Origin: Alphaproteobacteria bacterium
GTDB lineage: Bacteria; Pseudomonadota; Alphaproteobacteria; UBA7985; JAUIBT01
DNA length: 64,000 nt
NCBI GenBank assembly: GCA_030428255.1
Contig: JAUIBT010000004.1
Coordinates: 1-64,000, forward strand
Direction: 5' to 3'
The position numbers were made by a program, and so were the translations under genes. How positions within the stretch are numbered: the stretch's first letter is position 1; every line of letters begins with the position of its first letter. Below, piece after piece: positions 1 through 64,000 of this stretch. The notes beneath the pieces are model-generated. The model was not told the origin of the DNA. It saw only the letters and a list, made by a program, of their open reading frames with translations, and searched no databases.

Positions 1-54
1 CAACCTCGAGCGACCTGAGAAACGCAGTCTGAGATTCCATAGCCTAAAGAACTC

Positions 55-70
55 CCCATCATGTGATGGG
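55..70 (-). terminator. Small hairpin after the tadG-like gene
   Basis: The sequence CCCATCATGTGATGGG is a near-perfect inverted repeat (6-7 bp stem, 2-4 nt loop) starting 2 bases beyond the stop of the tadG-like gene. On the minus strand it is followed by GAGTTCTTT rather than a clean T-run. It may be a weak terminator or a 3'-end processing hairpin. Confidence 0.3.
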
Positions 71-72
71 TA

Positions 73-1053
73 TCAACTCGCAGGCCGGACCCAGCCAAGC
101 AACGTGCGGTCCAGCCACCGCTTACGGTCCAATTGCACCTTCCCTTTCAAACGAACATCATTACGCAGGCAGGTTATGGCCTCGCCGCCATTGATTGAGG
201 TGGGTGTTGGTAGAGCCTCGTTGATGTAGACCCCCTCTGAGGGCAGGCATCTGTTCGCCGATTCCGCGACGATCCTTTGGGCAATGGGTTGGAAATGGGC
301 GTAAGGATCGTCTGATTGGCTCTGCTCGGTCTGGATGTTGGCGCAATCATGCAGCTTGATATTGGCGAACAACACAGCGGCCAAAGGGTCTGTGAGCAAT
401 GAGACGACGGTCGCGCCCGATGATATGTCGGCACCGCCCGACAGCGAAATACAAGCCACGTCCAGCACCGAAGCCGTTCCGGACATGCGCAAGCTGGCGT
501 CCGACAGGGAGTTGCTGAGCATCAGGCAGGCCGACAGGTTGAGTTTGGCCGAGCCCGCAACATCCAACGCGGCATAGGCGTCAGCAGACAGCGCGATGAT
601 GCAGGCTTCTTTGCTCAGCTGGTTGCGGCTATAGCTCGCCACCGCAGTCGCCGCGATATCGTAGTCCCCAGGGAACAGAATTTTGGTCAAGTATCGCGGA
701 GCCGTGCTGCGCACTTCGGCCTGAATGAAACCCTCGCGACCGGCAAAGGGGCCCGTGGTCGGCGGCCAGTGGTAGGTGATGGGCAGGGCATTGCCGCCTT
801 GGCGCGCAGACAAGCTTTCCAAGGTCGTTTGAATGGCGCTGCGCCCGCCGCCATAAGCTGCATCCAGAGCAATCGAGTAGGCGGCCGCATCGGCAACGTC
901 TTGGTAGTCCGAGCGGATGCCTTCCCAGTGCTGATATTCCACGGCCATGCCCACCATGACCAAGAAAAACGGCGCCGCAACAGCCGCAGGGACCGCAATG
1001 GCAGCTCTACGATCGCGAGCAAAGAGGCGAAAGCGCTCCAACAGCCGAAACAT
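73..1053 (-). CDS. TadE/TadG-like pilus assembly protein
   Basis: Likely a minor pseudopilin-like or envelope component of the tight adherence (Tad) pilus machine. The mature start MFRLLERF is followed by a basic stretch and one long hydrophobic helix (about residues 20-40, IAVPAAVAAPFFLVMVG), the hallmark N-terminus of TadE/TadG proteins; the rest (about 285 residues) would be periplasmic and contains several cysteines. The ATG at 1053 is chosen because AAGGA lies 7 bases upstream and it leaves a 4-base gap to tadC; an in-frame upstream start would overlap tadC by 38 bases. It is the last gene of the flp-cpaF-tadB-tadC run. TadE and TadG are hard to separate without alignment; the length favours TadG-like. 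Confidence 0.75.
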   Translation of the reverse strand: MFRLLERFRLFARDRRAAIAVPAAVAAPFFLVMVGMAVEYQHWEGIRSDYQDVADAAAYSIALDAAYGGGRSAIQTTLESLSARQGGNALPITYHWPPTTGPFAGREGFIQAEVRSTAPRYLTKILFPGDYDIAATAVASYSRNQLSKEACIIALSADAYAALDVAGSAKLNLSACLMLSNSLSDASLRMSGTASVLDVACISLSGGADISSGATVVSLLTDPLAAVLFANIKLHDCANIQTEQSQSDDPYAHFQPIAQRIVAESANRCLPSEGVYINEALPTPTSINGGEAITCLRNDVRLKGKVQLDRKRWLDRTLLGWVRPAS

Positions 1054-1057
1054 GCTC

Positions 1058-1996
1058 CTATCCTTGCAAGAAAACGGGGGTGATGATGGTGACAAACAAG
1101 ATCGGGAAGAAGAAGACGATCAGCGGCACGGTCAGCTTGGGGCCGAGCGCGGCGGCCTTTTTCTCGACCTCTTGTTCCTTCTGTTTGCGGTTCTCCATGG
1201 CGTTGGATTGCAGGGCCTTGCCCAGCGGAGTGCCCAACAGCTCGGACTGGATCACGTCGAACACAAACCCGCGCACCAGCGGATTGTTGACCCGGTCGCC
1301 CAAACGGCGGTAGGCGTCTTCGCGCCGCTCCAGCAAAGACAGCTCGGTGACGGTGATGGTCAGCTCTTTGGCAAGCTCGGGGGCCATGTTGGACATTTCT
1401 ATGGCCGCCCGGCGGGTGGCATTTTCAAAGGTCTGGCCGCTGGAGACCGAGATCACGATAATGTCCAGGGCGTCACCCCAGAATTTATTGATCTCTTTCA
1501 GACGCTTACTCTTCTTGTTGAAAAGATAAACCTCTGGAATGAAGAAGCCCAGCGCCGCGCCTCCTATGACGATAAACTGGAAATAGGAGCGATAAAACTC
1601 ATAAGGGCCCAGCAAGATGTGCAGCAAAACGGGCACAAACAACGCGCCCAGCACCTTGCCCGTCAAAGCGTAGGCCAAGGCGTTGCGGTGCACGACCCCG
1701 GCGCGCTTCAGGCGGTTGCGCATGGAATCGGCGATTTGCTTATAGATGTTGAGCTTTTGGAAACCCATGGTGATCAGCTTGGACAGACCCAGGGCTAAGA
1801 TCTCAACTTGGCTTTGCTTTTGCTTGGTTTGATTGCGCAGGGTCGCGACCTTGCCACGCATCAAATCCTGCATGGCGCTGAGCTGGCGGCTGCGCACCAC
1901 CTTGTGAAATTCGAAGAACAGGTAGAGAGCGACCAGCACGATGGTGCCGGCGGTTAGCATCAACAGGTTGGCAAACAGCTTGGGATCGACAGACAT
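1058..1996 (-). CDS. tadC: Tad pilus inner-membrane platform protein TadC
   Basis: Type II secretion F-family protein that, with TadB, forms the inner-membrane platform on which the CpaF ATPase acts to extrude Flp pilin. The 312 residues show a first membrane helix near 9-28, further helices near 108-129 and 139-158, a GspF-type helical domain around 170-285, and a last helix near 290-310. The length is normal for TadC. It begins 1 base after the tadB stop and ends 4 bases before the tadG-like start, so the genes are surely co-transcribed and probably translationally coupled. Confidence 0.92.
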   Translation of the reverse strand: MSVDPKLFANLLMLTAGTIVLVALYLFFEFHKVVRSRQLSAMQDLMRGKVATLRNQTKQKQSQVEILALGLSKLITMGFQKLNIYKQIADSMRNRLKRAGVVHRNALAYALTGKVLGALFVPVLLHILLGPYEFYRSYFQFIVIGGAALGFFIPEVYLFNKKSKRLKEINKFWGDALDIIVISVSSGQTFENATRRAAIEMSNMAPELAKELTITVTELSLLERREDAYRRLGDRVNNPLVRGFVFDVIQSELLGTPLGKALQSNAMENRKQKEQEVEKKAAALGPKLTVPLIVFFFPILFVTIITPVFLQG

Positions 1997-1997
1997 C

Positions 1998-2966
1998 TTA
2001 GGTCTCCAGATTGATCATCTGCGCCATGACAAAGACGCCCATGCCCATCCAGAAAAGGCAACCGGCGATGACAAAGTGGCCAGTGGTGGTGGTGTAGAGC
2101 GGGGCCGTGTATTCGGGCGACAACAACTGCACCGCGCCCAGCACCAAGACCGGCATGGCACCGACAATCCAAGCGCTGGTCTTGGCCTCAGAGGACAGGG
2201 CCTTGATCTTGCCCTTCAGCGTCTTGCGCTCTTTGAGCAGGTTGGAGAGGTTTTCGAGCGTTTGCGACAGGTTACCGCCGGTGCGGGCCTGCAAGGAGAC
2301 AACGATGGTGAAGAATTTGACCTCGGGCAGGTCAACGCGCTCGGCGAAGCGGTCCATAGCTTGGGTAATGGGAAGGCCTAAGTCTAGATCGTTGAAGATT
2401 TTACGAAATTCGCCTTGAACCGCCGGACCGCCTTCTTTGGAAACCAGCTTGAAACAGGCGTTAACGGCCATGCCGTTGCGCACGCCGCGAATGATCACGT
2501 CCAGCGAGCCAGAGAATTCCTCGACAAAGCGAGCCTGGCGCTTTTTTGCTGTGCGCTTGAGATACATCCAGGTGACGACCGCAAAGCCAAACCCGATGAG
2601 CACCAGCGCAAAGGTGGGCAGCGCGAGCAGGGTCAAAATGCCCATCAGACTGACCAAAAAGACAAGCCAGATCATAACGAATTTCTTGGGGTCGGTCTCG
2701 TAGCCAGCCGCGTAGAGCAGCTTCTTAAGATTGAAGATCGAGTTCTTGCTGCGCAGCGCATCCAGCTCTTTGAGCGATTCTGCGACAGACTTGGCGTGCG
2801 GCTGGCGGCGGCGCGCACGCTTGCTGCTCTCGTCATAACCCAACAAAATCGCGAGCTGGCTGACGGCTTGCTTGCGGCTGGCGTCTACGTAGAGCCCATA
2901 GGACAGGCCCAAGACGGCCACCACGGCCCCCATGACAATCAGTGATACTAGAGCGATCGTATCCAT
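1998..2966 (-). CDS. tadB: Tad pilus inner-membrane platform protein TadB
   Basis: GspF-family partner of TadC in the Tad pilus platform. The 322-residue product has an N-terminal helix (about 3-24), a pair of helices near 95-135, a GspF-type domain about 150-280 including the family-like stretch LPEVKFFTIVVSLQARTGGN, and C-terminal helices near 265-318. It lies between cpaF (106-base gap) and tadC (1-base gap). Order, length and helix layout agree with TadB of Caulobacter-type tad loci. Confidence 0.92.
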   Translation of the reverse strand: MDTIALVSLIVMGAVVAVLGLSYGLYVDASRKQAVSQLAILLGYDESSKRARRRQPHAKSVAESLKELDALRSKNSIFNLKKLLYAAGYETDPKKFVMIWLVFLVSLMGILTLLALPTFALVLIGFGFAVVTWMYLKRTAKKRQARFVEEFSGSLDVIIRGVRNGMAVNACFKLVSKEGGPAVQGEFRKIFNDLDLGLPITQAMDRFAERVDLPEVKFFTIVVSLQARTGGNLSQTLENLSNLLKERKTLKGKIKALSSEAKTSAWIVGAMPVLVLGAVQLLSPEYTAPLYTTTTGHFVIAGCLFWMGMGVFVMAQMINLET

Positions 2967-3072
2967 ATGACGTGTGCCCGATTTGGGCCCTTTCTTTTGT
3001 CCCCCCTGCCTCTATGAGCTGGCATCAATCACAAAAGCCGCTTGCCTTTGTGCCGCCTTGGTGGGGGCTGCG

Positions 3073-4449
3073 CTATGCGCTGTTAATGGCGGTCATAACC
3101 TCCAGAACTTGGTCGCCCAGTCCGTATTGGTGGGCGCGAGTCATAAAGTAGGGAGTGGTAATGCCGACCCCTACGTGATGGCCGACGATCTTGTTGTTTT
3201 CATCGCGGCCTTGAGACTGAAACTTGACCAGATCTTGGGTCACAATCGTTTCTTCCTCCATGCCGGTCACCTCGGTAACGGCGGTGATGACGCGGCGACC
3301 GTCGTTCAAGCGCGAGGCCTGGACAATGATGTCAACCGAAGAGGCAATCATCTCGCGGATGGCGCGCAGCGGCAGGGCCGATCCTGCGGGCGATGCGATG
3401 ATCATGGATTCAAGGCGTGAGAGTGCCTGGCGCGGGTCATTGGCGTGCAACGTGCCCATGGAACCATCGTGGCCGGTGTTCATGGCCTGCAACAAATCGA
3501 AAGCTTCGCCGCCACGCACCTCGCCCACAATGATGCGCTCTGGGCGCATACGCAGGCAGTTCTTGACCAGGTCGGTCATGGTGATTTGGCCGCCGCCTTC
3601 AATGTTGGGCGGGCGGGTTTCAAGCGACACCACGTGATCCTGCTGCAATTGAAGCTCGGCGGCATCCTCGCAGGTGATGATACGTTCGTCGTGGTCAATG
3701 AAGGCGGTCAAACAGTTGAGCAAAGTGGTCTTGCCCGAGCCGGTACCGCCGGAAATCAGCACGTTGCAGCGCACGCGGCCGATAATTTGCAGCAGGTGCG
3801 CGGCGTCGGGCGTGATGGAGCGAAATTTGACCAGGTCGTTGATGGTCAGCTTGTCTTTGCGGAATTTACGAATGGTCAGCGTTGGGCCATTGATGGCCAA
3901 GGGCGGAATAATGACGTTAACCCGTGAGCCGTCGAGCAAGCGCGCATCGCAAATCGGCGAGGACTCATCGACACGACGACCGACCAGGCGCACGATCCGC
4001 TGGCAGACCTGCAACAACTGCTCGTCGCTGGAAAATTTTATCGGGGAGAGTTCGACTTTGCCGCCAACCTCAATATAAACCTTGTCGTGGCCGTTGACCA
4101 TGATATCGGCGATATCGTCACGCGCGATCAGGGTCTCAAGCGGTCCAAGACCCTTGATTTCGTCAACCAGCTCGTTGGCTAGGCGGTCATAATCGTTTGG
4201 ATTGATATCAAGATCACGCTGCGCTGAGATGACAATGACGGCAGATTTGATCTTGTTGTACGCTTGATCGCGGCTGTCCTCGCCCAGATCACCAGCGTCC
4301 AAAATGTCAACCAGCTCGTTGCGGAGCTGGGACTTGAGGTCGATCCATGCTTTTCGGCTTGGATCTTCAGAACTGGCCGACGCGCTAGCCTCAAGGAGAG
4401 AAGCGTCGTCGACCGAATTCTGTTTCTTTAATCGCTTTGCGAATCCCAT
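3073..4449 (-). CDS. cpaF: Tad pilus assembly ATPase CpaF/TadA
   Basis: Cytoplasmic hexameric secretion ATPase that powers Flp pilus assembly. In the 458-residue product I see Walker A GGTGSGKT (about 234-241), Walker [10 protein letters not shown] (305-313) and the His-box region [12 protein letters not shown] (326-337), all in the order expected of the PulE/VirB11 family. The ATG at 4449 is preferred; an in-frame TTG at 4458 would add three residues and neither has a convincing Shine-Dalgarno site. It follows the flp pilin gene by about 80 bases. The usual cpaB, cpaC and cpaE neighbours are absent between pilin and ATPase. Confidence 0.93.
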
Positions 4450-4529
4450 GACATTCAATCTAAGGTCGCATGGCCCTAGGCAAACAGCCGTTTAGCCGGG
4501 CGATCGTTTAGCTTGTAGAGCGAAGCGCG

Positions 4530-4700
4530 TTACGCAGCGCCAGAGATTGCGCCAGCGATAGAGTTGAACGCTGTAGAGATGTTGCCGCCCAGCAGGGTAG
4601 CAGCTGCGATAATTACGACCGCGATCAGGCCAGCAATCAGGCCGTATTCAATTGCGGTAGCGCCTTTGGTGTCTTTGACGAACTTGACGAGAGTTTTCAT
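4530..4700 (-). CDS. Flp-type pilin prepilin
   Basis: Major subunit of the Tad pilus, 56 residues. The short basic leader MKTLVKFVKDTKG ends in the glycine before the predicted prepilin-peptidase site, followed by ATAIEYGL, which carries the diagnostic E-Y pair, then a long hydrophobic stretch (LIAGLIAVVIIAAATLLG) and a small tail. The ATG at 4700 has GGAGA 6 bases upstream, which fixes the start; a longer open frame upstream has no pilin features. It is first in the minus-strand tad run and diverges from the peptidase gene. Confidence 0.93.
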   Translation of the reverse strand: MKTLVKFVKDTKGATAIEYGLIAGLIAVVIIAAATLLGGNISTAFNSIAGAISGAA

Positions 4701-4813
4701 TTTAATTCTCCATTGAGCTAGATAGTTTGAAGGTGGGAACCGTTTCGGTGGCACCTCGTTGCCTTCGAGAACGACTATTGGCCAACGGAAATGGAATTGC
4801 AAGTACTAAACCT

Positions 4814-5284
4814 ATGGTTGAGTCACTTTTTTTACTTCTTATGCTGTCCGCATATACCGACCTACGCAAAAGGCTAATCCCTAATTGGGTGTCGCTGCTT
4901 GTTTTCGGAATTTCCGTGTTGTACGCGGTTACACTTGGCGAGGGCTGGCTCTTTCGAGTCGTCGCACTACCGACCCTTGCTTTTATTGTACTTTTTGGCG
5001 GATACCTCATTGGAATGATGGGTGGAGGCGATGTAAAACTTTTGGTGGCATTGATGCCATTGATTGGTTTTGCGAATCTTTCGCAATTTGCGCTGCATAC
5101 TATTCTATTTGGTGGTTTGGTTGCCCTGTTGGTGCTGATTCACTCAAAGGTCCAGAAATCGCGCGGCGAAATTTCGCCCGATGACCCGCCATCGGTGCCC
5201 TATGGCGTCGCAATCGCCGCCGGTACAATGACCAGTCAGCCTATGTCCGCAAAAATCTTGGCCTATTGGGGCATGATATTTTAG
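4814..5284 (+). CDS. Prepilin peptidase (CpaA/TadV, A24 family)
   Basis: Integral-membrane aspartyl protease predicted to cleave the Flp leader. The two catalytic aspartates are visible: D16 in AYTDLRKRLIPNW and D73 in the GxGD box GGGDVKLL. The protein is about 156 residues with five or six hydrophobic helices, the short form lacking the methyltransferase domain, as in TadV/CpaA. ATG 4814 is chosen because it starts just before the first helix; an upstream in-frame TTG at 4727 would add 29 polar residues and sit only 26 bases from the pilin start. It diverges from flp, sharing a 113-bp upstream region. Base composition is somewhat AT-richer than its neighbours. Confidence 0.88.
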   Translation: MVESLFLLLMLSAYTDLRKRLIPNWVSLLVFGISVLYAVTLGEGWLFRVVALPTLAFIVLFGGYLIGMMGGGDVKLLVALMPLIGFANLSQFALHTILFGGLVALLVLIHSKVQKSRGEISPDDPPSVPYGVAIAAGTMTSQPMSAKILAYWGMIF

Positions 5285-5587
5285 GTCATCTAGATCTTTA
5301 GGTGCGATTGGTGCTGCTAAATTGATCTAGATGATACGGTAGAACTACGGGATCGCTTGGAATCCGGCGCGATTCGGCTCGATTTTTCAGTAGTTTTACG
5401 GATGCGGGAGTGCCTGTTTGGCGACCTCATCGCTTAATATCGCGCCCATTGCGGTCCGCGCAACGCGCGCCTAGTCCCTTCGCAGACGCCCCTTCGCACA
5501 CACCCCTTCGCGCAACGCCCCGTCGCGTATCAGTGCGACTTGGCCCCCTCGCCTGGGTTTGGCGCTAAGCTTGGGTTTGGCCCATGG
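5285..5587. other. Intergenic region between convergent tadV-like and truA
   Basis: No gene is seen. An 11-bp perfect inverted repeat (TCATCTAGATC at 5286-5296, GATCTAGATGA at 5324-5334, 27-nt spacer) follows the peptidase stop, each arm containing the palindrome ATCTAGAT. Around 5470-5525 the motif CCCCTTCGC recurs in loosely tandem copies. Neither is a classical terminator with a T-run. Confidence 0.5.
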
Positions 5588-6400
5588 TTAGGGGGGATGG
5601 GTCGCGCCAGCCAACGGGTGGCGGAAGAAATCTGGATTTCGGCCAGGCCCGTCGTCTTCGCTGTACCAGGCGCGCCAGAAAAACAGCCCAGAGGCCGGCG
5701 CACAGGGTCCAGCCGCCTGGCGGTCACGCCCATCTAGAACCGCGCGCACCTGCTCAGGGCGCCACTTTCCCTGTCCGACTTGCGCCAGCGAGCCGACCAT
5801 ATTGCGCACCTGGTTATGGATATAGGATTTGGCGTAGCTGCGAACGATGACCCAATCCTGCTGCCGTTCCACGCTCAAATGGTCGAGCGTTTTGACCGGG
5901 CTCGCGGCCTGGCACTCGGCGGCTCTAAAGGCGCTGAAGTCGTGTCGGCCCACCAGGTACTGCGCGGCCTCCTGCATGGCCTCATGGTCCAGCGGCACCT
6001 TTTGATGCCAGCAATAGGGCCGGTCAAAGGTCGGCTCGGGCCGTCGATTCAAGATGCGGTATTCATAGGAGCGCCCAAGGCAGGAGTGGCGTGCGTTGAA
6101 GCCCTCCGGCGCGGTCTCCACCTCCAGGACCGCAATTTTGTGTCCGCGTAGCAGCGCGTTCATCGCCTCACGCACCCGGTTGGCATCGCAGTCTTTGGCC
6201 AAGTCCAGGTGGGCGGTCATGGCCCGCGCGTGAACCCCGGCGTCGGTGCGCCCCGCGCCTTGGATATGCACCCTCTCTTGGGAAAAGGCGTAGGCAGCCG
6301 CCTCAAGCGCGGCTTGCACCGAGGGGCCGTTGTCCTGGCGCTGCCAACCTACATAGGCCCCGCCATCGTATTCGACGATCAATTGAAACCGCTGCACCAC
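5588..6400 (-). CDS. truA: tRNA pseudouridine(38-40) synthase TruA
   Basis: Isomerises uridines 38-40 of the tRNA anticodon arm to pseudouridine. The N-terminus VEYDGGAYVGWQRQ and catalytic aspartate D53 in GAGRTDAGVHA are typical of TruA, as is the C-terminal stretch NQVRNMVGSLAQVG. At 270 residues it is slightly longer than usual because of a roughly 20-residue polar tail. It follows fmt by only 4 bases, giving a def-fmt-truA run, a common alphaproteobacterial arrangement linking translation initiation enzymes and tRNA modification. Confidence 0.95.
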   Translation of the reverse strand: MVQRFQLIVEYDGGAYVGWQRQDNGPSVQAALEAAAYAFSQERVHIQGAGRTDAGVHARAMTAHLDLAKDCDANRVREAMNALLRGHKIAVLEVETAPEGFNARHSCLGRSYEYRILNRRPEPTFDRPYCWHQKVPLDHEAMQEAAQYLVGRHDFSAFRAAECQAASPVKTLDHLSVERQQDWVIVRSYAKSYIHNQVRNMVGSLAQVGQGKWRPEQVRAVLDGRDRQAAGPCAPASGLFFWRAWYSEDDGPGRNPDFFRHPLAGATHPP

Positions 6401-6404
6401 GAGG

Positions 6405-7325
6405 CTAGGCCGCTGGGTCGCTGAGCAAGGAGGCGCCCTGGGGCAAAGGGCGGCCGTTTAAAAAGGCCTTGGCGTCCATCGCGCCCTTGCCCGCCGGTTG
6501 CAGCAAGGTCAAGCGCAGCGCGCCCTGGCCACAGGCCACGGTCAGGCGATCATCCAAGGTATAACCCGCTGGACCGCTGGCCTCCACCAGCTCTGAGGCC
6601 AGCACTTTGATGCGCTCGCCCTTCCATTCAAAGAAGGCGCCCGGCACGGGATTGAAAGCACGGATGCGCCGCTCCAACACGGCGGCCGGTTGCAGCCAGT
6701 CCAGCCGCGCTTCGCCCTTGTCCAACTTATGCGCATAGGTCAGACCCTCGCTGGCCTGAGCCTGCGGCTGCCAGCTCTCAAGCGCCAGCGCCTCAACCAA
6801 GGCCGAGGCTCCCAGCGCCGCCAAGCGATCGTGCAAGCTGGCGGCGGTCTCGTCGGCGGCGATGGTCAAGCGGCGCTCTAAGATAATCGGGCCCGTATCC
6901 AGCCCTGCTTCCATCTGCATAATGCCGACGCCGGTCTCAGCGTCGCCCGCCTCGATCGCGCGCTGAATGGGCGCTGCCCCGCGCCAACGCGGCAGCAGGC
7001 TGGCGTGCACATTGATACAACCGCGCTTGGGCGCATCCAAAATCGCCTGCGGCAGCAAGAGGCCATAGGCCACCACCACTGCCACATCGGCCCGAAGCGC
7101 GGCAAAATCAGCCTGCGCCTCGCCATCTTTCAGGCTCAGCGGATGGCGCACTGGCAGGCCCAGGCTCTCGGCGTAGGCCTGCACAGGGCTGGGGCGGGTT
7201 TTGTGTCCCCGGCCCGCTTTGCGCGGCGGCTGGCTATAGACGCAGGCGATCTCGTGACCGGCCTCGATCAGTGCGGCCAGGCAGATTTGAGCAAAGTCAG
7301 GCGTGCCCATAAAGATGATGCGCAT
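6405..7325 (-). CDS. fmt: Methionyl-tRNA formyltransferase
   Basis: Formylates Met-tRNAi using 10-formyl-tetrahydrofolate so that translation can start with fMet. The N-terminal Rossmann start [12 protein letters not shown], catalytic N105 and H107 in INVHAS, and the [11 protein letters not shown] loop (109-119) are all present. At 306 residues it is of normal length, with the C-terminal OB-like domain intact. It sits 13 bases after def, its functional partner, which later removes the formyl group. Confidence 0.96.
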
Positions 7326-7338
7326 CGTTTCAGCTTTC

Positions 7339-7863
7339 CTATCCGGCTTGGCGGTCGCGCGCGATCTTCTTGGCCTTCTTCAGCACCATGTCACGCTTGA
7401 GCTTGGAGAGGTGATCGGTGAACAAGATCCCGTTCAGATGGTCGATTTCGTGCTGAATGCAGGTGGCCAGCAGGCCGTCGGCCTCCAGCTCGCAGCTTTG
7501 GCCGTCGGGATCGAGGTAGCGCAAGGTCACGGCGGCAGGGCGCACCACGTCGCCATGGCCTTCGGGGATCGACAAGCAGCCTTCATTATAGGTGTTGGTC
7601 TCTTGTGAGCTGGCGATGATCTGGGGGTTGACCATTTGCAGCGGTTGGGGCTCTTCGCCCTCATGCTTGTCGGCGCAGTCCATGACGATGACGCGCTCAA
7701 GGCGACCAACCTGATTGGCGGCCAGGCCAATGCCGGGAGCCTCGTACATGGTCTCAAGCATATCGTCCATCAACCGACGCAGCTCGGGCGTGATGGTCTC
7801 GACGGGCTTGGCGACCTGGCGCAGAACGGGATCAGGAACAAGAACGATGGGCAAAAGGGCCAT
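7339..7863 (-). CDS. def: Peptide deformylase
   Basis: Metal-dependent enzyme that removes the N-formyl group from nascent proteins. All three motifs are intact: GIGLAANQ (about 44-51), EGCLS with metal ligand C96, and QHEIDH with ligands H138 and H142 and catalytic E139. The 174-residue length is standard. It is the first gene of the def-fmt-truA run; three 16-bp repeats lie immediately upstream (7889-7936). Confidence 0.97.
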
Positions 7864-7888
7864 GGGGGCTCCGTGGGGTTGGGGCTTT

Positions 7889-7936
7889 GTATAGAGTGAT
7901 CCGGGTATAGAGTGATCCGGGTATAGAGTGATCTGG
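7889..7936. repeat. Three tandem 16-bp repeats upstream of def
   Basis: The unit GTATAGAGTGATCCGG occurs at 7889-7904 and 7905-7920, with a one-base variant at 7921-7936. The array begins about 26 bases before the def start codon, in the 89-bp gap between the hydrolase stop and def, so it lies in the probable promoter or leader of def-fmt-truA. It could hold regulator sites or simply be slippage expansion. Confidence 0.85.
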
Positions 7937-7952
7937 CGAACAAATCAGCGGG

Positions 7953-8753
7953 TTATTGCGCCAAAAGCGTGCTCAGCTCGGCGGTTTGCTCGGCCAGCAA
8001 GGCCAGCTCGTCGTCGGCGCTCAGCCGGTGGTCGCGGCCCTTCAAGAAGCAGCAACGCACGTCCCCGCTAGCCAGCTTTTCGCTCAAGGTCAAAGAGCGC
8101 TGCCACGGCACGGCGGTATCTGCCTGTCCATGTAGGATGCGAACCGGGCCATTAAAGGGGATGACATCTTTTAACAGCAGGTGGCGGTCGCCGTCTTCGA
8201 TCAAGGCCATGGAGACGTGATAGGGCTGGTCGCTATAGTCGTTGGGCAGCTCGACGTAGCCTTGGCTTTGCAGGGTGTGTTTGATGGGCTCATCGAAGCG
8301 ATCAAAGAACAGGTCGCGGGTGAAATCCGGCGCGGGCGCGATCAATTGGAGCCCCACCACGCGCTGCGGGCGGGCCAGGGCCGCCAACAGAGCAATCCAG
8401 CCGCCCATAGACGAGCCGACCAGGATCACCCGACCTTTAACCACTTGGTCGATGACATCCAAGGTGTCTTGCAACCAATCGCTGACGGTACAGGCTTCAA
8501 AGCGGCCCTCAGACTGGCCGTGACCGCGATAATCAAAGCGCAAAAAGCCTTGGCCACGCTTATGGGCCTCTTGTTCCAAGTACAGCGCCTTGCTGCCCAG
8601 CATGTCGGAGCGATAGCCCGCGCAAAACACCAGGGTCGGCAGGCTGCTGCCGTCTGCCGATGACGGCGTGTAGACATAGGCCAACCGGGCAGCTTGAGGG
8701 CGGTCCAGCCACTGCGGCTGGGCAAGGCTGGTGTCGTGATTGGGTTCGGTCAT
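7953..8753 (-). CDS. Alpha/beta hydrolase
   Basis: Serine hydrolase of unknown substrate. The likely catalytic triad is visible: nucleophile S115 in VGSSMGGW, acid D212 in HGQADTAVPW and histidine H242 in KGRDHRL; the FRFDYRGHGQSEG strand-loop is typical of the fold. At 266 residues with no signal peptide it is presumably cytosolic. It resembles the small esterase/thioesterase group that includes ABHD10-like proteins, but I would not assign a substrate. It diverges from the glycosyltransferase gene at 9000. Confidence 0.85.
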   Translation of the reverse strand: MTEPNHDTSLAQPQWLDRPQAARLAYVYTPSSADGSSLPTLVFCAGYRSDMLGSKALYLEQEAHKRGQGFLRFDYRGHGQSEGRFEACTVSDWLQDTLDVIDQVVKGRVILVGSSMGGWIALLAALARPQRVVGLQLIAPAPDFTRDLFFDRFDEPIKHTLQSQGYVELPNDYSDQPYHVSMALIEDGDRHLLLKDVIPFNGPVRILHGQADTAVPWQRSLTLSEKLASGDVRCCFLKGRDHRLSADDELALLAEQTAELSTLLAQ

Positions 8754-8999
8754 GGCGCGTGTCGGCTCCGGGTTGGTGGCGCGCAGCGGGCTGCGGCAGA
8801 CTTTGCGCGCGCTTTGCCAGCACTCCGGCCTTGCTTAGTGACCAGCGGACTTGCTAAGCCCTTGCGCAACGTTGTGCTAGCATAGCCACCGCAAGGTTCA
8901 AGGGGCAGCCACCAATTCCTGGCTGCTCTTCACACCGCAAGGGGCGACTGGCGCTGATCTGCCGCTTAATCCTGCCGACCCAAAAAAGGAGCCGGGCCT

Positions 9000-10139
9000 G
9001 TGACCGCATCGCCCCAATTGACCGTTTTGCAGGTCTTGCCTGCTTTGGACACTGGTGGTGTCGAGCGCGGCACGGTCGATATTGCCGAAGCCATCGTGGC
9101 CGTCGGCGGTCGCGCGTTGGTGGCCTCAAGCGGCGGCAAGCTGGAGCTGCCCTTGCTGCGCAGCGGGGCCGAGCATTTCAAGCTGCCCTTGGCCTCCAAG
9201 AACCCTTTGACCATCTGGGCCAATGTCGGGCGCTTGGTGCAGATAATTAAAGACGAAGGCGTTGAACTGGTGCATGCCCGCTCGCGCGCGCCGGCCTGGT
9301 CCGCTTATCTGGCCGCCAAGCGCTGTGGCGTGCCTTTTGTCACCACCTTTCACGGGGCCTATTCGACCAAGGGCGGGGCGATCAAGCGCGCCTATAATGC
9401 CGTGATGACCAAAGGGGATCGTGCGATTGCGGTCTCCCAAGGCATCTGCGAGCACATGCAGCAGGTCTATGGCACCGATCCTGAAAAAATCCGCGTCATT
9501 CATCGCGGCGTTGATACCAAAGACTTGGACCCGCATGCCATCGACCCCAAACGGGTGGTGTATTTGTACGAGCAGTGGAAGCTGCCCGATGATAAGCGCT
9601 TTGTGACGCTGCCCGGTCGCATTACGCGCTGGAAAGGCCAGCACCTGTTGGTCGAAGCGATGCGCCACGTGCAAACCCCCGATGCTTGCGCGCTGATCGT
9701 TGGCCCCGGCGAGGGCCACGAAGACTATGTGCTGGAGCTGCACGAGACCATCCGCAAGCACGGCCTGGAAGATCGTGTAATTTTGGCCGACGCCTGCAGC
9801 GACATGGCCTCGCTCTATGCCCTGTCGGATGTCGTGGTGTCGGCCTCGATCCGCCCAGAGCCCTTTGGCCGCATCACCGCTGAAGCTATGGCGATGGGCA
9901 TTCCGACTGTGGCGCCGGCCTACGGCGGCGCAGCAGAGCAGATTTTGCACGGCCAAACCGGCTGGCTGTTTGAACCCCAGAACGTGCAAAACATGGCCCA
10001 AGCGATTGACCACGCGCTCAACCTAACGCCAGAGCAGCGCAATCAACAAGCTGCCGCCGCACGCCAAAGAGCGCTGGATCATTTCTCTAAGGGACAGATG
10101 GCGCAAGCCACCCTCAACGTCTACGCCGAGCTGTTGTAG
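9000..10139 (+). CDS. GT4-family glycosyltransferase
   Basis: Predicted retaining sugar transferase for a surface glycan. The GT-B fold is indicated by the N-terminal LQVLPALDTGGVERG strand and loop, a HARSRAPAW segment, the donor-site strand LPGRITRWKGQ and the C-terminal family motif RPEPFGRITAEAMAMG followed by PTVAPAYGG. The 379 residues have no membrane helix. The start is the GTG at 9000, with AGGAG 8-9 bases upstream. It is transcribed alone, just before infC. The substrate cannot be told from sequence; lipopolysaccharide or capsule assembly is the likely pathway. Confidence 0.88.
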   Translation: MTASPQLTVLQVLPALDTGGVERGTVDIAEAIVAVGGRALVASSGGKLELPLLRSGAEHFKLPLASKNPLTIWANVGRLVQIIKDEGVELVHARSRAPAWSAYLAAKRCGVPFVTTFHGAYSTKGGAIKRAYNAVMTKGDRAIAVSQGICEHMQQVYGTDPEKIRVIHRGVDTKDLDPHAIDPKRVVYLYEQWKLPDDKRFVTLPGRITRWKGQHLLVEAMRHVQTPDACALIVGPGEGHEDYVLELHETIRKHGLEDRVILADACSDMASLYALSDVVVSASIRPEPFGRITAEAMAMGIPTVAPAYGGAAEQILHGQTGWLFEPQNVQNMAQAIDHALNLTPEQRNQQAAAARQRALDHFSKGQMAQATLNVYAELL

Positions 10140-10356
10140 TCTGATATAGACCTATTTGACGGCGCTTGCGGACCGAAGCGGAGCAATTCCGCAGAATTCA
10201 TGCCAATTTTGGCGCTGTTGCTGTCGTTTGCAGGTGCGAAAGACTGGCCATACGCCCCGCAGTCGTGCTAAGGCAAAGGCGAGTGAGCAGCCTCGCACGC
10301 AGTTCTGCACCCGGCTGACCCACTCCTTGATACAGTAACTTGAACGGAGCAAGCCC

Positions 10357-10890
10357 ATAGCTAGAGGTCCGATGGCCCCTCAACGTCAGGAAGGCCCCCG
10401 TACGAACCGTGCCATAAGAGTGCCGGAAGTACGCTTGATTGATGAAACTGGTGATAACAAAGGCGTCGTGGATACACGCGATGCGCTGAGACGGGCTGAA
10501 GATTTGGGCCTGGATCTGGTTGAAATCTCACCCAACGCTGAACCGCCCGTAGCGAAAATTATGGACTACGGCCGTTTCAAATACCAAGAACAGAAAAAGA
10601 AGGCCGAGGCGCGCAAGAAGCAAAAGGTCGTCACAGTCAAAGAGATCAAGATGCGTCCAGGCATCGATCAGCACGACTATGACACCAAGATGCGCAACGT
10701 CGAGAAGTTCCTGGCCGAAGGCGACAAGGTTAAGTTTACGATCCGCTTCCGCGGGCGCGAGATGGCCCACCAAGATCTGGGCCTGGACGTGCTGAACCGC
10801 GTGCAAGAACAGTTGGGCGAGGCCGTGAAGGTCGAAGCTAAGCCCAAGGTCGAAGGCCGCCAGATGACGATGGTGGTATCTCCTAAGTAA
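10357..10890 (+). CDS. infC: Translation initiation factor IF-3, probable ATA start
   Basis: IF-3 binds the 30S subunit, blocks premature 50S joining and proofreads start codons. Both domains are clear: the N-terminal part with VRLIDETG and [19 protein letters not shown], a lysine-rich linker ([15 protein letters not shown]), and a C-terminal part with [10 protein letters not shown] ending [13 protein letters not shown] place the start at ATA (10357) because GGAG lies 7 bases upstream (10346-10349) and the resulting N-terminus (M)ARGPMAP matches the MAR-P start common in this class; the ATG at 10372 has only a poor AGAGG at 4 bases. Rare AUU/AUA/AUC starts are a known device for IF-3 autoregulation. 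A strong terminator follows. Confidence 0.93.
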
Positions 10891-10955
10891 GGAGTTTTGC
10901 TGAACGCCAGTGCGTTCTGCCGCCTTTTGCCGGGCTTTTGCCTGCCTCAATTAAG

Positions 10956-10990
10956 AAAACCCCCGCGAGCTGGGCTCGCGGGGGTTTTTT
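10956..10990. terminator. Strong bidirectional rho-independent terminator
   Basis: CCCCCGCGAGC (10960-10970), loop TGG, and GCTCGCGGGGG (10974-10984) form a perfect 11-bp stem, flanked by AAAA on the left and TTTTTT on the right. It lies between convergent infC and the Do protease and should stop transcripts from both sides. Confidence 0.93.
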
Positions 10991-11081
10991 GTTGGGCTGC
11001 CGGGTCGCGATTGCCCCCGACGGCTTGACTTGTCCCCCGCCCCGGGCTGATGCGCCAAGGACGGTTGGGGACAAATCCATC

Positions 11082-11105
11082 GGAACAATTGAATCCAATT
11101 GCTCC
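11082..11105 (-). terminator. Hairpin after the Do protease gene
   Basis: GGAACAATTG and CAATTGCTCC pair over 9 of 10 positions around a 4-nt loop, 16 bases beyond the protease stop. There is no strong T-run, so it may be a transcript-end stabiliser rather than the main terminator. Confidence 0.4.
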
Positions 11106-11120
11106 GGTTTCGCTATCGCT

Positions 11121-12677
11121 CTAGTTCAGCTCGACCGCCATCCATGAATAGCGACCCTCGCTAAAGACCCGCAGGGTGACGATATTGAAACCGTCCTGCT
11201 CGATCTTTTGGAACAGCTCCAGCACCTCGTCAGGGCTGTTGACCGGGGTGTCGTTGACCTCGGCAATCACATCGCCCTTGCGCAGGCCCTTGCGGGCAAA
11301 GCTGGAGCTTGAATCGATATCCTCGACCAAGACGCCCGAGTCATCGCCCTTCAGGCCCAGCTCACGACGCTGGTCCAGGGTGAGGCTCGACACGATCACA
11401 CCGTACTCAGACAGCGCGCGGTTGGCGTTGCCGTCGGGGCTATCTTGCGGCTGCGCCATATTGGCGGCGACCACCTCTTCATCCAGCTCACCCACGGTAA
11501 CGGTCACGACCTGCTCTTGGCGATCACGCCACAGCTTGACAGCCACAGACCCGCCGACGGGTGTTTGCGCCACGGCCAAAGGCAGAGCGCGGTGCTCTGA
11601 GATATCAATGTCACCCCAGGTCAGGATCACATCGCCAGGCTCGATCCCAGCCATTTCGGCGGGCGAATCCGGCACCACGGAGTTGACCACCGCGCCGCGG
11701 GTATCATCCAAGCCCACCGCTGAGGCGGTTGCTTTATCGACGGGGCCAAAGCGCACACCCAGCCAGCCACGACGCACGCGGCCATCGTCGGCCAGTTGGC
11801 TGATGATCGACTTGGCCAAGGTAGATGGAATGGCAAAACCAACGCCCACAGACCCGCCAGAGGGCGAGAAAATGGCTGTATTAACGCCGATCACTTCGCC
11901 ATCAAGGTTGAACGAGGGGCCGCCGGAGTTACCTCGGTTGATCGAGGCGTCGGTCTGAATAAAGGAATCGTAGGGGCCAGAATTGATGTTACGCGACTTG
12001 GCCGACACAATGCCTGCGGTTACGGTATTGCCAAGTCCGAAGGGATTGCCGATGGCCATCATCCAATCGCCGATGCGCAGTTCGTCCGAATCGCCCCAGG
12101 TGGTGGCTTTCAAGGGGTAGCCTTTGGGATCGATGCGCAACAAAGCCAGGTCGGTACGCGGGTCTCTGCCGACGATTTCGGCCTGGAACTCGGTATCATC
12201 GTGCAAGGTCACGGTGACTTCGGTGGCGTCCTCAATGACGTGGTTGTTGGTCACGATCAAGCCTGCTGTGTCGATGATGAAGCCCGAGCCCAATGAGGTC
12301 GCCCTGCGCTCGCGCTTGCGTTGGAAGGGCGAATTCTCCGGCGTCGGGCCTCGGCGCTCAAAGAAATCGCGGAAAAAATCGAACTCTGGAGCGACGGTGG
12401 TATCGCTGACACTGGTCGAGGAGACGTTGACCACGGTAGGCAACAATTGTTCAGCCAGGTCGGCAAAGCTCTCGGGCGCAGGGCGCGCGGCGGCTTGCTG
12501 GGCGCTGAGCGCCAAGAAAGCCAAAGCCATAAGAGCGCCCAGTGCTTGGGTGAACGGGCGCGGCTGTATCCGTTGAGCAAGAGCCAAGGCGGGCAGGCGG
12601 CGCGCCATGGCTGTCCGCTCCGGTACCGCTGCGCGCAAGCGCTCGGCTCTTTCGGGGGTGACGGACAAGGGTGTCAT
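11121..12677 (-). CDS. Periplasmic Do-type serine protease (DegP/DegQ family)
   Basis: Envelope quality-control protease. A hydrophobic stretch about 43-62 (LGALMALAFLALSAQQAAA) suggests a signal peptide after an unusually long basic n-region. The catalytic triad is H146 (TNNHVIED), D176 (RTDLALL) and S251 (NRGNSGGPS); two PDZ domains follow (about 300-390 and 420-515). The ATG at 12677 has AAGGA 8 bases upstream and is kept, although an internal ATG (residue 24) would give a shorter leader. A second paralogue lies at 43100-44755. No regulator is adjacent. Confidence 0.9.
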   Translation of the reverse strand: MTPLSVTPERAERLRAAVPERTAMARRLPALALAQRIQPRPFTQALGALMALAFLALSAQQAAARPAPESFADLAEQLLPTVVNVSSTSVSDTTVAPEFDFFRDFFERRGPTPENSPFQRKRERRATSLGSGFIIDTAGLIVTNNHVIEDATEVTVTLHDDTEFQAEIVGRDPRTDLALLRIDPKGYPLKATTWGDSDELRIGDWMMAIGNPFGLGNTVTAGIVSAKSRNINSGPYDSFIQTDASINRGNSGGPSFNLDGEVIGVNTAIFSPSGGSVGVGFAIPSTLAKSIISQLADDGRVRRGWLGVRFGPVDKATASAVGLDDTRGAVVNSVVPDSPAEMAGIEPGDVILTWGDIDISEHRALPLAVAQTPVGGSVAVKLWRDRQEQVVTVTVGELDEEVVAANMAQPQDSPDGNANRALSEYGVIVSSLTLDQRRELGLKGDDSGVLVEDIDSSSSFARKGLRKGDVIAEVNDTPVNSPDEVLELFQKIEQDGFNIVTLRVFSEGRYSWMAVELN

Positions 12678-13112
12678 TTTGCGTATCCTTTTCGGTTAGC
12701 ACATTTTTCGTTGGGGCTTGGCCTTATGATCTAGAGATCGTTTGCGTGGCTTCAACTCCGGGTCCGAAGGCAAGGGCGTGTCGCCGTCCCATCGCACCCG
12801 ACATGTTGGTATTGCGCCTGCCAGCAACAAGTGCAAGCAGCGCGAAACCTCGGTGCCAAGATGCGAATGTGAGACAAGCTTGAGTCTTTCCTTGACGGAA
12901 GCCTCCATGTTTTCAAAAAAAGCGGCAGGACTTTGGCTAAGGTTTGGTGCAAACATCCTGGCGATAAGCTTTTTTGTCGTGATAGGCCCGTTTGAACAAA
13001 GTGTGAAGTGCGGTGATGGCTTTTAGAGGCAGTGGGCTGCCCCCGGGCTGCCATGCGAGCATTGCAATTCGAGCCTAGCCGCGAAGCCAACAGCGCCAGA
13101 TGAAAGTAGTAG
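12678..13112. other. Divergent intergenic region, 435 bp
   Basis: This lies between the Do protease (minus) and the CapD-like gene (plus), so it should hold both promoters. I see no RNA gene or convincing hairpin. A 39-codon frame (ATG 12907 to stop 13026) encodes a hydrophobic peptide, listed separately. Confidence 0.5.
12907..13026 (+). CDS. Possible small membrane peptide, 39 aa
   Basis: The frame starting MFSKKAAGLWLRFG has a basic N-terminus and one hydrophobic segment (about residues 8-28) and ends in KCGDGF. GGA lies about 9 bases upstream. Nothing supports it beyond its hydrophobic pattern, and it may be chance. Confidence 0.2.
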   Translation: MFSKKAAGLWLRFGANILAISFFVVIGPFEQSVKCGDGF

Positions 13113-15158
13113 ATGGCAGACCAAAACAAACAGCAAGGAACGCAGGAGCCGTCGCAAACCGGCGACGATCGCGACCCCAGCCTGACCGCGAGCGTGACAG
13201 CGACTGCCGCCACGGCACCTGAGGACGTGCCGGCGCGGGTCGCCTGGTTTCGCGCGCGCTCGTTTTGGATTCACACGCTGGTCTCTTTGCACGACCTTGG
13301 CATGGCTGTCCTGGCGGTGCTGCTGGCCTTTACGCTGCGCTTTGACTGGTCGCTGACCGATCTGGCGCGCTTACGGGGCGATATCGCGGTGGCCGTGCTG
13401 ATTGCCCTGCCGGTCAGCGCCCTGGTCTATCGCATGCATCGTCTGCACAAAGGCATATGGCGCTTTGCCTCGCTGCGCGATCTGTTGATCATCATGGTCT
13501 GTTCGGCCTGGGTTGCTGTGGCGCTGGGTCTGGCGGGCTTTTTGGCCAGCGAGTGGGTGCTGATCCCGCGCTCGATTCCCGTTCTGGTGCTGGTCCTGCT
13601 GCCCGCCATGCTGGGCGGCCCGCGCGTTCTCTATCGCATGCTGCGCGATGGCCGCATGATTGCGCCCGCTTTCTTGATGAACCCCAGCCAGGCAGTGCCG
13701 GTGCTGCTGGTGGGCGATGGCACCGATGCACAGGCCTTCATTCGTGCCAATCAGTCCGAATCAGATGCCAGCTATTTGGTCGTGGGTATCTTGACCTCCG
13801 AACCCTCCTACCAGGGCGGGGAGCTGCTGGGCGTGCCGGTGCTGGGCGCTTTGGATGATCTGCGCGCGGCGGTGCGCAAGCTGGAGCGCCGCGAGCGCAA
13901 ACCGCGCCGCCTGGTGCTGTCCAATGCTGTGCTGCAACACGATGTCGAGCAGATCGACAGCAAACTGTTTGCGGTCGCCCAAGAGCTGGGCATCAGCGTT
14001 GCTCGCCTATCGCGGGTTGACCGACTGACCTCCGCCCATGCAGGCGAAGCGCCAAGCCTGGCTCCGATCTCCTTGGAGGACATCCTGGGCCGCGCGCCGC
14101 GTCACTTTGATGTCTCTCCCCTATCTCAGCGCCTCGGCGGTGAGGTCGCGCTGGTCACTGGCGCGGGGGGCTCGATCGGCTCTGAACTCTGCCGCCAGAT
14201 TTGCGCCCTGGGCGTGCGCGAGCTGGTCTTGCTCGAGGCCAGCGAATTCAATCTTTACGCCATTGAGATCGAGTTGCGCCAGACCTACCCGGACTTGGCG
14301 ATCCGACCGGTGCTGGCCAATATCCGCGACGCCGGGCGCATCGACCGCCTGCTGGCCGAGATCAAGCCTCGGGCCGTGTTCCACGCCGCAGCGCTGAAAC
14401 ATGTACCGCTGGTCGAGCTGAACGCCTGCGAAGCGGTGCTGACCAACGTCATTGGCACGCGAAATCTGGTGCAGGCCGCCGCCGCCCAGGGGGTGGAATC
14501 CTTCGTGCTGGTGTCAACCGACAAGGCCGTTAATCCACGATCTTTAATGGGGGCCAGCAAGCGATTGGCCGAAAAGGTGGTGCGCCGCGCCGCGCAGGAT
14601 TATCCGCAGACCCGCTTTATGGCGGTGCGCTTTGGCAATGTCCTGGGCTCCAGCGGCTCGGTGGTGCCCTTGTTCCGCCAGCAGTTGGAACGCGGCGGTC
14701 CCATCACCGTCACTCACCCCGAAATGACGCGCTTTTTCATGACCATTCCCGAAGCGGTGGCCTTGATATTGCAGGCCTTTGCGCTGGGAAATCAAGCCGC
14801 AGCGGGCGAAGATCATTCAAAGATTTTCGTGCTGGACATGGGCCAGCCGGTCAAAATATTGGACCTGGCCAAGCAAATGATCCGCTTGGCAGGCTTTCGC
14901 CCTGGCAGCGATATCGAGATTGTCTTTACCGGCGTGCGTCCCGGGGAAAAGCTGTATGAAGAGCTGTTCTATGACAGCGAGTCCCTGGACGCCACCCCGG
15001 TTGACGGGTTGATGATCTCACGCGGGGATGACCAGCAGGTTCCCTTGGAAGCTGCCGATCTTGAGGTGTTGGCACACGCCGCAGGCCAGGGCGACGAGAG
15101 CGATCTGCGGAGCCTCATGCGACGACTGGTTGCAAGCTATGTACCCGAGAGTGACTAG
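13113..15158 (+). CDS. CapD/FlaA1-type UDP-sugar 4,6-dehydratase, membrane form
   Basis: Nucleotide-sugar dehydratase/epimerase that makes precursors for capsule, O-antigen or glycan decoration. The 681 residues begin with four hydrophobic helices (about 50-165), then a CoA-binding-like Rossmann region (about 195-275), then an SDR domain with the NAD motif VTGAGGSIGSELCRQ near 345 and STDKAVNPRS near 468; the latter is a signature of the WbpM/CapD/PglF family. The length and the membrane N-terminus match the WbpM-like long form. It may work with the nearby glycosyltransferase and the epimerase at 22236. Confidence 0.92.
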   Translation: MADQNKQQGTQEPSQTGDDRDPSLTASVTATAATAPEDVPARVAWFRARSFWIHTLVSLHDLGMAVLAVLLAFTLRFDWSLTDLARLRGDIAVAVLIALPVSALVYRMHRLHKGIWRFASLRDLLIIMVCSAWVAVALGLAGFLASEWVLIPRSIPVLVLVLLPAMLGGPRVLYRMLRDGRMIAPAFLMNPSQAVPVLLVGDGTDAQAFIRANQSESDASYLVVGILTSEPSYQGGELLGVPVLGALDDLRAAVRKLERRERKPRRLVLSNAVLQHDVEQIDSKLFAVAQELGISVARLSRVDRLTSAHAGEAPSLAPISLEDILGRAPRHFDVSPLSQRLGGEVALVTGAGGSIGSELCRQICALGVRELVLLEASEFNLYAIEIELRQTYPDLAIRPVLANIRDAGRIDRLLAEIKPRAVFHAAALKHVPLVELNACEAVLTNVIGTRNLVQAAAAQGVESFVLVSTDKAVNPRSLMGASKRLAEKVVRRAAQDYPQTRFMAVRFGNVLGSSGSVVPLFRQQLERGGPITVTHPEMTRFFMTIPEAVALILQAFALGNQAAAGEDHSKIFVLDMGQPVKILDLAKQMIRLAGFRPGSDIEIVFTGVRPGEKLYEELFYDSESLDATPVDGLMISRGDDQQVPLEAADLEVLAHAAGQGDESDLRSLMRRLVASYVPESD

Positions 15159-15184
15159 AGACCGACCGCTTGGACTGTGGCAAA

Positions 15185-15242
15185 TTGGACACAGGAGATC
15201 GGAAAAATATCACAACCTTAGGTTTTAGTGTTGCAACCTAGG
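15185..15242 (+). promoter_or_regulatory. Putative porin-1 promoter with direct-repeat operator
   Basis: TTGGAC (15185-15190) and TATCAC (15208-15213) are 17 bases apart, a plausible sigma-70 pair. Overlapping and following the -10 are CAACCTTAGG (15213-15222) and CAACCTAGG (15234-15242), spaced 21 bases, about two helical turns. That placement would suit a repressor or response regulator. This is prediction by eye. Confidence 0.35.
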
Positions 15243-15282
15243 CGGGAAAATGTACAAACTGTGGCATGACCACTCCCCTGCT

Positions 15283-15298
15283 GCGGGCCTAGGCCCGC
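15283..15298. promoter_or_regulatory. Perfect 16-bp palindrome in the porin-1 leader
   Basis: GCGGGCCTAGGCCCGC is self-complementary over all 16 bases and ends 29 bases before the porin-1 start codon. It may be an operator. With no loop it would form a poor RNA hairpin. Confidence 0.45.
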
Positions 15299-15327
15299 TC
15301 AAATGCCAGGATAAGGACCGACCACAG

Positions 15328-16278
15328 ATGAAAACCGCCTCCCTCTTGTCCCTGACCGCCCTAACCACTCTTGGCCTATCCCTGGCCGGCGCTGCCAGTG
15401 CCCAGTACCTGACCTTGAGCGGCTTCGTGGAATTCGAAGCCCACTATGGCGAGAACTACGATCTGGAAGATGCCGCAGTCCGCGAGCTCGATTTCGCCGT
15501 CGATGGCCGCTTGAACTTCGACTATGCCAACGCCACCAAATCTGGCCTGGAATGGGGTGCTCACTTAGAGTTGGATTTGCAGGGCTCCGACGGCAACATC
15601 ATTCAAGAACCCGATGCCGTGGACGGCAGCGCCGTCTACTTCAATGACGGATATGTCTTCGTAAATTCCGCTCTGGGCAACGTGAAAATGGGCGACACCG
15701 GGGATGCGGCGGAAACCAAGAACCACCTGCATGTGCCGATTTTGCCGCTGGGCGCATTGGAGCGCACGCACTTCAGTGTTCTGGAGGCTGAGCAAGTCTT
15801 CTATGCCAACGCCTTCTTAGGCGTCGATTTTGAAGCCTCTGTTGACGACGATTCCAACTGGTCGCTTGGTGTTTCCTATGAACAGCCGGTCGGCGGCATT
15901 TTGGTCCACTTGGGCTTGACTGCACAAGACGAAAGCCTGGCAGGCTCCATCGGCGCAAGCGTTGGCGGGCTTTCGACCGGCGTCACCTACGCCATGGAAG
16001 AAGTAGGCGCCACCAGCGAATACGTCGCCGCTGGTTTGGGCTACGAAGTTGGCCCGCTGAACCTTGGTATCGGAACGGAAACCGAAATCCGCCACGCCAT
16101 CGTGAGCGGCGAGACCTACATCACCAACATATTTGCGGGCATGACCTATGAGATGGCTGACGGCCTGACCTTTGGCGCAGCGATTGGCAGCCTGGACAAT
16201 GACTCCGCCTGGAACTGGAATGGTGTCAACACCTCGCGCGAGCTGAACGGCATCGCCTCGGTGACAGTGGCCTTCTAA
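15328..16278 (+). CDS. Outer-membrane porin, copy 1 of 3
   Basis: Predicted trimeric general-diffusion porin of the outer membrane. It starts at ATG 15328, with AAGGA about 10 bases upstream, giving a signal peptide (MKTASLLSLTALTTL to ASAQ, about 25 residues). The mature N-terminus YLTLSGFVEFEAHYGENYD recurs in copies 2 and 3. The alternating beta-strand pattern, high Asp/Gly content and terminal aromatic residue (VTVAF) are typical porin features. At 316 residues it is about 35 shorter than the other copies, mainly in loop regions. A terminator follows at 16423. Confidence 0.87.
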   Translation: MKTASLLSLTALTTLGLSLAGAASAQYLTLSGFVEFEAHYGENYDLEDAAVRELDFAVDGRLNFDYANATKSGLEWGAHLELDLQGSDGNIIQEPDAVDGSAVYFNDGYVFVNSALGNVKMGDTGDAAETKNHLHVPILPLGALERTHFSVLEAEQVFYANAFLGVDFEASVDDDSNWSLGVSYEQPVGGILVHLGLTAQDESLAGSIGASVGGLSTGVTYAMEEVGATSEYVAAGLGYEVGPLNLGIGTETEIRHAIVSGETYITNIFAGMTYEMADGLTFGAAIGSLDNDSAWNWNGVNTSRELNGIASVTVAF

Positions 16279-16664
16279 AACAAACCGCGAGAAAGCCGCA
16301 CTGATTTTGAGCGTGAATTTTCGTTAAAAAACATAGGCCTATGGCAACGAACCTGGTGCTCTAGGCCTGGCATTTTGGCATCGCGAGCATGCGGCTTCAA
16401 GCGGCCGGACCGACACAAAAAGAGAGAGCCCTGCGCTCTCTTTTTTTTGTGCAGCTCGAGGTGCAGCTCGGGGTGCAACTTTGAAAGAGGCTTGGTGCGC
16501 CATTGATCCAGCGCGCTGTAACAGATTTCTATCTTTGGTGGAAAGAACCCTGGGCGGCCTGGGCCTCCTACAGGGCAGGGTTGATTGGTCTATCCAATGC
16601 GGGCGCCATGTGCCCAAGGTGAGGTCAAAGGCAGCCGATGCGCGCTGTCTCATTGGAGATCGGC
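16279..16664. other. Intergenic region between porin 1 and porin 2
   Basis: It contains the terminator at 16423-16448 and a short direct repeat (GTGCAGCTCGAG at 16449-16460, GTGCAGCTCGGG at 16461-16472). The remaining 190 bases should hold the porin-2 promoter; no clear element was recognised. Confidence 0.5.
16423..16448 (+). terminator. Rho-independent terminator after porin 1
   Basis: AGAGAGC (16423-16429), a 5-nt loop and GCTCTCT (16435-16441) run into an eight-base T-tract. It separates porin 1 and porin 2 transcriptionally. Confidence 0.88.
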
Positions 16665-17720
16665 ATGACCAGATTACTGCTTGCGACCTGCGCTGGACTT
16701 GCTTGCGCCCAGGGCGTCATGGCCCAAGAGCTGATCATGTCGGGCTTTCTGGAGTTCGAAAGCCATTTCGGCGAAAACTACGACAGCTCCCAAACCACCG
16801 CGAACCAGGTGACGCAACTCGATTTTGCGATCGATGGGCGTTTGAACTTTGACTACGCCAACGCCACCGAATCTGGCCTGGAGTACGGCGCCCATTTTGA
16901 ACTCGATTTCTATCAATCCGATGACGACAACGGCCGGCTGCCTACTGCCAATGTTCGCGCGGCGGGGCCGTATTTCGGGAGTGATATCGCCGCGGGCGAC
17001 CTGGTGGAATTCAACGACGGCTATGTCTTCATCAAGTCTGCTCTGGGCACTCTATCCCTCGGTGACACAGGGTTTGCGGGCAAGGCCAAAAACCAGCTCC
17101 ACGTCCCCATTCTGCCGTTTGGCGCATTTGAAATTGATCAGTGGAACTGGAACCGGGAAATCGAACAAGTCTTCTATAGCAACAGCTTTTTGGGCCTAGA
17201 TTTTGAGGCATCTATCGATGACGACGCGGCCTGGTCATTGGGTTTGGGCTTTGATGGTAGCGTTGGCGCGTTGGACGTTGCGCTGGGTCTGAGCGCTGGA
17301 CGATCCAATTGGCTGTGGCCCGTCAACGGTGGGGCGGTCAACTACTTATCCGGCTCGCTGGAACTGAGCTCCGGCGGTGTCAGCACTGGTGTCAACTATA
17401 GCTCCATGGATATGCATCAGTTCCTGACCTTTGAATACGTGGCGGCCGGTGCCGACTACACCATCGGCCCGCTGACCGTCGGCGCAGGTGTTGAGACTGC
17501 AATCTCTCACAATTCTTTCGGCAGCCTGACCGAGACCTATGCCACCAACTATTTTGCAGGCGCGTCCTACGAATTGGCAGATGGCTTGATCGTCGCGCTG
17601 GGCGTCGGCAACTTGGATGCTAATGTCGGCGCCAATCGGGCCAACGTTGGGGCCATTTTGCTTCCCATGCAGCCCAAGCGCGCCATCAACGCCATCGGCT
17701 CGGTCAAGGTCGAGTATTGA
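16665..17720 (+). CDS. Outer-membrane porin, copy 2 of 3
   Basis: Paralogue of the preceding porin. ATG 16665 has GGAG 6 bases upstream and opens a short signal peptide (MTRLLLATCAGLACAQGVMAQ). The mature protein begins ELIMSGFLEFESHFGENYD and shares with copy 3 an insertion (about residues 95-120) absent from copy 1, as well as the block FNDGYVFIKSALGTLSLGDTG. The 351-residue product ends VKVEY, an aromatic C-terminus fit for Bam insertion. It is independently transcribed, judging by the upstream terminator. Confidence 0.87.
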   Translation: MTRLLLATCAGLACAQGVMAQELIMSGFLEFESHFGENYDSSQTTANQVTQLDFAIDGRLNFDYANATESGLEYGAHFELDFYQSDDDNGRLPTANVRAAGPYFGSDIAAGDLVEFNDGYVFIKSALGTLSLGDTGFAGKAKNQLHVPILPFGAFEIDQWNWNREIEQVFYSNSFLGLDFEASIDDDAAWSLGLGFDGSVGALDVALGLSAGRSNWLWPVNGGAVNYLSGSLELSSGGVSTGVNYSSMDMHQFLTFEYVAAGADYTIGPLTVGAGVETAISHNSFGSLTETYATNYFAGASYELADGLIVALGVGNLDANVGANRANVGAILLPMQPKRAINAIGSVKVEY

Positions 17721-17838
17721 TGCATCGGTCGATCACGCGGGTAAGACCTCCGCGCTGTTCCCGTTTTTCCTGATCGAAAAGAGCTCAAACACAACCCAGA
17801 GCGGCAAAATCACCGCGCTAGACCCCTAACCGATTGAT

Positions 17839-17855
17839 CTAGCGGTAATCGCTAG
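17839..17855. other. Short inverted repeat upstream of porin 3
   Basis: CTAGCG (17839-17844), a 5-nt loop and CGCTAG (17850-17855) form a 6-bp stem about 70 bases before the porin-3 start. It could be an operator or a leader hairpin; there is no T-run. Confidence 0.3.
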
Positions 17856-17925
17856 GTTGAGAACCGAAATTGTGGAGGCCTTCCCTGCAAACGGTCGTCT
17901 TGAACCGCCACAATGGATATTGCAA

Positions 17926-18987
17926 ATGCGCAAGCTTCTTCTTACGACTGCGGCCTTCATAACAAGCTTCGGCGCAGCTACAGCCCAAGACCTAACCCTT
18001 AGCGGCTTTATGGAATTCGAAAGTCACTACGGCATCAACTATGACAACGACGCGCCCGCCACGGGTTCATCGGTCACCGGCTTAGACTTTGCTGTCGATG
18101 GCCGCCTGCAGCTCGACTATGCCACATCAGCGCAAAGCGGCATTGAATACGGTGCGCACTTAGAGCTCGATCTCCATCAGTCGGACGGCGAGCTCGAGTC
18201 GTTTGTCGTTGGTGCGCCTGCGCACGCGCTCGCGTTTCGTGGCGACATCGCTGCGGGTGACCTGATCGAGCTCAATGATGGCTATGTCTTCGTCAAGTCC
18301 TCACTTGGCGAAGTCTCACTGGGCGACACGGGTCTTGCAGGTCGGGCGCAAAATCAGCTTCACGTCCCGATCCTCACCAAAGGGGCGTTCGAGCTCGACC
18401 AAGTAAGACAGAGCATGGAGAACGAGCAGGTATTCTATAGCAATCGTTTCTTTGGCGTGGAAATTGAGGCGGCGACCGACGACGACATGCAATGGTCGCT
18501 GGGACTTGGGCACAGCGCGTCAGTCGGCGGAGCAAAGATTGAGCTTGGCCTGTCGGCGGGGCGATCCACATTGTTTTTCCCCTCCTCACCAGAGGTCCAC
18601 CACTTGGCGGGCTCGCTTGAAGCACAAATTGGCGGCCTGACTGCGGGTGTTAATTACGGGTCTTCGGTTGCCGACGGCTTCCAAACGATTGAGTACATCG
18701 CCACGGGTGCCAGCTATGAGATGGGTGCCCTGACCCTTGGTGCGGGCGTCGAGACTACGATCTACCACTTCTCTTTCTTTGGCAACCAGGAAACCTACAT
18801 CAGCAACCTGTTCGCGGGCCTTGCCTATGAGTTGGCGGACGGCCTTACGCTGGCCGCCGGTATTGGCAATCTGGACGCGGACTCGCCGAGCAATTGGGCA
18901 AACTTTGGCACAGTGCTAAATGGGGGCTCTACGCCAGTGCGGGCCAGAAGCACCAACGCCATTGCCTCCGTTAGGGTCGATTTCTAG
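17926..18987 (+). CDS. Outer-membrane porin, copy 3 of 3
   Basis: Third paralogue. ATG 17926 opens a clean signal peptide (MRKLLLTTAAFITSFGAATAQ) and the mature start DLTLSGFMEFESHYGINYD. Conserved blocks shared by all three copies include LDFAVDGRL, NDGYVFVKS, LGDTG and QLHVPIL (NHLHVPIL in copy 1); exposed loops differ. The 353-residue protein ends VRVDF. Copies 2 and 3 are closest to each other in length and indels. This gene may be separately expressed, which would let the cell vary its surface pores. Confidence 0.87.
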   Translation: MRKLLLTTAAFITSFGAATAQDLTLSGFMEFESHYGINYDNDAPATGSSVTGLDFAVDGRLQLDYATSAQSGIEYGAHLELDLHQSDGELESFVVGAPAHALAFRGDIAAGDLIELNDGYVFVKSSLGEVSLGDTGLAGRAQNQLHVPILTKGAFELDQVRQSMENEQVFYSNRFFGVEIEAATDDDMQWSLGLGHSASVGGAKIELGLSAGRSTLFFPSSPEVHHLAGSLEAQIGGLTAGVNYGSSVADGFQTIEYIATGASYEMGALTLGAGVETTIYHFSFFGNQETYISNLFAGLAYELADGLTLAAGIGNLDADSPSNWANFGTVLNGGSTPVRARSTNAIASVRVDF

Positions 18988-19079
18988 CGCCAAGCCCGAG
19001 CTATCGCTCCGCTTTGCGACGGTATATTTTCTTTAAAATAAAGTAGTTAGAGCGCAGATCTCAAGGGCCGAGGCCTGCT

Positions 19080-19589
19080 CTAGAACCGGATCACGTCCTG
19101 ATTGCCATAGCGCTCACGCAGAGCGGCATTGATGTCAGGGCTCACAAAGCCCGACACATCGCCGCCCAGCTTGGCGATTTCCTTCACCAGGCGACTAGCA
19201 ATGAAGTGCTGACCCTCTGAGGCCGTCAGGAACACGGTCTCAACCGCTGGGTTGATGCGCGCGTTCATGCTAGCCATTTGAAATTCATACTCATAGTCTG
19301 ACACCGCGCGAATGCCGCGCAAGATGGCGGTGCCCTTGTGCTCGACCACAAAGGCCATCAAGAGATTGCTGAAGGGTGCGGCCACCACGTCCAGCCCGCG
19401 CGCGCGCAACTTGCTCAGCTCGTGATCGACCTGAGCCACCCGCTCCTCTAGGCTGAAAAGAGGCTGCTTGTCCGGGTTATAGGCGACCCCGACGACCAGT
19501 CGATCGAACAGGCGCGCGCCGCGTTGGATTATATCCATATGCCCCAAGGTGATGGGATCGAAGGTGCCGGGATAGATGCCAGTTCTCAT
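19080..19589 (-). CDS. coaD: Pantetheine-phosphate adenylyltransferase
   Basis: Fourth step of coenzyme A synthesis: adenylates 4'-phosphopantetheine to dephospho-CoA. The nucleotidyltransferase HxGH-type motif is seen as GTFDPITLGHMD, with H17, and a C-terminal FIASRLVKEIAKLGGDVSGFV matches the ISSTxxR-like region of PPAT. The 169-residue length is normal. It is convergent with the porin array and is followed by a 113-bp gap from tadA. Confidence 0.95.
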   Translation of the reverse strand: MRTGIYPGTFDPITLGHMDIIQRGARLFDRLVVGVAYNPDKQPLFSLEERVAQVDHELSKLRARGLDVVAAPFSNLLMAFVVEHKGTAILRGIRAVSDYEYEFQMASMNARINPAVETVFLTASEGQHFIASRLVKEIAKLGGDVSGFVSPDINAALRERYGNQDVIRF

Positions 19590-19702
19590 GAGGCCATGGC
19601 CTTTGCTGCTGGGTTTGGATCGGTGTGCTGGTCTAGATTGTGCTGATCTGGCACGCGCCTGCTATTGTGCGCGGCTGGGCGCTGGCGTCAAGCGCGCGAG
19701 GG

Positions 19703-20170
19703 TCACAGGGGGCGTCGCGCGGCAAAAAAGTCTGTCAATAAGCCCGCGCAGTCCTGTTCTAAGATGCCGGAAATGACCTGAGGACGGTGGTGGCTTTGCG
19801 GATGGTCAAAGACCTTGGGGCCATGGTCCACGCCGCCCGACTTGGGGTCATAAGCGCCATAGACCAGTGTCGCTAAGCGCGCCTGCGCCAGCAGCCCGGC
19901 ACACATGGGGCAGGGCTCCAGCGTCACGAACAGCCGCGCGTTGCCTGGCAGCCACTTTTGGCTCAGGCGTTGGCAGGCCGCCTCGATAGCCAACAGCTCG
20001 GCGTGGGCGCTGGGGCGTTGGTCGCGCTCGACCAGGTTATGCGCAGCGGCCAAGATCTGACCTCCGGCCTCCAATACGGCACCGACCGGCACCTCACCCA
20101 GCGCCGCCGCCGCTCGGGCTTGCACCAGAGCCAGACGCATCCCGGCCTCAAGGCTGAGCGGCTCGCTCAT
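19703..20170 (-). CDS. tadA: tRNA-specific adenosine deaminase TadA
   Basis: Converts A34 to inosine in tRNA-Arg(ACG). Zinc deaminase motifs are intact: H56-A-E58 in SAHAELLAIE and P86-C87-P-M-C90. The 155-residue length is standard and no export signal is present. Its start overlaps the channel gene's stop by 4 bases (ATGA), so the two are translationally coupled. It is unrelated to the tight-adherence ATPase that shares the tadA name. Confidence 0.93.
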   Translation of the reverse strand: MSEPLSLEAGMRLALVQARAAAALGEVPVGAVLEAGGQILAAAHNLVERDQRPSAHAELLAIEAACQRLSQKWLPGNARLFVTLEPCPMCAGLLAQARLATLVYGAYDPKSGGVDHGPKVFDHPQSHHRPQVISGILEQDCAGLLTDFFAARRPL

Positions 20171-21195
20171 GCGGGGGGCTCGCTGTGGGGCGCTTGCGGT
20201 ATTGGCTGGGGCGCGGACTCAAGCTGGGCCTCCAGGCGGGCCAGCAGTGCCGTGTTTTGAGCGCTCAGCCGGTTGAGATTGGCCTGTAGCTCCGCGATTT
20301 GAGCGCTGAGCGCTTCAAGCTGATCGGCAGGTTCTTCGCGATAATCCTCTGGGTGCAGCGCGTGATCCAAACTCTCCGCGCGGTCCATGGCATTAACCAA
20401 GATACCGATAAACAGGTTCAGGACAGCAAAGCCCGATATCACAACGAAAATGATGAAAAACAGCGCCGCCGTGGTGTGGCCAAGCTGCATCAGGCCGCGA
20501 ATCACCTCCGCCCAACCGTCCATGATCATCAGTTGAAACAGCGTCAAGAAGGTCTGGGGCAAAGAGCCGAACTTGTCCGGCATAGCCTCAGCATACAGGC
20601 GCGTGGCCATGACGCCGAAGACATAGAAAAACAGCATCAGCAGACCGATAACCGTGGTCATGGACGGCACCGCCGACACCAGGGCTTGCACCACCACCCG
20701 CAGGCTGGGAATGGCCGAGATCAGGCGCAACACACGCAGCACCCGCAGCGCGCGCAGGATCGAGGTGCCTGAGGCAGGCAAGAAGGCCAGGCCGACAATG
20801 ACGAAATCAAAAACATTCCAGCCGTTGGTAAAGAAGCGGTGGCGATGGACCACAAGCTTCAGCGCCAATTCTACGACGAAGATCCACAGCGCGCAGCGGT
20901 CGATCACCACCAGCGCTGGCCCCAAGGCACCTTTGACCGCCGGGATGGTCTCCAGGCCCAGGGCGGTGGCATTGATGATAATCACCGTCAGAATGAAGTG
21001 GCTGAACCAGGGGTGTTCGATAAAGCGGTAGAGAACGCCGGTCAGGCCCTTACGGACAGCCTGGGCATTGGCGGGCTCCGCCTGGGCAGATGGCGGCGCA
21101 GCGACCTCGCTCACGGCCTCATCTGTGCTGGCGCGTTTGGCGTTTTTGGGCTTGCGCAACACCGCCTGCGCGCTCATCTGGTGCAAAGCTGCCAT
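20167..21195 (-). CDS. Voltage-gated cation channel, BacNav-like
   Basis: One six-helix ion-channel subunit, probably acting as a homotetramer in the inner membrane. S1-S4 lie about 64-170; S4 carries regularly spaced arginines R148, R151, R154 and R157 (ILRALRVLRVLRL). The pore region is LTLFQLMIMDGWAEVI (about 218-231), then S6 to about 270 with FAVLNLFIGILVNAM. A C-terminal heptad-like stretch (about 292-325) fits the coiled coil of bacterial sodium channels. The filter reads MDGW where NaChBac-type channels have LESW. I choose ATG 21195 (purine-rich site just upstream) over an in-frame TTG at 21252. It is coupled to tadA. Confidence 0.88.
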   Translation of the reverse strand: MAALHQMSAQAVLRKPKNAKRASTDEAVSEVAAPPSAQAEPANAQAVRKGLTGVLYRFIEHPWFSHFILTVIIINATALGLETIPAVKGALGPALVVIDRCALWIFVVELALKLVVHRHRFFTNGWNVFDFVIVGLAFLPASGTSILRALRVLRVLRLISAIPSLRVVVQALVSAVPSMTTVIGLLMLFFYVFGVMATRLYAEAMPDKFGSLPQTFLTLFQLMIMDGWAEVIRGLMQLGHTTAALFFIIFVVISGFAVLNLFIGILVNAMDRAESLDHALHPEDYREEPADQLEALSAQIAELQANLNRLSAQNTALLARLEAQLESAPQPIPQAPHSEPPA

Positions 21196-21329
21196 AATCT
21201 CCCTCGTCTCTTGGGCCCTTCTGGTTTGACAGGCAGGCAGACGCAGTGTCAAGCGGGCAGATACCAGTTTGTATCAGGCGACCCAGGCTCTACAGGCAGG
21301 GGTGCCGGGCGCTCAGGGCGAAACTTGGA

Positions 21330-21860
21330 TCAAGGCCGCCCCTGTCGGGACTTCCGCCATCCCCAAGCAACCAGGCCAGCCACCAGCGGCGCCATGCCGA
21401 CACCAAGCAGTGCGATCTTTATTTGGCTCAACAGGGAGCTGAACTGCACCAAGCCGGTAGGCAGGTCGGGAAAGGCCTGCACAATCAAGAACAGGGTTGC
21501 GTTTTCGGCGTAGTCTCCCAGACCAGCCAAAAGAGGCAGCAAACACACCCAGCCAGGCGCGCGCCCCTGCCACACCAGCAAGACAAACACCGCCGCGATA
21601 AGCGAGTAGAGCGCCGGATTGAAAAGATCCAAGATCTGAATACGCGCATAGAGCGCCATGCCCTTGGGCCCATAACTGGTGAGCAGCTCGCTCACGCGAC
21701 CAGGCGTGTAACCGAACTCAAAGTCCAAAATGCCATAGCCACCGCTCACTTCGGCAAGCTGAGCGAGGGTCCAAAGGATCAGGCCAAATACCAGCGCGTA
21801 GGCGAGCAAGAGCGCGGTCAAGCCGGATCTGGTCGCCAATCTTTTAATCAGAGCTACCAC
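21330..21860 (-). CDS. Hypothetical four-helix membrane protein
   Basis: Not recognised as a named family. The 176-residue product has hydrophobic helices near 13-35, 80-98, 103-130 and 140-165, and a polar loop after helix 1 (FEFGYTPGRVSELL). The segment LAGLGDYAENATLFLIV looks conserved in type, with a buried Asp and Glu. The start is GTG 21860, with GGAGG 6 bases upstream, a good ribosome site. It stands alone upstream of the channel gene. Confidence 0.7.
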   Translation of the reverse strand: MVALIKRLATRSGLTALLLAYALVFGLILWTLAQLAEVSGGYGILDFEFGYTPGRVSELLTSYGPKGMALYARIQILDLFNPALYSLIAAVFVLLVWQGRAPGWVCLLPLLAGLGDYAENATLFLIVQAFPDLPTGLVQFSSLLSQIKIALLGVGMAPLVAGLVAWGWRKSRQGRP

Positions 21861-22235
21861 AAGGGACCTCCAGATGAACTTGAGTGGCTTGGATCTTGGA
21901 ACCCTACGCCATTACAATCAAGTGTATATGCAAGGCCTGACGGTACTAAGGCCTTGCCGAAAAGGGGCCGTTGAGGAAACCTGGTGCGCATGTGCAAAAC
22001 CTGCCCGGTCTTCCGCCGCTTGATCTGCGAGCATTTGCCCAAGCCCGCCCGTGGGCAGGGCCTTGACCCGCCTGGTCCGCAAGGGCTATGAGAGCCGCGT
22101 TACGATTGCCTAATCTTGCCTCTTTGCACCTAACGCCCGCACCTATCGCTGGTGCGATTGTTGAGCCGATTTTGGGCGATCTGCTCTCCTATTATTTTTG
22201 GTGCGCGCGCGCCCAAACCCACCCAAGGACATGAC
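21861..22235. other. Divergent intergenic region, 375 bp
   Basis: This must hold promoters for the membrane protein (minus) and the epimerase (plus). GCAAGGCC (21930-21937) and GGCCTTGC (21950-21957) form a perfect 8-bp inverted repeat about 70 bases upstream of the membrane-protein start. No RNA gene was seen. Confidence 0.5.
21930..21957. promoter_or_regulatory. 8-bp inverted repeat, possible operator or leader hairpin
   Basis: GCAAGGCC and GGCCTTGC, 12-nt spacer, no T-run on either strand. The position upstream of the GTG-started membrane protein suggests an operator or a leader structure. Confidence 0.3.
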
Positions 22236-23231
22236 ATGGATTTTAATGGCAAAAAGGTTGTCGTCATCGGCGCTGCTGGTCTGATTGGCTCGCATACTGT
22301 CGATCAATTGGTCCAAACCGACGTAGGCGAGATTCTCGTCTATGACAACTTTACCCGCGGCACGCACGAAAACCTGGAAGGCGCTCTGAAGGACCCGCGC
22401 GTCAAGGTCTATGATATCGGCGGCGACATTCTGCAGAGCGACATTCTGAACTCAGCCATCCAGGGCGCGCACGGTGTGTTCCACTTCGCAGCGCTGTGGC
22501 TGTTGCAGTGCCATGAATTCCCGCGCTCGGCCTTTGATGTCAACGTTCGCGGCACCTTTAACGTGTTGGAAGCCTGCGTTGCCAACGATGTTGAGCGCCT
22601 GGTCTACTCCTCATCGGCCTCGGTCTATGGCGATGCGGTGACTGAACCCATGTCTGAAGATCACCCTTTCAACAACAAGAACTTCTATGGCGCGACCAAG
22701 ATCGCCAGCGAGGCTATGGCCACGGCCTTCCACCACCGCTATGGCCTGCCCGTCGTTGGCCTGCGCTATATGAACGTCTATGGCCCGCGCCAAGACTATC
22801 AGGGCGCATATATCGCGGTGATCATGAAGATGCTGGACGCGATTGACCGCGGTGAAGGCCCGACCATTTTGGGCGACGGCTCTGAAGCCTTCGACTTCGT
22901 GGCCGTGCAGGACTGCGCCAAGGCCAACGTTTGTGCCATGAAGGCCGATATTGCTGGTGAGTACTACAACGTCGGCACCGGCAAGCGCACCTCGCTGAAG
23001 GAACTGGCCGAAAAGTTGATCAACTTGACCGGCTGCAACCAGCCGATCCAGTACAAAGAGCGCAGCCAGGCGACCTTGGTGCGCAACCGTATTGGCGACC
23101 CGGCCAAGGCGACCAAGGATTTGGGCTTCACCGCTGACATCGATTTGGACGCTGGCTTGCAGTCGCTGATCGATTGGCGCGCCAGCCACATCGATGCCGT
23201 TGCACAGCGTCGGGCCAAGTCGCGCGCATAA
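22236..23231 (+). CDS. NAD-dependent sugar epimerase/dehydratase (extended SDR)
   Basis: Nucleotide-sugar enzyme of the UDP-glucose 4-epimerase superfamily. The Rossmann motif GAAGLIGSH (12-20), serine triad region YSSSASVYGD and the catalytic pair Y151/K155 in YGATK are present. ATG 22236 is chosen because AAGGA is 6 bases upstream; the longer open frame adds a non-matching N-terminus. At 331 residues it is a normal size. The substrate is not certain; WbpP-like UDP-GlcNAc epimerases and other surface-sugar epimerases are candidates. Its last four codons form the first part of a 31-bp tandem repeat that continues downstream. Confidence 0.88.
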   Translation: MDFNGKKVVVIGAAGLIGSHTVDQLVQTDVGEILVYDNFTRGTHENLEGALKDPRVKVYDIGGDILQSDILNSAIQGAHGVFHFAALWLLQCHEFPRSAFDVNVRGTFNVLEACVANDVERLVYSSSASVYGDAVTEPMSEDHPFNNKNFYGATKIASEAMATAFHHRYGLPVVGLRYMNVYGPRQDYQGAYIAVIMKMLDAIDRGEGPTILGDGSEAFDFVAVQDCAKANVCAMKADIAGEYYNVGTGKRTSLKELAEKLINLTGCNQPIQYKERSQATLVRNRIGDPAKATKDLGFTADIDLDAGLQSLIDWRASHIDAVAQRRAKSRA

Positions 23232-23327
23232 GCCGCGCGCAGAAACCAAGTCGCGCGTATAAGCCGCGCGCAGAAGCCAAGTCGCGCGCAGAAGCCAAGT
23301 CGCGCGTATAAGCCGCGCGCAGAAACC
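23217..23327. repeat. 31-bp tandem repeats overlapping the epimerase stop
   Basis: Units begin AAGTCGCGCG and end GCGCAGAAACC or GCGCAGAAGCC at 23217-23247, 23248-23278 and 23297-23327, with an 18-bp truncated unit at 23279-23296. Unit 1 contains the final codons AAG-TCG-CGC-GCA and the TAA stop of the epimerase. The array looks like a duplication of the gene's 3' end. Confidence 0.88.
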
Positions 23328-23364
23328 AGGCCGCGCCTCCACGGCGTGCGCAGGTCTTAAACAG

Positions 23365-23407
23365 CGCCGCTCCATGGCCCCACAAGGCTTCGGATGCGGC
23401 GTTTTTT
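23365..23407 (+). terminator. Probable terminator after the epimerase
   Basis: CGCCGC (23365-23370) can pair with GCGGCG (23396-23401), followed by TTTTTT. The loop is long (25 nt), so the stem is moderate only. Confidence 0.55.
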
Positions 23408-23485
23408 GTGACCCACCACCTCGGTCCCGCGCCTTTGATCGCTGGACCGATTGACAGAACGACGGCAAAGCGTCACACCTTGCCC

Positions 23486-24265
23486 ATGACTTCTGCTGCA
23501 CCCGAGCCCCCAGAGGGCTCAACGCCTCCGACAAGCCCGCACAAACCCGTCGCCCTTGAGCCGATCTGGACTCGCCCGCGCGATCTTGCACGCCTGGTCT
23601 TCAAGATCAGCCTGGTGGTCGTGCTAATTTTGCTGGTTATTTGGGCCAGTTTTTGGGCCAAGTCCGTGCTGGATCACTTCGACGGTCCGCCGTGGATCAA
23701 ATGGGGCCTGGTGCTCATTATGTTGCTGGCTTACGCGCTGCTGCTGGCTATCCCCTTCATTCCGGGCCTTGAGATTGGCATCTTTGTCATGATGCTGGAT
23801 GGCGGAGCCTTGGCGCCCTTCGCCTATCTTGCCGCTTTGGTGGGTCTCAGCATCAGTTTTTACGTTGGGCGCGCCATCGGGCGGCCGGTGCGTGATGAAG
23901 CCCTGTTGGAGCGGGTGTTGGGCCTGTTCCGCCGCTTGCGGCTCCAGCGCGCGGGCGAGTTGCTGGTCAAGGTCATTCCTTTGTCGCCCGCAGAGCGCTT
24001 GAATTTCCTATATGAACGTCTGCCGTCTTGGATTTCTCCGCGCATTTTGACCGCACGCTACCTTTTGCTGGCGGTGCTGCTGAACGTGCCGGGCAATACC
24101 GTGCTGGGCGGTGGTGGCGGACTGGCCTTGCTGGCGGGTATCAGCGGCACCTTTGGGCCCATTGCTGGCTTTGTCGCGCTGGCTCTGGGCTTGGCACCCT
24201 TGCCGCTGATCATCTACTTTGGCGCTGGCAGCCTTCAGGCTTGGCTCTTTTCATCTTTCATGTAG
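23486..24265 (+). CDS. VTT-domain-like (TVP38/TMEM64-type) membrane protein
   Basis: Integral inner-membrane protein of about 259 residues with a proline-rich cytosolic N-terminus and five or six hydrophobic helices. The LLLAIPFIPGLEIGIFVMM segment and the glycine-rich NVPGNTVLGGGGG re-entrant-like stretch are reminiscent of SNARE-associated/DedA-VTT proteins, which include lipid scramblases and transporters. ATG 23486 is preferred, although it lacks a clear ribosome site; an upstream GTG at 23408 abuts the terminator T-run. It is followed by a methyltransferase gene 35 bases downstream. Confidence 0.65.
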   Translation: MTSAAPEPPEGSTPPTSPHKPVALEPIWTRPRDLARLVFKISLVVVLILLVIWASFWAKSVLDHFDGPPWIKWGLVLIMLLAYALLLAIPFIPGLEIGIFVMMLDGGALAPFAYLAALVGLSISFYVGRAIGRPVRDEALLERVLGLFRRLRLQRAGELLVKVIPLSPAERLNFLYERLPSWISPRILTARYLLLAVLLNVPGNTVLGGGGGLALLAGISGTFGPIAGFVALALGLAPLPLIIYFGAGSLQAWLFSSFM

Positions 24266-24300
24266 CGCCATTTGCGCCAGACAAACGCAGGGGAACCGTT

Positions 24301-24927
24301 GTGAGTGACAAAAGCCGCTTTTGGGATCGCGAAGCGCCCAAGTATGCCCGCAAGCCCATCGATGATCCTGCGAGCTATGAGAAGAAGCTGGCGCAGACCC
24401 AAGCGAAATTTCGCCCGGACATGCGCGTTTTAGAGTTGGGCTGTGGCACAGGCTCAACGGCGCTTGTGCACGCCCCGCACGTTGGTGAGTACTGGGCCAG
24501 CGATATCTCACCAGCGATGATCGAAATTGCGCGCGACAAGGCCAAAGACGCGGGCTTGGACAACCTGCACTTCGTGGTCGGTGCGGCGGACGAGACCACC
24601 AGCCTGCCCGATCAGCCTTTTGACGCCATCTTGGCGCTCAACTTGCTGCACCTGCTGCCTGATCCGGCGGCCGAAATTCGCGACATTTTTCAGCGCTTGG
24701 CTCCGGGCGGGCTGTTCGTCTCCTCGACCGGCTGTCTGGAGGACATGACGAGCCCGCTGGTGAAGATCTTGCCGCTGTTAACCTGGCTCGGTCTCGCCCC
24801 GCCGGTGGCGAAGTTCTCCAGCAGTTGGCTGCTGGAAACCATGCGCCAGACCGGCTTTGAGATTGAGACCCATTGGGGCCACGGCAAGGGGTCAAGCTAT
24901 TTCGTCATTGCCAACAAGCCCGCCTAG
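24301..24927 (+). CDS. Class I SAM-dependent methyltransferase
   Basis: Small-molecule-type methyltransferase, 208 residues, start GTG 24301 with AGGGGA upstream. SAM motif I is LELGCGTGS (about 44-52), the acidic motif II region is YWASDISPAMIEIA, and post-motif elements LNLLHLLPDP and LAPGGLFVSST follow, as in UbiE/type-11 methyltransferases. The substrate is unknown. It is co-directional with and close to the VTT-like gene, so the two probably share a transcript. Confidence 0.85.
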   Translation: MSDKSRFWDREAPKYARKPIDDPASYEKKLAQTQAKFRPDMRVLELGCGTGSTALVHAPHVGEYWASDISPAMIEIARDKAKDAGLDNLHFVVGAADETTSLPDQPFDAILALNLLHLLPDPAAEIRDIFQRLAPGGLFVSSTGCLEDMTSPLVKILPLLTWLGLAPPVAKFSSSWLLETMRQTGFEIETHWGHGKGSSYFVIANKPA

Positions 24928-24946
24928 CCCCCAAGCGAGATAGGCG

Positions 24947-25828
24947 CTAGTACTCCAGCAAGTCCTCGAAGACCTCCATCAGCTCATAGCACATGATGAC
25001 TTCGCGGGTTTCTGGATCATAAAAGGCATTGGCTTCATCACAGTCTGTAAAGCGCATGTTGAGCGTCTCAGGCAACTTGAGGTCACGCTCCAAGCGCGCT
25101 TCTAGATAAGGCAACCAAGCCCAGTCTTTCAGCCAAGCCTCATAGCGGCGGTGCTGCTTGGTTTTTCCGCGATCAATGTCGATTTTGATGCCCGCTTTGC
25201 CCTGATCCTTCCAGCTTTGATCGCGCTCGACCTCCAGCAGATAGCGCCAATCCTCGCTTTGTGCGACGGCAAGCTCCTCGCAGCGCTCGATATCCAGAGC
25301 TTCATCTTCTATATCGAAATCCACAAACCAGTCTGCATACAAGTCCTCATTGCGCCCCACCAGCAGGCACATGTGGGAAAAAAAGCGCTGCATGTCCAAA
25401 GAGTGTTCGTCGGCAAACAAGGTTGTGTCCTCCAGGTCATTCTCTTCGGCAAAGGCCAGCCAAGAGACCGCACTGACGAACAGAGCATCGTCGAGCTGTT
25501 CCATCTGCTCGGTGCTCAGATCAGCGTCGCTTTCTATGGTGTCGAGCAAGTAGATCACCGAAAAAGCGTCGGCGGCGTCTTCCTCACGACCCAAGACCGG
25601 CAGCGCCCAAAGGTCCACAAGCGCGTGTCCAACTTCGTGCAGCAACACCTTCAGTGTATTGCCGAGTACGAAGCTTTGCTCGTCCAACACTCGCTCGCGG
25701 ACCTGAGCCTGCGCGCCAGCGGCGGCCAGGCCCAACACCCCCAGAGCCAGGGCGAGCGGCCGTAACACCGCGCGCAGGCGCCGCGTGCTGCAGGCGAGAG
25801 CAAGGGAAACGCTTTGGGTGTAACTCAT
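24947..25828 (-). CDS. DUF4344-type exported metallopeptidase homologue
   Basis: A 293-residue protein with an N-terminal hydrophobic signal (about 22-42, ending GAQAQ) and a zinc-protease helix LLHEVGHALVDL (H64-E65-V-G-H68), followed by GREEDAADAF, which could supply the third ligand. The pattern matches proteins annotated as DUF4344 putative metallopeptidases. It is strongly acidic. No substrate is known. It converges on the methyltransferase with a 19-base gap. Confidence 0.75.
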   Translation of the reverse strand: MSYTQSVSLALACSTRRLRAVLRPLALALGVLGLAAAGAQAQVRERVLDEQSFVLGNTLKVLLHEVGHALVDLWALPVLGREEDAADAFSVIYLLDTIESDADLSTEQMEQLDDALFVSAVSWLAFAEENDLEDTTLFADEHSLDMQRFFSHMCLLVGRNEDLYADWFVDFDIEDEALDIERCEELAVAQSEDWRYLLEVERDQSWKDQGKAGIKIDIDRGKTKQHRRYEAWLKDWAWLPYLEARLERDLKLPETLNMRFTDCDEANAFYDPETREVIMCYELMEVFEDLLEY

Positions 25829-25970
25829 GTCAGGGCTCCTTTAGGCAGGTCTTCGCAAGCGCCGCGCCGCAGCTTAGCAGCCAAATCGCGCCGGGCAAAA
25901 CTCGACAGGAAGACATGCCAGAACGGTCGCCGCGCGCTAGCAGTCTGGCAGCCAAACCCATCGCCCTGGC

Positions 25971-26930
25971 CTAAGGCGCTTTGCCCGCCAGAAGATTGGC
26001 CGCCGCCTCCAAGATTGCGCGCCAAGCCTGCCCCGCCTGCGCTGCACTGCGCCGCGCACGCAAGAAGGAGTGCGGCAGCCCTTCAGCACCGACAAACCGC
26101 GCCGCAACCCCAGCGGCTTTCAACGCGGCGACATAGGCCGGGCCGTCGTCATACAAGGGATCAAACGGCCCGGTAATGGCAAAAGTCGCAGGCAAGTCCG
26201 CGAAGTCCTCAGCGGCCAGCGGTCGGTCGGGCTCGGCCCCCAAACCCAGCGCACTGCCGTAATAGATCTGCGCGTAATACTCCATGTCCGCGCGGGTCAG
26301 CATGGGCGCGAAGGCCTGCTCGACGTAGGAGCCTTTGCTGCGGTCTCCGCCCAAGCTGGGGTAAATCAACACCTGACCAACCAAGCTGTGAACGGCGCTG
26401 AGATCGCCCGTGGTACGGCCCGCATCGCGCAGGGCGTGGCTGACGGCCGCCGCCAGGTACCCCCCGGCAGAATCGCCTGCCAACAGCAGCGGGCCTTGGT
26501 CCTCAGCCAACAGCGCGCGCACCACTGCCAAACAATCGTCCAGCGCGACCGGGTGGCGATGCTCTGGGGCCATGCGATAGTCCACCGCCACCAGGGCTAC
26601 GCCCAGCACGTCCGACAGCTCGGCACAAACATCGTCGTGGCTGTCCAGTCCACCAACCACAAAGCCGCCGCCGTGGAAATAGACCAGCCTGGCCGACTGC
26701 TTGATCTCAGCGGGTTGATACCAGCGCGTCGGTACGCCCGCCACCGGGCGATCTTGGCTCGTCAGGCCCTGAGGGCGCGGCTGAGCCATGGCCTGGCAGA
26801 GCGCATTGTAGTAGCTGCGCTGCTCTTCGACCGTGAAATTCACCGCGTCCGCCGGGTAGAAATCCGCACAAGCGTTGATGTAGGCCCAGACATCGGGTTG
26901 GATCAGGCGGTCATAATCGGGCTGTGACAT
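25971..26930 (-). CDS. Alpha/beta hydrolase, HSL (hormone-sensitive lipase) family
   Basis: Esterase/lipase-like enzyme with the oxyanion motif HGGG (86-89), nucleophile S154 in GDSAGG, an acid in GPFDPLYDDG and a histidine in GLPHSFLRA: a complete HSL-family set. ATG 26930 has AGGAG 6 bases upstream; the longer frame begins inside the asparaginase gene. It is 319 residues long and has no signal peptide. It lies 25 bases after the asparaginase-like gene, so the two are co-transcribed, but a shared pathway is not evident. Confidence 0.88.
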   Translation of the reverse strand: MSQPDYDRLIQPDVWAYINACADFYPADAVNFTVEEQRSYYNALCQAMAQPRPQGLTSQDRPVAGVPTRWYQPAEIKQSARLVYFHGGGFVVGGLDSHDDVCAELSDVLGVALVAVDYRMAPEHRHPVALDDCLAVVRALLAEDQGPLLLAGDSAGGYLAAAVSHALRDAGRTTGDLSAVHSLVGQVLIYPSLGGDRSKGSYVEQAFAPMLTRADMEYYAQIYYGSALGLGAEPDRPLAAEDFADLPATFAITGPFDPLYDDGPAYVAALKAAGVAARFVGAEGLPHSFLRARRSAAQAGQAWRAILEAAANLLAGKAP

Positions 26931-26955
26931 AGGGGGCTCCTGGCGGCGCGTCGGC

Positions 26956-28005
26956 CTAGTGATGGTGCTGGTGTCCTGCAGCGGCGTTCTTTGGCTCAGC
27001 AATGATCTGACCCACCTCTTCACCCAGCGAGTTGAATACCAAAGGCGCATGGAATGCCGCCAGCGCGCTGCGGTCTTGCAGGGTCAAGAGCCCCAAGTGC
27101 TCCAGCGCCCACAACAGCGCGGTTTCTGCGGCGCGTTTGCTGCCGTCTTGCGCCTTCAGCGCCAGCCCCAAGCCCAGCTCTGGCAAGGCTGCGCAATAGA
27201 CGCCCTCGGCACCGACCTTGACCAGCGCGCGTCCCCTCATCTGGGCGTTGACCGCCGTACAGCAACGGTCCGATCCCGCGATAAAGAAGGGCTGGTCCCA
27301 GACCGCTTGCATCAGCGCTTGGCAGGCGTCGGCGCGCGCGCTTGGCAGATCCTGCGGCAGGCCAAAGCGCGCCATGCCCAAAGCCATGTGGCCCAACGGC
27401 AGGCCCAAGGTGGGGATGCCGCAGCCGTCCACGCCCATGGGCGCGCCCGAAAGATCGGTGGCGCAAACCTGCTCCATGACGCCCAAAATGGCTTGCTGCA
27501 ACTCGTGGCGCGCTTTGATGTAGCCCTTAAGCGGCCAACTGCGCTGCAGGCAGGCCGACAGAAAGCCCAGATGCTTGCCCGAGCAATTGTTTGAGATGCG
27601 CCCGGCGGGCTCGACCTTATAACGCGGCCCCCCGGTGAAGGGGTTGAGCGGCGCGTGCGCCCCGCACTCCAAATCATCGTCCTCCAGGCCCAAGCGGCCC
27701 AGCCAATCGCGCGCCAATTCCAGGTGGGGCTCCTCGCCGTTGTGGCTGGCGCAGGCAAAGCTCAGGTGACGAGCGTCCAAGCCATAGGTGCCAATCGCCC
27801 CGCTCTCAGCCAAGACCAGCGCTTGAATGGGCTTGACGGCTGAACGCGGCATCACCAGCGCTTCCGGATCGCCCAGCGCCACCGGGCATTTGCCGGTCAG
27901 ATCGCTGACGATCAGAGCAACGGCGTGCTGGCTTTCGACCATAGGGCCGCGGCGGACCTTTACAACAAGCCGCGCGCTATTGACGGCAGGGACAATCGAC
28001 GGCAT
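26956..28005 (-). CDS. Asparaginase II-family protein (Rhizobium etli AnsA type)
   Basis: Predicted L-asparagine amidohydrolase of the serine-hydrolase-like asparaginase II family. Family motifs are visible: MPRSAVKPIQA (52-62), CASHNGEEPH, SNNCSGKH and MGVDGCGIPT. The 349-residue length fits. The natural C-terminus is histidine-rich (GHQHHH). It diverges from the SPOUT methyltransferase and is upstream of the HSL hydrolase. Confidence 0.88.
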   Translation of the reverse strand: MPSIVPAVNSARLVVKVRRGPMVESQHAVALIVSDLTGKCPVALGDPEALVMPRSAVKPIQALVLAESGAIGTYGLDARHLSFACASHNGEEPHLELARDWLGRLGLEDDDLECGAHAPLNPFTGGPRYKVEPAGRISNNCSGKHLGFLSACLQRSWPLKGYIKARHELQQAILGVMEQVCATDLSGAPMGVDGCGIPTLGLPLGHMALGMARFGLPQDLPSARADACQALMQAVWDQPFFIAGSDRCCTAVNAQMRGRALVKVGAEGVYCAALPELGLGLALKAQDGSKRAAETALLWALEHLGLLTLQDRSALAAFHAPLVFNSLGEEVGQIIAEPKNAAAGHQHHH

Positions 28006-28093
28006 TCAAGGCGCTCCTGTATGAAATGACCGCCGGGCCCAGCGGTGCCTAAGGCCTGCCTGGCTCCAGCCCCAAAAGAGGACACCCCCAAGC

Positions 28094-28675
28094 ATGCGCG
28101 GATTCTTTGCCATTGGCGTGGAGCAAGTCTCCAAGTCCCGAAACCTTGGCAACCTGATGCGCTCGGCTCATGCTTTTGGAGCCTCTTTTGTCTTTACTGT
28201 CAACGCCAGTTTCAAACGCCGTGAGCTGTTGCAGGCCGACACTTCGGCGACGGTGCGCTCCATGCCCTGGTACGACTTCGACAGCGTTGAGGGCATTGTG
28301 CTGCCCCGCCACATGGTGATGGTGGCGGTCGAGCTGACCGATGATGCGGTGGACCTGCCCAGCTTTCGCCACCCGCCGCAAGCGGCCTATGTCATGGGGC
28401 CCGAGCGCTCCAGTGTCTCGCCCGAGCTGATGGCGCGCTGTGAACACGTGGTGAAAATTCCCACCAAATTCTGTGTCAACGTCGCCACAGCAGGCGCGAT
28501 TTTGATGTATGACCGCATCCAGTCGGCGGGCTACTACCCGCCGCGCCCCGTGCGTCCGGGCGGCCCCATTGCTCTGCATGGCGACCTGCGCAACGACCAC
28601 AAGCACGGCGGCGTGTTCAGCCGTAAGGCCAAGGCCAAAGCCGAGCTGAAGGCCGAGCGAGACACGGGCCAGTAA
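28094..28675 (+). CDS. SPOUT-family (TrmH/SpoU) RNA methyltransferase
   Basis: Predicted 2'-O-ribose RNA methyltransferase, 193 residues. It has the SPOUT knot elements: N-terminal SRNLGNLMRSAHAFGA (motif 1), YVMGPERSSVS (motif 2) and the C-terminal VKIPTKFCVNVATAGAILMYDR (motif 3, with N in place of the more usual LNV/S), followed by a basic tail. No N-terminal substrate-binding domain is present. The target RNA is unknown. It diverges from the asparaginase gene and stands alone. Confidence 0.87.
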   Translation: MRGFFAIGVEQVSKSRNLGNLMRSAHAFGASFVFTVNASFKRRELLQADTSATVRSMPWYDFDSVEGIVLPRHMVMVAVELTDDAVDLPSFRHPPQAAYVMGPERSSVSPELMARCEHVVKIPTKFCVNVATAGAILMYDRIQSAGYYPPRPVRPGGPIALHGDLRNDHKHGGVFSRKAKAKAELKAERDTGQ

Positions 28676-29050
28676 GGTCGAAAGGCCTTGTTGAATCGCA
28701 GGCATGCAACGCTCACTTGTGCGAGCGCCACGCGGCAGTAACCGCACTGCTGGCAGACGGGTCGTTGCACTGCAAGGCGTCTCAAAGTTGCTCATGGCAG
28801 CGAGCGACCCCGCTATGGTCTGATCGTGGCTGGCTCTATTTTCTGGTCCATTATATCTGGTCCATTGGTCTAGGCCGCTCTCTTTTTGGGGCAAGATTGC
28901 GCCCAGAAGGATAAATCGCCAACAAACTGCCCCCTTCGGGCTGCAATGCCGGACAATTGCGCGATTACACACAACAAGGCAGATCTGGGCCTTTCGCCCC
29001 ATCTTATCCGTCTGCCGCATTTTTAATCGTGCATTTAAGCAAGGGATTTC
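28676..29050. other. Intergenic region upstream of the lipoprotein cluster, 375 bp
   Basis: No gene is recognised. An 11-bp direct repeat TCTGGTCCATT occurs at 28842-28852 and 28856-28866. A small GC hairpin (GCCC/GGGC) lies near 28930-28945. The promoter of the three-gene cluster that follows is presumably here. Confidence 0.45.
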
Positions 29051-29860
29051 ATGACGCGCTTTGCTGGCCTTCTGCTGGTCCTGCTGCCCTTATTCGTCTC
29101 GGCCTGTTCCAACCTGACCGAAGAGGAAATGGCGCAGCTCACCTTCATCGCTGAAGAGGCTCTGATCGAGGTGGCTGGCGACGCACCCAGCGATCTGTCC
29201 AAGATCCCGGCGACCCCATCGCAAACCGCTGCGCCTGCCACAGCAGCGAGCCCTGCAGGCCAAACCCGCCGCAGCGTCGCCTCGGCCGTATCGGCCAAAA
29301 TCCCGCTCGCCAGCCCCCAGGGCGCGGACGCCTCTGTATGGCAAGCGCGCACGCTGGTCGATGCGCTCAATCTGGACCCCTCAGACCACAAGACTTGCTT
29401 TCGCATTCTTGGCCGCAGCTTTTTCAACCGTTGCGATCAGGCGGTGGACGCCCAGACCTGCGATGATCAAGGCTGCCTGACCTATCGCGTACCTGCTGGC
29501 GGCGATCTAACCATCCCCCACGACTACGCCAGCTTGACGCCGAACTTTGTCCCAAGCGGCCAACTTGGCGCCAAACCTGGCACCCAGAGCCAGGCCAAGC
29601 CGCAAGCGCGCGAGCAGGCACAAGCCAACCCTCAAAAGGCGACCGCAAAAGCCGCCCAGCAAACAGCGAAATCCAAACAGCTTGCCAAGGCCCAAGCCAG
29701 CTCCCAGCAGCAGGCTCCCGCTGCCGCAGTGGCCATGGACAAGCCCGAAGCACAGGCGATCCCGCCGGGCGTCCCGCAAGACATCAAACCTGAGCCCGCC
29801 GGAAGCGATTTGGCCTCAACCGAGTTCTTTAAACAAGGCGGCTTTCCCCTCTCGTTCTGA
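29051..29860 (+). CDS. Lipoprotein A with four-cysteine module
   Basis: Unrecognised exported lipoprotein, 269 residues. The signal ends in lipobox V-S-A-C19. After the lipidated cysteine comes an acidic helix (NLTEEEMAQLTFIAEEALIE), a linker, then a compact module with C116, C128, C137 and C142 spaced C-x11-C-x8-C-x4-C followed by VPAGG, and a low-complexity Gln/Ala/Lys-rich tail (about 180-245). AAGGGA lies just upstream of ATG 29051. The next gene encodes a paralogue with the same spacing. Two disulfides in the periplasm are likely. Function is unknown. Confidence 0.82.
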   Translation: MTRFAGLLLVLLPLFVSACSNLTEEEMAQLTFIAEEALIEVAGDAPSDLSKIPATPSQTAAPATAASPAGQTRRSVASAVSAKIPLASPQGADASVWQARTLVDALNLDPSDHKTCFRILGRSFFNRCDQAVDAQTCDDQGCLTYRVPAGGDLTIPHDYASLTPNFVPSGQLGAKPGTQSQAKPQAREQAQANPQKATAKAAQQTAKSKQLAKAQASSQQQAPAAAVAMDKPEAQAIPPGVPQDIKPEPAGSDLASTEFFKQGGFPLSF

Positions 29861-29897
29861 TTGCTGTCCTTCTAACTGCCCGCCACAGGAGCCCTCT

Positions 29898-30920
29898 ATG
29901 CGATCCGCTCAGCTTTGCAGTTTCGCGAGCCTTACCGCCCTCGTCCTGGGCCTGTCCGCCTGCGTCAACCCGAGCCAGACCGAAGTCGCGGCCTGGGAGG
30001 CCCTGGCGGTTGAGGCTCTGGAGCTGAGCGCCGAGGAGGCTACACAGCTGCCCAAGGACCAGATTTACGAGCCATGGGCCGATGCTCAAAGCCTGCCGCG
30101 CGCAGGCGAGCACCGCCCGCTTGGCAATACCATCGGCCAGGAGATTGCCCAAAGCACGGCTCAAGGCTACGGCCAAGGCTTAGTGAACACTGCGCCCAGC
30201 TTCCAGCCCGACCGCTTTACCCGCGAAATCAGCCGGGCCGATTGGGAATTGGCGCTGCAAGGCTACCTCTATGACTATCCCGAAGCTCCGCCGGTCACAG
30301 CGGTCTCGCCCGCCAGCGTTGGCCAATACGGAGCCAGCGATCAGCGCTTGGTGCTGGCTGGGGTTCCGGTGAGCCAGCTCGCAGCCCTTGAAGCCGAGGC
30401 CAGCCGCGACCAACGCCCGCGCCCCGATTGCCTGCGCATTTTGCGCGCCAGTATCGTCAACTATTGCAGCATTGCGACGCTGGCCCAGGCCTGCTTTGGC
30501 CGCACCTGCCAGTACTTCGACATCCCCGCCGGCCAAGGGGTCGAGCTGCGCCCCGGCTTTGACAGTTTGGTCGGCCAGCGCCACCCGCGCGACGGCGACC
30601 ATGTCATCCGTGCGGACCGCGCCCGCTATGCCACGGGCTCGCACTTCATTCCTTTGGCGGTGGCTTGGCCCGATCCTGTGCCACGCCAACCGCCCCCAGT
30701 CAAACAGGTGCCCCCAGTCAAACAAGCGCCCCCAGTCAAACAAGCGACCCCAGTCAAACAAGCGCCCGCAACCCGCGCTCCAAGCTCAGGTCCGACAGGC
30801 CCCTCCGGCCCGAGTGCCCCCGCGCCCGCGACGCCTTCAGCAACGCCCTTGCCAGGGGCGGTCTCGCCCGACGACGCTGAGACTTGGGATTCCGAGCCCC
30901 TGTTCGCACCCGCCAACTAG
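29898..30920 (+). CDS. Lipoprotein B with four-cysteine module and PPVKQ tail
   Basis: Paralogue of lipoprotein A, 340 residues; ATG 29898 has AGGAG 7 bases upstream. The lipobox is L-S-A-C22. The region after the cysteine aligns without gaps to lipoprotein A (C-x-N, E, A, A-x-E-A-L). The module has C178, C190, C199 and C204 with identical C-x11-C-x8-C-x4-C spacing and ends IPAGQG. Between them is a unique region (about 45-170). The C-terminus holds a proline-lysine repeat (PPVKQ, four units) and a Pro/Ser/Ala tail, perhaps reaching to peptidoglycan. A longer open frame beginning inside gene A is rejected. Confidence 0.82.
   Translation: MRSAQLCSFASLTALVLGLSACVNPSQTEVAAWEALAVEALELSAEEATQLPKDQIYEPWADAQSLPRAGEHRPLGNTIGQEIAQSTAQGYGQGLVNTAPSFQPDRFTREISRADWELALQGYLYDYPEAPPVTAVSPASVGQYGASDQRLVLAGVPVSQLAALEAEASRDQRPRPDCLRILRASIVNYCSIATLAQACFGRTCQYFDIPAGQGVELRPGFDSLVGQRHPRDGDHVIRADRARYATGSHFIPLAVAWPDPVPRQPPPVKQVPPVKQAPPVKQATPVKQAPATRAPSSGPTGPSGPSAPAPATPSATPLPGAVSPDDAETWDSEPLFAPAN
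30693..30764 (+). repeat. In-frame 18-bp repeats encoding PPVKQ units
   Basis: Four tandem copies based on CCCCCAGTCAAACAAGCG (30693-30710, 30711-30728, 30729-30746, 30747-30764) encode PPVKQV, PPVKQA, PPVKQA and TPVKQA in the tail of lipoprotein B. The near-identical codons suggest recent expansion. Confidence 0.9.
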
Positions 30921-30954
30921 CCCATCTCGAACAACCACCCACTGAGTGCCCGCC

Positions 30955-31437
30955 ATGATTGCCAATCGCCTCCGCCGCTATGCCCTAAGCCTTTTGAGCC
31001 TCGCTGTCCTTATGCTGCCGCTGCTGGGCGGCCAAGCGCTGGCTTTCAAGCGGCCCGTCATTATCTCAACGGGCGTCAGCAACGTGCAGAAGACCGCCAA
31101 GGGCGTGTCGATGGACCTGCGGATCTTGATGCGCAACGACAACGGCTATGCGCTGACCATCGACAAGGGCGCAGCGCTGCTGGGCTTGCAGGGATTCCGG
31201 GTCGGCGCGATGAGCGTCAAGCACGCTGTTCAGCTGCCCCCCTATGGCATGGAAGAAGTGGTGCTGACGCTTGCCGGCAACAGCCAGCAGCGCCGCTATA
31301 TTGCCGAGACGCTGCGCAGCCGGGCGATCGTCGACTATGCCTATAAGGGCTACCTGTCGGTGCGGGAGTTCGCCGATCCCATCGAGATCAAAGAGGTCAG
31401 CCGCTTTCGCGTGCCCGCGCGCCTGCAGCGGCGCTAA
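30955..31437 (+). CDS. Small exported protein, possibly LEA14/WHy-like fold
   Basis: A 160-residue product with an N-terminal signal (about 6-30, ending GGQALA) and a beta-rich mature part. The stretch MDLRILMRNDNGYALTID followed by an interval and QLPPYGMEEVVLTL is loosely like LEA-2/WHy domains, which bear one conserved NPN-like turn, but I am not sure. A GTG at 30946 could add three residues. It is 34 bases after lipoprotein B and completes a three-gene envelope cluster. The 36-bp repeat array starts over its stop codon. Confidence 0.65.
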   Translation: MIANRLRRYALSLLSLAVLMLPLLGGQALAFKRPVIISTGVSNVQKTAKGVSMDLRILMRNDNGYALTIDKGAALLGLQGFRVGAMSVKHAVQLPPYGMEEVVLTLAGNSQQRRYIAETLRSRAIVDYAYKGYLSVREFADPIEIKEVSRFRVPARLQRR

Positions 31438-31595
31438 CCCGCAAACCCCGCAGGTGGATTTGCGGTAAACAAACCCGCAAACCCCGCAGGTGGATTTGCG
31501 GTAAACAAACCCGCAAACCCCGCAGGTGGATTTGCGGTAAACAAACCCGCGAACCCCGCAGGTGGATTTGCGGCAAGCAAGCCCGCAAACCCCGA
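31436..31595. repeat. 36-bp tandem repeat array, 4.4 copies
   Basis: Units at 31436-31471, 31472-31507, 31508-31543 and 31544-31579 plus a partial copy to 31595. Each carries CCGCAAA and TTTGCGG arms around a 13-nt centre, so each could fold into a 7-bp hairpin. The first three units are identical; the fourth has three or four changes. There are no spacers, so it is not a CRISPR array. It fills the gap between two convergent genes and could act as serial weak terminators. Confidence 0.93.
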
Positions 31596-31628
31596 GCAAT
31601 TGAGGACACCTGCGCGAGCGACTTCGCT

Positions 31629-34600
31629 CTAGGCCACGCGCGCATCTTCAACGATACGCTGTATTCGAACTGCCGCGGTGTTGTGTTGCATCCGCTTTGC
31701 AACTGCCAAGGTGCCGTAAAGCAAGCGAAAGGCGGGCTCGCGCCGACCACGTTTGAGGAGCACTTCGGCATAGCTGGCCAGCATCTCATTCAATCGCAAG
31801 GAAAGGCCGTTGCGCTTTGCAGTTGCAATAGCGCGAACCAGCAGTCGGCCTGCCGAGGCATAGTCACCGCTTCGCGTCAACCAGTACCCCTTCATATGCA
31901 TCGCGTCCGCCGCAAGACCAGGCATGCCCATCAACTTGGCGTACTCCAGAACGATGTTTGTCTTTGCCATGAGCGCGGCAGAATCTACAGCATCTTTGTT
32001 GCCACTGTACTTTGCAACTCGGACCTCGCTGAGCATAATTTGATAGCGTATGTCTTCATGGCCTCCGACCTCCGCCAGGCTTCGTGCTTGTCGGAGCAGG
32101 TCAGTAGCAGCGGCGAAATCCGTTCGCGCAACCAAGCGTGCCAAATGGTTCGTAAAGATCGCGCAGGCTCGAAATTTGTCATCATCTTTAAGGGTCGCCA
32201 CGATATCCCTTAGCTGCTGCTCTGCGGTCTCAAGGCCCCCTGTTAGATGTTCTACGACCGCCAAATACCCTTGCGCAATTTGCGCCTCATCATTCTGACG
32301 TCCATCATTCGAGTCTATGATTCTCTGAAGGCGACTGCGGGCCGGCCCCAATTTGCCTCGATCGATTTGTGTCACCGCCAGGTTCAAGAGCATGCGTGTG
32401 AACTGGCGGCCGCCGTCCTCTCTACCTTCTATGTCTCTGTTGATTTCTATCGCTTGTCGCAAGTGCGCCACCGCATCGCGCAAATTTCCCTGCGCATAGC
32501 ACGTCAAGCCAACTTCGTTGTAAAGCCACACCACCTCATCAGCGTAAAGTGCGTCGAGTTTGATCTCGCCGTCCTTGTTGCGTCCGGAGAGTTCCCAAGC
32601 CTTGCGCAATATCCAACGCAAACGAACACGGTACTCTTCAAAATACCCGCGCGTGCGCTGTCGTCCATTTGCGGTCTCGTGGCCAAATTCCTCAAAGCGG
32701 GACACCACCGCGATTGAAAAACCGGACCGTACCAGCGCCAGAGCTGCCCTGAGCGCCTGGACCTGAGTCCTGTTTGGCGCGTCGGCGAAGAGCCAAGGCT
32801 CGGGAATGTTCGGGTCAACACGCAAATCTGGATATTGGCCGAGGCCGACCATGAGATCTGCAATCATGCGATAGGCCTCGTGACTGAGCCGGGGGGCGTC
32901 CGAAGGCAGCAAAGCAAATATGCTCGGCGCAAAGGTGTTGCCCTTCGCCATCTCTACGGTATTGCCGCCAAGCATACGCACAACGAATTTTTGAATCTGC
33001 CGATGAACTGCGTAGCGGAACTCATAGCGATCTGCGGGCAGTTCGCTTCCTGCAAGGCTGGGATGCGGAGCAATGCGAAATACAAGCCCGCGTTCGCACA
33101 GCGCTGCAAGCGCAAAAGCCATCAAAGTCCGCCGCCTGTCCCCACTGCCTGGCGGTAGAGTGTCGAAATAAGACCGGAAGACCGGCAGGCGCACCAGCAC
33201 GTCGATGCTGACGGGCGCATGGATAACGGCCAAGTGGCGCAAAATATGAAAATGGAGTTCAGAGTCGTTCCAAGGATCACCGATTTTGTGAGCACGCTGA
33301 TATACGTCCAGCACCGACTCGACCACCAGATGCTCCCGCTGTGAAAGACTGAGGGTTCTCAATCGACCAATTGTAGTCTCGAAGAACCGCGTTGCCCGCG
33401 AGGCGCCCTCGATCATATTGGGCGCATTCAACAATATATGCTGCGCGGCGGCCATCATAATGGTTAACAAAAATCTATTTTCTGCGAGTGATTTTCGTGT
33501 CTCCCGCCACTTATTATTATCCTCGTGAGCGGTCTTGTATCGCTTTTTTAATAATTCTTTTACATTTTTTATGCATTCGTCGGAATTTAAATCCCCCAGA
33601 TCGCTAATATCTACTATTTCCAGCTCAGGCTTATCTCTCAAGCAGGCTGCGAATTCTCTTATCGCTGTCTTATCCCTATGATTTTTGTAGCCTGCAATAT
33701 TAGCACCGATGCCATGTTTGTCTTCTGGTCGCCAGATATTCTCGATCTGCTCCCGAAATTCCACGGCTTTGTCCTTCACAGATGTCGGAGCGGTGGCGTT
33801 AGGCCCTCTTCCCTCAGCGATCGCACAGAACCCAAGGGCAAGTGGCAGAAAGTTATTAACCAAGAGGTCGGTTGGATTTACGGGTCGAAGGAAGTGCACA
33901 AAATCGCTACAGCTTCGGTCGTAGGTCTCTGGCACTTGAGTCTGATTGACCACAGATTGCACCGACCCGCGATCAAACTTGATGGCTGATGCGCTGACCC
34001 TGCGCGCGATGGACTGACGTCCGCGAAGCCGAATGTCGCTGCGCGCAATCAAACGGTGATTGAGCGCCGGCGTACTGATGTCATCTAACGACAGACTGCT
34101 CGGTTTGTCGCTGCTCTTCGCGGGCGACACCGACCATAAAGCACTGACTTTCTTATCGTCGCAGATCGCGATAACATCAATCGGCAGATCTCTGGCTTCG
34201 TTTGACGCCAAATAGCTCAATAGATCTTCAATCTCGGCATTCTTCGGCCGCAGCTTTTGCGTGAAAAAGGCATCAACAGGGCAAATAGCCAGCAAAATGC
34301 GAGGTTGAAAATGGCTATCTCCGCTCGGATTTTTAAACATGATATGGCTGATTTTTTCTTCTATAAGACGACTAGTCTCTCGAAATATAGAAAACAATTC
34401 TATTATTTTATTACTTCTCGCCAAAAATCTGAGTTGATTTTCGATTTTCCCGGCATGCTGCTGTGCGCTGTTATTTAATTGTGCAAAAATGTCATTTGTA
34501 ATCGTGGCCGAACTTATTGCTCGAATAACGCCAGTCTCAGGTGACAACGAATAATGACCGCCGTCTTCTAGTTTGGGTGATAAAAATTCTTGCAATACAA

Positions 34601-37600
34601 GTGCAGGGTTCTCGTTCAATAATACGCTATCGATATTATCATATATGGCACCTGCCTGCGAAACCAGTTTCAGCAGTGATTCTGTGAGCATGGAAAATAC
34701 GGACCCAATTTCGGTTGCCAAATTCAAATTGACAAAAATGGCGCCAAAAAACCACGGCCCTGCGGGCGGCCCAATCCATGAGCTTTGCTCGGAGTCGGAT
34801 CCGGTGTCACGCCTGCAGCCCTGTCCGTAGTGTGCGTGGGCGGCAAGAATATAGGATGTCAAGCCAAGCCGGGTTGAGAGGGTAGAAATGAAAACACCTT
34901 TCCCCAAGCCTGTGTCGGCTGCCACCGTGTAGAAACGACGCCCGGTATTAGGCTCGTTCGGAGCTGCGTTATTCAGGCGCTCGCTCGCAACCGCATCAAC
35001 AAAGTGATCGAATGATCGAATGCCGGTTTTGGGCGAATTTGATGGCCAGGCAACAATTCTTTTTTGTGCTTCGGATCGTTCCCCATCGCCTTCCGTCGTT
35101 CCAGGAGATACGCCAGTGGTGTTTATTGCATACCAGAAGTCGGTAATATCGCTGATCAACCGATAGCGATAAAAGCGGCGCGGGAAAAATACCAGAAGAC
35201 GTCGGTCCAACTCATCTGTGTCAATCGAACCCCCGCTCGGCGCGTGAACGGTTTCGAAATTGGCGTCGCGCAGCTGCGGCGGCTCTCGCCAATCTCGCCA
35301 CCAAGCTTGCCATTCGCCTTCCAGCTGGTCCAAGCCCGCGTTGAAGGCCCCGGTAATCAGCCCCAACCAGACCCCATCAAGCGCCGCAAGCCGCGCTTTC
35401 AGATCGCGCAAATAGGCTTGCAAGTCGCCAGTGCTCGGCTTGTCGCCAGTGCTCGGCTTGTCGCCAGTGCTCGGCTTGTCGCCAATGCTCGGCTTGTCGC
35501 CAAGGCTCATCTTTAGCACCGCATCCAGCACCTTTACGGGCATTTCCAGGTAGGGCTCACTGGGGGTTTCGTGGCTGCGATGTCGCTTCACCTCGTCCGA
35601 TTTCGATCCACCATTGTGCGGCGCGCTCGGCGAAAATCTGCAATGACGAAGCTGCAACGTGGAGCTTGAACCGATTATTTTATCGACCGTCAGTTCATCC
35701 GACCGGCCAAAGAGAATCGAAATCGCCTTTGTGTTGCAGCCGACTGGCTCCTGCGCCAGATCGGCGCCGATACAGCCCACCTGATCCACCAACCCTTTCC
35801 ATATCTCTTCGGCGCTCGTGAGGTTCGAAACTCTGTCCTTGCCAGCATTAAGGGCGTCCAACACCTGGGCCTTCTTATGCTTTAGGGCCTCCGTCAAGGC
35901 GCTTGTGAGCTTGAGCATGCGATAGAGCCAATCGATTGAAATCGATTTCGGATCCGGTGATCCGGTGACCTCGGCAGAAACCTTGCCGCCGCCAAAGAAA
36001 ATCGTGTGCGCACCATATTTCTTGTACAGTTCAGCCGCCTTCCTCGTCCGCGCGGCCACATCGTCGGTCTGCGCCATGAGTACAATCGCGTTGTAAGCAA
36101 CCGTACGATCACTGTCGGAGATGAACTGACGCAGGGGACGCAACAGATCGGTTTCGGTCATCCCAAGACCAACGAACAAGGTTGGAGACGCTGAAAATGC
36201 CAGCTCGATGCATTCATTGACCGTGTCCCGGTTCTCGTCATCGCGCAAATACAGGTCCAGAATGTCGCGATCCGTAATCACAAGACGACTGTCGTTCTGC
36301 GCGATCCCATGCAAGTGAGCAACCGAAGCGACCGCTCCATCCGTGGCGGTTGCGAAGCCGACCATGTCGGAGGCCCGCTCTGGACGAAACGCAAAGGAGC
36401 GGAACAAAGCGCCGAGACCATCAAAGTGCTCAAGCCCGCCGCGATCATGTGAATTCGTAAGCTCGGGAAACGAATCTGGAAGTTCCAAACCCTCAGTTCG
36501 CTTGTAACCGAAATCCTCGAAGTATCGCTCCACCTCAAAGTCATAGTTGGTGGTCAAAATACGATCGATACCAAATTTTCGAATTATCTTTTCAAGCGGA
36601 TCTAGACATGGATCAACCATCGAACTGCGCGAAGTAAACTCCGCGCCGTCAATGGAACCACAAAGCAGGTCTCGACAAGAATTCCAGTCCCTTGGTTTCG
36701 GACCGCCAAGTGGATTCTTCATCAGCGTTAGGGCCACGCCACAGATATATCGATCCGTTGGTGTCAAAACGAACTGTTCTGACTCATCCAGCTTTTTTAT
36801 AATGTCATCAAATAGTACGTGCCATCGATTACCATTTGGCAACTCCTTGCGTGCATTCTCTAGAATTTTTTTAGCTTTATCTTTTTTAAAAGGATAAAGT
36901 ACATTGTAAATGCTGGATTTATTTCTAATGCTATGAGGAAATTTACCTACATTTTCACTTGATCTAGCTTTATATTTTTCCTTAAGTTTACTTATTCTCG
37001 TGTTTATTTTTTCATGCGCATTTCTTGCTTCGTCATATTCTAGAGCATCGAATATGATGTTCTCCGCATGCCCTCTTTCATCGACAAGTAAGATTTTTGC
37101 TATGTCCTCAAATTTTAAGTAACCGTCTTCGCTTTGCGATAGTTTTAAATTATCTATAAAATCATAATATGAATTCCGCAGTATATCTCCTATTGGAAAA
37201 ATGTTCTTATCCTTTAGATACATCTTAACTCTTTCGAGAACTTCTTTTAGTGGCGCACCTTTGTTCTTATTAATGCTGCATCCGTAAAAATTTCTTAACT
37301 CCATAAGGCCTGGATCCTTTATATTGAAAACAGGTTCGTAACCTATTAACAAATCATGGAGTTGTTGAGCAACTTCCAGGACAACCGGCAGACTATCGCC
37401 GTGTAAAAACCCTTCTTTTCCGGATTCTACATGGAGGAAAGTGGTATTGAGTTTTCTAACTTCTTCATGCGCATAGCCAACTATATACCTTTGCTGACGA
37501 ACCCAGCGCTTTACTTGGCCACAATCCTGCGCTGTTGCTCCGTCAGCGGCAGCGGTCCCACTTGGAAATTTCTCAAGCTCATCTTCTATCGACCCAAGTC

Positions 37601-37883
37601 TGCTATGCGACGCTTGCGCCAAGTCCAGAAACGCTTTGGAAAGCTTCTTGGCAAACTCGATTTGCCGAGATTTCCATTTTTGCCAGTCCAAGCGCCCGAG
37701 TCCGACCGAGACACCGGCCCCAACAAATGCCGTCAAATTATGCGCGTTCAAAGCCTGGAAGAGGATTTGTTTCGCCCGGCCCTCAATAAGGGATAAATCG
37801 AGAGTATCGTCGATTTGATGAATTGTATGCGGCCAATGCTGCAATTCTTCATGGCGTCGAGCGAAATGATTGTCTTCACTCAT
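31629..37883 (-). CDS. Giant SIR2-like / STAND-like / TPR protein, putative anti-phage sensor
   Basis: One open frame of 2,084 residues from ATG 37883 (GGAGG 4 bases upstream). N-terminal SIR2-like elements: FVGAGVS with G55-A-G57, LTTNYD (443-448, catalytic-type N446), HLHG (523-526) and a late LFVGLGMTETDL (about 566-577), the pattern of NAD-consuming SIR2 effectors. A linker with KPSTGD repeats (about 791-820) follows. A P-loop-like segment ADTGLGKGVF has K995 but G instead of S/T after it; hydrophobic-acidic strands ILLAICPVDAFF (about 1196) and DVIAICDD (about 1238) are Walker B candidates. The last 300 residues (about 1790-2080) are TPR-like helices (YNEVGLTCYAQGNLRDAV). The architecture matches SIR2-STAND defence proteins such as Avs5 in plan but is far longer. 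Internal AT-rich segments suggest transfer. The sensed ligand and function are inferred only. Confidence 0.8.
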   Translation of the reverse strand: MSEDNHFARRHEELQHWPHTIHQIDDTLDLSLIEGRAKQILFQALNAHNLTAFVGAGVSVGLGRLDWQKWKSRQIEFAKKLSKAFLDLAQASHSRLGSIEDELEKFPSGTAAADGATAQDCGQVKRWVRQQRYIVGYAHEEVRKLNTTFLHVESGKEGFLHGDSLPVVLEVAQQLHDLLIGYEPVFNIKDPGLMELRNFYGCSINKNKGAPLKEVLERVKMYLKDKNIFPIGDILRNSYYDFIDNLKLSQSEDGYLKFEDIAKILLVDERGHAENIIFDALEYDEARNAHEKINTRISKLKEKYKARSSENVGKFPHSIRNKSSIYNVLYPFKKDKAKKILENARKELPNGNRWHVLFDDIIKKLDESEQFVLTPTDRYICGVALTLMKNPLGGPKPRDWNSCRDLLCGSIDGAEFTSRSSMVDPCLDPLEKIIRKFGIDRILTTNYDFEVERYFEDFGYKRTEGLELPDSFPELTNSHDRGGLEHFDGLGALFRSFAFRPERASDMVGFATATDGAVASVAHLHGIAQNDSRLVITDRDILDLYLRDDENRDTVNECIELAFSASPTLFVGLGMTETDLLRPLRQFISDSDRTVAYNAIVLMAQTDDVAARTRKAAELYKKYGAHTIFFGGGKVSAEVTGSPDPKSISIDWLYRMLKLTSALTEALKHKKAQVLDALNAGKDRVSNLTSAEEIWKGLVDQVGCIGADLAQEPVGCNTKAISILFGRSDELTVDKIIGSSSTLQLRHCRFSPSAPHNGGSKSDEVKRHRSHETPSEPYLEMPVKVLDAVLKMSLGDKPSIGDKPSTGDKPSTGDKPSTGDLQAYLRDLKARLAALDGVWLGLITGAFNAGLDQLEGEWQAWWRDWREPPQLRDANFETVHAPSGGSIDTDELDRRLLVFFPRRFYRYRLISDITDFWYAINTTGVSPGTTEGDGERSEAQKRIVAWPSNSPKTGIRSFDHFVDAVASERLNNAAPNEPNTGRRFYTVAADTGLGKGVFISTLSTRLGLTSYILAAHAHYGQGCRRDTGSDSEQSSWIGPPAGPWFFGAIFVNLNLATEIGSVFSMLTESLLKLVSQAGAIYDNIDSVLLNENPALVLQEFLSPKLEDGGHYSLSPETGVIRAISSATITNDIFAQLNNSAQQHAGKIENQLRFLARSNKIIELFSIFRETSRLIEEKISHIMFKNPSGDSHFQPRILLAICPVDAFFTQKLRPKNAEIEDLLSYLASNEARDLPIDVIAICDDKKVSALWSVSPAKSSDKPSSLSLDDISTPALNHRLIARSDIRLRGRQSIARRVSASAIKFDRGSVQSVVNQTQVPETYDRSCSDFVHFLRPVNPTDLLVNNFLPLALGFCAIAEGRGPNATAPTSVKDKAVEFREQIENIWRPEDKHGIGANIAGYKNHRDKTAIREFAACLRDKPELEIVDISDLGDLNSDECIKNVKELLKKRYKTAHEDNNKWRETRKSLAENRFLLTIMMAAAQHILLNAPNMIEGASRATRFFETTIGRLRTLSLSQREHLVVESVLDVYQRAHKIGDPWNDSELHFHILRHLAVIHAPVSIDVLVRLPVFRSYFDTLPPGSGDRRRTLMAFALAALCERGLVFRIAPHPSLAGSELPADRYEFRYAVHRQIQKFVVRMLGGNTVEMAKGNTFAPSIFALLPSDAPRLSHEAYRMIADLMVGLGQYPDLRVDPNIPEPWLFADAPNRTQVQALRAALALVRSGFSIAVVSRFEEFGHETANGRQRTRGYFEEYRVRLRWILRKAWELSGRNKDGEIKLDALYADEVVWLYNEVGLTCYAQGNLRDAVAHLRQAIEINRDIEGREDGGRQFTRMLLNLAVTQIDRGKLGPARSRLQRIIDSNDGRQNDEAQIAQGYLAVVEHLTGGLETAEQQLRDIVATLKDDDKFRACAIFTNHLARLVARTDFAAATDLLRQARSLAEVGGHEDIRYQIMLSEVRVAKYSGNKDAVDSAALMAKTNIVLEYAKLMGMPGLAADAMHMKGYWLTRSGDYASAGRLLVRAIATAKRNGLSLRLNEMLASYAEVLLKRGRREPAFRLLYGTLAVAKRMQHNTAAVRIQRIVEDARVA
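35424..35513. repeat. In-frame 18-bp repeats in the SIR2-STAND gene
   Basis: GTCGCCAGTGCTCGGCTT recurs at 35424-35441, 35442-35459 and 35460-35477, with variants at 35478-35495 and 35496-35513. On the coding strand it encodes KPSTGD/KPSIGD units, a flexible linker between the SIR2-like and STAND-like parts. Confidence 0.9.
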
Positions 37884-38158
37884 GTGTCCTCCACTTCGCA
37901 AAGGGCCCTCATTACCGTTTTTACCCACGCAGTCAGGCAGGTTTTTACCAATTTGGAGGGCTCGAAAAATCTAACGCGCTTTGTTGTTGTTAGCCTTAGC
38001 AAACAAAACTATAAATATCAATTAATGCTCATTTTTGTATACTGGCCTGCTTGACCACGCCAGCCAGGGCAGCAGGTTCGTCGCTCTAAGTTAGATTTTT
38101 CGCAAACTGTTGCTCAGAAGTGTTGCTCAAAAGTGCTGCTAGGGTCTCGCGGATTGCG
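37884..38158 (-). promoter_or_regulatory. AT-rich upstream region of the SIR2-STAND gene
   Basis: About 275 bp between the split glycosyltransferase and the giant gene, AT-rich around 37970-38045 and hence the likely promoter. It holds two copies of GTTTTTACC (37917-37925 and 37941-37949, 24 bases apart) and a 13-bp tandem repeat (TGTTGCTCAGAAG at 38108-38120, TGTTGCTCAAAAG at 38121-38133). I cannot place -35/-10 boxes with confidence. Confidence 0.4.
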
Positions 38159-39205
38159 CTAGCCCACAAAGCCCGCCTCTGCCAGGGCTTGCCTGAGCGG
38201 CAAGGAGGTCTGTTCGTAGGCAAAGGCGGTGCGAAAGGACCCCAAACCCGCCCTCCGCTGCCAGGGCGCAGCGCGCTGCCCCGCTTTAGCCTCGACCCAA
38301 GGACGAATGGCGTCGGCCAGCGTCAGCGGATCGTCGGCTAGGAACCGCATGCCCAAGCCGTGCTGATCTACAAAGCGGGCCATTTCAAAGGTGTCTGATA
38401 CGATCAGGGGCAGGCCCGCGAAGGCGCACTCAAACAGTTTGTTCGGCAAGGTCAGCTCATAAGAAAGCGTCACCGGGCTCATGGGGACCAACCCCAGGTC
38501 CGCACACGCAATATAGTCAGTGACGCAGTAAGGATTGACCGGCTCCACGAGGTGGACGCGATGCTCCAACCCACGATCTTTGATGTAGCGCACAATATAG
38601 GCGCGATAGCGGGGTGTCGCGTTCCCGAGTAAGGCCAAATGCACATGATCGGGCAGCAACCCCAGGGCATCGATCGCCGCCTCCAGCCCTCGATTGAGGG
38701 TAAGGTTCCCCACGGCAACAAGCAGGAAGCTCGCACCGGCAATGCCGACTTGACTGCGAAGATCGTCGTCTAACGGCACCCGCCCCCAACGCTCAAAGGC
38801 GCCTGGCCGCTGTGTACGCTCCGCGATTGGTGCGTTGTAGATCACCAGGGGTTCAGCGATCTCATAGGTCTTGGCCAAGTAGCGAGCAATGCCGGGCCCC
38901 ACGGTTGTCACCTGGTCACAAGCCTTTAGGTGGCGGCGCTCATAGCGTTGCATCCAGCGGCGACGCCCGCGGGAAAGCGGTGGGTTGCGGTGGGTTTCCA
39001 GCTCGTGGCTGTCAAAGACAAGGTGGCTGCCTAGCCTGCGCTTCATGAGGCTTCCCAGCGCCAGCGTTTGCCAATCATTGCAATGCACGACGTCGGGCTT
39101 CCACTGCATGAGTTGATCTTCAAAGGCGTAGCGAAAGGCCTGGTGCTGGAAGCGATAAAAGAGCACCCGCACCAGCCACCGATACAAGCCGACCAACCAC
39201 CTCAC
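38159..39205 (-). CDS. GT4 glycosyltransferase, C-terminal part (split gene)
   Basis: This frame (348 residues from GTG 39205) holds the second half of the acceptor domain (KPDVVHCNDWQTL, HLVFDSHELE) and a complete GT-B donor domain with LVAVGNLTLNRGLEAAIDAL and the family motif LPNKLFECAFAGLPLIVSD. It lacks the first Rossmann strand and glycine loop, which are in the next frame (39202-39582). The GTG overlaps that frame's TGA stop (GTGA). Together they would make one normal GT4 enzyme of about 475 residues, so a frameshift is likely; coupled translation of a split enzyme is less likely but possible. Confidence 0.75.
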   Translation of the reverse strand: MRWLVGLYRWLVRVLFYRFQHQAFRYAFEDQLMQWKPDVVHCNDWQTLALGSLMKRRLGSHLVFDSHELETHRNPPLSRGRRRWMQRYERRHLKACDQVTTVGPGIARYLAKTYEIAEPLVIYNAPIAERTQRPGAFERWGRVPLDDDLRSQVGIAGASFLLVAVGNLTLNRGLEAAIDALGLLPDHVHLALLGNATPRYRAYIVRYIKDRGLEHRVHLVEPVNPYCVTDYIACADLGLVPMSPVTLSYELTLPNKLFECAFAGLPLIVSDTFEMARFVDQHGLGMRFLADDPLTLADAIRPWVEAKAGQRAAPWQRRAGLGSFRTAFAYEQTSLPLRQALAEAGFVG

Positions 39206-39582
39206 AGATCAAGCTCGCGGATTTGCTTGCGGTTGTTCGCACGCGCGCGGGCGCGCGATCTCGCATTCATACGCAGCCCTGCACCGGGACCAAGCACAGG
39301 AGCGAATATCGGGCCAAGAAAGCGCCACCAGATGTCAGCAGCAAAACCCAGCGGCGACAGCTCGCGACGAACATAGGTTACACCGTCAATCGTCTCTAGC
39401 ATGGGCAGCCCCTTGCGGGCGCGGCAATAAACGCGGACATCATGCCCATCTAAAGCAAGTAAGTGCGCGAGTTTGATGACCCGGTTATCCGGGCTGCAAG
39501 GATTGGGCACAAGCAAAGCAATGCGTTTCTTGCGAAGCGCAGACGGTTGCGTGTCAACGCACTTAGTGGAGACTTGAACCAT
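39202..39582 (-). CDS. GT4 glycosyltransferase, N-terminal part (split gene)
   Basis: A 126-residue frame from ATG 39582 (AGGA 9 bases upstream). It has the GT4 N-terminal strand and loop KKRIALLVPNPCSPDNRVIKL, then LLALDGHDVRVYCRA and IDGVTYVRRELSP, and stops in an Arg/Ala-rich region (RSRARARANNRKQ) just where the next frame begins. Alone it cannot be an active transferase. The GC-alternating tract at 39238-39260 near the junction is a plausible slippage site for the shift. Probably a pseudogene with the preceding frame. Confidence 0.65.
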   Translation of the reverse strand: MVQVSTKCVDTQPSALRKKRIALLVPNPCSPDNRVIKLAHLLALDGHDVRVYCRARKGLPMLETIDGVTYVRRELSPLGFAADIWWRFLGPIFAPVLGPGAGLRMNARSRARARANNRKQIRELDL

Positions 39583-39667
39583 ACTGAGCGATCCTGGCAA
39601 GGGTCTGAATTTTCCAGCCCTTATAGGCTTTCTTTTTCAATTCGACCAGATCTGCATCAGCCTTCCT

Positions 39668-39931
39668 CTAGCGGTGCCAGCGTCCAGCCACCCGCTTGAT
39701 TGCATTGGCCAATTCTTGAAAAAAGACCGCGACCGAAGTCGAGACCAATTGCACCACGGCAAGAGTATACAAAATCTTGGCAATCCCGGGCATGCCGAAG
39801 GCGCTTATGCCAAGCCCGACCAGCGCCATGAAGCCCGCCCGCAGCCACATCCATAAAGGCGGGACGGCCCGTTTTCGCAACGCGGCACGCATGCGCCGGG
39901 CCGGTAGGACATCGTGGAGTCGCTTGATCAT
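39668..39931 (-). CDS. Small membrane protein, DUF1328-like
   Basis: An 87-residue product with a basic N-terminus and two hydrophobic segments (about 33-52 and 53-72). The stretch GISAFGMPGIAKILYTLAVV resembles the GIAKILF core of DUF1328/YtjA-type small membrane proteins, but the resemblance is short. It starts 9 bases after the end of the metallopeptidase-like gene, so it is probably in the same transcript. Confidence 0.55.
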   Translation of the reverse strand: MIKRLHDVLPARRMRAALRKRAVPPLWMWLRAGFMALVGLGISAFGMPGIAKILYTLAVVQLVSTSVAVFFQELANAIKRVAGRWHR

Positions 39932-39940
39932 ACCTGTTCC

Positions 39941-40678
39941 CTAACGCCCGGCCTCCTGTTCGCCGCCCGGCTCCAACGCCAGCGCCATGACCGCGCGACC
40001 CGGCCCCTTCAGCCAGGCCTCGCCCGCGTCGCGCTGCGCCCGCCCGCCGGGGCACAGGCCATCGCAGGTGGCCCAAAACCGGGGGCCGTGGTTCATCTCG
40101 GCCAGATGCGCCACCTCGTGCGCTGCCAGGTAGTCGCGCACGGGCTCTGGCGCCAGGCCGATCCGCCAGGAAAACGACAGGCTGCCGCGCGCCGAGCAGG
40201 AGCCCCAACGCGTCTTCTGATCACGAATAGAGATGCGCTTGACCCGCTTGCCCAGGCGCTCGGCCTTGGCCAGGACCCGGGGGCTCAGGTCTTTGCGGGT
40301 CCAGTCGGCAAAAAAATCCATCACACGGCGGGCGAAGAACTCGGGCGCGCCGCCAACGTGCAGGCTGCCGTCTTCCAGCCAAACGCTGCGGCTGTGGGGC
40401 TCATGCAGCAGCAACAGCGTGCCGCCATCAAAGGGGATGCTGGCACCCGGCTGAATGGCGGGCTGCTGGTCCAAGTCGGCCAGGCGTGCGCTCAGCCAGT
40501 CCTTGTGCTGCTCGGCAAAGCGCAACCCCATCTCCAGCGGCAAGCTTTGCGGCAGGGTCACGCGCGCCGACCGCGAGCGGTGATCCAGGCTCAGCTTGAC
40601 CCGCCTGGCACGCGGATGGTGACGCAGGGTCAGGCTGAGGCGTCGTCCGCCGTCAAGGCAAAGCTCTCGAGTTTCCAA
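39941..40678 (-). CDS. YgjP/DUF45-type zinc metallopeptidase
   Basis: SprT-like/YgjP family protein, 245 residues. It has the core ARRVKLSLDHRSRSARVTLP, DQKTRWGSCSARGSLSFSWR and the zinc site HEVAH (187-191) with H197 in NHGPRFW, all hallmarks of the family. No ATG precedes the conserved region; I place the start at TTG 40678, which overlaps the end of the AraC-Ogt gene by 49 bases and gives the usual family length. The longer ATG frame runs antiparallel to no domain and is unlikely. Its physiological substrate is unknown. Confidence 0.83.
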   Translation of the reverse strand: METRELCLDGGRRLSLTLRHHPRARRVKLSLDHRSRSARVTLPQSLPLEMGLRFAEQHKDWLSARLADLDQQPAIQPGASIPFDGGTLLLLHEPHSRSVWLEDGSLHVGGAPEFFARRVMDFFADWTRKDLSPRVLAKAERLGKRVKRISIRDQKTRWGSCSARGSLSFSWRIGLAPEPVRDYLAAHEVAHLAEMNHGPRFWATCDGLCPGGRAQRDAGEAWLKGPGRAVMALALEPGGEQEAGR

Positions 40679-41601
40679 TTTTTGTTTTCCAGGGCTAACA
40701 GCAACTTCTTGCGGCTTATACCCCAACGATAGCCGCCAAGGCCACCGTCTCCGCGCACCACGCGATGGCAGGGGATAATCAGGCTGACATTGTTCGACGC
40801 ACAGGCCCGCGCCACGGCGCGTTGGCCCGCCCCCATGCCCAGGGTCTCGGCGATCTGGCTGTAAGAGCGGGTCTCGCCCGGCGGGATGGCCCACAGCTCG
40901 CGCCAGACGCGGCGCTGAAATGCGGTGGCCTGGATGTCCAGCGGCAGATCCGGGTCGGGCAGATCGCCCGCCAGATAGCGCAGCACGTCTTCCAGCGAGT
41001 CCTGCAACAGCTCGGCGTCTTCTTGCAGGGCTGCGGCGCGCGGGAATTCAGCTTTCAACGCGTCCACCAGGCCCTCGCGGTCGGGACCAAAGGCCAGAAA
41101 GCACACCCCCTGCGCGGTGGCCGCCAACAGCACCAAGTCCAAGTGGCAGGGCGCGATGGCAAAGGCAATCTCAACCCCTGCCCCGCCCTTCTTATAGGTG
41201 CCGGGCGACATGCCCAGCGTGGCAGCCGCTTGCTCGTAGAGGGCGCGGATCGAGCCATAGCCCGCCGCATAGGAGGCCTCGGCCACGTCAGCGCCCTGCT
41301 TCAACGAGGCACGCAGGCGCTCCATCTTTTTGGCGTTGGCGTATTCGCGCGGCGAGATACCCAGCGCGCGCTTAAAGGCTTTCTGCAAGCTGAAGGGCGA
41401 GACATGCAGCGCAGCGCCCAAGGCGTTGAGGGTCACGCTGGGCAGCGGTGCGTCCGGTTCCGCGCCTGGCGCGGCATCGGCGGCCAACAGACCCGCTTCC
41501 GCCTCCAGGTGGGCATCGATCAGTTGACAGGCTTGGGCCACCAGGTCGCTTTGGCGATCACTGGAAAGCTGGAATAGGCGAGAAGAGAGTGCATGTGTCA
41601 T
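40630..41601 (-). CDS. AraC-HTH plus O6-alkylguanine-DNA alkyltransferase (Ada-like, no zinc domain)
   Basis: Fusion of an AraC-type helix-turn-helix region (about 56-137, with SLQKAFKRALGISPREYANAK) and an Ogt/MGMT suicide alkyltransferase domain (about 145-305) with active-site C278 in IIPCHRVV and the flanking RAVARACASNNVSL. It resembles the C-terminal two-thirds of E. coli Ada but lacks the N-terminal zinc domain that senses methylphosphotriesters, so any self-regulation would differ. The roughly 20-residue tail overlaps the next gene. Likely repairs O6-methylguanine. Confidence 0.9.
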   Translation of the reverse strand: MTHALSSRLFQLSSDRQSDLVAQACQLIDAHLEAEAGLLAADAAPGAEPDAPLPSVTLNALGAALHVSPFSLQKAFKRALGISPREYANAKKMERLRASLKQGADVAEASYAAGYGSIRALYEQAAATLGMSPGTYKKGGAGVEIAFAIAPCHLDLVLLAATAQGVCFLAFGPDREGLVDALKAEFPRAAALQEDAELLQDSLEDVLRYLAGDLPDPDLPLDIQATAFQRRVWRELWAIPPGETRSYSQIAETLGMGAGQRAVARACASNNVSLIIPCHRVVRGDGGLGGYRWGISRKKLLLALENKNWKLESFALTADDASA

Positions 41602-41759
41602 GTCGAGCAGCCTAGCGCGCTCGCCCTCCCGCCGCTATCCGAAGTTTGCTCGTTGGCTCAATCCTTCGACGGCCGCACAAACCAGCACAGTCGTATGGAA
41701 GCTCCAACGCGGGTCGCGCGCGCCCTAGCGGTATCCCTTGGCGGGGTCCCCTGGCGGGA

Positions 41760-43082
41760 TCAAGACCCGCGCTGTCGCTCGGCCCGCAGGCGCGCCCAGT
41801 AGGCCAGGCGCTTGGCAATGTCCCGCTCAAAGCCGCGTTCGCGCGGCTGGTAGAGGCTGCGGCGCGGCAGGTCGTCGGGGAAATAAGATTGGCCCGAAAA
41901 GCCGTCTTTGGCGTCGTGGTCATAGGCATAGCCCTGGCCGTAGCCTTGATCTTTCATCAGCTTGGTGGGAGCGTTCAAAATGTGCTTGGGAGGGGCCAAC
42001 GATCCCGCCTCCTTGGCCAAACGCCGGGCCGCCTTATAGGCGCTATAGGCTGCGTTCGACTTGGGCGCGGTGGCCAAATATATGACCACTTGCGCCAGCG
42101 CCAGCTCACCCTCGGGCGAGCCCAAGCGCTCGTAGGATTGCCAGCCGGTCAGCGCCTGCACGGCGGCTTGCGGGTCCGACAGCCCCACGTCCTCAGCCGC
42201 AAACCGCAGCAGACGGCGGGCGATATAGTTGGGATCCTCACCGCCCTCCAACATGCGCGCAAACCAATAGAGCGCCGCGTCTACGTCCGAACCGCGCAAC
42301 GACTTATGCAACGCCGACATGAGGTTATAATGGCTGTCCTGGCCCTTGTCATAGACCGGGGCGCGGCGTTGCACCAAGCGTTGCAGACCCGCCAAGTCCA
42401 GCAGGCCGTCGCTTGGCAGCGCATCGCTCGCCAGATCGCGGGTCATGCTGTCGAGCTGTTCGGCCAAGGTCAACAGATAGCGCCCGTCGCCATCGGCCAA
42501 AGCAAACAGGTGCGCGCGCGCCTCATCGTTCAGCGGCAAGCGGCGACCCAGGTGCTGTTCGGCGCGCTGCATCAGCTTTTCGAGCGCCACCTCGTCCAAG
42601 CGGTTCAGCACCTGGACTTGCGCGCGCGACAGCAGTGCCGGGTTCAGCTCAAACGAGGGATTTTCGGTCGTGGCCCCGACGAAAGTCAGCGTGCCGTCTT
42701 CGACCACCGGCAAGAAACTGTCCTGCTGCGAGCGGTTGAAGCGGTGCACCTCGTCGACGAACAGCAGCGTGCCTTGGCCGCCAACGCGGCGGTTGCGTGC
42801 GCGCTCGAACACCTGGCGCAGATCGGCAACGCCGGTAAAAATGGCTGAGACTTGCTCGAAAGCCAGGTCGGTCTTGTCGGCCAGCAGGCGCGCCAAGGTG
42901 GTCTTGCCACAGCCAGGCGGCCCCCAGAAGATCAAGGAGGACAAGCGCCCCTGCTCTATAGCTCTGCGAAAGGGCGCGTCGGGGGCCAGCAAATGGTCTT
43001 GGCCCACCACCTCGTCCAGGCTTTGCGGGCGCAAGCGGTCGGCCAATGGGCGCGGTCCCAAATCGTCGAATAAGCCAGCCAC
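41760..43082 (-). CDS. rarA: Replication-associated recombination protein A (RarA/MgsA)
   Basis: AAA+ ATPase related to clamp loaders that acts at stalled replication forks. Walker A GPPGCGKT (54-61), Walker B/box DEVHRFN (110-116) and sensor region GATTENPSFELN are present, as are the C-terminal tetramerisation parts (SALHKSLRGSDVDAALYW). GTG 43082 gives a 440-residue protein with the family start MAGLFDDLGPRPLADRLRP; the much longer frame reads through the upstream protease gene. It starts 18 bases after that gene's stop, a conserved pairing in alphaproteobacteria. Confidence 0.93.
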   Translation of the reverse strand: MAGLFDDLGPRPLADRLRPQSLDEVVGQDHLLAPDAPFRRAIEQGRLSSLIFWGPPGCGKTTLARLLADKTDLAFEQVSAIFTGVADLRQVFERARNRRVGGQGTLLFVDEVHRFNRSQQDSFLPVVEDGTLTFVGATTENPSFELNPALLSRAQVQVLNRLDEVALEKLMQRAEQHLGRRLPLNDEARAHLFALADGDGRYLLTLAEQLDSMTRDLASDALPSDGLLDLAGLQRLVQRRAPVYDKGQDSHYNLMSALHKSLRGSDVDAALYWFARMLEGGEDPNYIARRLLRFAAEDVGLSDPQAAVQALTGWQSYERLGSPEGELALAQVVIYLATAPKSNAAYSAYKAARRLAKEAGSLAPPKHILNAPTKLMKDQGYGQGYAYDHDAKDGFSGQSYFPDDLPRRSLYQPRERGFERDIAKRLAYWARLRAERQRGS

Positions 43083-43099
43083 CTTCAGCGCCGCCGTGT

Positions 43100-44755
43100 C
43101 TAGAGGCTCAGCCGCACCGAGCGCAACCGCCCATTGCGATAGAAGCGGATGGTCCATTCGCCATCGCCGTCGCGTAGGGCCTCCACCGCTTCGTGGGTCG
43201 TGGCCACAGTCGCACCATTGATGCCAACGATGACATCGCCCGGTCGGAAACCAATGCGTGCCGCCAAAGAGTAGCGCGACAGGGATTCGATCATCACCCC
43301 ACTCCAAAGATTCGGCAGGCGCAGTTCTTGCGACAAGGCGGGCGTAATGCCGACCAAAATCGCGCCATGCAGCGGCGAGTTGGCTGCGCTAACCGTCACC
43401 GGATTGGGCTTCGGCGTGTTGGGCGCTTCTTCCAGTTCCATTGTCAGCGTCACTTCTTTGGCGGGACGACCACGCATAACGGTCAACTCAGCGGTCTCAC
43501 CCACCACAAGCTCTGACAAGCGGAAGCGCAGCTCCTCGGTATCGCGGATGCGTTTGCCATTGATAGCCACCACCACGTCACCGTGGCGCACGCCAGCGCG
43601 CTCGCCAGGTCCGCCGTTAAAGATATCCGAAATGATGACGCCCGTCGCCTGCTCCAGCCCGCGCGCCTTGGCCAAATCCTCGTCCATGGTTTGACCTTGC
43701 AGGCCGCTCCAGGGGCGAATGAGGCGCTGGCCACCGGACTCGGCAACGTTATTGAAAAAGGCCCGCACGCGGTTGGCTGGGATGGCAAAGCCGATGCCGT
43801 TCGAGCCGCCTGAGCGCGAGAAAATCGCCGTGTTGACGCCGATCAGACGGCCCTGCATATCGACCAAAGCGCCACCCGAGTTGCCAGGGTTGATGGCCGC
43901 ATCGGTCTGAATGAAGAAGCCAAAATCGGAAATGGAGCGGTTCGAGCGCGCGGTGGCGGACACAATGCCCGAGGTCACGGTCTGGCCGACGCCAAAGGGG
44001 TTGCCAATCGCCAACACCAGATCTCCGACCTGGATTTCGTCAGAGTCGGCGGTTTCTAGGTAGGGCAGCGGTTCGCCATCGTCGGTTTCGATCTGCAAGA
44101 TGGCAAGGTCGCTCTCCTCATCGGCCACCAAGACCTTGGCTTGCATCTCGCGCTCGTCGGCTAACACGACATAGATCTCGTCACCGCCCTGAATCACGTG
44201 GTTGTTGGTGATAATGAAGCCTTCGGGGTGGACGATGACCCCAGAGCCCAAGGAATTTTGCACACGCCGCGCCTGCTGCCGCTGTCCATTGGCATCGCCA
44301 AAGGGATCGGGCATATCGAAGAACTGTCGAAAGAAGGGATCATCCATCAGGCCGCGACGGTTGCGGTTGCTCACGAACTTGGTGGTGTAGATATTGACCA
44401 CGGCGCGCGCCGTCTGCTGGACCACCGGCGCATAGGACAAGCGGACCTCTTGGGCGGAATTGGGTACGCGCTTAACCGCAGGCGCATTGGGAGCCGGCTC
44501 CAAGGTCTGGCTTGCCACCTGTACAAGCAGATCCGATGATAGGCCGCTGGCGCTGCCCTCCTCAATGCCTTGTATAACGCTTGGTACGGTGCTTGCAGGT
44601 TGATCGAGCTTGTGCTGCGGTGCCAGGCCATCGTCGCGCGCCGCGCCAGCCAAGAGGCTGCGCACCGGACCCAAAGTTCCATCGCCGGGCGCTGCCCACC
44701 AAAGGCCGGCAGCGAACGCGGTTAGGAGCATTGTGGCAATGACTAAAGGGCGCAT
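43100..44755 (-). CDS. Do-type serine protease, second copy
   Basis: DegP/DegQ/DegS-family periplasmic protease, 551 residues, with an N-terminal anchor or signal helix (MRPLVIATMLLTAFAAGLWW). Catalytic H186 (TNNHVIQG), D217 (ESDLAIL) and S293 (NPGNSGGAL); two PDZ-like regions follow (about 330-420 and 455-545). A low-complexity linker (about 40-100) precedes the protease domain. ATG 44755 is chosen over an in-frame start 12 codons upstream. The gene sits between the ribosomal operon and rarA, distinct from the copy at 11121. Confidence 0.92.
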   Translation of the reverse strand: MRPLVIATMLLTAFAAGLWWAAPGDGTLGPVRSLLAGAARDDGLAPQHKLDQPASTVPSVIQGIEEGSASGLSSDLLVQVASQTLEPAPNAPAVKRVPNSAQEVRLSYAPVVQQTARAVVNIYTTKFVSNRNRRGLMDDPFFRQFFDMPDPFGDANGQRQQARRVQNSLGSGVIVHPEGFIITNNHVIQGGDEIYVVLADEREMQAKVLVADEESDLAILQIETDDGEPLPYLETADSDEIQVGDLVLAIGNPFGVGQTVTSGIVSATARSNRSISDFGFFIQTDAAINPGNSGGALVDMQGRLIGVNTAIFSRSGGSNGIGFAIPANRVRAFFNNVAESGGQRLIRPWSGLQGQTMDEDLAKARGLEQATGVIISDIFNGGPGERAGVRHGDVVVAINGKRIRDTEELRFRLSELVVGETAELTVMRGRPAKEVTLTMELEEAPNTPKPNPVTVSAANSPLHGAILVGITPALSQELRLPNLWSGVMIESLSRYSLAARIGFRPGDVIVGINGATVATTHEAVEALRDGDGEWTIRFYRNGRLRSVRLSL

Positions 44756-44922
44756 ATCCTCATCCCGTTGTTTGCTACAGGGCTCACACACAGGTAAAAG
44801 CCTGCGACCCTACTGCCCCCATATATAGGGGCCGACGTCACAGGATGTAAGGCGGCAATTGGGGCAGTTTTGCGAGCTGCGTTTCGCGTCGAATGACGGT
44901 CTGTGGTCTGCCGCGTCGCGTC

Positions 44923-45246
44923 TTATTGGCAGACAGTCGGCAACTTACTGCTGCTGCCGTGCCCGCGAATTCCGCGCTTGATGAGCGCGCAGACAACCTG
45001 ACGGTCCAAAGGCTCCAGGTCTGACAGCCCCTCCAAATCCTGCCAAACGGCAATCGCCTGCAAGGTCTGCGGGCCGATCACGCCATCCAAACCCGAATAG
45101 TCAACCCGCGAATCATCTTGCAAAGCAATTTGCAGCAGTTGGCGAGCGGTGAAGTTCAAATCATCTGGAGACAGACTCTCGGCCTTAGCGAGCGGTGCCA
45201 GAGCAAAGCCCACCACAAGCACGATCCACAAACGTATCAGCGACAT
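44923..45246 (-). CDS. Small secreted peptidoglycan-binding-like protein
   Basis: A 107-residue protein with a signal peptide (about 1-22, ending PLAKA). The mature part carries DGVIGPQTLQAIAVWQ, the core of the PG-binding-1 fold (DGxxGPxTxxAIxxFQ), and nothing else recognisable. It ends with a single cysteine near the C-terminus, plus one at about 87, which may pair. AAGGA lies 6 bases before ATG 45246. It may be a small cell-wall-associated factor; no partner is evident. Confidence 0.75.
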   Translation of the reverse strand: MSLIRLWIVLVVGFALAPLAKAESLSPDDLNFTARQLLQIALQDDSRVDYSGLDGVIGPQTLQAIAVWQDLEGLSDLEPLDRQVVCALIKRGIRGHGSSSKLPTVCQ

Positions 45247-45392
45247 AGCGTATCCTTTTTGTCCAAGCTGTTAGGGCGGCGCAAAGGGCGCAGGGCCACG
45301 GCACAAAGATCTGGTGCCGCCTTAGATGTTCTAGGACATTCGCTGAACGCTGCCCACCTACAAACCCGTGAAGCGCAGGTCAACCAAGCGGC

Positions 45393-45542
45393 GTCAGGCC
45401 CAGAGCCGCGTCAGGCCCAGAGCCGCGTCAGACCCAGAGCCGCGTCAGACCCGGAGCCGCGCCAGACCCAGAGCCGCGTCAGGCCCAGAGCCACGTCAGA
45501 CCCAGAGCCGCGTCAGGCCCAGAGCCGCGCCAGACCCAGAGC
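45393..45542. repeat. 17-bp tandem repeat array, about 8.8 copies
   Basis: The unit GTCAGGCCCAGAGCCGC or close variants (GTCAGACCC, GCCAGACCC) repeats at 45393, 45410, 45427, 45444, 45461, 45478, 45495, 45512 and partially at 45529. The array is purely intergenic and is a good candidate for a variable-number locus. Confidence 0.93.
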
Positions 45543-45673
45543 GATGGGTTCTGGCATCGCATCAGGTCCACCGCTCACGGTCTTTGTGTTCGCTGCAAGT
45601 CCATCCGCACGAGTGTTGCAACCTTCTCGCGGTTTGCTCCAAGCACCACCGATCTGCGCGAACCTTGGGCACG

Positions 45674-45702
45674 AAAAAAGGCGACCCCAACGAGCCGCCT
45701 TT
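45674..45702 (-). terminator. Rho-independent terminator after rplQ
   Basis: On the minus strand AAAGGCG and CGCCTTT pair around a 12-nt loop and are followed by further Ts (plus-strand AAAAAAGGCG at 45675-45683 and CGCCTTT at 45696-45702). It ends the ribosomal super-operon. Confidence 0.85.
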
Positions 45703-45754
45703 CTCAATCGCGTCGCTGGCGTCAGCCCAAGGCCGTCGCCAATCTCGCCGAAGT

Positions 45755-46183
45755 TTATTCTTCTTCGTCGTCGCCGTCAGCATCGCGCTCAGGTTCGGTT
45801 GACAGCAGCGCGCCCTTGGCAGCCGGATCGCGGTCTACCAGCTCGATGACCGCCATGGGGGTCATGTCGCCATAACGGAAGCCAGCCTTCAGAACGCGGA
45901 CGTAGCCGCCGGGGCGGTCCTTGTAACGCTCTGCCAGTGTATCGAACAACTTGCGCACAACATCGTCTTCCTTAACGGTCTTGTAGACCTCACGACGATT
46001 GGCCAAGCCGCCCTTCTTCGCCTTGGTAATCAGCTTCTCGACAACCGGACGCAGATCTTTGGCTTTGGGCAGGGTGGTGATGATTTGCTCGTGCCACAGC
46101 AACGAGGTGGCCATGTTGCCAAACATGGCTTTGCGGTGGGAAGCCGTGCGGCTAAAGCGACGGCCTGAACGACGGTGACGCAT
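45755..46183 (-). CDS. rplQ: 50S ribosomal protein L17
   Basis: Large-subunit protein near the exit tunnel. It starts [20 protein letters not shown], a textbook L17 N-terminus, with the family core [15 protein letters not shown]. The 142 residues include a roughly 20-residue acidic tail ([12 protein letters not shown]) beyond the bacterial minimum. GAGGAG precedes the ATG. It is the last gene of the run, preceded by a 183-bp gap from rpoA that contains hairpins. Confidence 0.97.
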
Positions 46184-46287
46184 GGGTCAACTCCTCTAAA
46201 AGCGCATCAAGGCGCTGGGTTTTTTATCACAGTACGCCGCAAAGGGAGCTTGCGACGCCTAGCTTTGATCTGCGCAAATCCTGCGGC

Positions 46288-46305
46288 GCGATTGTCACCA
46301 ATCGC
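46288..46305 (-). other. Hairpin between rpoA and rplQ
   Basis: GCGATTG and CAATCGC pair perfectly (7 bp, 4-nt loop) in the 183-bp rpoA-rplQ gap. A smaller AGCGC/GCGCT stem followed by TTTT lies just before the rplQ ribosome site (about 46199-46218). They may tune or process the rplQ transcript. Confidence 0.4.
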
Positions 46306-46366
46306 AGGGGCTTGCACGGACGTTTGGAGCCTTAACCCCGGCTCCGAGGGATGGCAAGCAAAGCGC

Positions 46367-47386
46367 TTAGAAGGGGTCTTCGACGCGCTTGGCCAGATCT
46401 TCGATGTTCTCAGGCGGCCAATCGCTGACCTCCATGCCCAAGTGCAGACCCATCTGCGACAGCACTTCTTTGATCTCGTTCAAAGATTTGCGTCCGAAGT
46501 TCGGGGTGCGCAGCATCTCGGCTTCGGTTTTTTGCACCAAATCCCCGATGTAAACGATGTTGTCGTTCTTCAGGCAGTTGGCCGAGCGAACCGACAGCTC
46601 CAGCTCTTCGACGCGACGCAGCAGGTTCTTGTTGAACGGCAGCTCGTCGCGGGTCTCTTCGGTCTTGCCCGCTTGAGACGGCTCCTCGAAATTGACGAAG
46701 AGTTGCAACTGGTCCTGCAAGATGCGTGCGGCAACCGCCAGGCAATCCTCGGGCGTCACGGCCCCAGTGGTCTCCAAGTTGACGGTCAACTTGTCGTAGT
46801 CGGTGACCTGGCCAACACGCGTGTTGTCCACCTTGTAAGACACACTGCGCACGGGCGAGAAGATCGAGTCGACCGGAATCAAGCCGATGGGCGCATCCTC
46901 GGGGCGGTTTGCGGCGGCGGGCACGTAGCCCTTGCCGGTGTTGCAGATCAGCTCCATGTTAAAGACCGAGCCCTCGTCCAGCGTGGCGATCACGTGGTCG
47001 GGGTTCATGATCTCAATGTCCGAGCCGCAATCGATCATGCCAGCGGTCAGAACGCCAGGGCCATTGCCGCGCAACCGCATGCGCTTGGGGCCTTCGGCGT
47101 GCATGCGCAGCGCCAACTTCTTGACGTTGATGACGATGTCGGTCACGTCTTCGCGCACACCATCGATAGAGGCAAACTCGTGCAGCACGCCGTCGATTTG
47201 AATGCTGGTGACAGCAGCGCCTTGCAGAGACGACAAAAGCACACGCCGCAGAGCGTTGCCCAGGGTCAGTCCAAAGCCGCGCTCCAGGGGTTCAGCGACC
47301 GCAACAGCCGAACGGCTTGGGTCAGCACCGGGGTTCAGAACCAACTCAGTGGGTTTGATCAGATCGGTCCAATTTTTTTGAAGCAC
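46367..47386 (-). CDS. rpoA: DNA-directed RNA polymerase subunit alpha
   Basis: Assembly scaffold of RNA polymerase. The N-terminal domain (about 1-235) shows [22 protein letters not shown] and the C-terminal domain holds the helix pair with [14 protein letters not shown] and [13 protein letters not shown]-type elements, here [16 protein letters not shown]. The 339-residue length is normal. The start is GTG 47386 with AAGGAG 8 bases upstream. A terminator-like hairpin lies between it and rpsK. Confidence 0.98.
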
Positions 47387-47426
47387 CGAAAATACTCCTT
47401 CAACGCATAACGCGCTCTAGAACGGC

Positions 47427-47459
47427 AAAAAGGCGAAGAGCACCGTATGGCTCTCGCCT
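47427..47459 (-). terminator. Attenuator-like hairpin between rpsK and rpoA
   Basis: On the minus strand AGGCGAGAGC and GCTCTTCGCCT pair with one bulged base around an 8-nt loop and run into TTTTT (plus-strand AAAAA at 47427-47431). This is a good rho-independent terminator shape inside the ribosomal operon, about 40 bases before rpoA, so partial termination or a separate rpoA promoter is implied. Confidence 0.7.
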
Positions 47460-47553
47460 GACAAAGCAACCAAGGCGTAAGTTTTTGGTTGGCACCACCC
47501 CCACGCCTACACGGACCAGCGCTCTCTAGGTGGCACTGGTCCAAGGGGCGTCA

Positions 47554-47943
47554 TTAGACGCGGCGTTGCTTGCGCGGGCGACACCCATTGTGTGGCACAG
47601 GTGTCACATCGCGGATCGCCGTGATGGTAAAACCGATAGACTGTAGGGCGCGCAGCGCTGATTCACGTCCAGAGCCAGGGCCCTTAACGCAAACTTCCAG
47701 CGTTTTCATGCCGTGCTCTTGTGCCTTGCGGCCAGCGTCCTCAGCAGCCATCTGAGCTGCGTAGGGCGTGGACTTGCGTGAGCCTTTGAAGCCCTGCATG
47801 CCCGCAGACGACCAAGAGATCGCGTTGCCCTGGGCGTCGGTGATGGTGATCAGGGTGTTGTTAAAGGTTGAAGCGACGTGCGCAACACCAGACGAAATGT
47901 TCTTGCGCTCTCTTTTGCGAACGCCGCGCTCAGGTCTAGCCAT
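47554..47943 (-). CDS. rpsK: 30S ribosomal protein S11
   Basis: Platform protein of the small subunit that contacts mRNA near the E site. Recognised by [38 protein letters not shown] and the C-terminal [18 protein letters not shown]. The 129-residue length is standard. It lies 13 bases after rpsM, in the usual order. Confidence 0.98.
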
Positions 47944-47956
47944 AGTCTCTTAATCC

Positions 47957-48325
47957 TTACTTCTTCTTACCGGCGATCGGCACGGCCTTGCCCTTGCGGG
48001 TGCGGGCGTTACAGCGTGTGCGCTGGCCACGAACCGGCAAGCCGTGGCGATGGCGCAAACCGCGGTAGCACTTCAGGTCCATCAGACGCTTGATGTTCAT
48101 GGCGCGCTCGCGGCGCAGGTCGCCCTCGACCATGTAGTCGGCGTCTATGGTTTCGCGAATCTTCAGAACGTCGTCGTCGCTCAGTTCATTGACGCGGCGC
48201 ATCGGCTCCAGGCCCAAGTCGCTTACGATTTTCTTGGCCGTAGTCTGGCCAATGCCGTGGATGTAGGTCAGTGCGATCCACAGCGGCTTTTGCGTTGGTA
48301 TATTGACACCGGCGATACGGGCCAC
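47957..48325 (-). CDS. rpsM: 30S ribosomal protein S13
   Basis: Head protein that bridges to the 50S subunit and P-site tRNA. Family features are [21 protein letters not shown], the [10 protein letters not shown] turn and the basic tail [19 protein letters not shown]. The start is GTG 48325 with AAGGAG 7 bases upstream. There is a 124-bp gap from adk. Confidence 0.98.
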
Positions 48326-48449
48326 GGTCGTTCTCCTTACAGATCAAATCGGCGCTCGCGTGTCGCGAGCCGCGTCAAGCGCTTACGCGCAAAAGTCGAG
48401 GAAGTGCCACAACAAAGGGAGCTGCCGATAACAGCCCTGAACCCTTTTG

Positions 48450-49103
48450 TCAATGCACTGCATCTAAGATAGTCTTTATTGACGCCGTCACGACATCAAT
48501 GTCCGCCATTCCGCTCACGCGTTTCAGCATGTTTTGCTGCTCGTAGTGCGGAATGATGGGCTTGGTTTGCTCTTCATACACCCGCATGCGATCACGGACG
48601 GTCGCTTCGTTGTCGTCTGCACGACGGGTAAACTCGGTGCCGCCACAGGCATCACATACGCCCTCAATCTTGGGCTTCTGGAATGCGTCGTGGTAGCCGG
48701 CGCCACACTTGGCACAGGTATAGCGGCCTGTGATGCGCTCCACCAAAGCGTTGACATCAACGCTCAGCTCAATCACGGCATCCAGGGCCATGCCCTTGTC
48801 AGCCAGCATGCGGTCCAAGCCAGCGGCTTGAGCCTCGGTGCGCGGGAAGCCGTCCAGGATAAAGCCGTTCTGACAGTCTGCGTCGTCCAGCCGCTCAGCG
48901 ATCATCTTGATGATGATGTCGTCTGAAATCAGCGCTCCGGTTTTCATGATCTCAGCGATCTCGTTCCCCAAGCCTGAACCGGACTTGCTCACAGCGCGTA
49001 ACATGTCGCCCGTCGAGAGCTGCGGAATACCGTAGGCCTCCATCAGACGCTTGGCTTGCGTGCCTTTGCCGGCGCCCGGCGGACCGAGAAGAATGAGTTT
49101 CAT
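48450..49103 (-). CDS. adk: Adenylate kinase, zinc-lid form
   Basis: Interconverts AMP, ADP and ATP. The P-loop is GPPGAGKGTQAKRL (7-20); the NMP-binding region and DGFPRTEAQA are intact. The long-form LID carries four cysteines (CAKC and CDAC), the zinc-binding type more usual in Gram-positives but widespread in alphaproteobacteria. The 217-residue start codon overlaps the secY stop (ATGA), so adk is coupled to secY. Confidence 0.97.
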   Translation of the reverse strand: MKLILLGPPGAGKGTQAKRLMEAYGIPQLSTGDMLRAVSKSGSGLGNEIAEIMKTGALISDDIIIKMIAERLDDADCQNGFILDGFPRTEAQAAGLDRMLADKGMALDAVIELSVDVNALVERITGRYTCAKCGAGYHDAFQKPKIEGVCDACGGTEFTRRADDNEATVRDRMRVYEEQTKPIIPHYEQQNMLKRVSGMADIDVVTASIKTILDAVH

Positions 49104-50479
49104 CGACGGGTTCTCCGGCGGGTTTTCTTTGGAGTTTCCTTGTTATCGCCACTGCGCAGGCGTTGCTTGGCCAGCAAGCTTTCGTACTGCTGCGCAATCA
49201 TGTGCGATTGGATCTGCTGCACGGTGTCGATGGTCACAGACACCACAATCAAAATCGAGGTGCCGCCGAAAACTAAGGCCGAGCTAGAGGCACCGGCCCA
49301 AACTTCAGGCAACAGCGCAACAAAGGCCAAGTAGATCGCACCCACTACGGTCAAACGCGACAGCACATAATCCAAATAGATCGCGGTGTTCTTACCCGGA
49401 CGCACGCCAGGGACATAGCCGCCGCCCTTTTTCAAATTCTCAGCCGTCTCGTTCGGATTGAAAACGATCGCGGTATAGAAGAAGGCGAAGAACATGATCA
49501 GCGCGCCGAACATGACGATAAAGCCCGGGCGACCACGGCCCAACTGGGCCAAAATCGCGTTCAGCCACTCGTTTTCTACCCCGACTCCGAAGCCAACGAT
49601 GGTCTGAGGCATGATCAGCAAGCTTGAGGCGAAAATCACCGGGATCACACCCACGGTGTTCAACTTCAGCGGCAGGTATTGGGTCTGGCCTTCGGTCTGA
49701 CGGTTGCCCACGACACGCTTGGGATACTGCACCACGATTTGGCGGAAGCTGCGTTCAATGAAGACCACGAACACCACCAGAGCGATGACAACCAAAACCA
49801 CCAGCAAAGACAGCAGCGCTTGATCAGTCTGCTGTACAGTGTCCAAGATCTGGCCCAGAGCCTGAGGCATTTGCGCGATAATACCGGTGAAGATCAACAG
49901 CGAGATACCGTTGCCGATGCCGCGCGAGGTGATTTGCTCACCCAACCACATCAAGAACACGGTGCCGCCGGTCAGCGTCACAACGGTTTGAATACGGAAG
50001 AAGAGGCCCGGATCAATCACCAGCGGATTGGAGGCCGAGCTTGAGTTTTCCAGACCGAAGGCAATGCCCAGGGCTTGTCCCATAGCCAGCACAACGGTCA
50101 GGTAGCGGGTGTATTGGTTCAGCTTGCGACGGCCAGCCTCGCCCTCTTTCTTCATGGCTTCCAGCGTCGGCGATACCGCCTGCATCAGCTGCATGATGAT
50201 CGAGGCCGAAATATAAGGCAGGATCGACAGAGCGAAGACCGACATGCGTGAGACCGCACCGCCAGCAAACAGGTTCAGATTGCCCAGAATGCCGCCGCTC
50301 ATCTGATTGAAGAGCTGCGCCATGGCATCGCCGTCAATCCCCGGCAAAGGAACATAAGTCCCCAAGCGATAGATCAACAAGGCACCCAGCGTAAACAACA
50401 GCCGGTCACGCAGGTCGCCTGCCTTGAAAAAGGAGTCGAAACGAAAGTTCGCAGCCAGTTGTTCGGCAGCAGATGCCAT
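49100..50479 (-). CDS. secY: Preprotein translocase subunit SecY
   Basis: Central channel of the Sec translocon, with about ten membrane helices over 459 residues. The N-terminal RDRLLFTLGALLIYRLGTYVPLPG, the loop GIGNGISLLIFTGI and GYVPGVRPGKNT region are SecY signatures. It lies between rplO and adk as expected. The basic C-terminus (KKTRRRTRR) is slightly longer than in E. coli. Confidence 0.98.
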   Translation of the reverse strand: MASAAEQLAANFRFDSFFKAGDLRDRLLFTLGALLIYRLGTYVPLPGIDGDAMAQLFNQMSGGILGNLNLFAGGAVSRMSVFALSILPYISASIIMQLMQAVSPTLEAMKKEGEAGRRKLNQYTRYLTVVLAMGQALGIAFGLENSSSASNPLVIDPGLFFRIQTVVTLTGGTVFLMWLGEQITSRGIGNGISLLIFTGIIAQMPQALGQILDTVQQTDQALLSLLVVLVVIALVVFVVFIERSFRQIVVQYPKRVVGNRQTEGQTQYLPLKLNTVGVIPVIFASSLLIMPQTIVGFGVGVENEWLNAILAQLGRGRPGFIVMFGALIMFFAFFYTAIVFNPNETAENLKKGGGYVPGVRPGKNTAIYLDYVLSRLTVVGAIYLAFVALLPEVWAGASSSALVFGGTSILIVVSVTIDTVQQIQSHMIAQQYESLLAKQRLRSGDNKETPKKTRRRTRR

Positions 50480-50491
50480 GTTGGGTCTTCC

Positions 50492-50971
50492 TTACTTGTC
50501 GCTGTCAGCAGCTTTTTCGGCAACAGCAACGCTGCCACCAGCGGCCTCAACGGCAGCCTTCGCACCGGCGGTAACGCCAGCAACAGACAGGGTCAGCTTT
50601 GCGGTCAGCTCGCCCTTGTTGAGCAGGCGAACGCCGTCGCGGGTGTGCTTAACCACGCCCGCGGCCTTCAGAGCCGCCGCGTCAACGGTGCCATCGGTCG
50701 CCAGCTTGCCCGCATCCACCGCACGCTGAATGCGGCCAGTGGTGACTTCTGCGAAGACCGGCGCGTTGGGACGTTTAAAGCCGAACTTGGGCAGACGACG
50801 GTACAAAGGCATTTGACCGCCTTCGAAGCCGTTGATCGCCACGCCTGAGCGCGCCTTTTGACCTTTGACACCCGAAGTCGAGGTCTTGCCCATGCCTGAG
50901 CCGATACCGCGACCCACGCGAGCGCGCGCTTTGCGAGCACCCAGATTGTCTCGTAGTTCGTTAAGTTTCAT
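50492..50971 (-). CDS. rplO: 50S ribosomal protein L15
   Basis: Late-assembly large-subunit protein. It starts [22 protein letters not shown], a typical L15 start, with the glycine-rich [19 protein letters not shown] segment. At 159 residues it has a modest alanine-rich tail. It lies 12 bases before secY and 4 bases after rpmD. Confidence 0.97.
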
Positions 50972-50975
50972 GGTC

Positions 50976-51158
50976 TTAGTCCAGTACGGTTACAAGGTGA
51001 TGAACCTTGTTGATCATGCCACGGACTGCCGGCGTATCTTCCAGAGTGCGAACGGTCTCGCGCTTCTTCAGACCCAAGCCCAGCAGGTTGGCTTTCTGCT
51101 TCACGGTGCACTTACAGTGGCTACCGGTCAGCTTAACGGTCACTGTTTTCTTGGCCAT
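50976..51158 (-). CDS. rpmD: 50S ribosomal protein L30
   Basis: Short large-subunit protein, 60 residues, with KVTGSxxxC-like start ([17 protein letters not shown]) and the family turn [29 protein letters not shown]. It sits between rpsE and rplO as usual. Confidence 0.96.
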
Positions 51159-51164
51159 GCTGCC

Positions 51165-51710
51165 TTACTCCTCTACCAGGTCGCCGCCGCGCTGCTGCAG
51201 AAGGTCCTGCTGGCGCTTACCGCGGCGCTGAGCCACTTGGCGGGGGTTTTGGTTCTGCAACAGAGCGTCAAAGGTTGCGCGTACCAAGTTGTAAGGATTT
51301 GAAGAGCCCTTAGACTTGGATACCACGTCGCTGACGCCCAGCGCCTCAAAGACCGCGCGTGAGGGACCACCGGCAATAATGCCAGTACCCGCAGGCGCTG
51401 TACGACAGACCACCTTGCCGGCGCCGAAGCGGCCGTCAACGTCGTGGTGCAGCGTGCGGCCTTCGCGCAGGGGAACGCGAACCATTGCCTTCTTGGCGGT
51501 CTCAGTTGCCTTACGGATTGCCTCGGGCACTTCCTTGGCTTTGCCGTGACCGTGACCAACGCGGCCCTTGCCGTCACCAACGACGACCAGAGCTGCAAAG
51601 GCGAAGTTACGACCGCCCTTTACAGTTTTCGCAACGCGGTTAATGGCGACCAGCTTTTCAACCAGATCGCTGTCTTCGCGCTGACGTTCTTCTTTTTGAC
51701 CTCGGGCCAT
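51165..51710 (-). CDS. rpsE: 30S ribosomal protein S5
   Basis: Small-subunit accuracy protein. The S5 double-stranded-RNA-like domain includes [27 protein letters not shown] and [33 protein letters not shown] follows in the second domain. The length is 181 residues with a Gln/Arg-rich tail. Confidence 0.97.
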
Positions 51711-51737
51711 GTATCTCTCCTTAGATTTCCGTCGCCC

Positions 51738-52100
51738 TTAGAACTCAAGACCGGCTTCGCGCGCGGCGTCTGCCAGGGCCTTAACACGGCCGTGGAAACG
51801 ATAGGCACCGCGATCAAATGCCACTTGAGTTACGCCAGCTTTTTTTGCGCGTTCCGCAACAGCTTTACCGACTTCAACAGCAGCCTCGACAGTCCAAGGC
51901 TTGCTGATGTCGCCGCGCAGTTCCTTATCAACGGTAGAGGCAGCCGCCAGGGTCTTGCCTTCCACATCGTTAATGACCTGCGCATAGATGTTGCGGCCAG
52001 AGCGGAAAACCGACAAACGAGGGCGGCCGTTAGCCTTGCGACGCAGCTGAGCGCGTGAGCGCAAGCGGCGTTGTACGAAGAGTTTCCGTGCGTTCGACAT
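51738..52100 (-). CDS. rplR: 50S ribosomal protein L18
   Basis: 5S rRNA-binding protein. ATG 52100 gives 120 residues beginning [20 protein letters not shown], with [18 protein letters not shown] and the C-terminal [27 protein letters not shown]. The start follows the rplF stop by two bases; the longer frame upstream lies within rplF. Confidence 0.97.
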
Positions 52101-52102
52101 GG

Positions 52103-52636
52103 CTACTTCTTCTTCCCTTCTTTCATCATGATGTATTCGCCCTGGTAACGAACACCCTTGCCTTTGTAAGGCTCGGGCGAACGCCACTTGCGGATCTCAG
52201 CGGCCACCTGTCCGACCTTCTGCTTGTCAGCACCAGTCAAGATGATGTTCGTTGGACCATCGATTGCGGCTTTGATGTCGCTGGGAACCTTGAACAGCAC
52301 GTCGTGCGAATAGCCCAACTGCAAGTTCAAATCCGTACCCTTCATCTGAGCACGGTAACCAACGCCCACCAGTTCCAACCGCTTTTCAAAGCCCTTGGAC
52401 ACACCTTCAACCAGGTTGGCGATACGCGCACGCGCCGTGCCCCACATGGCACGCGCTTGCTTGGAATTATCAGCGGGAGTGACGACGACCTTGCCGTCCT
52501 CAACCGCAACGGTGACAGAGGCGGGAAAAGCAAAGCTTAGCTCTCCCAACTTGCCCTTAGCAGAGACGACAGAGCCCTTTACGTTGACTTCAACGCCGCT
52601 GGGCACCTCGACCGGGTTCTTACCTACACGAGACAT
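52103..52636 (-). CDS. rplF: 50S ribosomal protein L6
   Basis: Large-subunit protein near the factor-binding site, 177 residues. [18 protein letters not shown] at the start and the C-terminal [21 protein letters not shown] stretch, here [19 protein letters not shown], are diagnostic. Confidence 0.97.
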
Positions 52637-52646
52637 TCTCTACTCC

Positions 52647-53045
52647 TTAGAACACGCGGCAAAGCAGTTCGCCACCGACGTTCTCTTGGCGCGCCTGTGC
52701 ATCCGACATGACGCCCTTAGGAGTCGAGAGGATGTAGGTGCCAAGACCGCCGCGATAGCGCTGCAAATCTTTGATGCCGGAATACTTGCGGCGACCAGGA
52801 GTCGACTCGCGAGCAATCTCACGAATGACGGGTTCGCCATCAAAGTACTTCAGTTCGATTTCCAACTGAGAGATGCCCTTGCGGACCTCAGTTGTGCTGT
52901 AACCACGGATGTAGCCTTCGTCGCGCAGAACCTCCAAAACGCCTGCACGCAGCTTAGACGCTGGTGACGTGATCTTGGACAGCTTGGCCATTTGGCCGTT
53001 GCGGATACGGGTCAACAAATCGCCGAGAGGATCAGATAAAGACAT
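52647..53045 (-). CDS. rpsH: 30S ribosomal protein S8
   Basis: 16S rRNA central-domain binder and, in E. coli, translational repressor of the spc operon. It starts [20 protein letters not shown] and ends with the family motif [26 protein letters not shown]. The length is 132 residues. Confidence 0.97.
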
Positions 53046-53058
53046 GTGCTTTCCTCCC

Positions 53059-53364
53059 TTACCAGCTTGACTTGGTCATGCCGGGAATCTTCCCAGCCGA
53101 ACCCAGCTCACGCAGAGCGATACGAGACAGGCCCAAACGGCGGTAGTAGCCGTGCGGACGACCGGTCAACATGCAGCGGTTGTGCATACGAACCTTCGAC
53201 GATGAGCGGGGCAACTTCGCCAGCTTCAGCTGTGCCAAGAAGCGCTCTTCGGGAGCCAGGCTCAAGTCGCGAGCCTGCGCCTTGAGGGTGGCGCGCTTCT
53301 CAGCCAGGCGCGCCACGCTGGCGGCCCGCTTCTTTTCGCGCTCGATCATACCTTTTTTAGCCAT
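53059..53364 (-). CDS. rpsN: 30S ribosomal protein S14, zinc-free form
   Basis: Small-subunit head protein, 101 residues. The long form without a CxxC zinc ribbon is clear: the sequence has a single cysteine in [20 protein letters not shown], the family signature. Confidence 0.97.
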
Positions 53365-53376
53365 ATCAGCCTCTCC

Positions 53377-53919
53377 TTACGCTTTGCTGAAGGGCATATC
53401 GAAGCCCTCCAACAATGCCTTGGCTTCTTCATTCGTGTTAGCCGAGGTCACGAAAACAATGTCCATACCACGAACCTGGTCGATCTTGTCGTAGTCGATC
53501 TCAGGAAAGATCAACTGCTCTTTCAGACCCAAACCATAGTTCCCCCGGCCGTCGAAGGCCTTGGAGCTAATGCCACGGAAGTCACGAATGCGGGGCATGG
53601 CGATATTCACCAGGCGATCCAAGAACTCGTACATACGATCGCCGCGCAGAGTGACCTTACAGCCAATCTTCATGCCTTCGCGCAGCTTGAAGCCCGCGAT
53701 AGACCGACGAGCAGCCGTAGCGACGGGCTTTTGACCGGTGATCAAAGCCATGTCCGCGATCGCTGCGTCCAATTTTTTCTTGTCGGCGACTGCATCGCCA
53801 ACACCCATATTAACGACGATCTTCTGCAGGCGAGGAATCTGCATGACGTTCTGGTAAGAGAACTGCTCTTGCAACTTGCCGCGCACGACCTCGTTGTAGT
53901 GGTCTTTTAAACGTGCCAC
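53377..53919 (-). CDS. rplE: 50S ribosomal protein L5
   Basis: Central-protuberance protein that binds 5S rRNA. Recognised by [20 protein letters not shown], the [23 protein letters not shown] block and [23 protein letters not shown]. The length is 180 residues. The start is GTG 53919, three bases past the rplX stop. Confidence 0.97.
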
Positions 53920-53922
53920 GCC

Positions 53923-54255
53923 TTATGCCCTCCAATCGGGTTCAGGAATAACGGTGCCGCTGCGCTTGGCAACGCGGACCTTGCTGCCATCGTCCTCGAC
54001 ACGAAAACCGACGCGGGTCGGCTTGTCATCAGACGGATCCAGAACCATGAGGTTCGACAGATCGACGGTGGCTTCCTTTTGCACCAGGCCACCGGCGGCG
54101 GTCTGGCTGGGCTTTTGGTGCTTGGTGACCATGTTCACGCCTTCAACAAGTGCGCGTCCGGTCTTAATGATGACTTCAGTCACGACGCCAGTCTGGCCCT
54201 TAGACCGACCGGTCATAACCATGACCTTGTCACCGCGTTTAATTTTTGCTGCCAT
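53923..54255 (-). CDS. rplX: 50S ribosomal protein L24
   Basis: Assembly-initiator protein of the large subunit, 110 residues. The KOW-like start [22 protein letters not shown] and [14 protein letters not shown] are family features; the C-terminus [20 protein letters not shown] is typical. Confidence 0.97.
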
Positions 54256-54267
54256 TTCTTCTCTGCC

Positions 54268-54636
54268 TTACAGAACTTCGGGAGCCAAAGAGATGATCTT
54301 CATGAAGTTCTTGCCGCGCAATTCACGAGGAATGGGGCCGAAGATACGTGTTCCAATGGGCTCGTTGTTCTTGTTGATCAACACAGCGGCGTTGGTGTCA
54401 AAGCGGATCGCAGATCCGTCAGGACGCTGAACGTCCTTAGCAGTGCGGACGATGACCGCACGGCGTACATCACCTTTCTTGACACGACCCCGGGGTGAGG
54501 CATCCTTGACGGACACAACAATCACATCACCCACCGACGCAAAGCGCCGCTTCGAGCCGCCCAGAACCTTGATGCACTGCACTCGGCGCGCGCCGGAGTT
54601 ATCGGCGACCTCCAAGTTGGTTTGCATCTGAATCAT
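54268..54636 (-). CDS. rplN: 50S ribosomal protein L14
   Basis: Subunit-interface protein, 122 residues. It starts [20 protein letters not shown] and contains [24 protein letters not shown]-type sequence, unmistakable for L14. Confidence 0.98.
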
Positions 54637-54695
54637 GGCAGTTACCCTTTAGTAAAAAAGCGTCTTAATAAAACCATCCTAGCCCAGACGGAGGC

Positions 54696-54938
54696 TTAGG
54701 CGGCTGTCTCGTCAAACAGCACTTTCCAAGTCTTGGTCTTGGAAATCGGAGCTGTTTCTTCGATCCGCACAAAATCGCCGATGTTGCAGCGGTTTTCAGG
54801 ATCGTGTGCTGCGTACTTTTTGGTACGCTTGATGAACTTGCGATAGATGGGGTGCATCACGCGACGTTCAACCAGCACAGTAGCGGTCTTGTCGGTTTTG
54901 TTGCTGACAACCCGGCCTTGCAATACGCGCTTGGGCAT
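54696..54938 (-). CDS. rpsQ: 30S ribosomal protein S17
   Basis: Primary 16S rRNA 5'-domain binder, 80 residues. [25 protein letters not shown] and the motif [17 protein letters not shown] are present. Confidence 0.97.
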
Positions 54939-54947
54939 GGTTCTTCC

Positions 54948-55148
54948 TTATCCTTTGGCGTTTTGCTTTTCGCTCAGAATGGTCTTGGCGCGGGCGATGT
55001 CCCGGCGCACACGACGCAGTTCCGAGGTCTTCTGCAACTGAAGGCCAGCTTGCTGAAAACGCAGGTTCATTTTTTCTTTGCGCAGGTCCAGAACGTCCTT
55101 TTTCAGGTCGTCGGCTGACTTTTCGCGCAGATCACTTGCTTTTGTCAT
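54948..55148 (-). CDS. rpmC: 50S ribosomal protein L29
   Basis: Tunnel-exit protein, 66 residues, a two-helix hairpin with the signature [33 protein letters not shown]. It lies between rplP and rpsQ. Confidence 0.97.
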
Positions 55149-55162
55149 TGTCTGGGCTCTCC

Positions 55163-55579
55163 TTATTGCGCGCCGAGGCGCTCAACGAAGCGCGTCTTCA
55201 CCGGTAGCTTGGCAGCAGCCAGACGGAAGGCGTCTTCGGCGATGTCACGGGGAACACCATCCAGCTCAAACAAAATGCGGCCCGGTGCAACGCGCACCGC
55301 CCAGTAACCAGGCGAGCCCTTACCTTTACCCTGACGCACTTCAGCAGGCTTGCTGGAGACCGGCAGGTCGGGGAATACGCGGATCCACAGCTTACCAACA
55401 CGACGCATGCGACGCGTGATGGCGCGACGGCTGGCCTCGATCTGACGCGCGGTAACGCGCTCGGAGGTGGTCGCCTTCAGACCGTAAGAGCCAAAGTTCA
55501 GCTCGTAACCGCCCTTGGCTTTGCCGCGCAAACGGCCCTTAAAGGCCTTGCGGTATTTGGTTCTCTTGGGACTAAGCAT
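55163..55579 (-). CDS. rplP: 50S ribosomal protein L16
   Basis: A-site-adjacent large-subunit protein, 138 residues. It starts [24 protein letters not shown] and has the family motifs [18 protein letters not shown] and [14 protein letters not shown]. Confidence 0.98.
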
Positions 55580-55615
55580 GTCTCTTAATCTCCTCGTCTA
55601 ACGACCGGCGCCGCC

Positions 55616-56302
55616 TTAGCGGGCGCCTGATCCTTGCTGTTCGTTGATGCGGCGATCGTGAGCCATGGGATCGTGTTCCATGATCTCGCCCTTATAGATC
55701 CAACACTTGACGCCGATGATGCCGTAAGTGGTCAGAGCTTCGGCAACGCCGTAGTCGATGTCCGCGCGCAGAGTGTGCAGTGGCACGCGCCCTTCACGGT
55801 ACCACTCGGTGCGTGCAATCTCAGCGCCACCCAAACGACCCGCGACGTTCAAACGAACGCCCTCGGCGCCCAAACGCATGGCGTTTTGAACAGTGCGCTT
55901 CAAAGCACGACGGAAAGAGACACGACGCTCCAACTGCTGCGCAACACTCTCGGCCGCCAACTGGGCGTCCATCTCAGGCTTGCGGATCTCGACGATGTTG
56001 ATCGCCACTTCCTGCCCGGTCACGTTCTGCAGCTCTTTACGCAGCTTTTCGATGTCCGCGCCCTTCTTGCCGATAATGACACCGGGACGGCCAGAGTAGA
56101 TTGTGACGCGCGGCTTTTTGGCCTGACGCTCAACAATCACCTTAGAGACCGCGGCTTGCTTCAGCTTGGACTTCACGTAGTCCTGGATTTTGAAATCCTC
56201 GTGCAGCAGGCCCATGTAGTCCTTAGGGTTGGCGTACCAACGGGAGTCCCACGTACGGTTCACACCCAAACGGATGGAGATCGGATTAACCTTCTGACCC
56301 AT
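55616..56302 (-). CDS. rpsC: 30S ribosomal protein S3
   Basis: mRNA-entry protein, 228 residues. [13 protein letters not shown] start, KH domain with [22 protein letters not shown], and C-terminal [30 protein letters not shown]. Its start shares one base with the rplV stop. Confidence 0.98.
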
Positions 56303-56691
56303 TAGGCTGCTTCCTTCTGGTCTTCGATTTCGCGGACCACAATGGTAATCCGGCTAAAGGGCTTCAAGATGCGTCCCATACGGCCACGCGCGCGGGCGCG
56401 GAACCGCTTCAGAACCATGCTCTTGCCGACCCAGGCTTCCGCAACAATCAGCTTGTCGGGGTCCAGGTCGTGGTTGTTGGTTGCGTTGGCAACCGCGCTC
56501 TCCAAGCACTTCTTCACGTCTTGTGCGACGCGGCGCTTAGAGAAAGTCAGGTCGGCCAGGGCCTTTTCGGCTGACTTGCCGCGAATAAGAGTCGCGACGA
56601 GATTCAGCTTCTGAGGGCTGGTCTTCAACATTTTGAGCGTTGCTGCGGCTTCGTTATCAGCCAGCTGACGCTCTCTGGAAATCTTACCCAT
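56302..56691 (-). CDS. rplV: 50S ribosomal protein L22
   Basis: Tunnel-constriction protein, 129 residues. [22 protein letters not shown] and the tunnel-loop region [24 protein letters not shown] are present, the loop being where macrolide resistance changes occur in other species; no change is evident by eye. Confidence 0.97.
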
Positions 56692-56705
56692 GGAGATACG
56701 TCCTT

Positions 56706-56984
56706 CTACTTACGCTTGGCTTTTTTATCGACGCCGTGACCGTAGTAGGTCCTTGTCGGAGCGAATTCGCCCAACTTGTGACCCACCATTTCTTCGGTCA
56801 CCAGCACAGGGATGAATTGCTTGCCGTTGTAAACGCCAAATGTTTGCCCAACGAAGGGCGGTACAATAGTTGATCGACGTGACCAGGTCTTGATCACTTC
56901 ATTTTTGCCCGATGAACGCACAGCTTCTACCTTCTTAAGCAGGTAGCCGTCGACAAAGGGGCCTTTCCAGACTGAACGAGCCAT
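56706..56984 (-). CDS. rpsS: 30S ribosomal protein S19
   Basis: Small-subunit head protein, 92 residues. [20 protein letters not shown] start and the core [25 protein letters not shown] are diagnostic. Confidence 0.98.
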
Positions 56985-57002
56985 GTTGGTATCGCCTCTT
57001 CT

Positions 57003-57833
57003 TTACTTGCGTGCGTGACGTGAGCGCATAATCAGACGATCTGTCTTCTTATTGCTGCGTGTCCGCTTGCCCTTAGTCGGTTTACCCCAGGGGGTCACAG
57101 GGTGACGTCCACCTGAAGTACGTCCTTCACCACCACCGTGCGGGTGGTCGATGGGGTTCATAACCACACCACGAACGTGGGGGCGGCGACCCATCCAGCG
57201 ACGACGACCGGCTTTACCAAGGTTCTCGTTATTGTGTTCTGCGTTCGACACGGCACCAACGGTAGCCATGCACTCTTGGCGAACCAAGCGCAACTCGCCC
57301 GAAGCCAAACGCACCTGCGCATAGCCAGTCTCACGACCAACAATCTGCACATAGGCGCCAGCAGACCGCGCAACCTGACCGCCCTTACCGGCTTTCAGCT
57401 CGACGTTGTGGACAATGGTGCCAACGGGGATCTTACCCAAAGGCAGGGCGTTGCCCGGCTTGATGTCGGCCTTTTCGCCCGCTTCGACCTTATCGCCCAC
57501 TTTCAAGCGCTGCGGCGCCAGAATGTAGGCTTGCTCACCATCGCTATACTCGATCAGAGCAATGAAAGCCGTGCGGTTTGGATCGTATTCCAGGCGCTGA
57601 ACTTCAGCAGGCATGTCCCACTTCTGGCGCTTGAAATCTACCAAGCGATAGCGGCGCTTGTGGCCACCACCGATGTGGCGAGAGGTGATGCGACCGGTGT
57701 TGTTGCGGCCACCTGTGCGGGTCAGGCCCTCTGTCAGGTGCTTGACCGGCTTGCCCTTGTACAGGCCGGAGCGGTCGATGCGAACCAGACCACGCTGGCC
57801 GTTGGTGACGGGGTTGTATGACTTCATCGGCAT
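57003..57833 (-). CDS. rplB: 50S ribosomal protein L2
   Basis: Core large-subunit protein required for subunit association and peptidyl transfer, 276 residues. It starts [12 protein letters not shown] and contains [37 protein letters not shown] and the catalytic-centre-near [21 protein letters not shown]. Confidence 0.98.
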
Positions 57834-57845
57834 GATCGTTTCTCC

Positions 57846-58193
57846 TTACACACCGGCGCCCAGGTCCAAGACCTGGCCAGCTTGAAGCGTAACAACCGCC
57901 TTCTTAACGTCAGAGCGCTGGCCCATCCGTCCGCGGAAACGCTTGGTTTTACCCTTGGTGATCAAGGTGTTGACCGCCTTGACCTTGACGCCAAAGATGC
58001 TCTCAACAGAGGCCTTGATTTCAGGCTTGCTGGCATCAATAGCCACTTCAAAGGTGTACTGATTGTGCTCCGAGCCGCCGGTTGACTTCTCAGTCACGAT
58101 CGGGCGGCGGATGATTTCAAAGCTGCGCTCTGCAGAAACGGCCAGCTTGGGTTGCGCCTTGTTACGGCGCGTCAGCATCAAACCACGGCTCAT
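57846..58193 (-). CDS. rplW: 50S ribosomal protein L23
   Basis: Tunnel-exit docking protein for trigger factor and SRP, 115 residues. [23 protein letters not shown] and [21 protein letters not shown] are typical. The ATG at 58193 overlaps the rplD stop (ATGA); an internal ATG five codons on is possible, and the first 20 residues exceed the minimal family length. Confidence 0.95.
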
Positions 58194-58810
58194 GACAGGC
58201 GCTCCTCTAGGGCTGCGGCGGCGTCCTTGGTCAGGACCAGCGCGTCGTGCTTCAGGATGTCATAGACGTTTGCGCCCTGCTGGGGCAGAACGTTGATACC
58301 GATCAGGTTTTGAGCCGCGCGGGCAAAGCCTGCATCGACCTCATTACCGGTCACGAACAGGATCGACTTAGCATCGAACTTGGCAACTTTGATCGCCAAA
58401 TCGCGCGTCCGGCCACTGTCCAGCTTAGCATCGTCCAGGATGATCAACTGACCGCCCTGCTGCTTGGCTGACAGAGCAGAGCGCAGGGCCGCCTTACGGA
58501 CCTTCTTCTGCAAATCAAAACCGTGGTCGCGCGGGGTCGGGCCGTGCACCTGACCACCACCGATGAAGATGTGCGCATTGCGCGAGCCGTGACGAGCACC
58601 GCCGCCGCCTTTTTGGCGACCAAACTTCTTCTTGGTACGATTGTTTTCTGAACGCGTCTTAACCTTGTGTGTGCCCTGGCGGCGCTTGGCGAGTTGCCAA
58701 GTCACCGTCCGGTGCATCAGGTCAGCGCGAACCGCTGTGTCGAACACGCTATCAAGCAGCTCGACCTCACCGACTTTCTCCTGGTCAATAGAGACCACTG
58801 GCGCTTTCAT
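58190..58810 (-). CDS. rplD: 50S ribosomal protein L4
   Basis: Tunnel protein and, in E. coli, S10-operon repressor, 206 residues. The loop region [36 protein letters not shown] and [20 protein letters not shown] are family marks (the former matches the tunnel-lining arm). Confidence 0.97.
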
Positions 58811-58838
58811 AAGCCTTTACCCTCGGTACGTCTAAATT

Positions 58839-59591
58839 TTATTCTTCGGAAGCTGAGTCGCCAGCATCCTCAGAGGCGGTTTCAACCGCTGCCGCCGCTG
58901 CGACCGCTCCAAAGTCGCGGTGAGCGCCGGGCATCGGCAAATCTTCTGGCATGGTCTTCTTGACCGCATCGCGGACAAAAACCCAGCCACCCTCAGCACC
59001 GGGTACGGCGCCGCGGATAAACAACAAGCCGCGCTCTACATCAGTACGCGCAACAGATACGTTCAAAGTGGTTACGCGCTCGTCACCCATGTGACCGGCC
59101 ATCTTCTTGTTCTTGAAGACCTTGCCGGGGTCCTGGCACTGGCCAGTCGAGCCGTGGGCGCGGTGTGAAATAGACACACCGTGAGAGGCGCGCATACCAC
59201 CGAAGTTGTGACGCTTCATAGCGCCTGCAAAACCCTTACCAATCGAGGTGCCGGTCACGTCAACGTGCTGGCCCACCTGGAAGTGGTCTGCGGTGATTTC
59301 TTGGCCGACTTCGATCAAGCCTTCTGCCGGCACGCGGAACTCGGCCAGCTTGGCTTTGGGCTCAACCTTCGCCTTGGCGAAGTGACCGCGCATCTGCTTG
59401 CTCGTGCGCTTGGCTTTGGCAGCGCCGACGCCCAATTGCAGAGCGGTATAGCCGTCCTTGTCTTCGGTACGCTGCGCAACAACCTGGCAGCCGTCCATTT
59501 GCAGCACGGTGACGGGCACGTGTGCGCCGTTTTCCGTGAAGATCCGAGTCATGCCCAGCTTGCGGGCAATTACACCAGTACGGGTCGCCAT
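58839..59591 (-). CDS. rplC: 50S ribosomal protein L3, extended C-terminus
   Basis: Early-assembly large-subunit protein near the peptidyl-transferase centre. [25 protein letters not shown] and [24 protein letters not shown] are diagnostic; [20 protein letters not shown] follows. At 250 residues it carries an acidic, alanine-rich tail (about 225-250) absent from E. coli L3. It shares one base with rpsJ. Confidence 0.97.
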
Positions 59592-59905
59592 TAGCTTTGA
59601 ACCTTAATCTCTACGTCCACACCAGAGGCCAGGTCGAGCTTCATCAGCGCGTCCACGGTCTGGGGCGTGGGGTCAACGATGTCCAGCATCCGCTTGTGCG
59701 TGCGGATTTCGAACTGGTCGCGGCTCTTTTTGTTGACGTGGGGACCACGCAGAACCGTGAACTTTTCAATGCGAGTCGGCAGCGGAATGGGGCCACGCAC
59801 CTCTGCGCCTGTACGCTTGGCGGTGTTGACGATCTCGCGTGTCGAGTTGTCCAAGATACGATGGTCAAACGCCTTCAATCGTATCCGTATGTTTTGACTG
59901 TCCAT
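59591..59905 (-). CDS. rpsJ: 30S ribosomal protein S10 (NusE)
   Basis: Head protein that also joins NusB in antitermination, 104 residues. [23 protein letters not shown] and the loop [29 protein letters not shown] are present. It is first of the S10 block, separated from tuf by a terminator. Confidence 0.98.
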
Positions 59906-59933
59906 TCTTCTACCTACAATTGTCTTGCTAAGG

Positions 59934-59966
59934 GAAGAAAACGCCCAGCACCAGGCCGGGCGTTCT
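59934..59966 (-). terminator. Rho-independent terminator after tuf
   Basis: On the minus strand AACGCCC and GGGCGTT pair around an 11-nt loop and run into TTTTCTTC (plus-strand arms at 59940-59946 and 59958-59964). It separates the str block (rpsL-rpsG-fusA-tuf) from the S10 block; a promoter for rpsJ should lie in the short stretch 59906-59933 or in read-through. Confidence 0.88.
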
Positions 59967-59988
59967 CACCAAAAGCGTGTTGGTCGGA

Positions 59989-61176
59989 TTAGTTGATCTT
60001 AGAGACCACGCCGGCACCAACGGTACGGCCACCTTCACGGATCGCAAAACGCAGCTGCTCGTCCATCGCAATCGGAGCGATCAGCTCAACGTTCATCTTC
60101 ACGTTATCGCCGGGCATAACCATCTCAACGCCGTCAGGCAGGGTTACAACACCAGTCACGTCAGTTGTACGGAAGTAGAACTGAGGACGGTAGTTGGTGA
60201 AGAACGGCGTGTGACGGCCACCTTCGTCCTTGTTCAGGATGTAAGCCTCTGCTTCGAACTTGGCGTGCGGCTTGATAGAGCCGGGCTTTGCCAGAACCTG
60301 GCCACGCTCGACGTCTTCACGACCAACACCACGCAGCAGCGCACCGATGTTGTCGCCTGCTTGACCTTGATCCAGCAGCTTGCGGAACATTTCAACGCCG
60401 GTACAAGTTGACTTAGAGGTGTCGCGGATACCAATGATCTCGATCTCGTCGCCAACCTTCAGGATGCCGCGCTCAATACGGCCAGTCACAACGGTACCAC
60501 GGCCAGAAATTGAGAACACGTCCTCGATCGGCATCAGGAAGTCGCCATCGACAGCACGCTCAGGCTCTGGGAAGTACTCGTCAACAGCCTTCATCAGCTC
60601 GACAACTTTGTCTTTACCGATGTTGTCGTCGCGACCTTCCAAAGCAGCCAGGGCAGAGCCTGCTACGATCGGAATATCGTCGCCGGGGAATTCGTACTCT
60701 GACAGCAGCTCACGCACTTCCATTTCGACCAGCTCGAGCAGCTCTTCGTCGTCAACCTGATCAACTTTGTTCAGAAAAACAACCAAGTGCTTCAGGCCAA
60801 CCTGGCGAGACAGCAGGATGTGCTCACGGGTCTGGGGCATCGGGCCGTCGGCTGCGTTCACAACCAGGATCGCGCCGTCCATCTGAGCAGCACCGGTGAT
60901 CATGTTCTTCACGTAGTCAGCGTGGCCGGGGCAATCAACGTGTGCGTAGTGGCGAGTCTCGGTCTCGTATTCCACGTGCGCGGTGTTGATGGTGATGCCG
61001 CGTGCCTTTTCTTCTGGCGCCTTATCGATGTTGTCGAAGTCAGTCGCTTCGCCACCGTAAGTCTCTGCCATTACCTTAGTGATAGCAGCGGTCAGAGTGG
61101 TCTTACCATGGTCAACGTGACCGATGGTACCGATGTTCATGTGCGGTTTATTACGCTGAAACTTTTCTTTAGCCAT
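59989..61176 (-). CDS. tuf: Elongation factor Tu
   Basis: Delivers aminoacyl-tRNA to the ribosome. The 395 residues contain the G1 motif GHVDHGKTT (19-27), [15 protein letters not shown] (G3) and NKVD (G4), followed by domains II and III with [13 protein letters not shown] and the C-terminal VGAGVVSKI. Only one tuf is in this window. Confidence 0.99.
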
Positions 61177-61200
61177 TTCAAAGCCTCGTTAGTTAGTCAA

Positions 61201-61243
61201 CCCCGGGGGGCCCGGGCGGAATGATGGGGGTGGCCACACCCCC
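61201..61243 (-). other. GC-rich double hairpin between fusA and tuf
   Basis: GGGGGTG (61226-61232) pairs with CACCCCC (61237-61243) around GCCA; next to it CCGGG/CCCGG forms a second stem within 61202-61216. There is no T-run, so it is more likely a processing or pausing structure than a terminator. Confidence 0.55.
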
Positions 61244-61272
61244 GGGGAGAAAGAACGGTGTCTTATAGTCGC

Positions 61273-63381
<2,109 letters not shown>

Positions 63382-63417
63382 GAGAAACCTGCTGTGCTCG
63401 CTTGCGGTTAACTAGGG

Positions 63418-63900
<483 letters not shown>

Positions 63901-64000
63901 TTATTTCGGACGCTTAGCGCCGTACTTCGAACGACGCTGCTTACGGTCTTTAACGCCCTGGGTATCCAGGACACCGCGCAGGGTGTGATAACGAACGCCG
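63901..64000 (-). CDS. rpsL: 30S ribosomal protein S12, 3' end (partial)
   Basis: Only the last 32 codons lie in the window. They encode [20 protein letters not shown] and then a basic end, SKYGAKRPK, the C-terminus of S12. The gene's 5' part is beyond position 64000. Confidence 0.95.

Follow-up and report, generated by a model that had tools for sequence, protein, structure and literature searches.

Two adjacent lipoprotein genes, A and B, encode a protein family that is real and undescribed in the libraries searched. They lie in the window, the whole 64,000-nt stretch of DNA analyzed here (Alphaproteobacteria bacterium, GCA_030428255.1, contig JAUIBT010000004.1, positions 1 to 64,000, forward strand). 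The two proteins share a four-cysteine module with a predicted Ig-like fold, and a third gene, C, lies directly downstream. The explanation we favor, tentatively, is that A, B, and C are a genus-specific co-transcribed envelope set in which A and B carry a disulfide-stapled Ig-like binding or spacer module. The features of the three genes are as follows.

29051..29860, + strand: gene A, lipoprotein of 269 aa with lipobox VSA-C19 (open frame and orthologues)
29108..29179, + strand: conserved stretch of A after the lipid-bearing Cys (18/24 residues invariant; ungapped match to B)
29393..29542, + strand: four-cysteine module of A, residues 115–164, predicted mini β-sandwich (alignment, shuffles, and model)
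29543..29758, + strand: Ala/Gln/Lys-rich, fast-evolving linker of A (15% of residues invariant)
29759..29857, + strand: conserved C-terminal tail of A, IPxGVPQxIxPEPxGxDLxSTEFFxxGGFPLxF (24/33 residues invariant)
29898..30920, + strand: gene B, lipoprotein of 340 aa with lipobox LSA-C22 (open frame and orthologues)
29964..30035, + strand: stretch of B after the lipid-bearing Cys (ungapped match to its A counterpart)
30426..30575, + strand: four-cysteine module of B, residues 177–226, paralogous to the A module (alignment, shuffles, and model)
30666..30863, + strand: Pro-rich, repetitive linker of B (9% of residues invariant)
30864..30917, + strand: conserved C-terminal tail of B, ending W-D-x-E-P-L-F-A-P-A-(N/Q) (three-genome comparison)
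30946..31437, + strand: gene C, secreted protein of ~160 aa with a signal peptide and no cysteine (open frame and orthologues)

The sequences of the window were compared to those of two congeneric genomes (JAUIHE010000071.1 and JAUIDR010000039.1, both MAGs labelled Alphaproteobacteria), whose orthologues are 53–58% identical for A and 56–58% identical for B. The mechanical ORF list starts B upstream at a TTG; the ATG at 29898 yields a signal peptide and a lipobox. The lipobox pattern [LVI]-[ASTVI]-[GAS]-C is present in all three genomes, as VSAC, VSGC, or VTGC in A and as LSAC or LTAC in B. The linkers of A and B taken together are 9–19% invariant across the three genomes, compared to 62–78% for the modules and 56–73% for the tails. 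The invariant fraction in A is 75% in the stretch after the lipid-bearing Cys, 62% in the module, 73% in the C-terminal tail, and 15–19% in the linkers. The corresponding values for B are 78% in the module, 77% in the stretch after the module, 9% in the linker, and 56% in the tail. The preliminary description had reported different low-complexity tails in the two proteins, and their compositions bear this out: the A tail is Ala/Gln-rich (28% Ala and 21% Gln) and the B tail is Pro-rich (32% Pro). An 18-bp repeat, present in 4.5 copies within the B linker, codes for (A/T)-P-P-V-K-Q-like units. Each tail also ends in a conserved motif that is absent from that description. As read from the sequences, A and B have the anatomy of a tethered protein consisting of a lipid anchor, a rigid module, a flexible spacer, and a conserved, putative docking peptide.

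The A tail ends Q-G-G-F-P-L-S-F, and the same pattern is found in both orthologues. The outer-membrane barrel signal is polar-x-G-x-x-hydrophobic-x-hydrophobic. The fit of the A tail (29759–29857) to this signal may be coincidence; A is no barrel.

The cysteines of A are Cys19 (lipid-bearing), Cys116, Cys128, Cys137, and Cys142, and those of B are Cys22 (lipid-bearing), Cys178, Cys190, Cys199, and Cys204, together with Cys7 within the signal peptide. These positions bear out the exact common spacing, C-x11-C-x8-C-x4-C, noticed on first inspection. Homologues with conserved cysteines exist: both congeneric genomes retain every cysteine and the spacing. Invariant positions in the six module sequences are the four cysteines (C1 to C4 in order), an N-x-C at C2, a Pro six residues past C4, and an S-L near the end. 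The window's own genome holds only two copies of the module, those of A and B. Nei-Gojobori dN/dS values are roughly 0.17–0.22 for A, 0.12–0.37 for B, and 0.05–0.15 for C, and only their direction, purifying selection, is reliable because dS is near or past saturation.

The module was originally described as unrecognized, and it indeed has no match in Pfam, NCBIfam, PHROGs, or PDB sequences. A PADLOC search with the full-length A and B proteins returned nothing, and a literature search found no description of such a four-cysteine module. Module profiles, which are insensitive because they were built from six sequences, gave nothing convincing in the order's 8 genomes outside the genus, in the class (~385 genomes), or in the phylum (398 genomes). 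The weak profile hits that were sampled and read were a partial M16-type peptidase match, a permease-like frame, and frames with stops or without cysteines; these are taken as chance matches. One further weak hit comes from the same genus as the M16-type hit and has an equally long frame. A DNA pattern with the exact spacing gave 10 matches outside the genus compared to 6 for a reversed control; of the eight that were read on the listed strand, most are interrupted by stop codons within the module, and not one is preceded by a lipobox. The TrmH-like and Ada/MGMT loci in the order's related families contain neither the trio nor a diverged trio, and gene C is absent from the class sample of genomes. 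Viral contigs gave no match, plasmids searched with C only gave no match, and a fold search among viral proteins gave no match at E ≤ 0.001. Within the limits of the six-sequence profiles, the A-B-C set appears restricted to the genus, which is the only one sampled from its family.

A genus restriction could also be a detection limit, with the module being a diverged branch of a widespread periplasmic β-sandwich family. The insensitivity of six-sequence profiles is in favor of this explanation, and the module motif N-x-C ... C ... C ... P-x-G presumably resembles motifs of exported bacterial proteins. However, no significant hit was obtained in the 385 class genomes, in the 398 phylum genomes, or at the syntenic loci of the same order. 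We consider a diverged branch possible and somewhat unlikely.

AlphaFold2 was run on the six module sequences and returned a model with a pLDDT of 80.9, in which the core is at ~90 and residues 11–60 are at 80–91. The modelled strands span residues 12–15, 18–21, 27–33, 36–42, 47–49, and 56–59. The module is thereby predicted to be a six-stranded, Ig-like mini β-sandwich of ~50 residues. A two-residue turn joins strands 27–33 and 36–42 in the model, with Cys32 (C3) opposite Cys37 (C4). Another two-residue turn joins strands 12–15 and 18–21, with Cys11 (C1) beside residues 22–23, the site of C2. We infer from this geometry that the disulfides would be C1–C2 and C3–C4, each stapling one hairpin. 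The cysteine spacing would then be fixed because the two predicted disulfides staple tight hairpins, and no catalytic role is needed. The genome encodes DsbB, in keeping with the formation of disulfides, and LolA, in keeping with sorting to the outer membrane, which is the probable destination of A and B. The periplasmic disulfide setting suggested in the preliminary description agrees with the lipoboxes, the hairpin geometry of the model, and DsbB; the disulfides themselves are predicted.

Comparison of the model with solved structures gave designed mini-Igs as the best matches (Z 6.3–6.6), followed by a phosphodiesterase domain (Z 6.0) and by complement domains and the tendamistat family (~5). 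VIA-align treats Z 8 as clear, and the best score for the module is Z 6.6. The mini-Igs DIG14 and DIG8-CC (7skp, 7sko, and 7skn) superimpose with an rmsd of 1.6–2.0 over 50–52 residues, but they are artificial proteins; hence there is no common descent and they show the Ig-like arrangement only. PMC9530121 is probably the paper on their design. Periplasmic Ig-like domains such as the C-terminal domain of the pilus chaperone FimC are likewise β-sandwiches (Z ~4.7–5), but the FimC domain is larger, superimposes with an rmsd of ~4 or more at 10–15% identity, and has no detectable sequence relation to the module. The structural scores would mean an Ig-like arrangement at most, possibly just a common arrangement.

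Of the natural small domains that stand alone, the tendamistat-type α-amylase inhibitors match the fold best, which raises the idea that the module is a tendamistat-like inhibitor blocking a surface hydrolase (an amylase, another glycosidase, or a protease). These inhibitors are small β-sandwiches of similar length to the module, and the set compared, HOE-467A (1hoe, Z 5.0), 1bvn_T (Z 5.2), and parvulustat (2ker, Z 4.6), aligns over 51–52 residues at 19–20% identity. The tendamistat fold is six-stranded with ~70 residues, and its Z of ~5 against the module is a level common to many Ig-like folds; the aligner rates it as a common arrangement, and the designed proteins score higher. The module also differs from these inhibitors in being embedded in anchored lipoproteins. 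The PF01356 profile matches neither A, B, their modules, nor anything else in the genome (E ≤ 10), and the neighborhood suggests no target. An inhibitor function is therefore improbable.

A compact domain with four invariant cysteines would also suit a metal-binding or thiol-redox module, in which the cysteines bind metal or switch between the thiol and disulfide states. Thioredoxin-like or zinc-ribbon sites would be expected to have a CXXC pair, and the module has none. The lipobox directs export and the model sets C3 and C4 as a hairpin pair, so we give a metal or redox function little credence.

The two proteins resemble each other beyond the cysteines. The gapless A/B block has identities at 17/55 aligned positions. 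BLASTP of A against B, with a search space of these two proteins and without SEG or composition correction, gave E = 1e-9, a value that is inflated because low-complexity filtering was off and is not to stand alone. With phmmer, E was 7.5e-8 for the segment holding the module and 2.5e-4 for the segment after the lipid-bearing Cys. The latter value supports the likeness claimed for that segment, in which C-x-N and A-x-E-A-L lie 15 residues apart in both proteins. A shuffle test was scored on the 56 non-cysteine columns only. The module score without the cysteine columns was 37 for the window pair and 41 as the 3 × 3 mean of the orthologues, compared to a shuffle maximum of 19; in both comparisons, 0/20,000 shuffles reached the observed score. 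Low-complexity parts do inflate the pairwise scores, but a chance resemblance between unrelated lipoproteins has a negligible probability and is refuted by the cysteine-free shuffles and by the orthologues, both sets of which retain the pattern, and the six modules give one confident model.

On these alignments, A and B are paralogues that arose by duplication. Module identity is ~60% among the A copies and ~30% between A and B, and the B copies likewise resemble B copies. The duplication therefore predates the genus, since A copies cluster with A and B copies with B. The original wording, a module amplified by duplication, holds for the duplication and for the lack of a named family; amplification is not supported, as the genome has two copies from one duplication and the family was found nowhere outside the genus.

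Gene C begins ~25–35 bp after B, its probable true start is the ATG at 30955, and it is 79% identical to its orthologues. C has a weak match to LEA_2 (PF03168) over 79 residues, with E values of 0.0023 for the window copy and 6e-4 for the best orthologue. The likeness to LEA_2/WHy-type proteins is confined to this weak profile match of C, which is below the curated PF03168 cut-off (18.8 compared to 25.4 bits for the window copy). The preliminary description had proposed looking for the pair together with the downstream 160-residue protein, and A-B-C is found in the window and in both congeneric genomes. The order TrmH-like gene, A, B, C is common to all three genomes; in one of them, a small extra frame lies between the TrmH-like gene and A. 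In the two relatives, a peptidase gene, which we take to be YgjP-like in both, and an Ada/MGMT gene directly follow the trio. The Ada/MGMT gene of the window is located at 40642–41604, distant from the trio because ~8–9 kb intervenes, comprising a gene for a 2099-residue SIR2-like/TPR protein and a glycosyltransferase gene. The trio is intact while its downstream flank has changed, which supports A-B-C being one unit. No promoter-like site was found upstream of the trio. Co-transcription of A, B, and C is suggested by intergenic gaps of ~35 bp, and their products would belong to one envelope complex; the evidence for complex formation with C is the gene order in three genomes.

Several other elements were observed near the trio. 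A 36-bp tandem repeat (31436–31594; 4.4 copies, 95% match) lies directly after gene C. Each unit has the potential to fold into a hairpin (CCGCAAA...TTTGCGG). The whole array resembles a terminator when read on the minus strand, and its folding surpasses that of every shuffle (z −3.8). The 2099-residue gene (31629–37928, minus strand) encodes a SIR2-like domain and C-terminal TPRs, and the N terminus of its product is weakly similar to the ThsA/Dsr1 defence proteins. Neither congeneric genome has the 8–9 kb stretch with this gene at the corresponding position, and the gene may be an inserted defence gene. Within it, an 18-bp tandem repeat (35424–35502; 4.4 copies, 98% match) codes K-P-S-T-G-D units. 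A gene for a DUF4344 putative metallopeptidase is located at 24947–25828.

In the favored explanation, each module would consist of two β-hairpins with one disulfide each (C1–C2 and C3–C4), and the tight turns would set the cysteine spacing. The module would be a rigid binding or spacer domain that is stable in the oxidizing periplasm without a large core, the binding or spacer function being what we infer from its features. Fast-evolving disordered linkers would flank it, and a conserved peptide particular to each protein would close the chain. A and B would be anchored by their lipid, the module would offer a surface for binding, and the flexible linker would allow the C-terminal peptide to dock at another site of the complex. 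The docking partner would most likely be C, the likeliest soluble partner, or else a peptidoglycan or inner-membrane partner. The docking of the B linker and tail is a guess because the full-length B model failed (pLDDT 33, unusable). A more specific version, which we hold to be rather doubtful, is that a recently born genus-specific stapled Ig-like mini-domain was duplicated into a two-lipoprotein, three-gene complex that would link the outer membrane to other layers of the envelope by way of fast-evolving linkers and conserved docking tails.

The finding overturns no known principle. The module is lineage-specific, serves a structural or binding role of a generally known kind, and is not a new type of system; its family is small and probably structural. 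The module models well from six sequences only, which makes it an easy structure target. As an orphan domain of one lineage, duplicated within an operon with its four cysteines kept in place, it offers a small, testable example.
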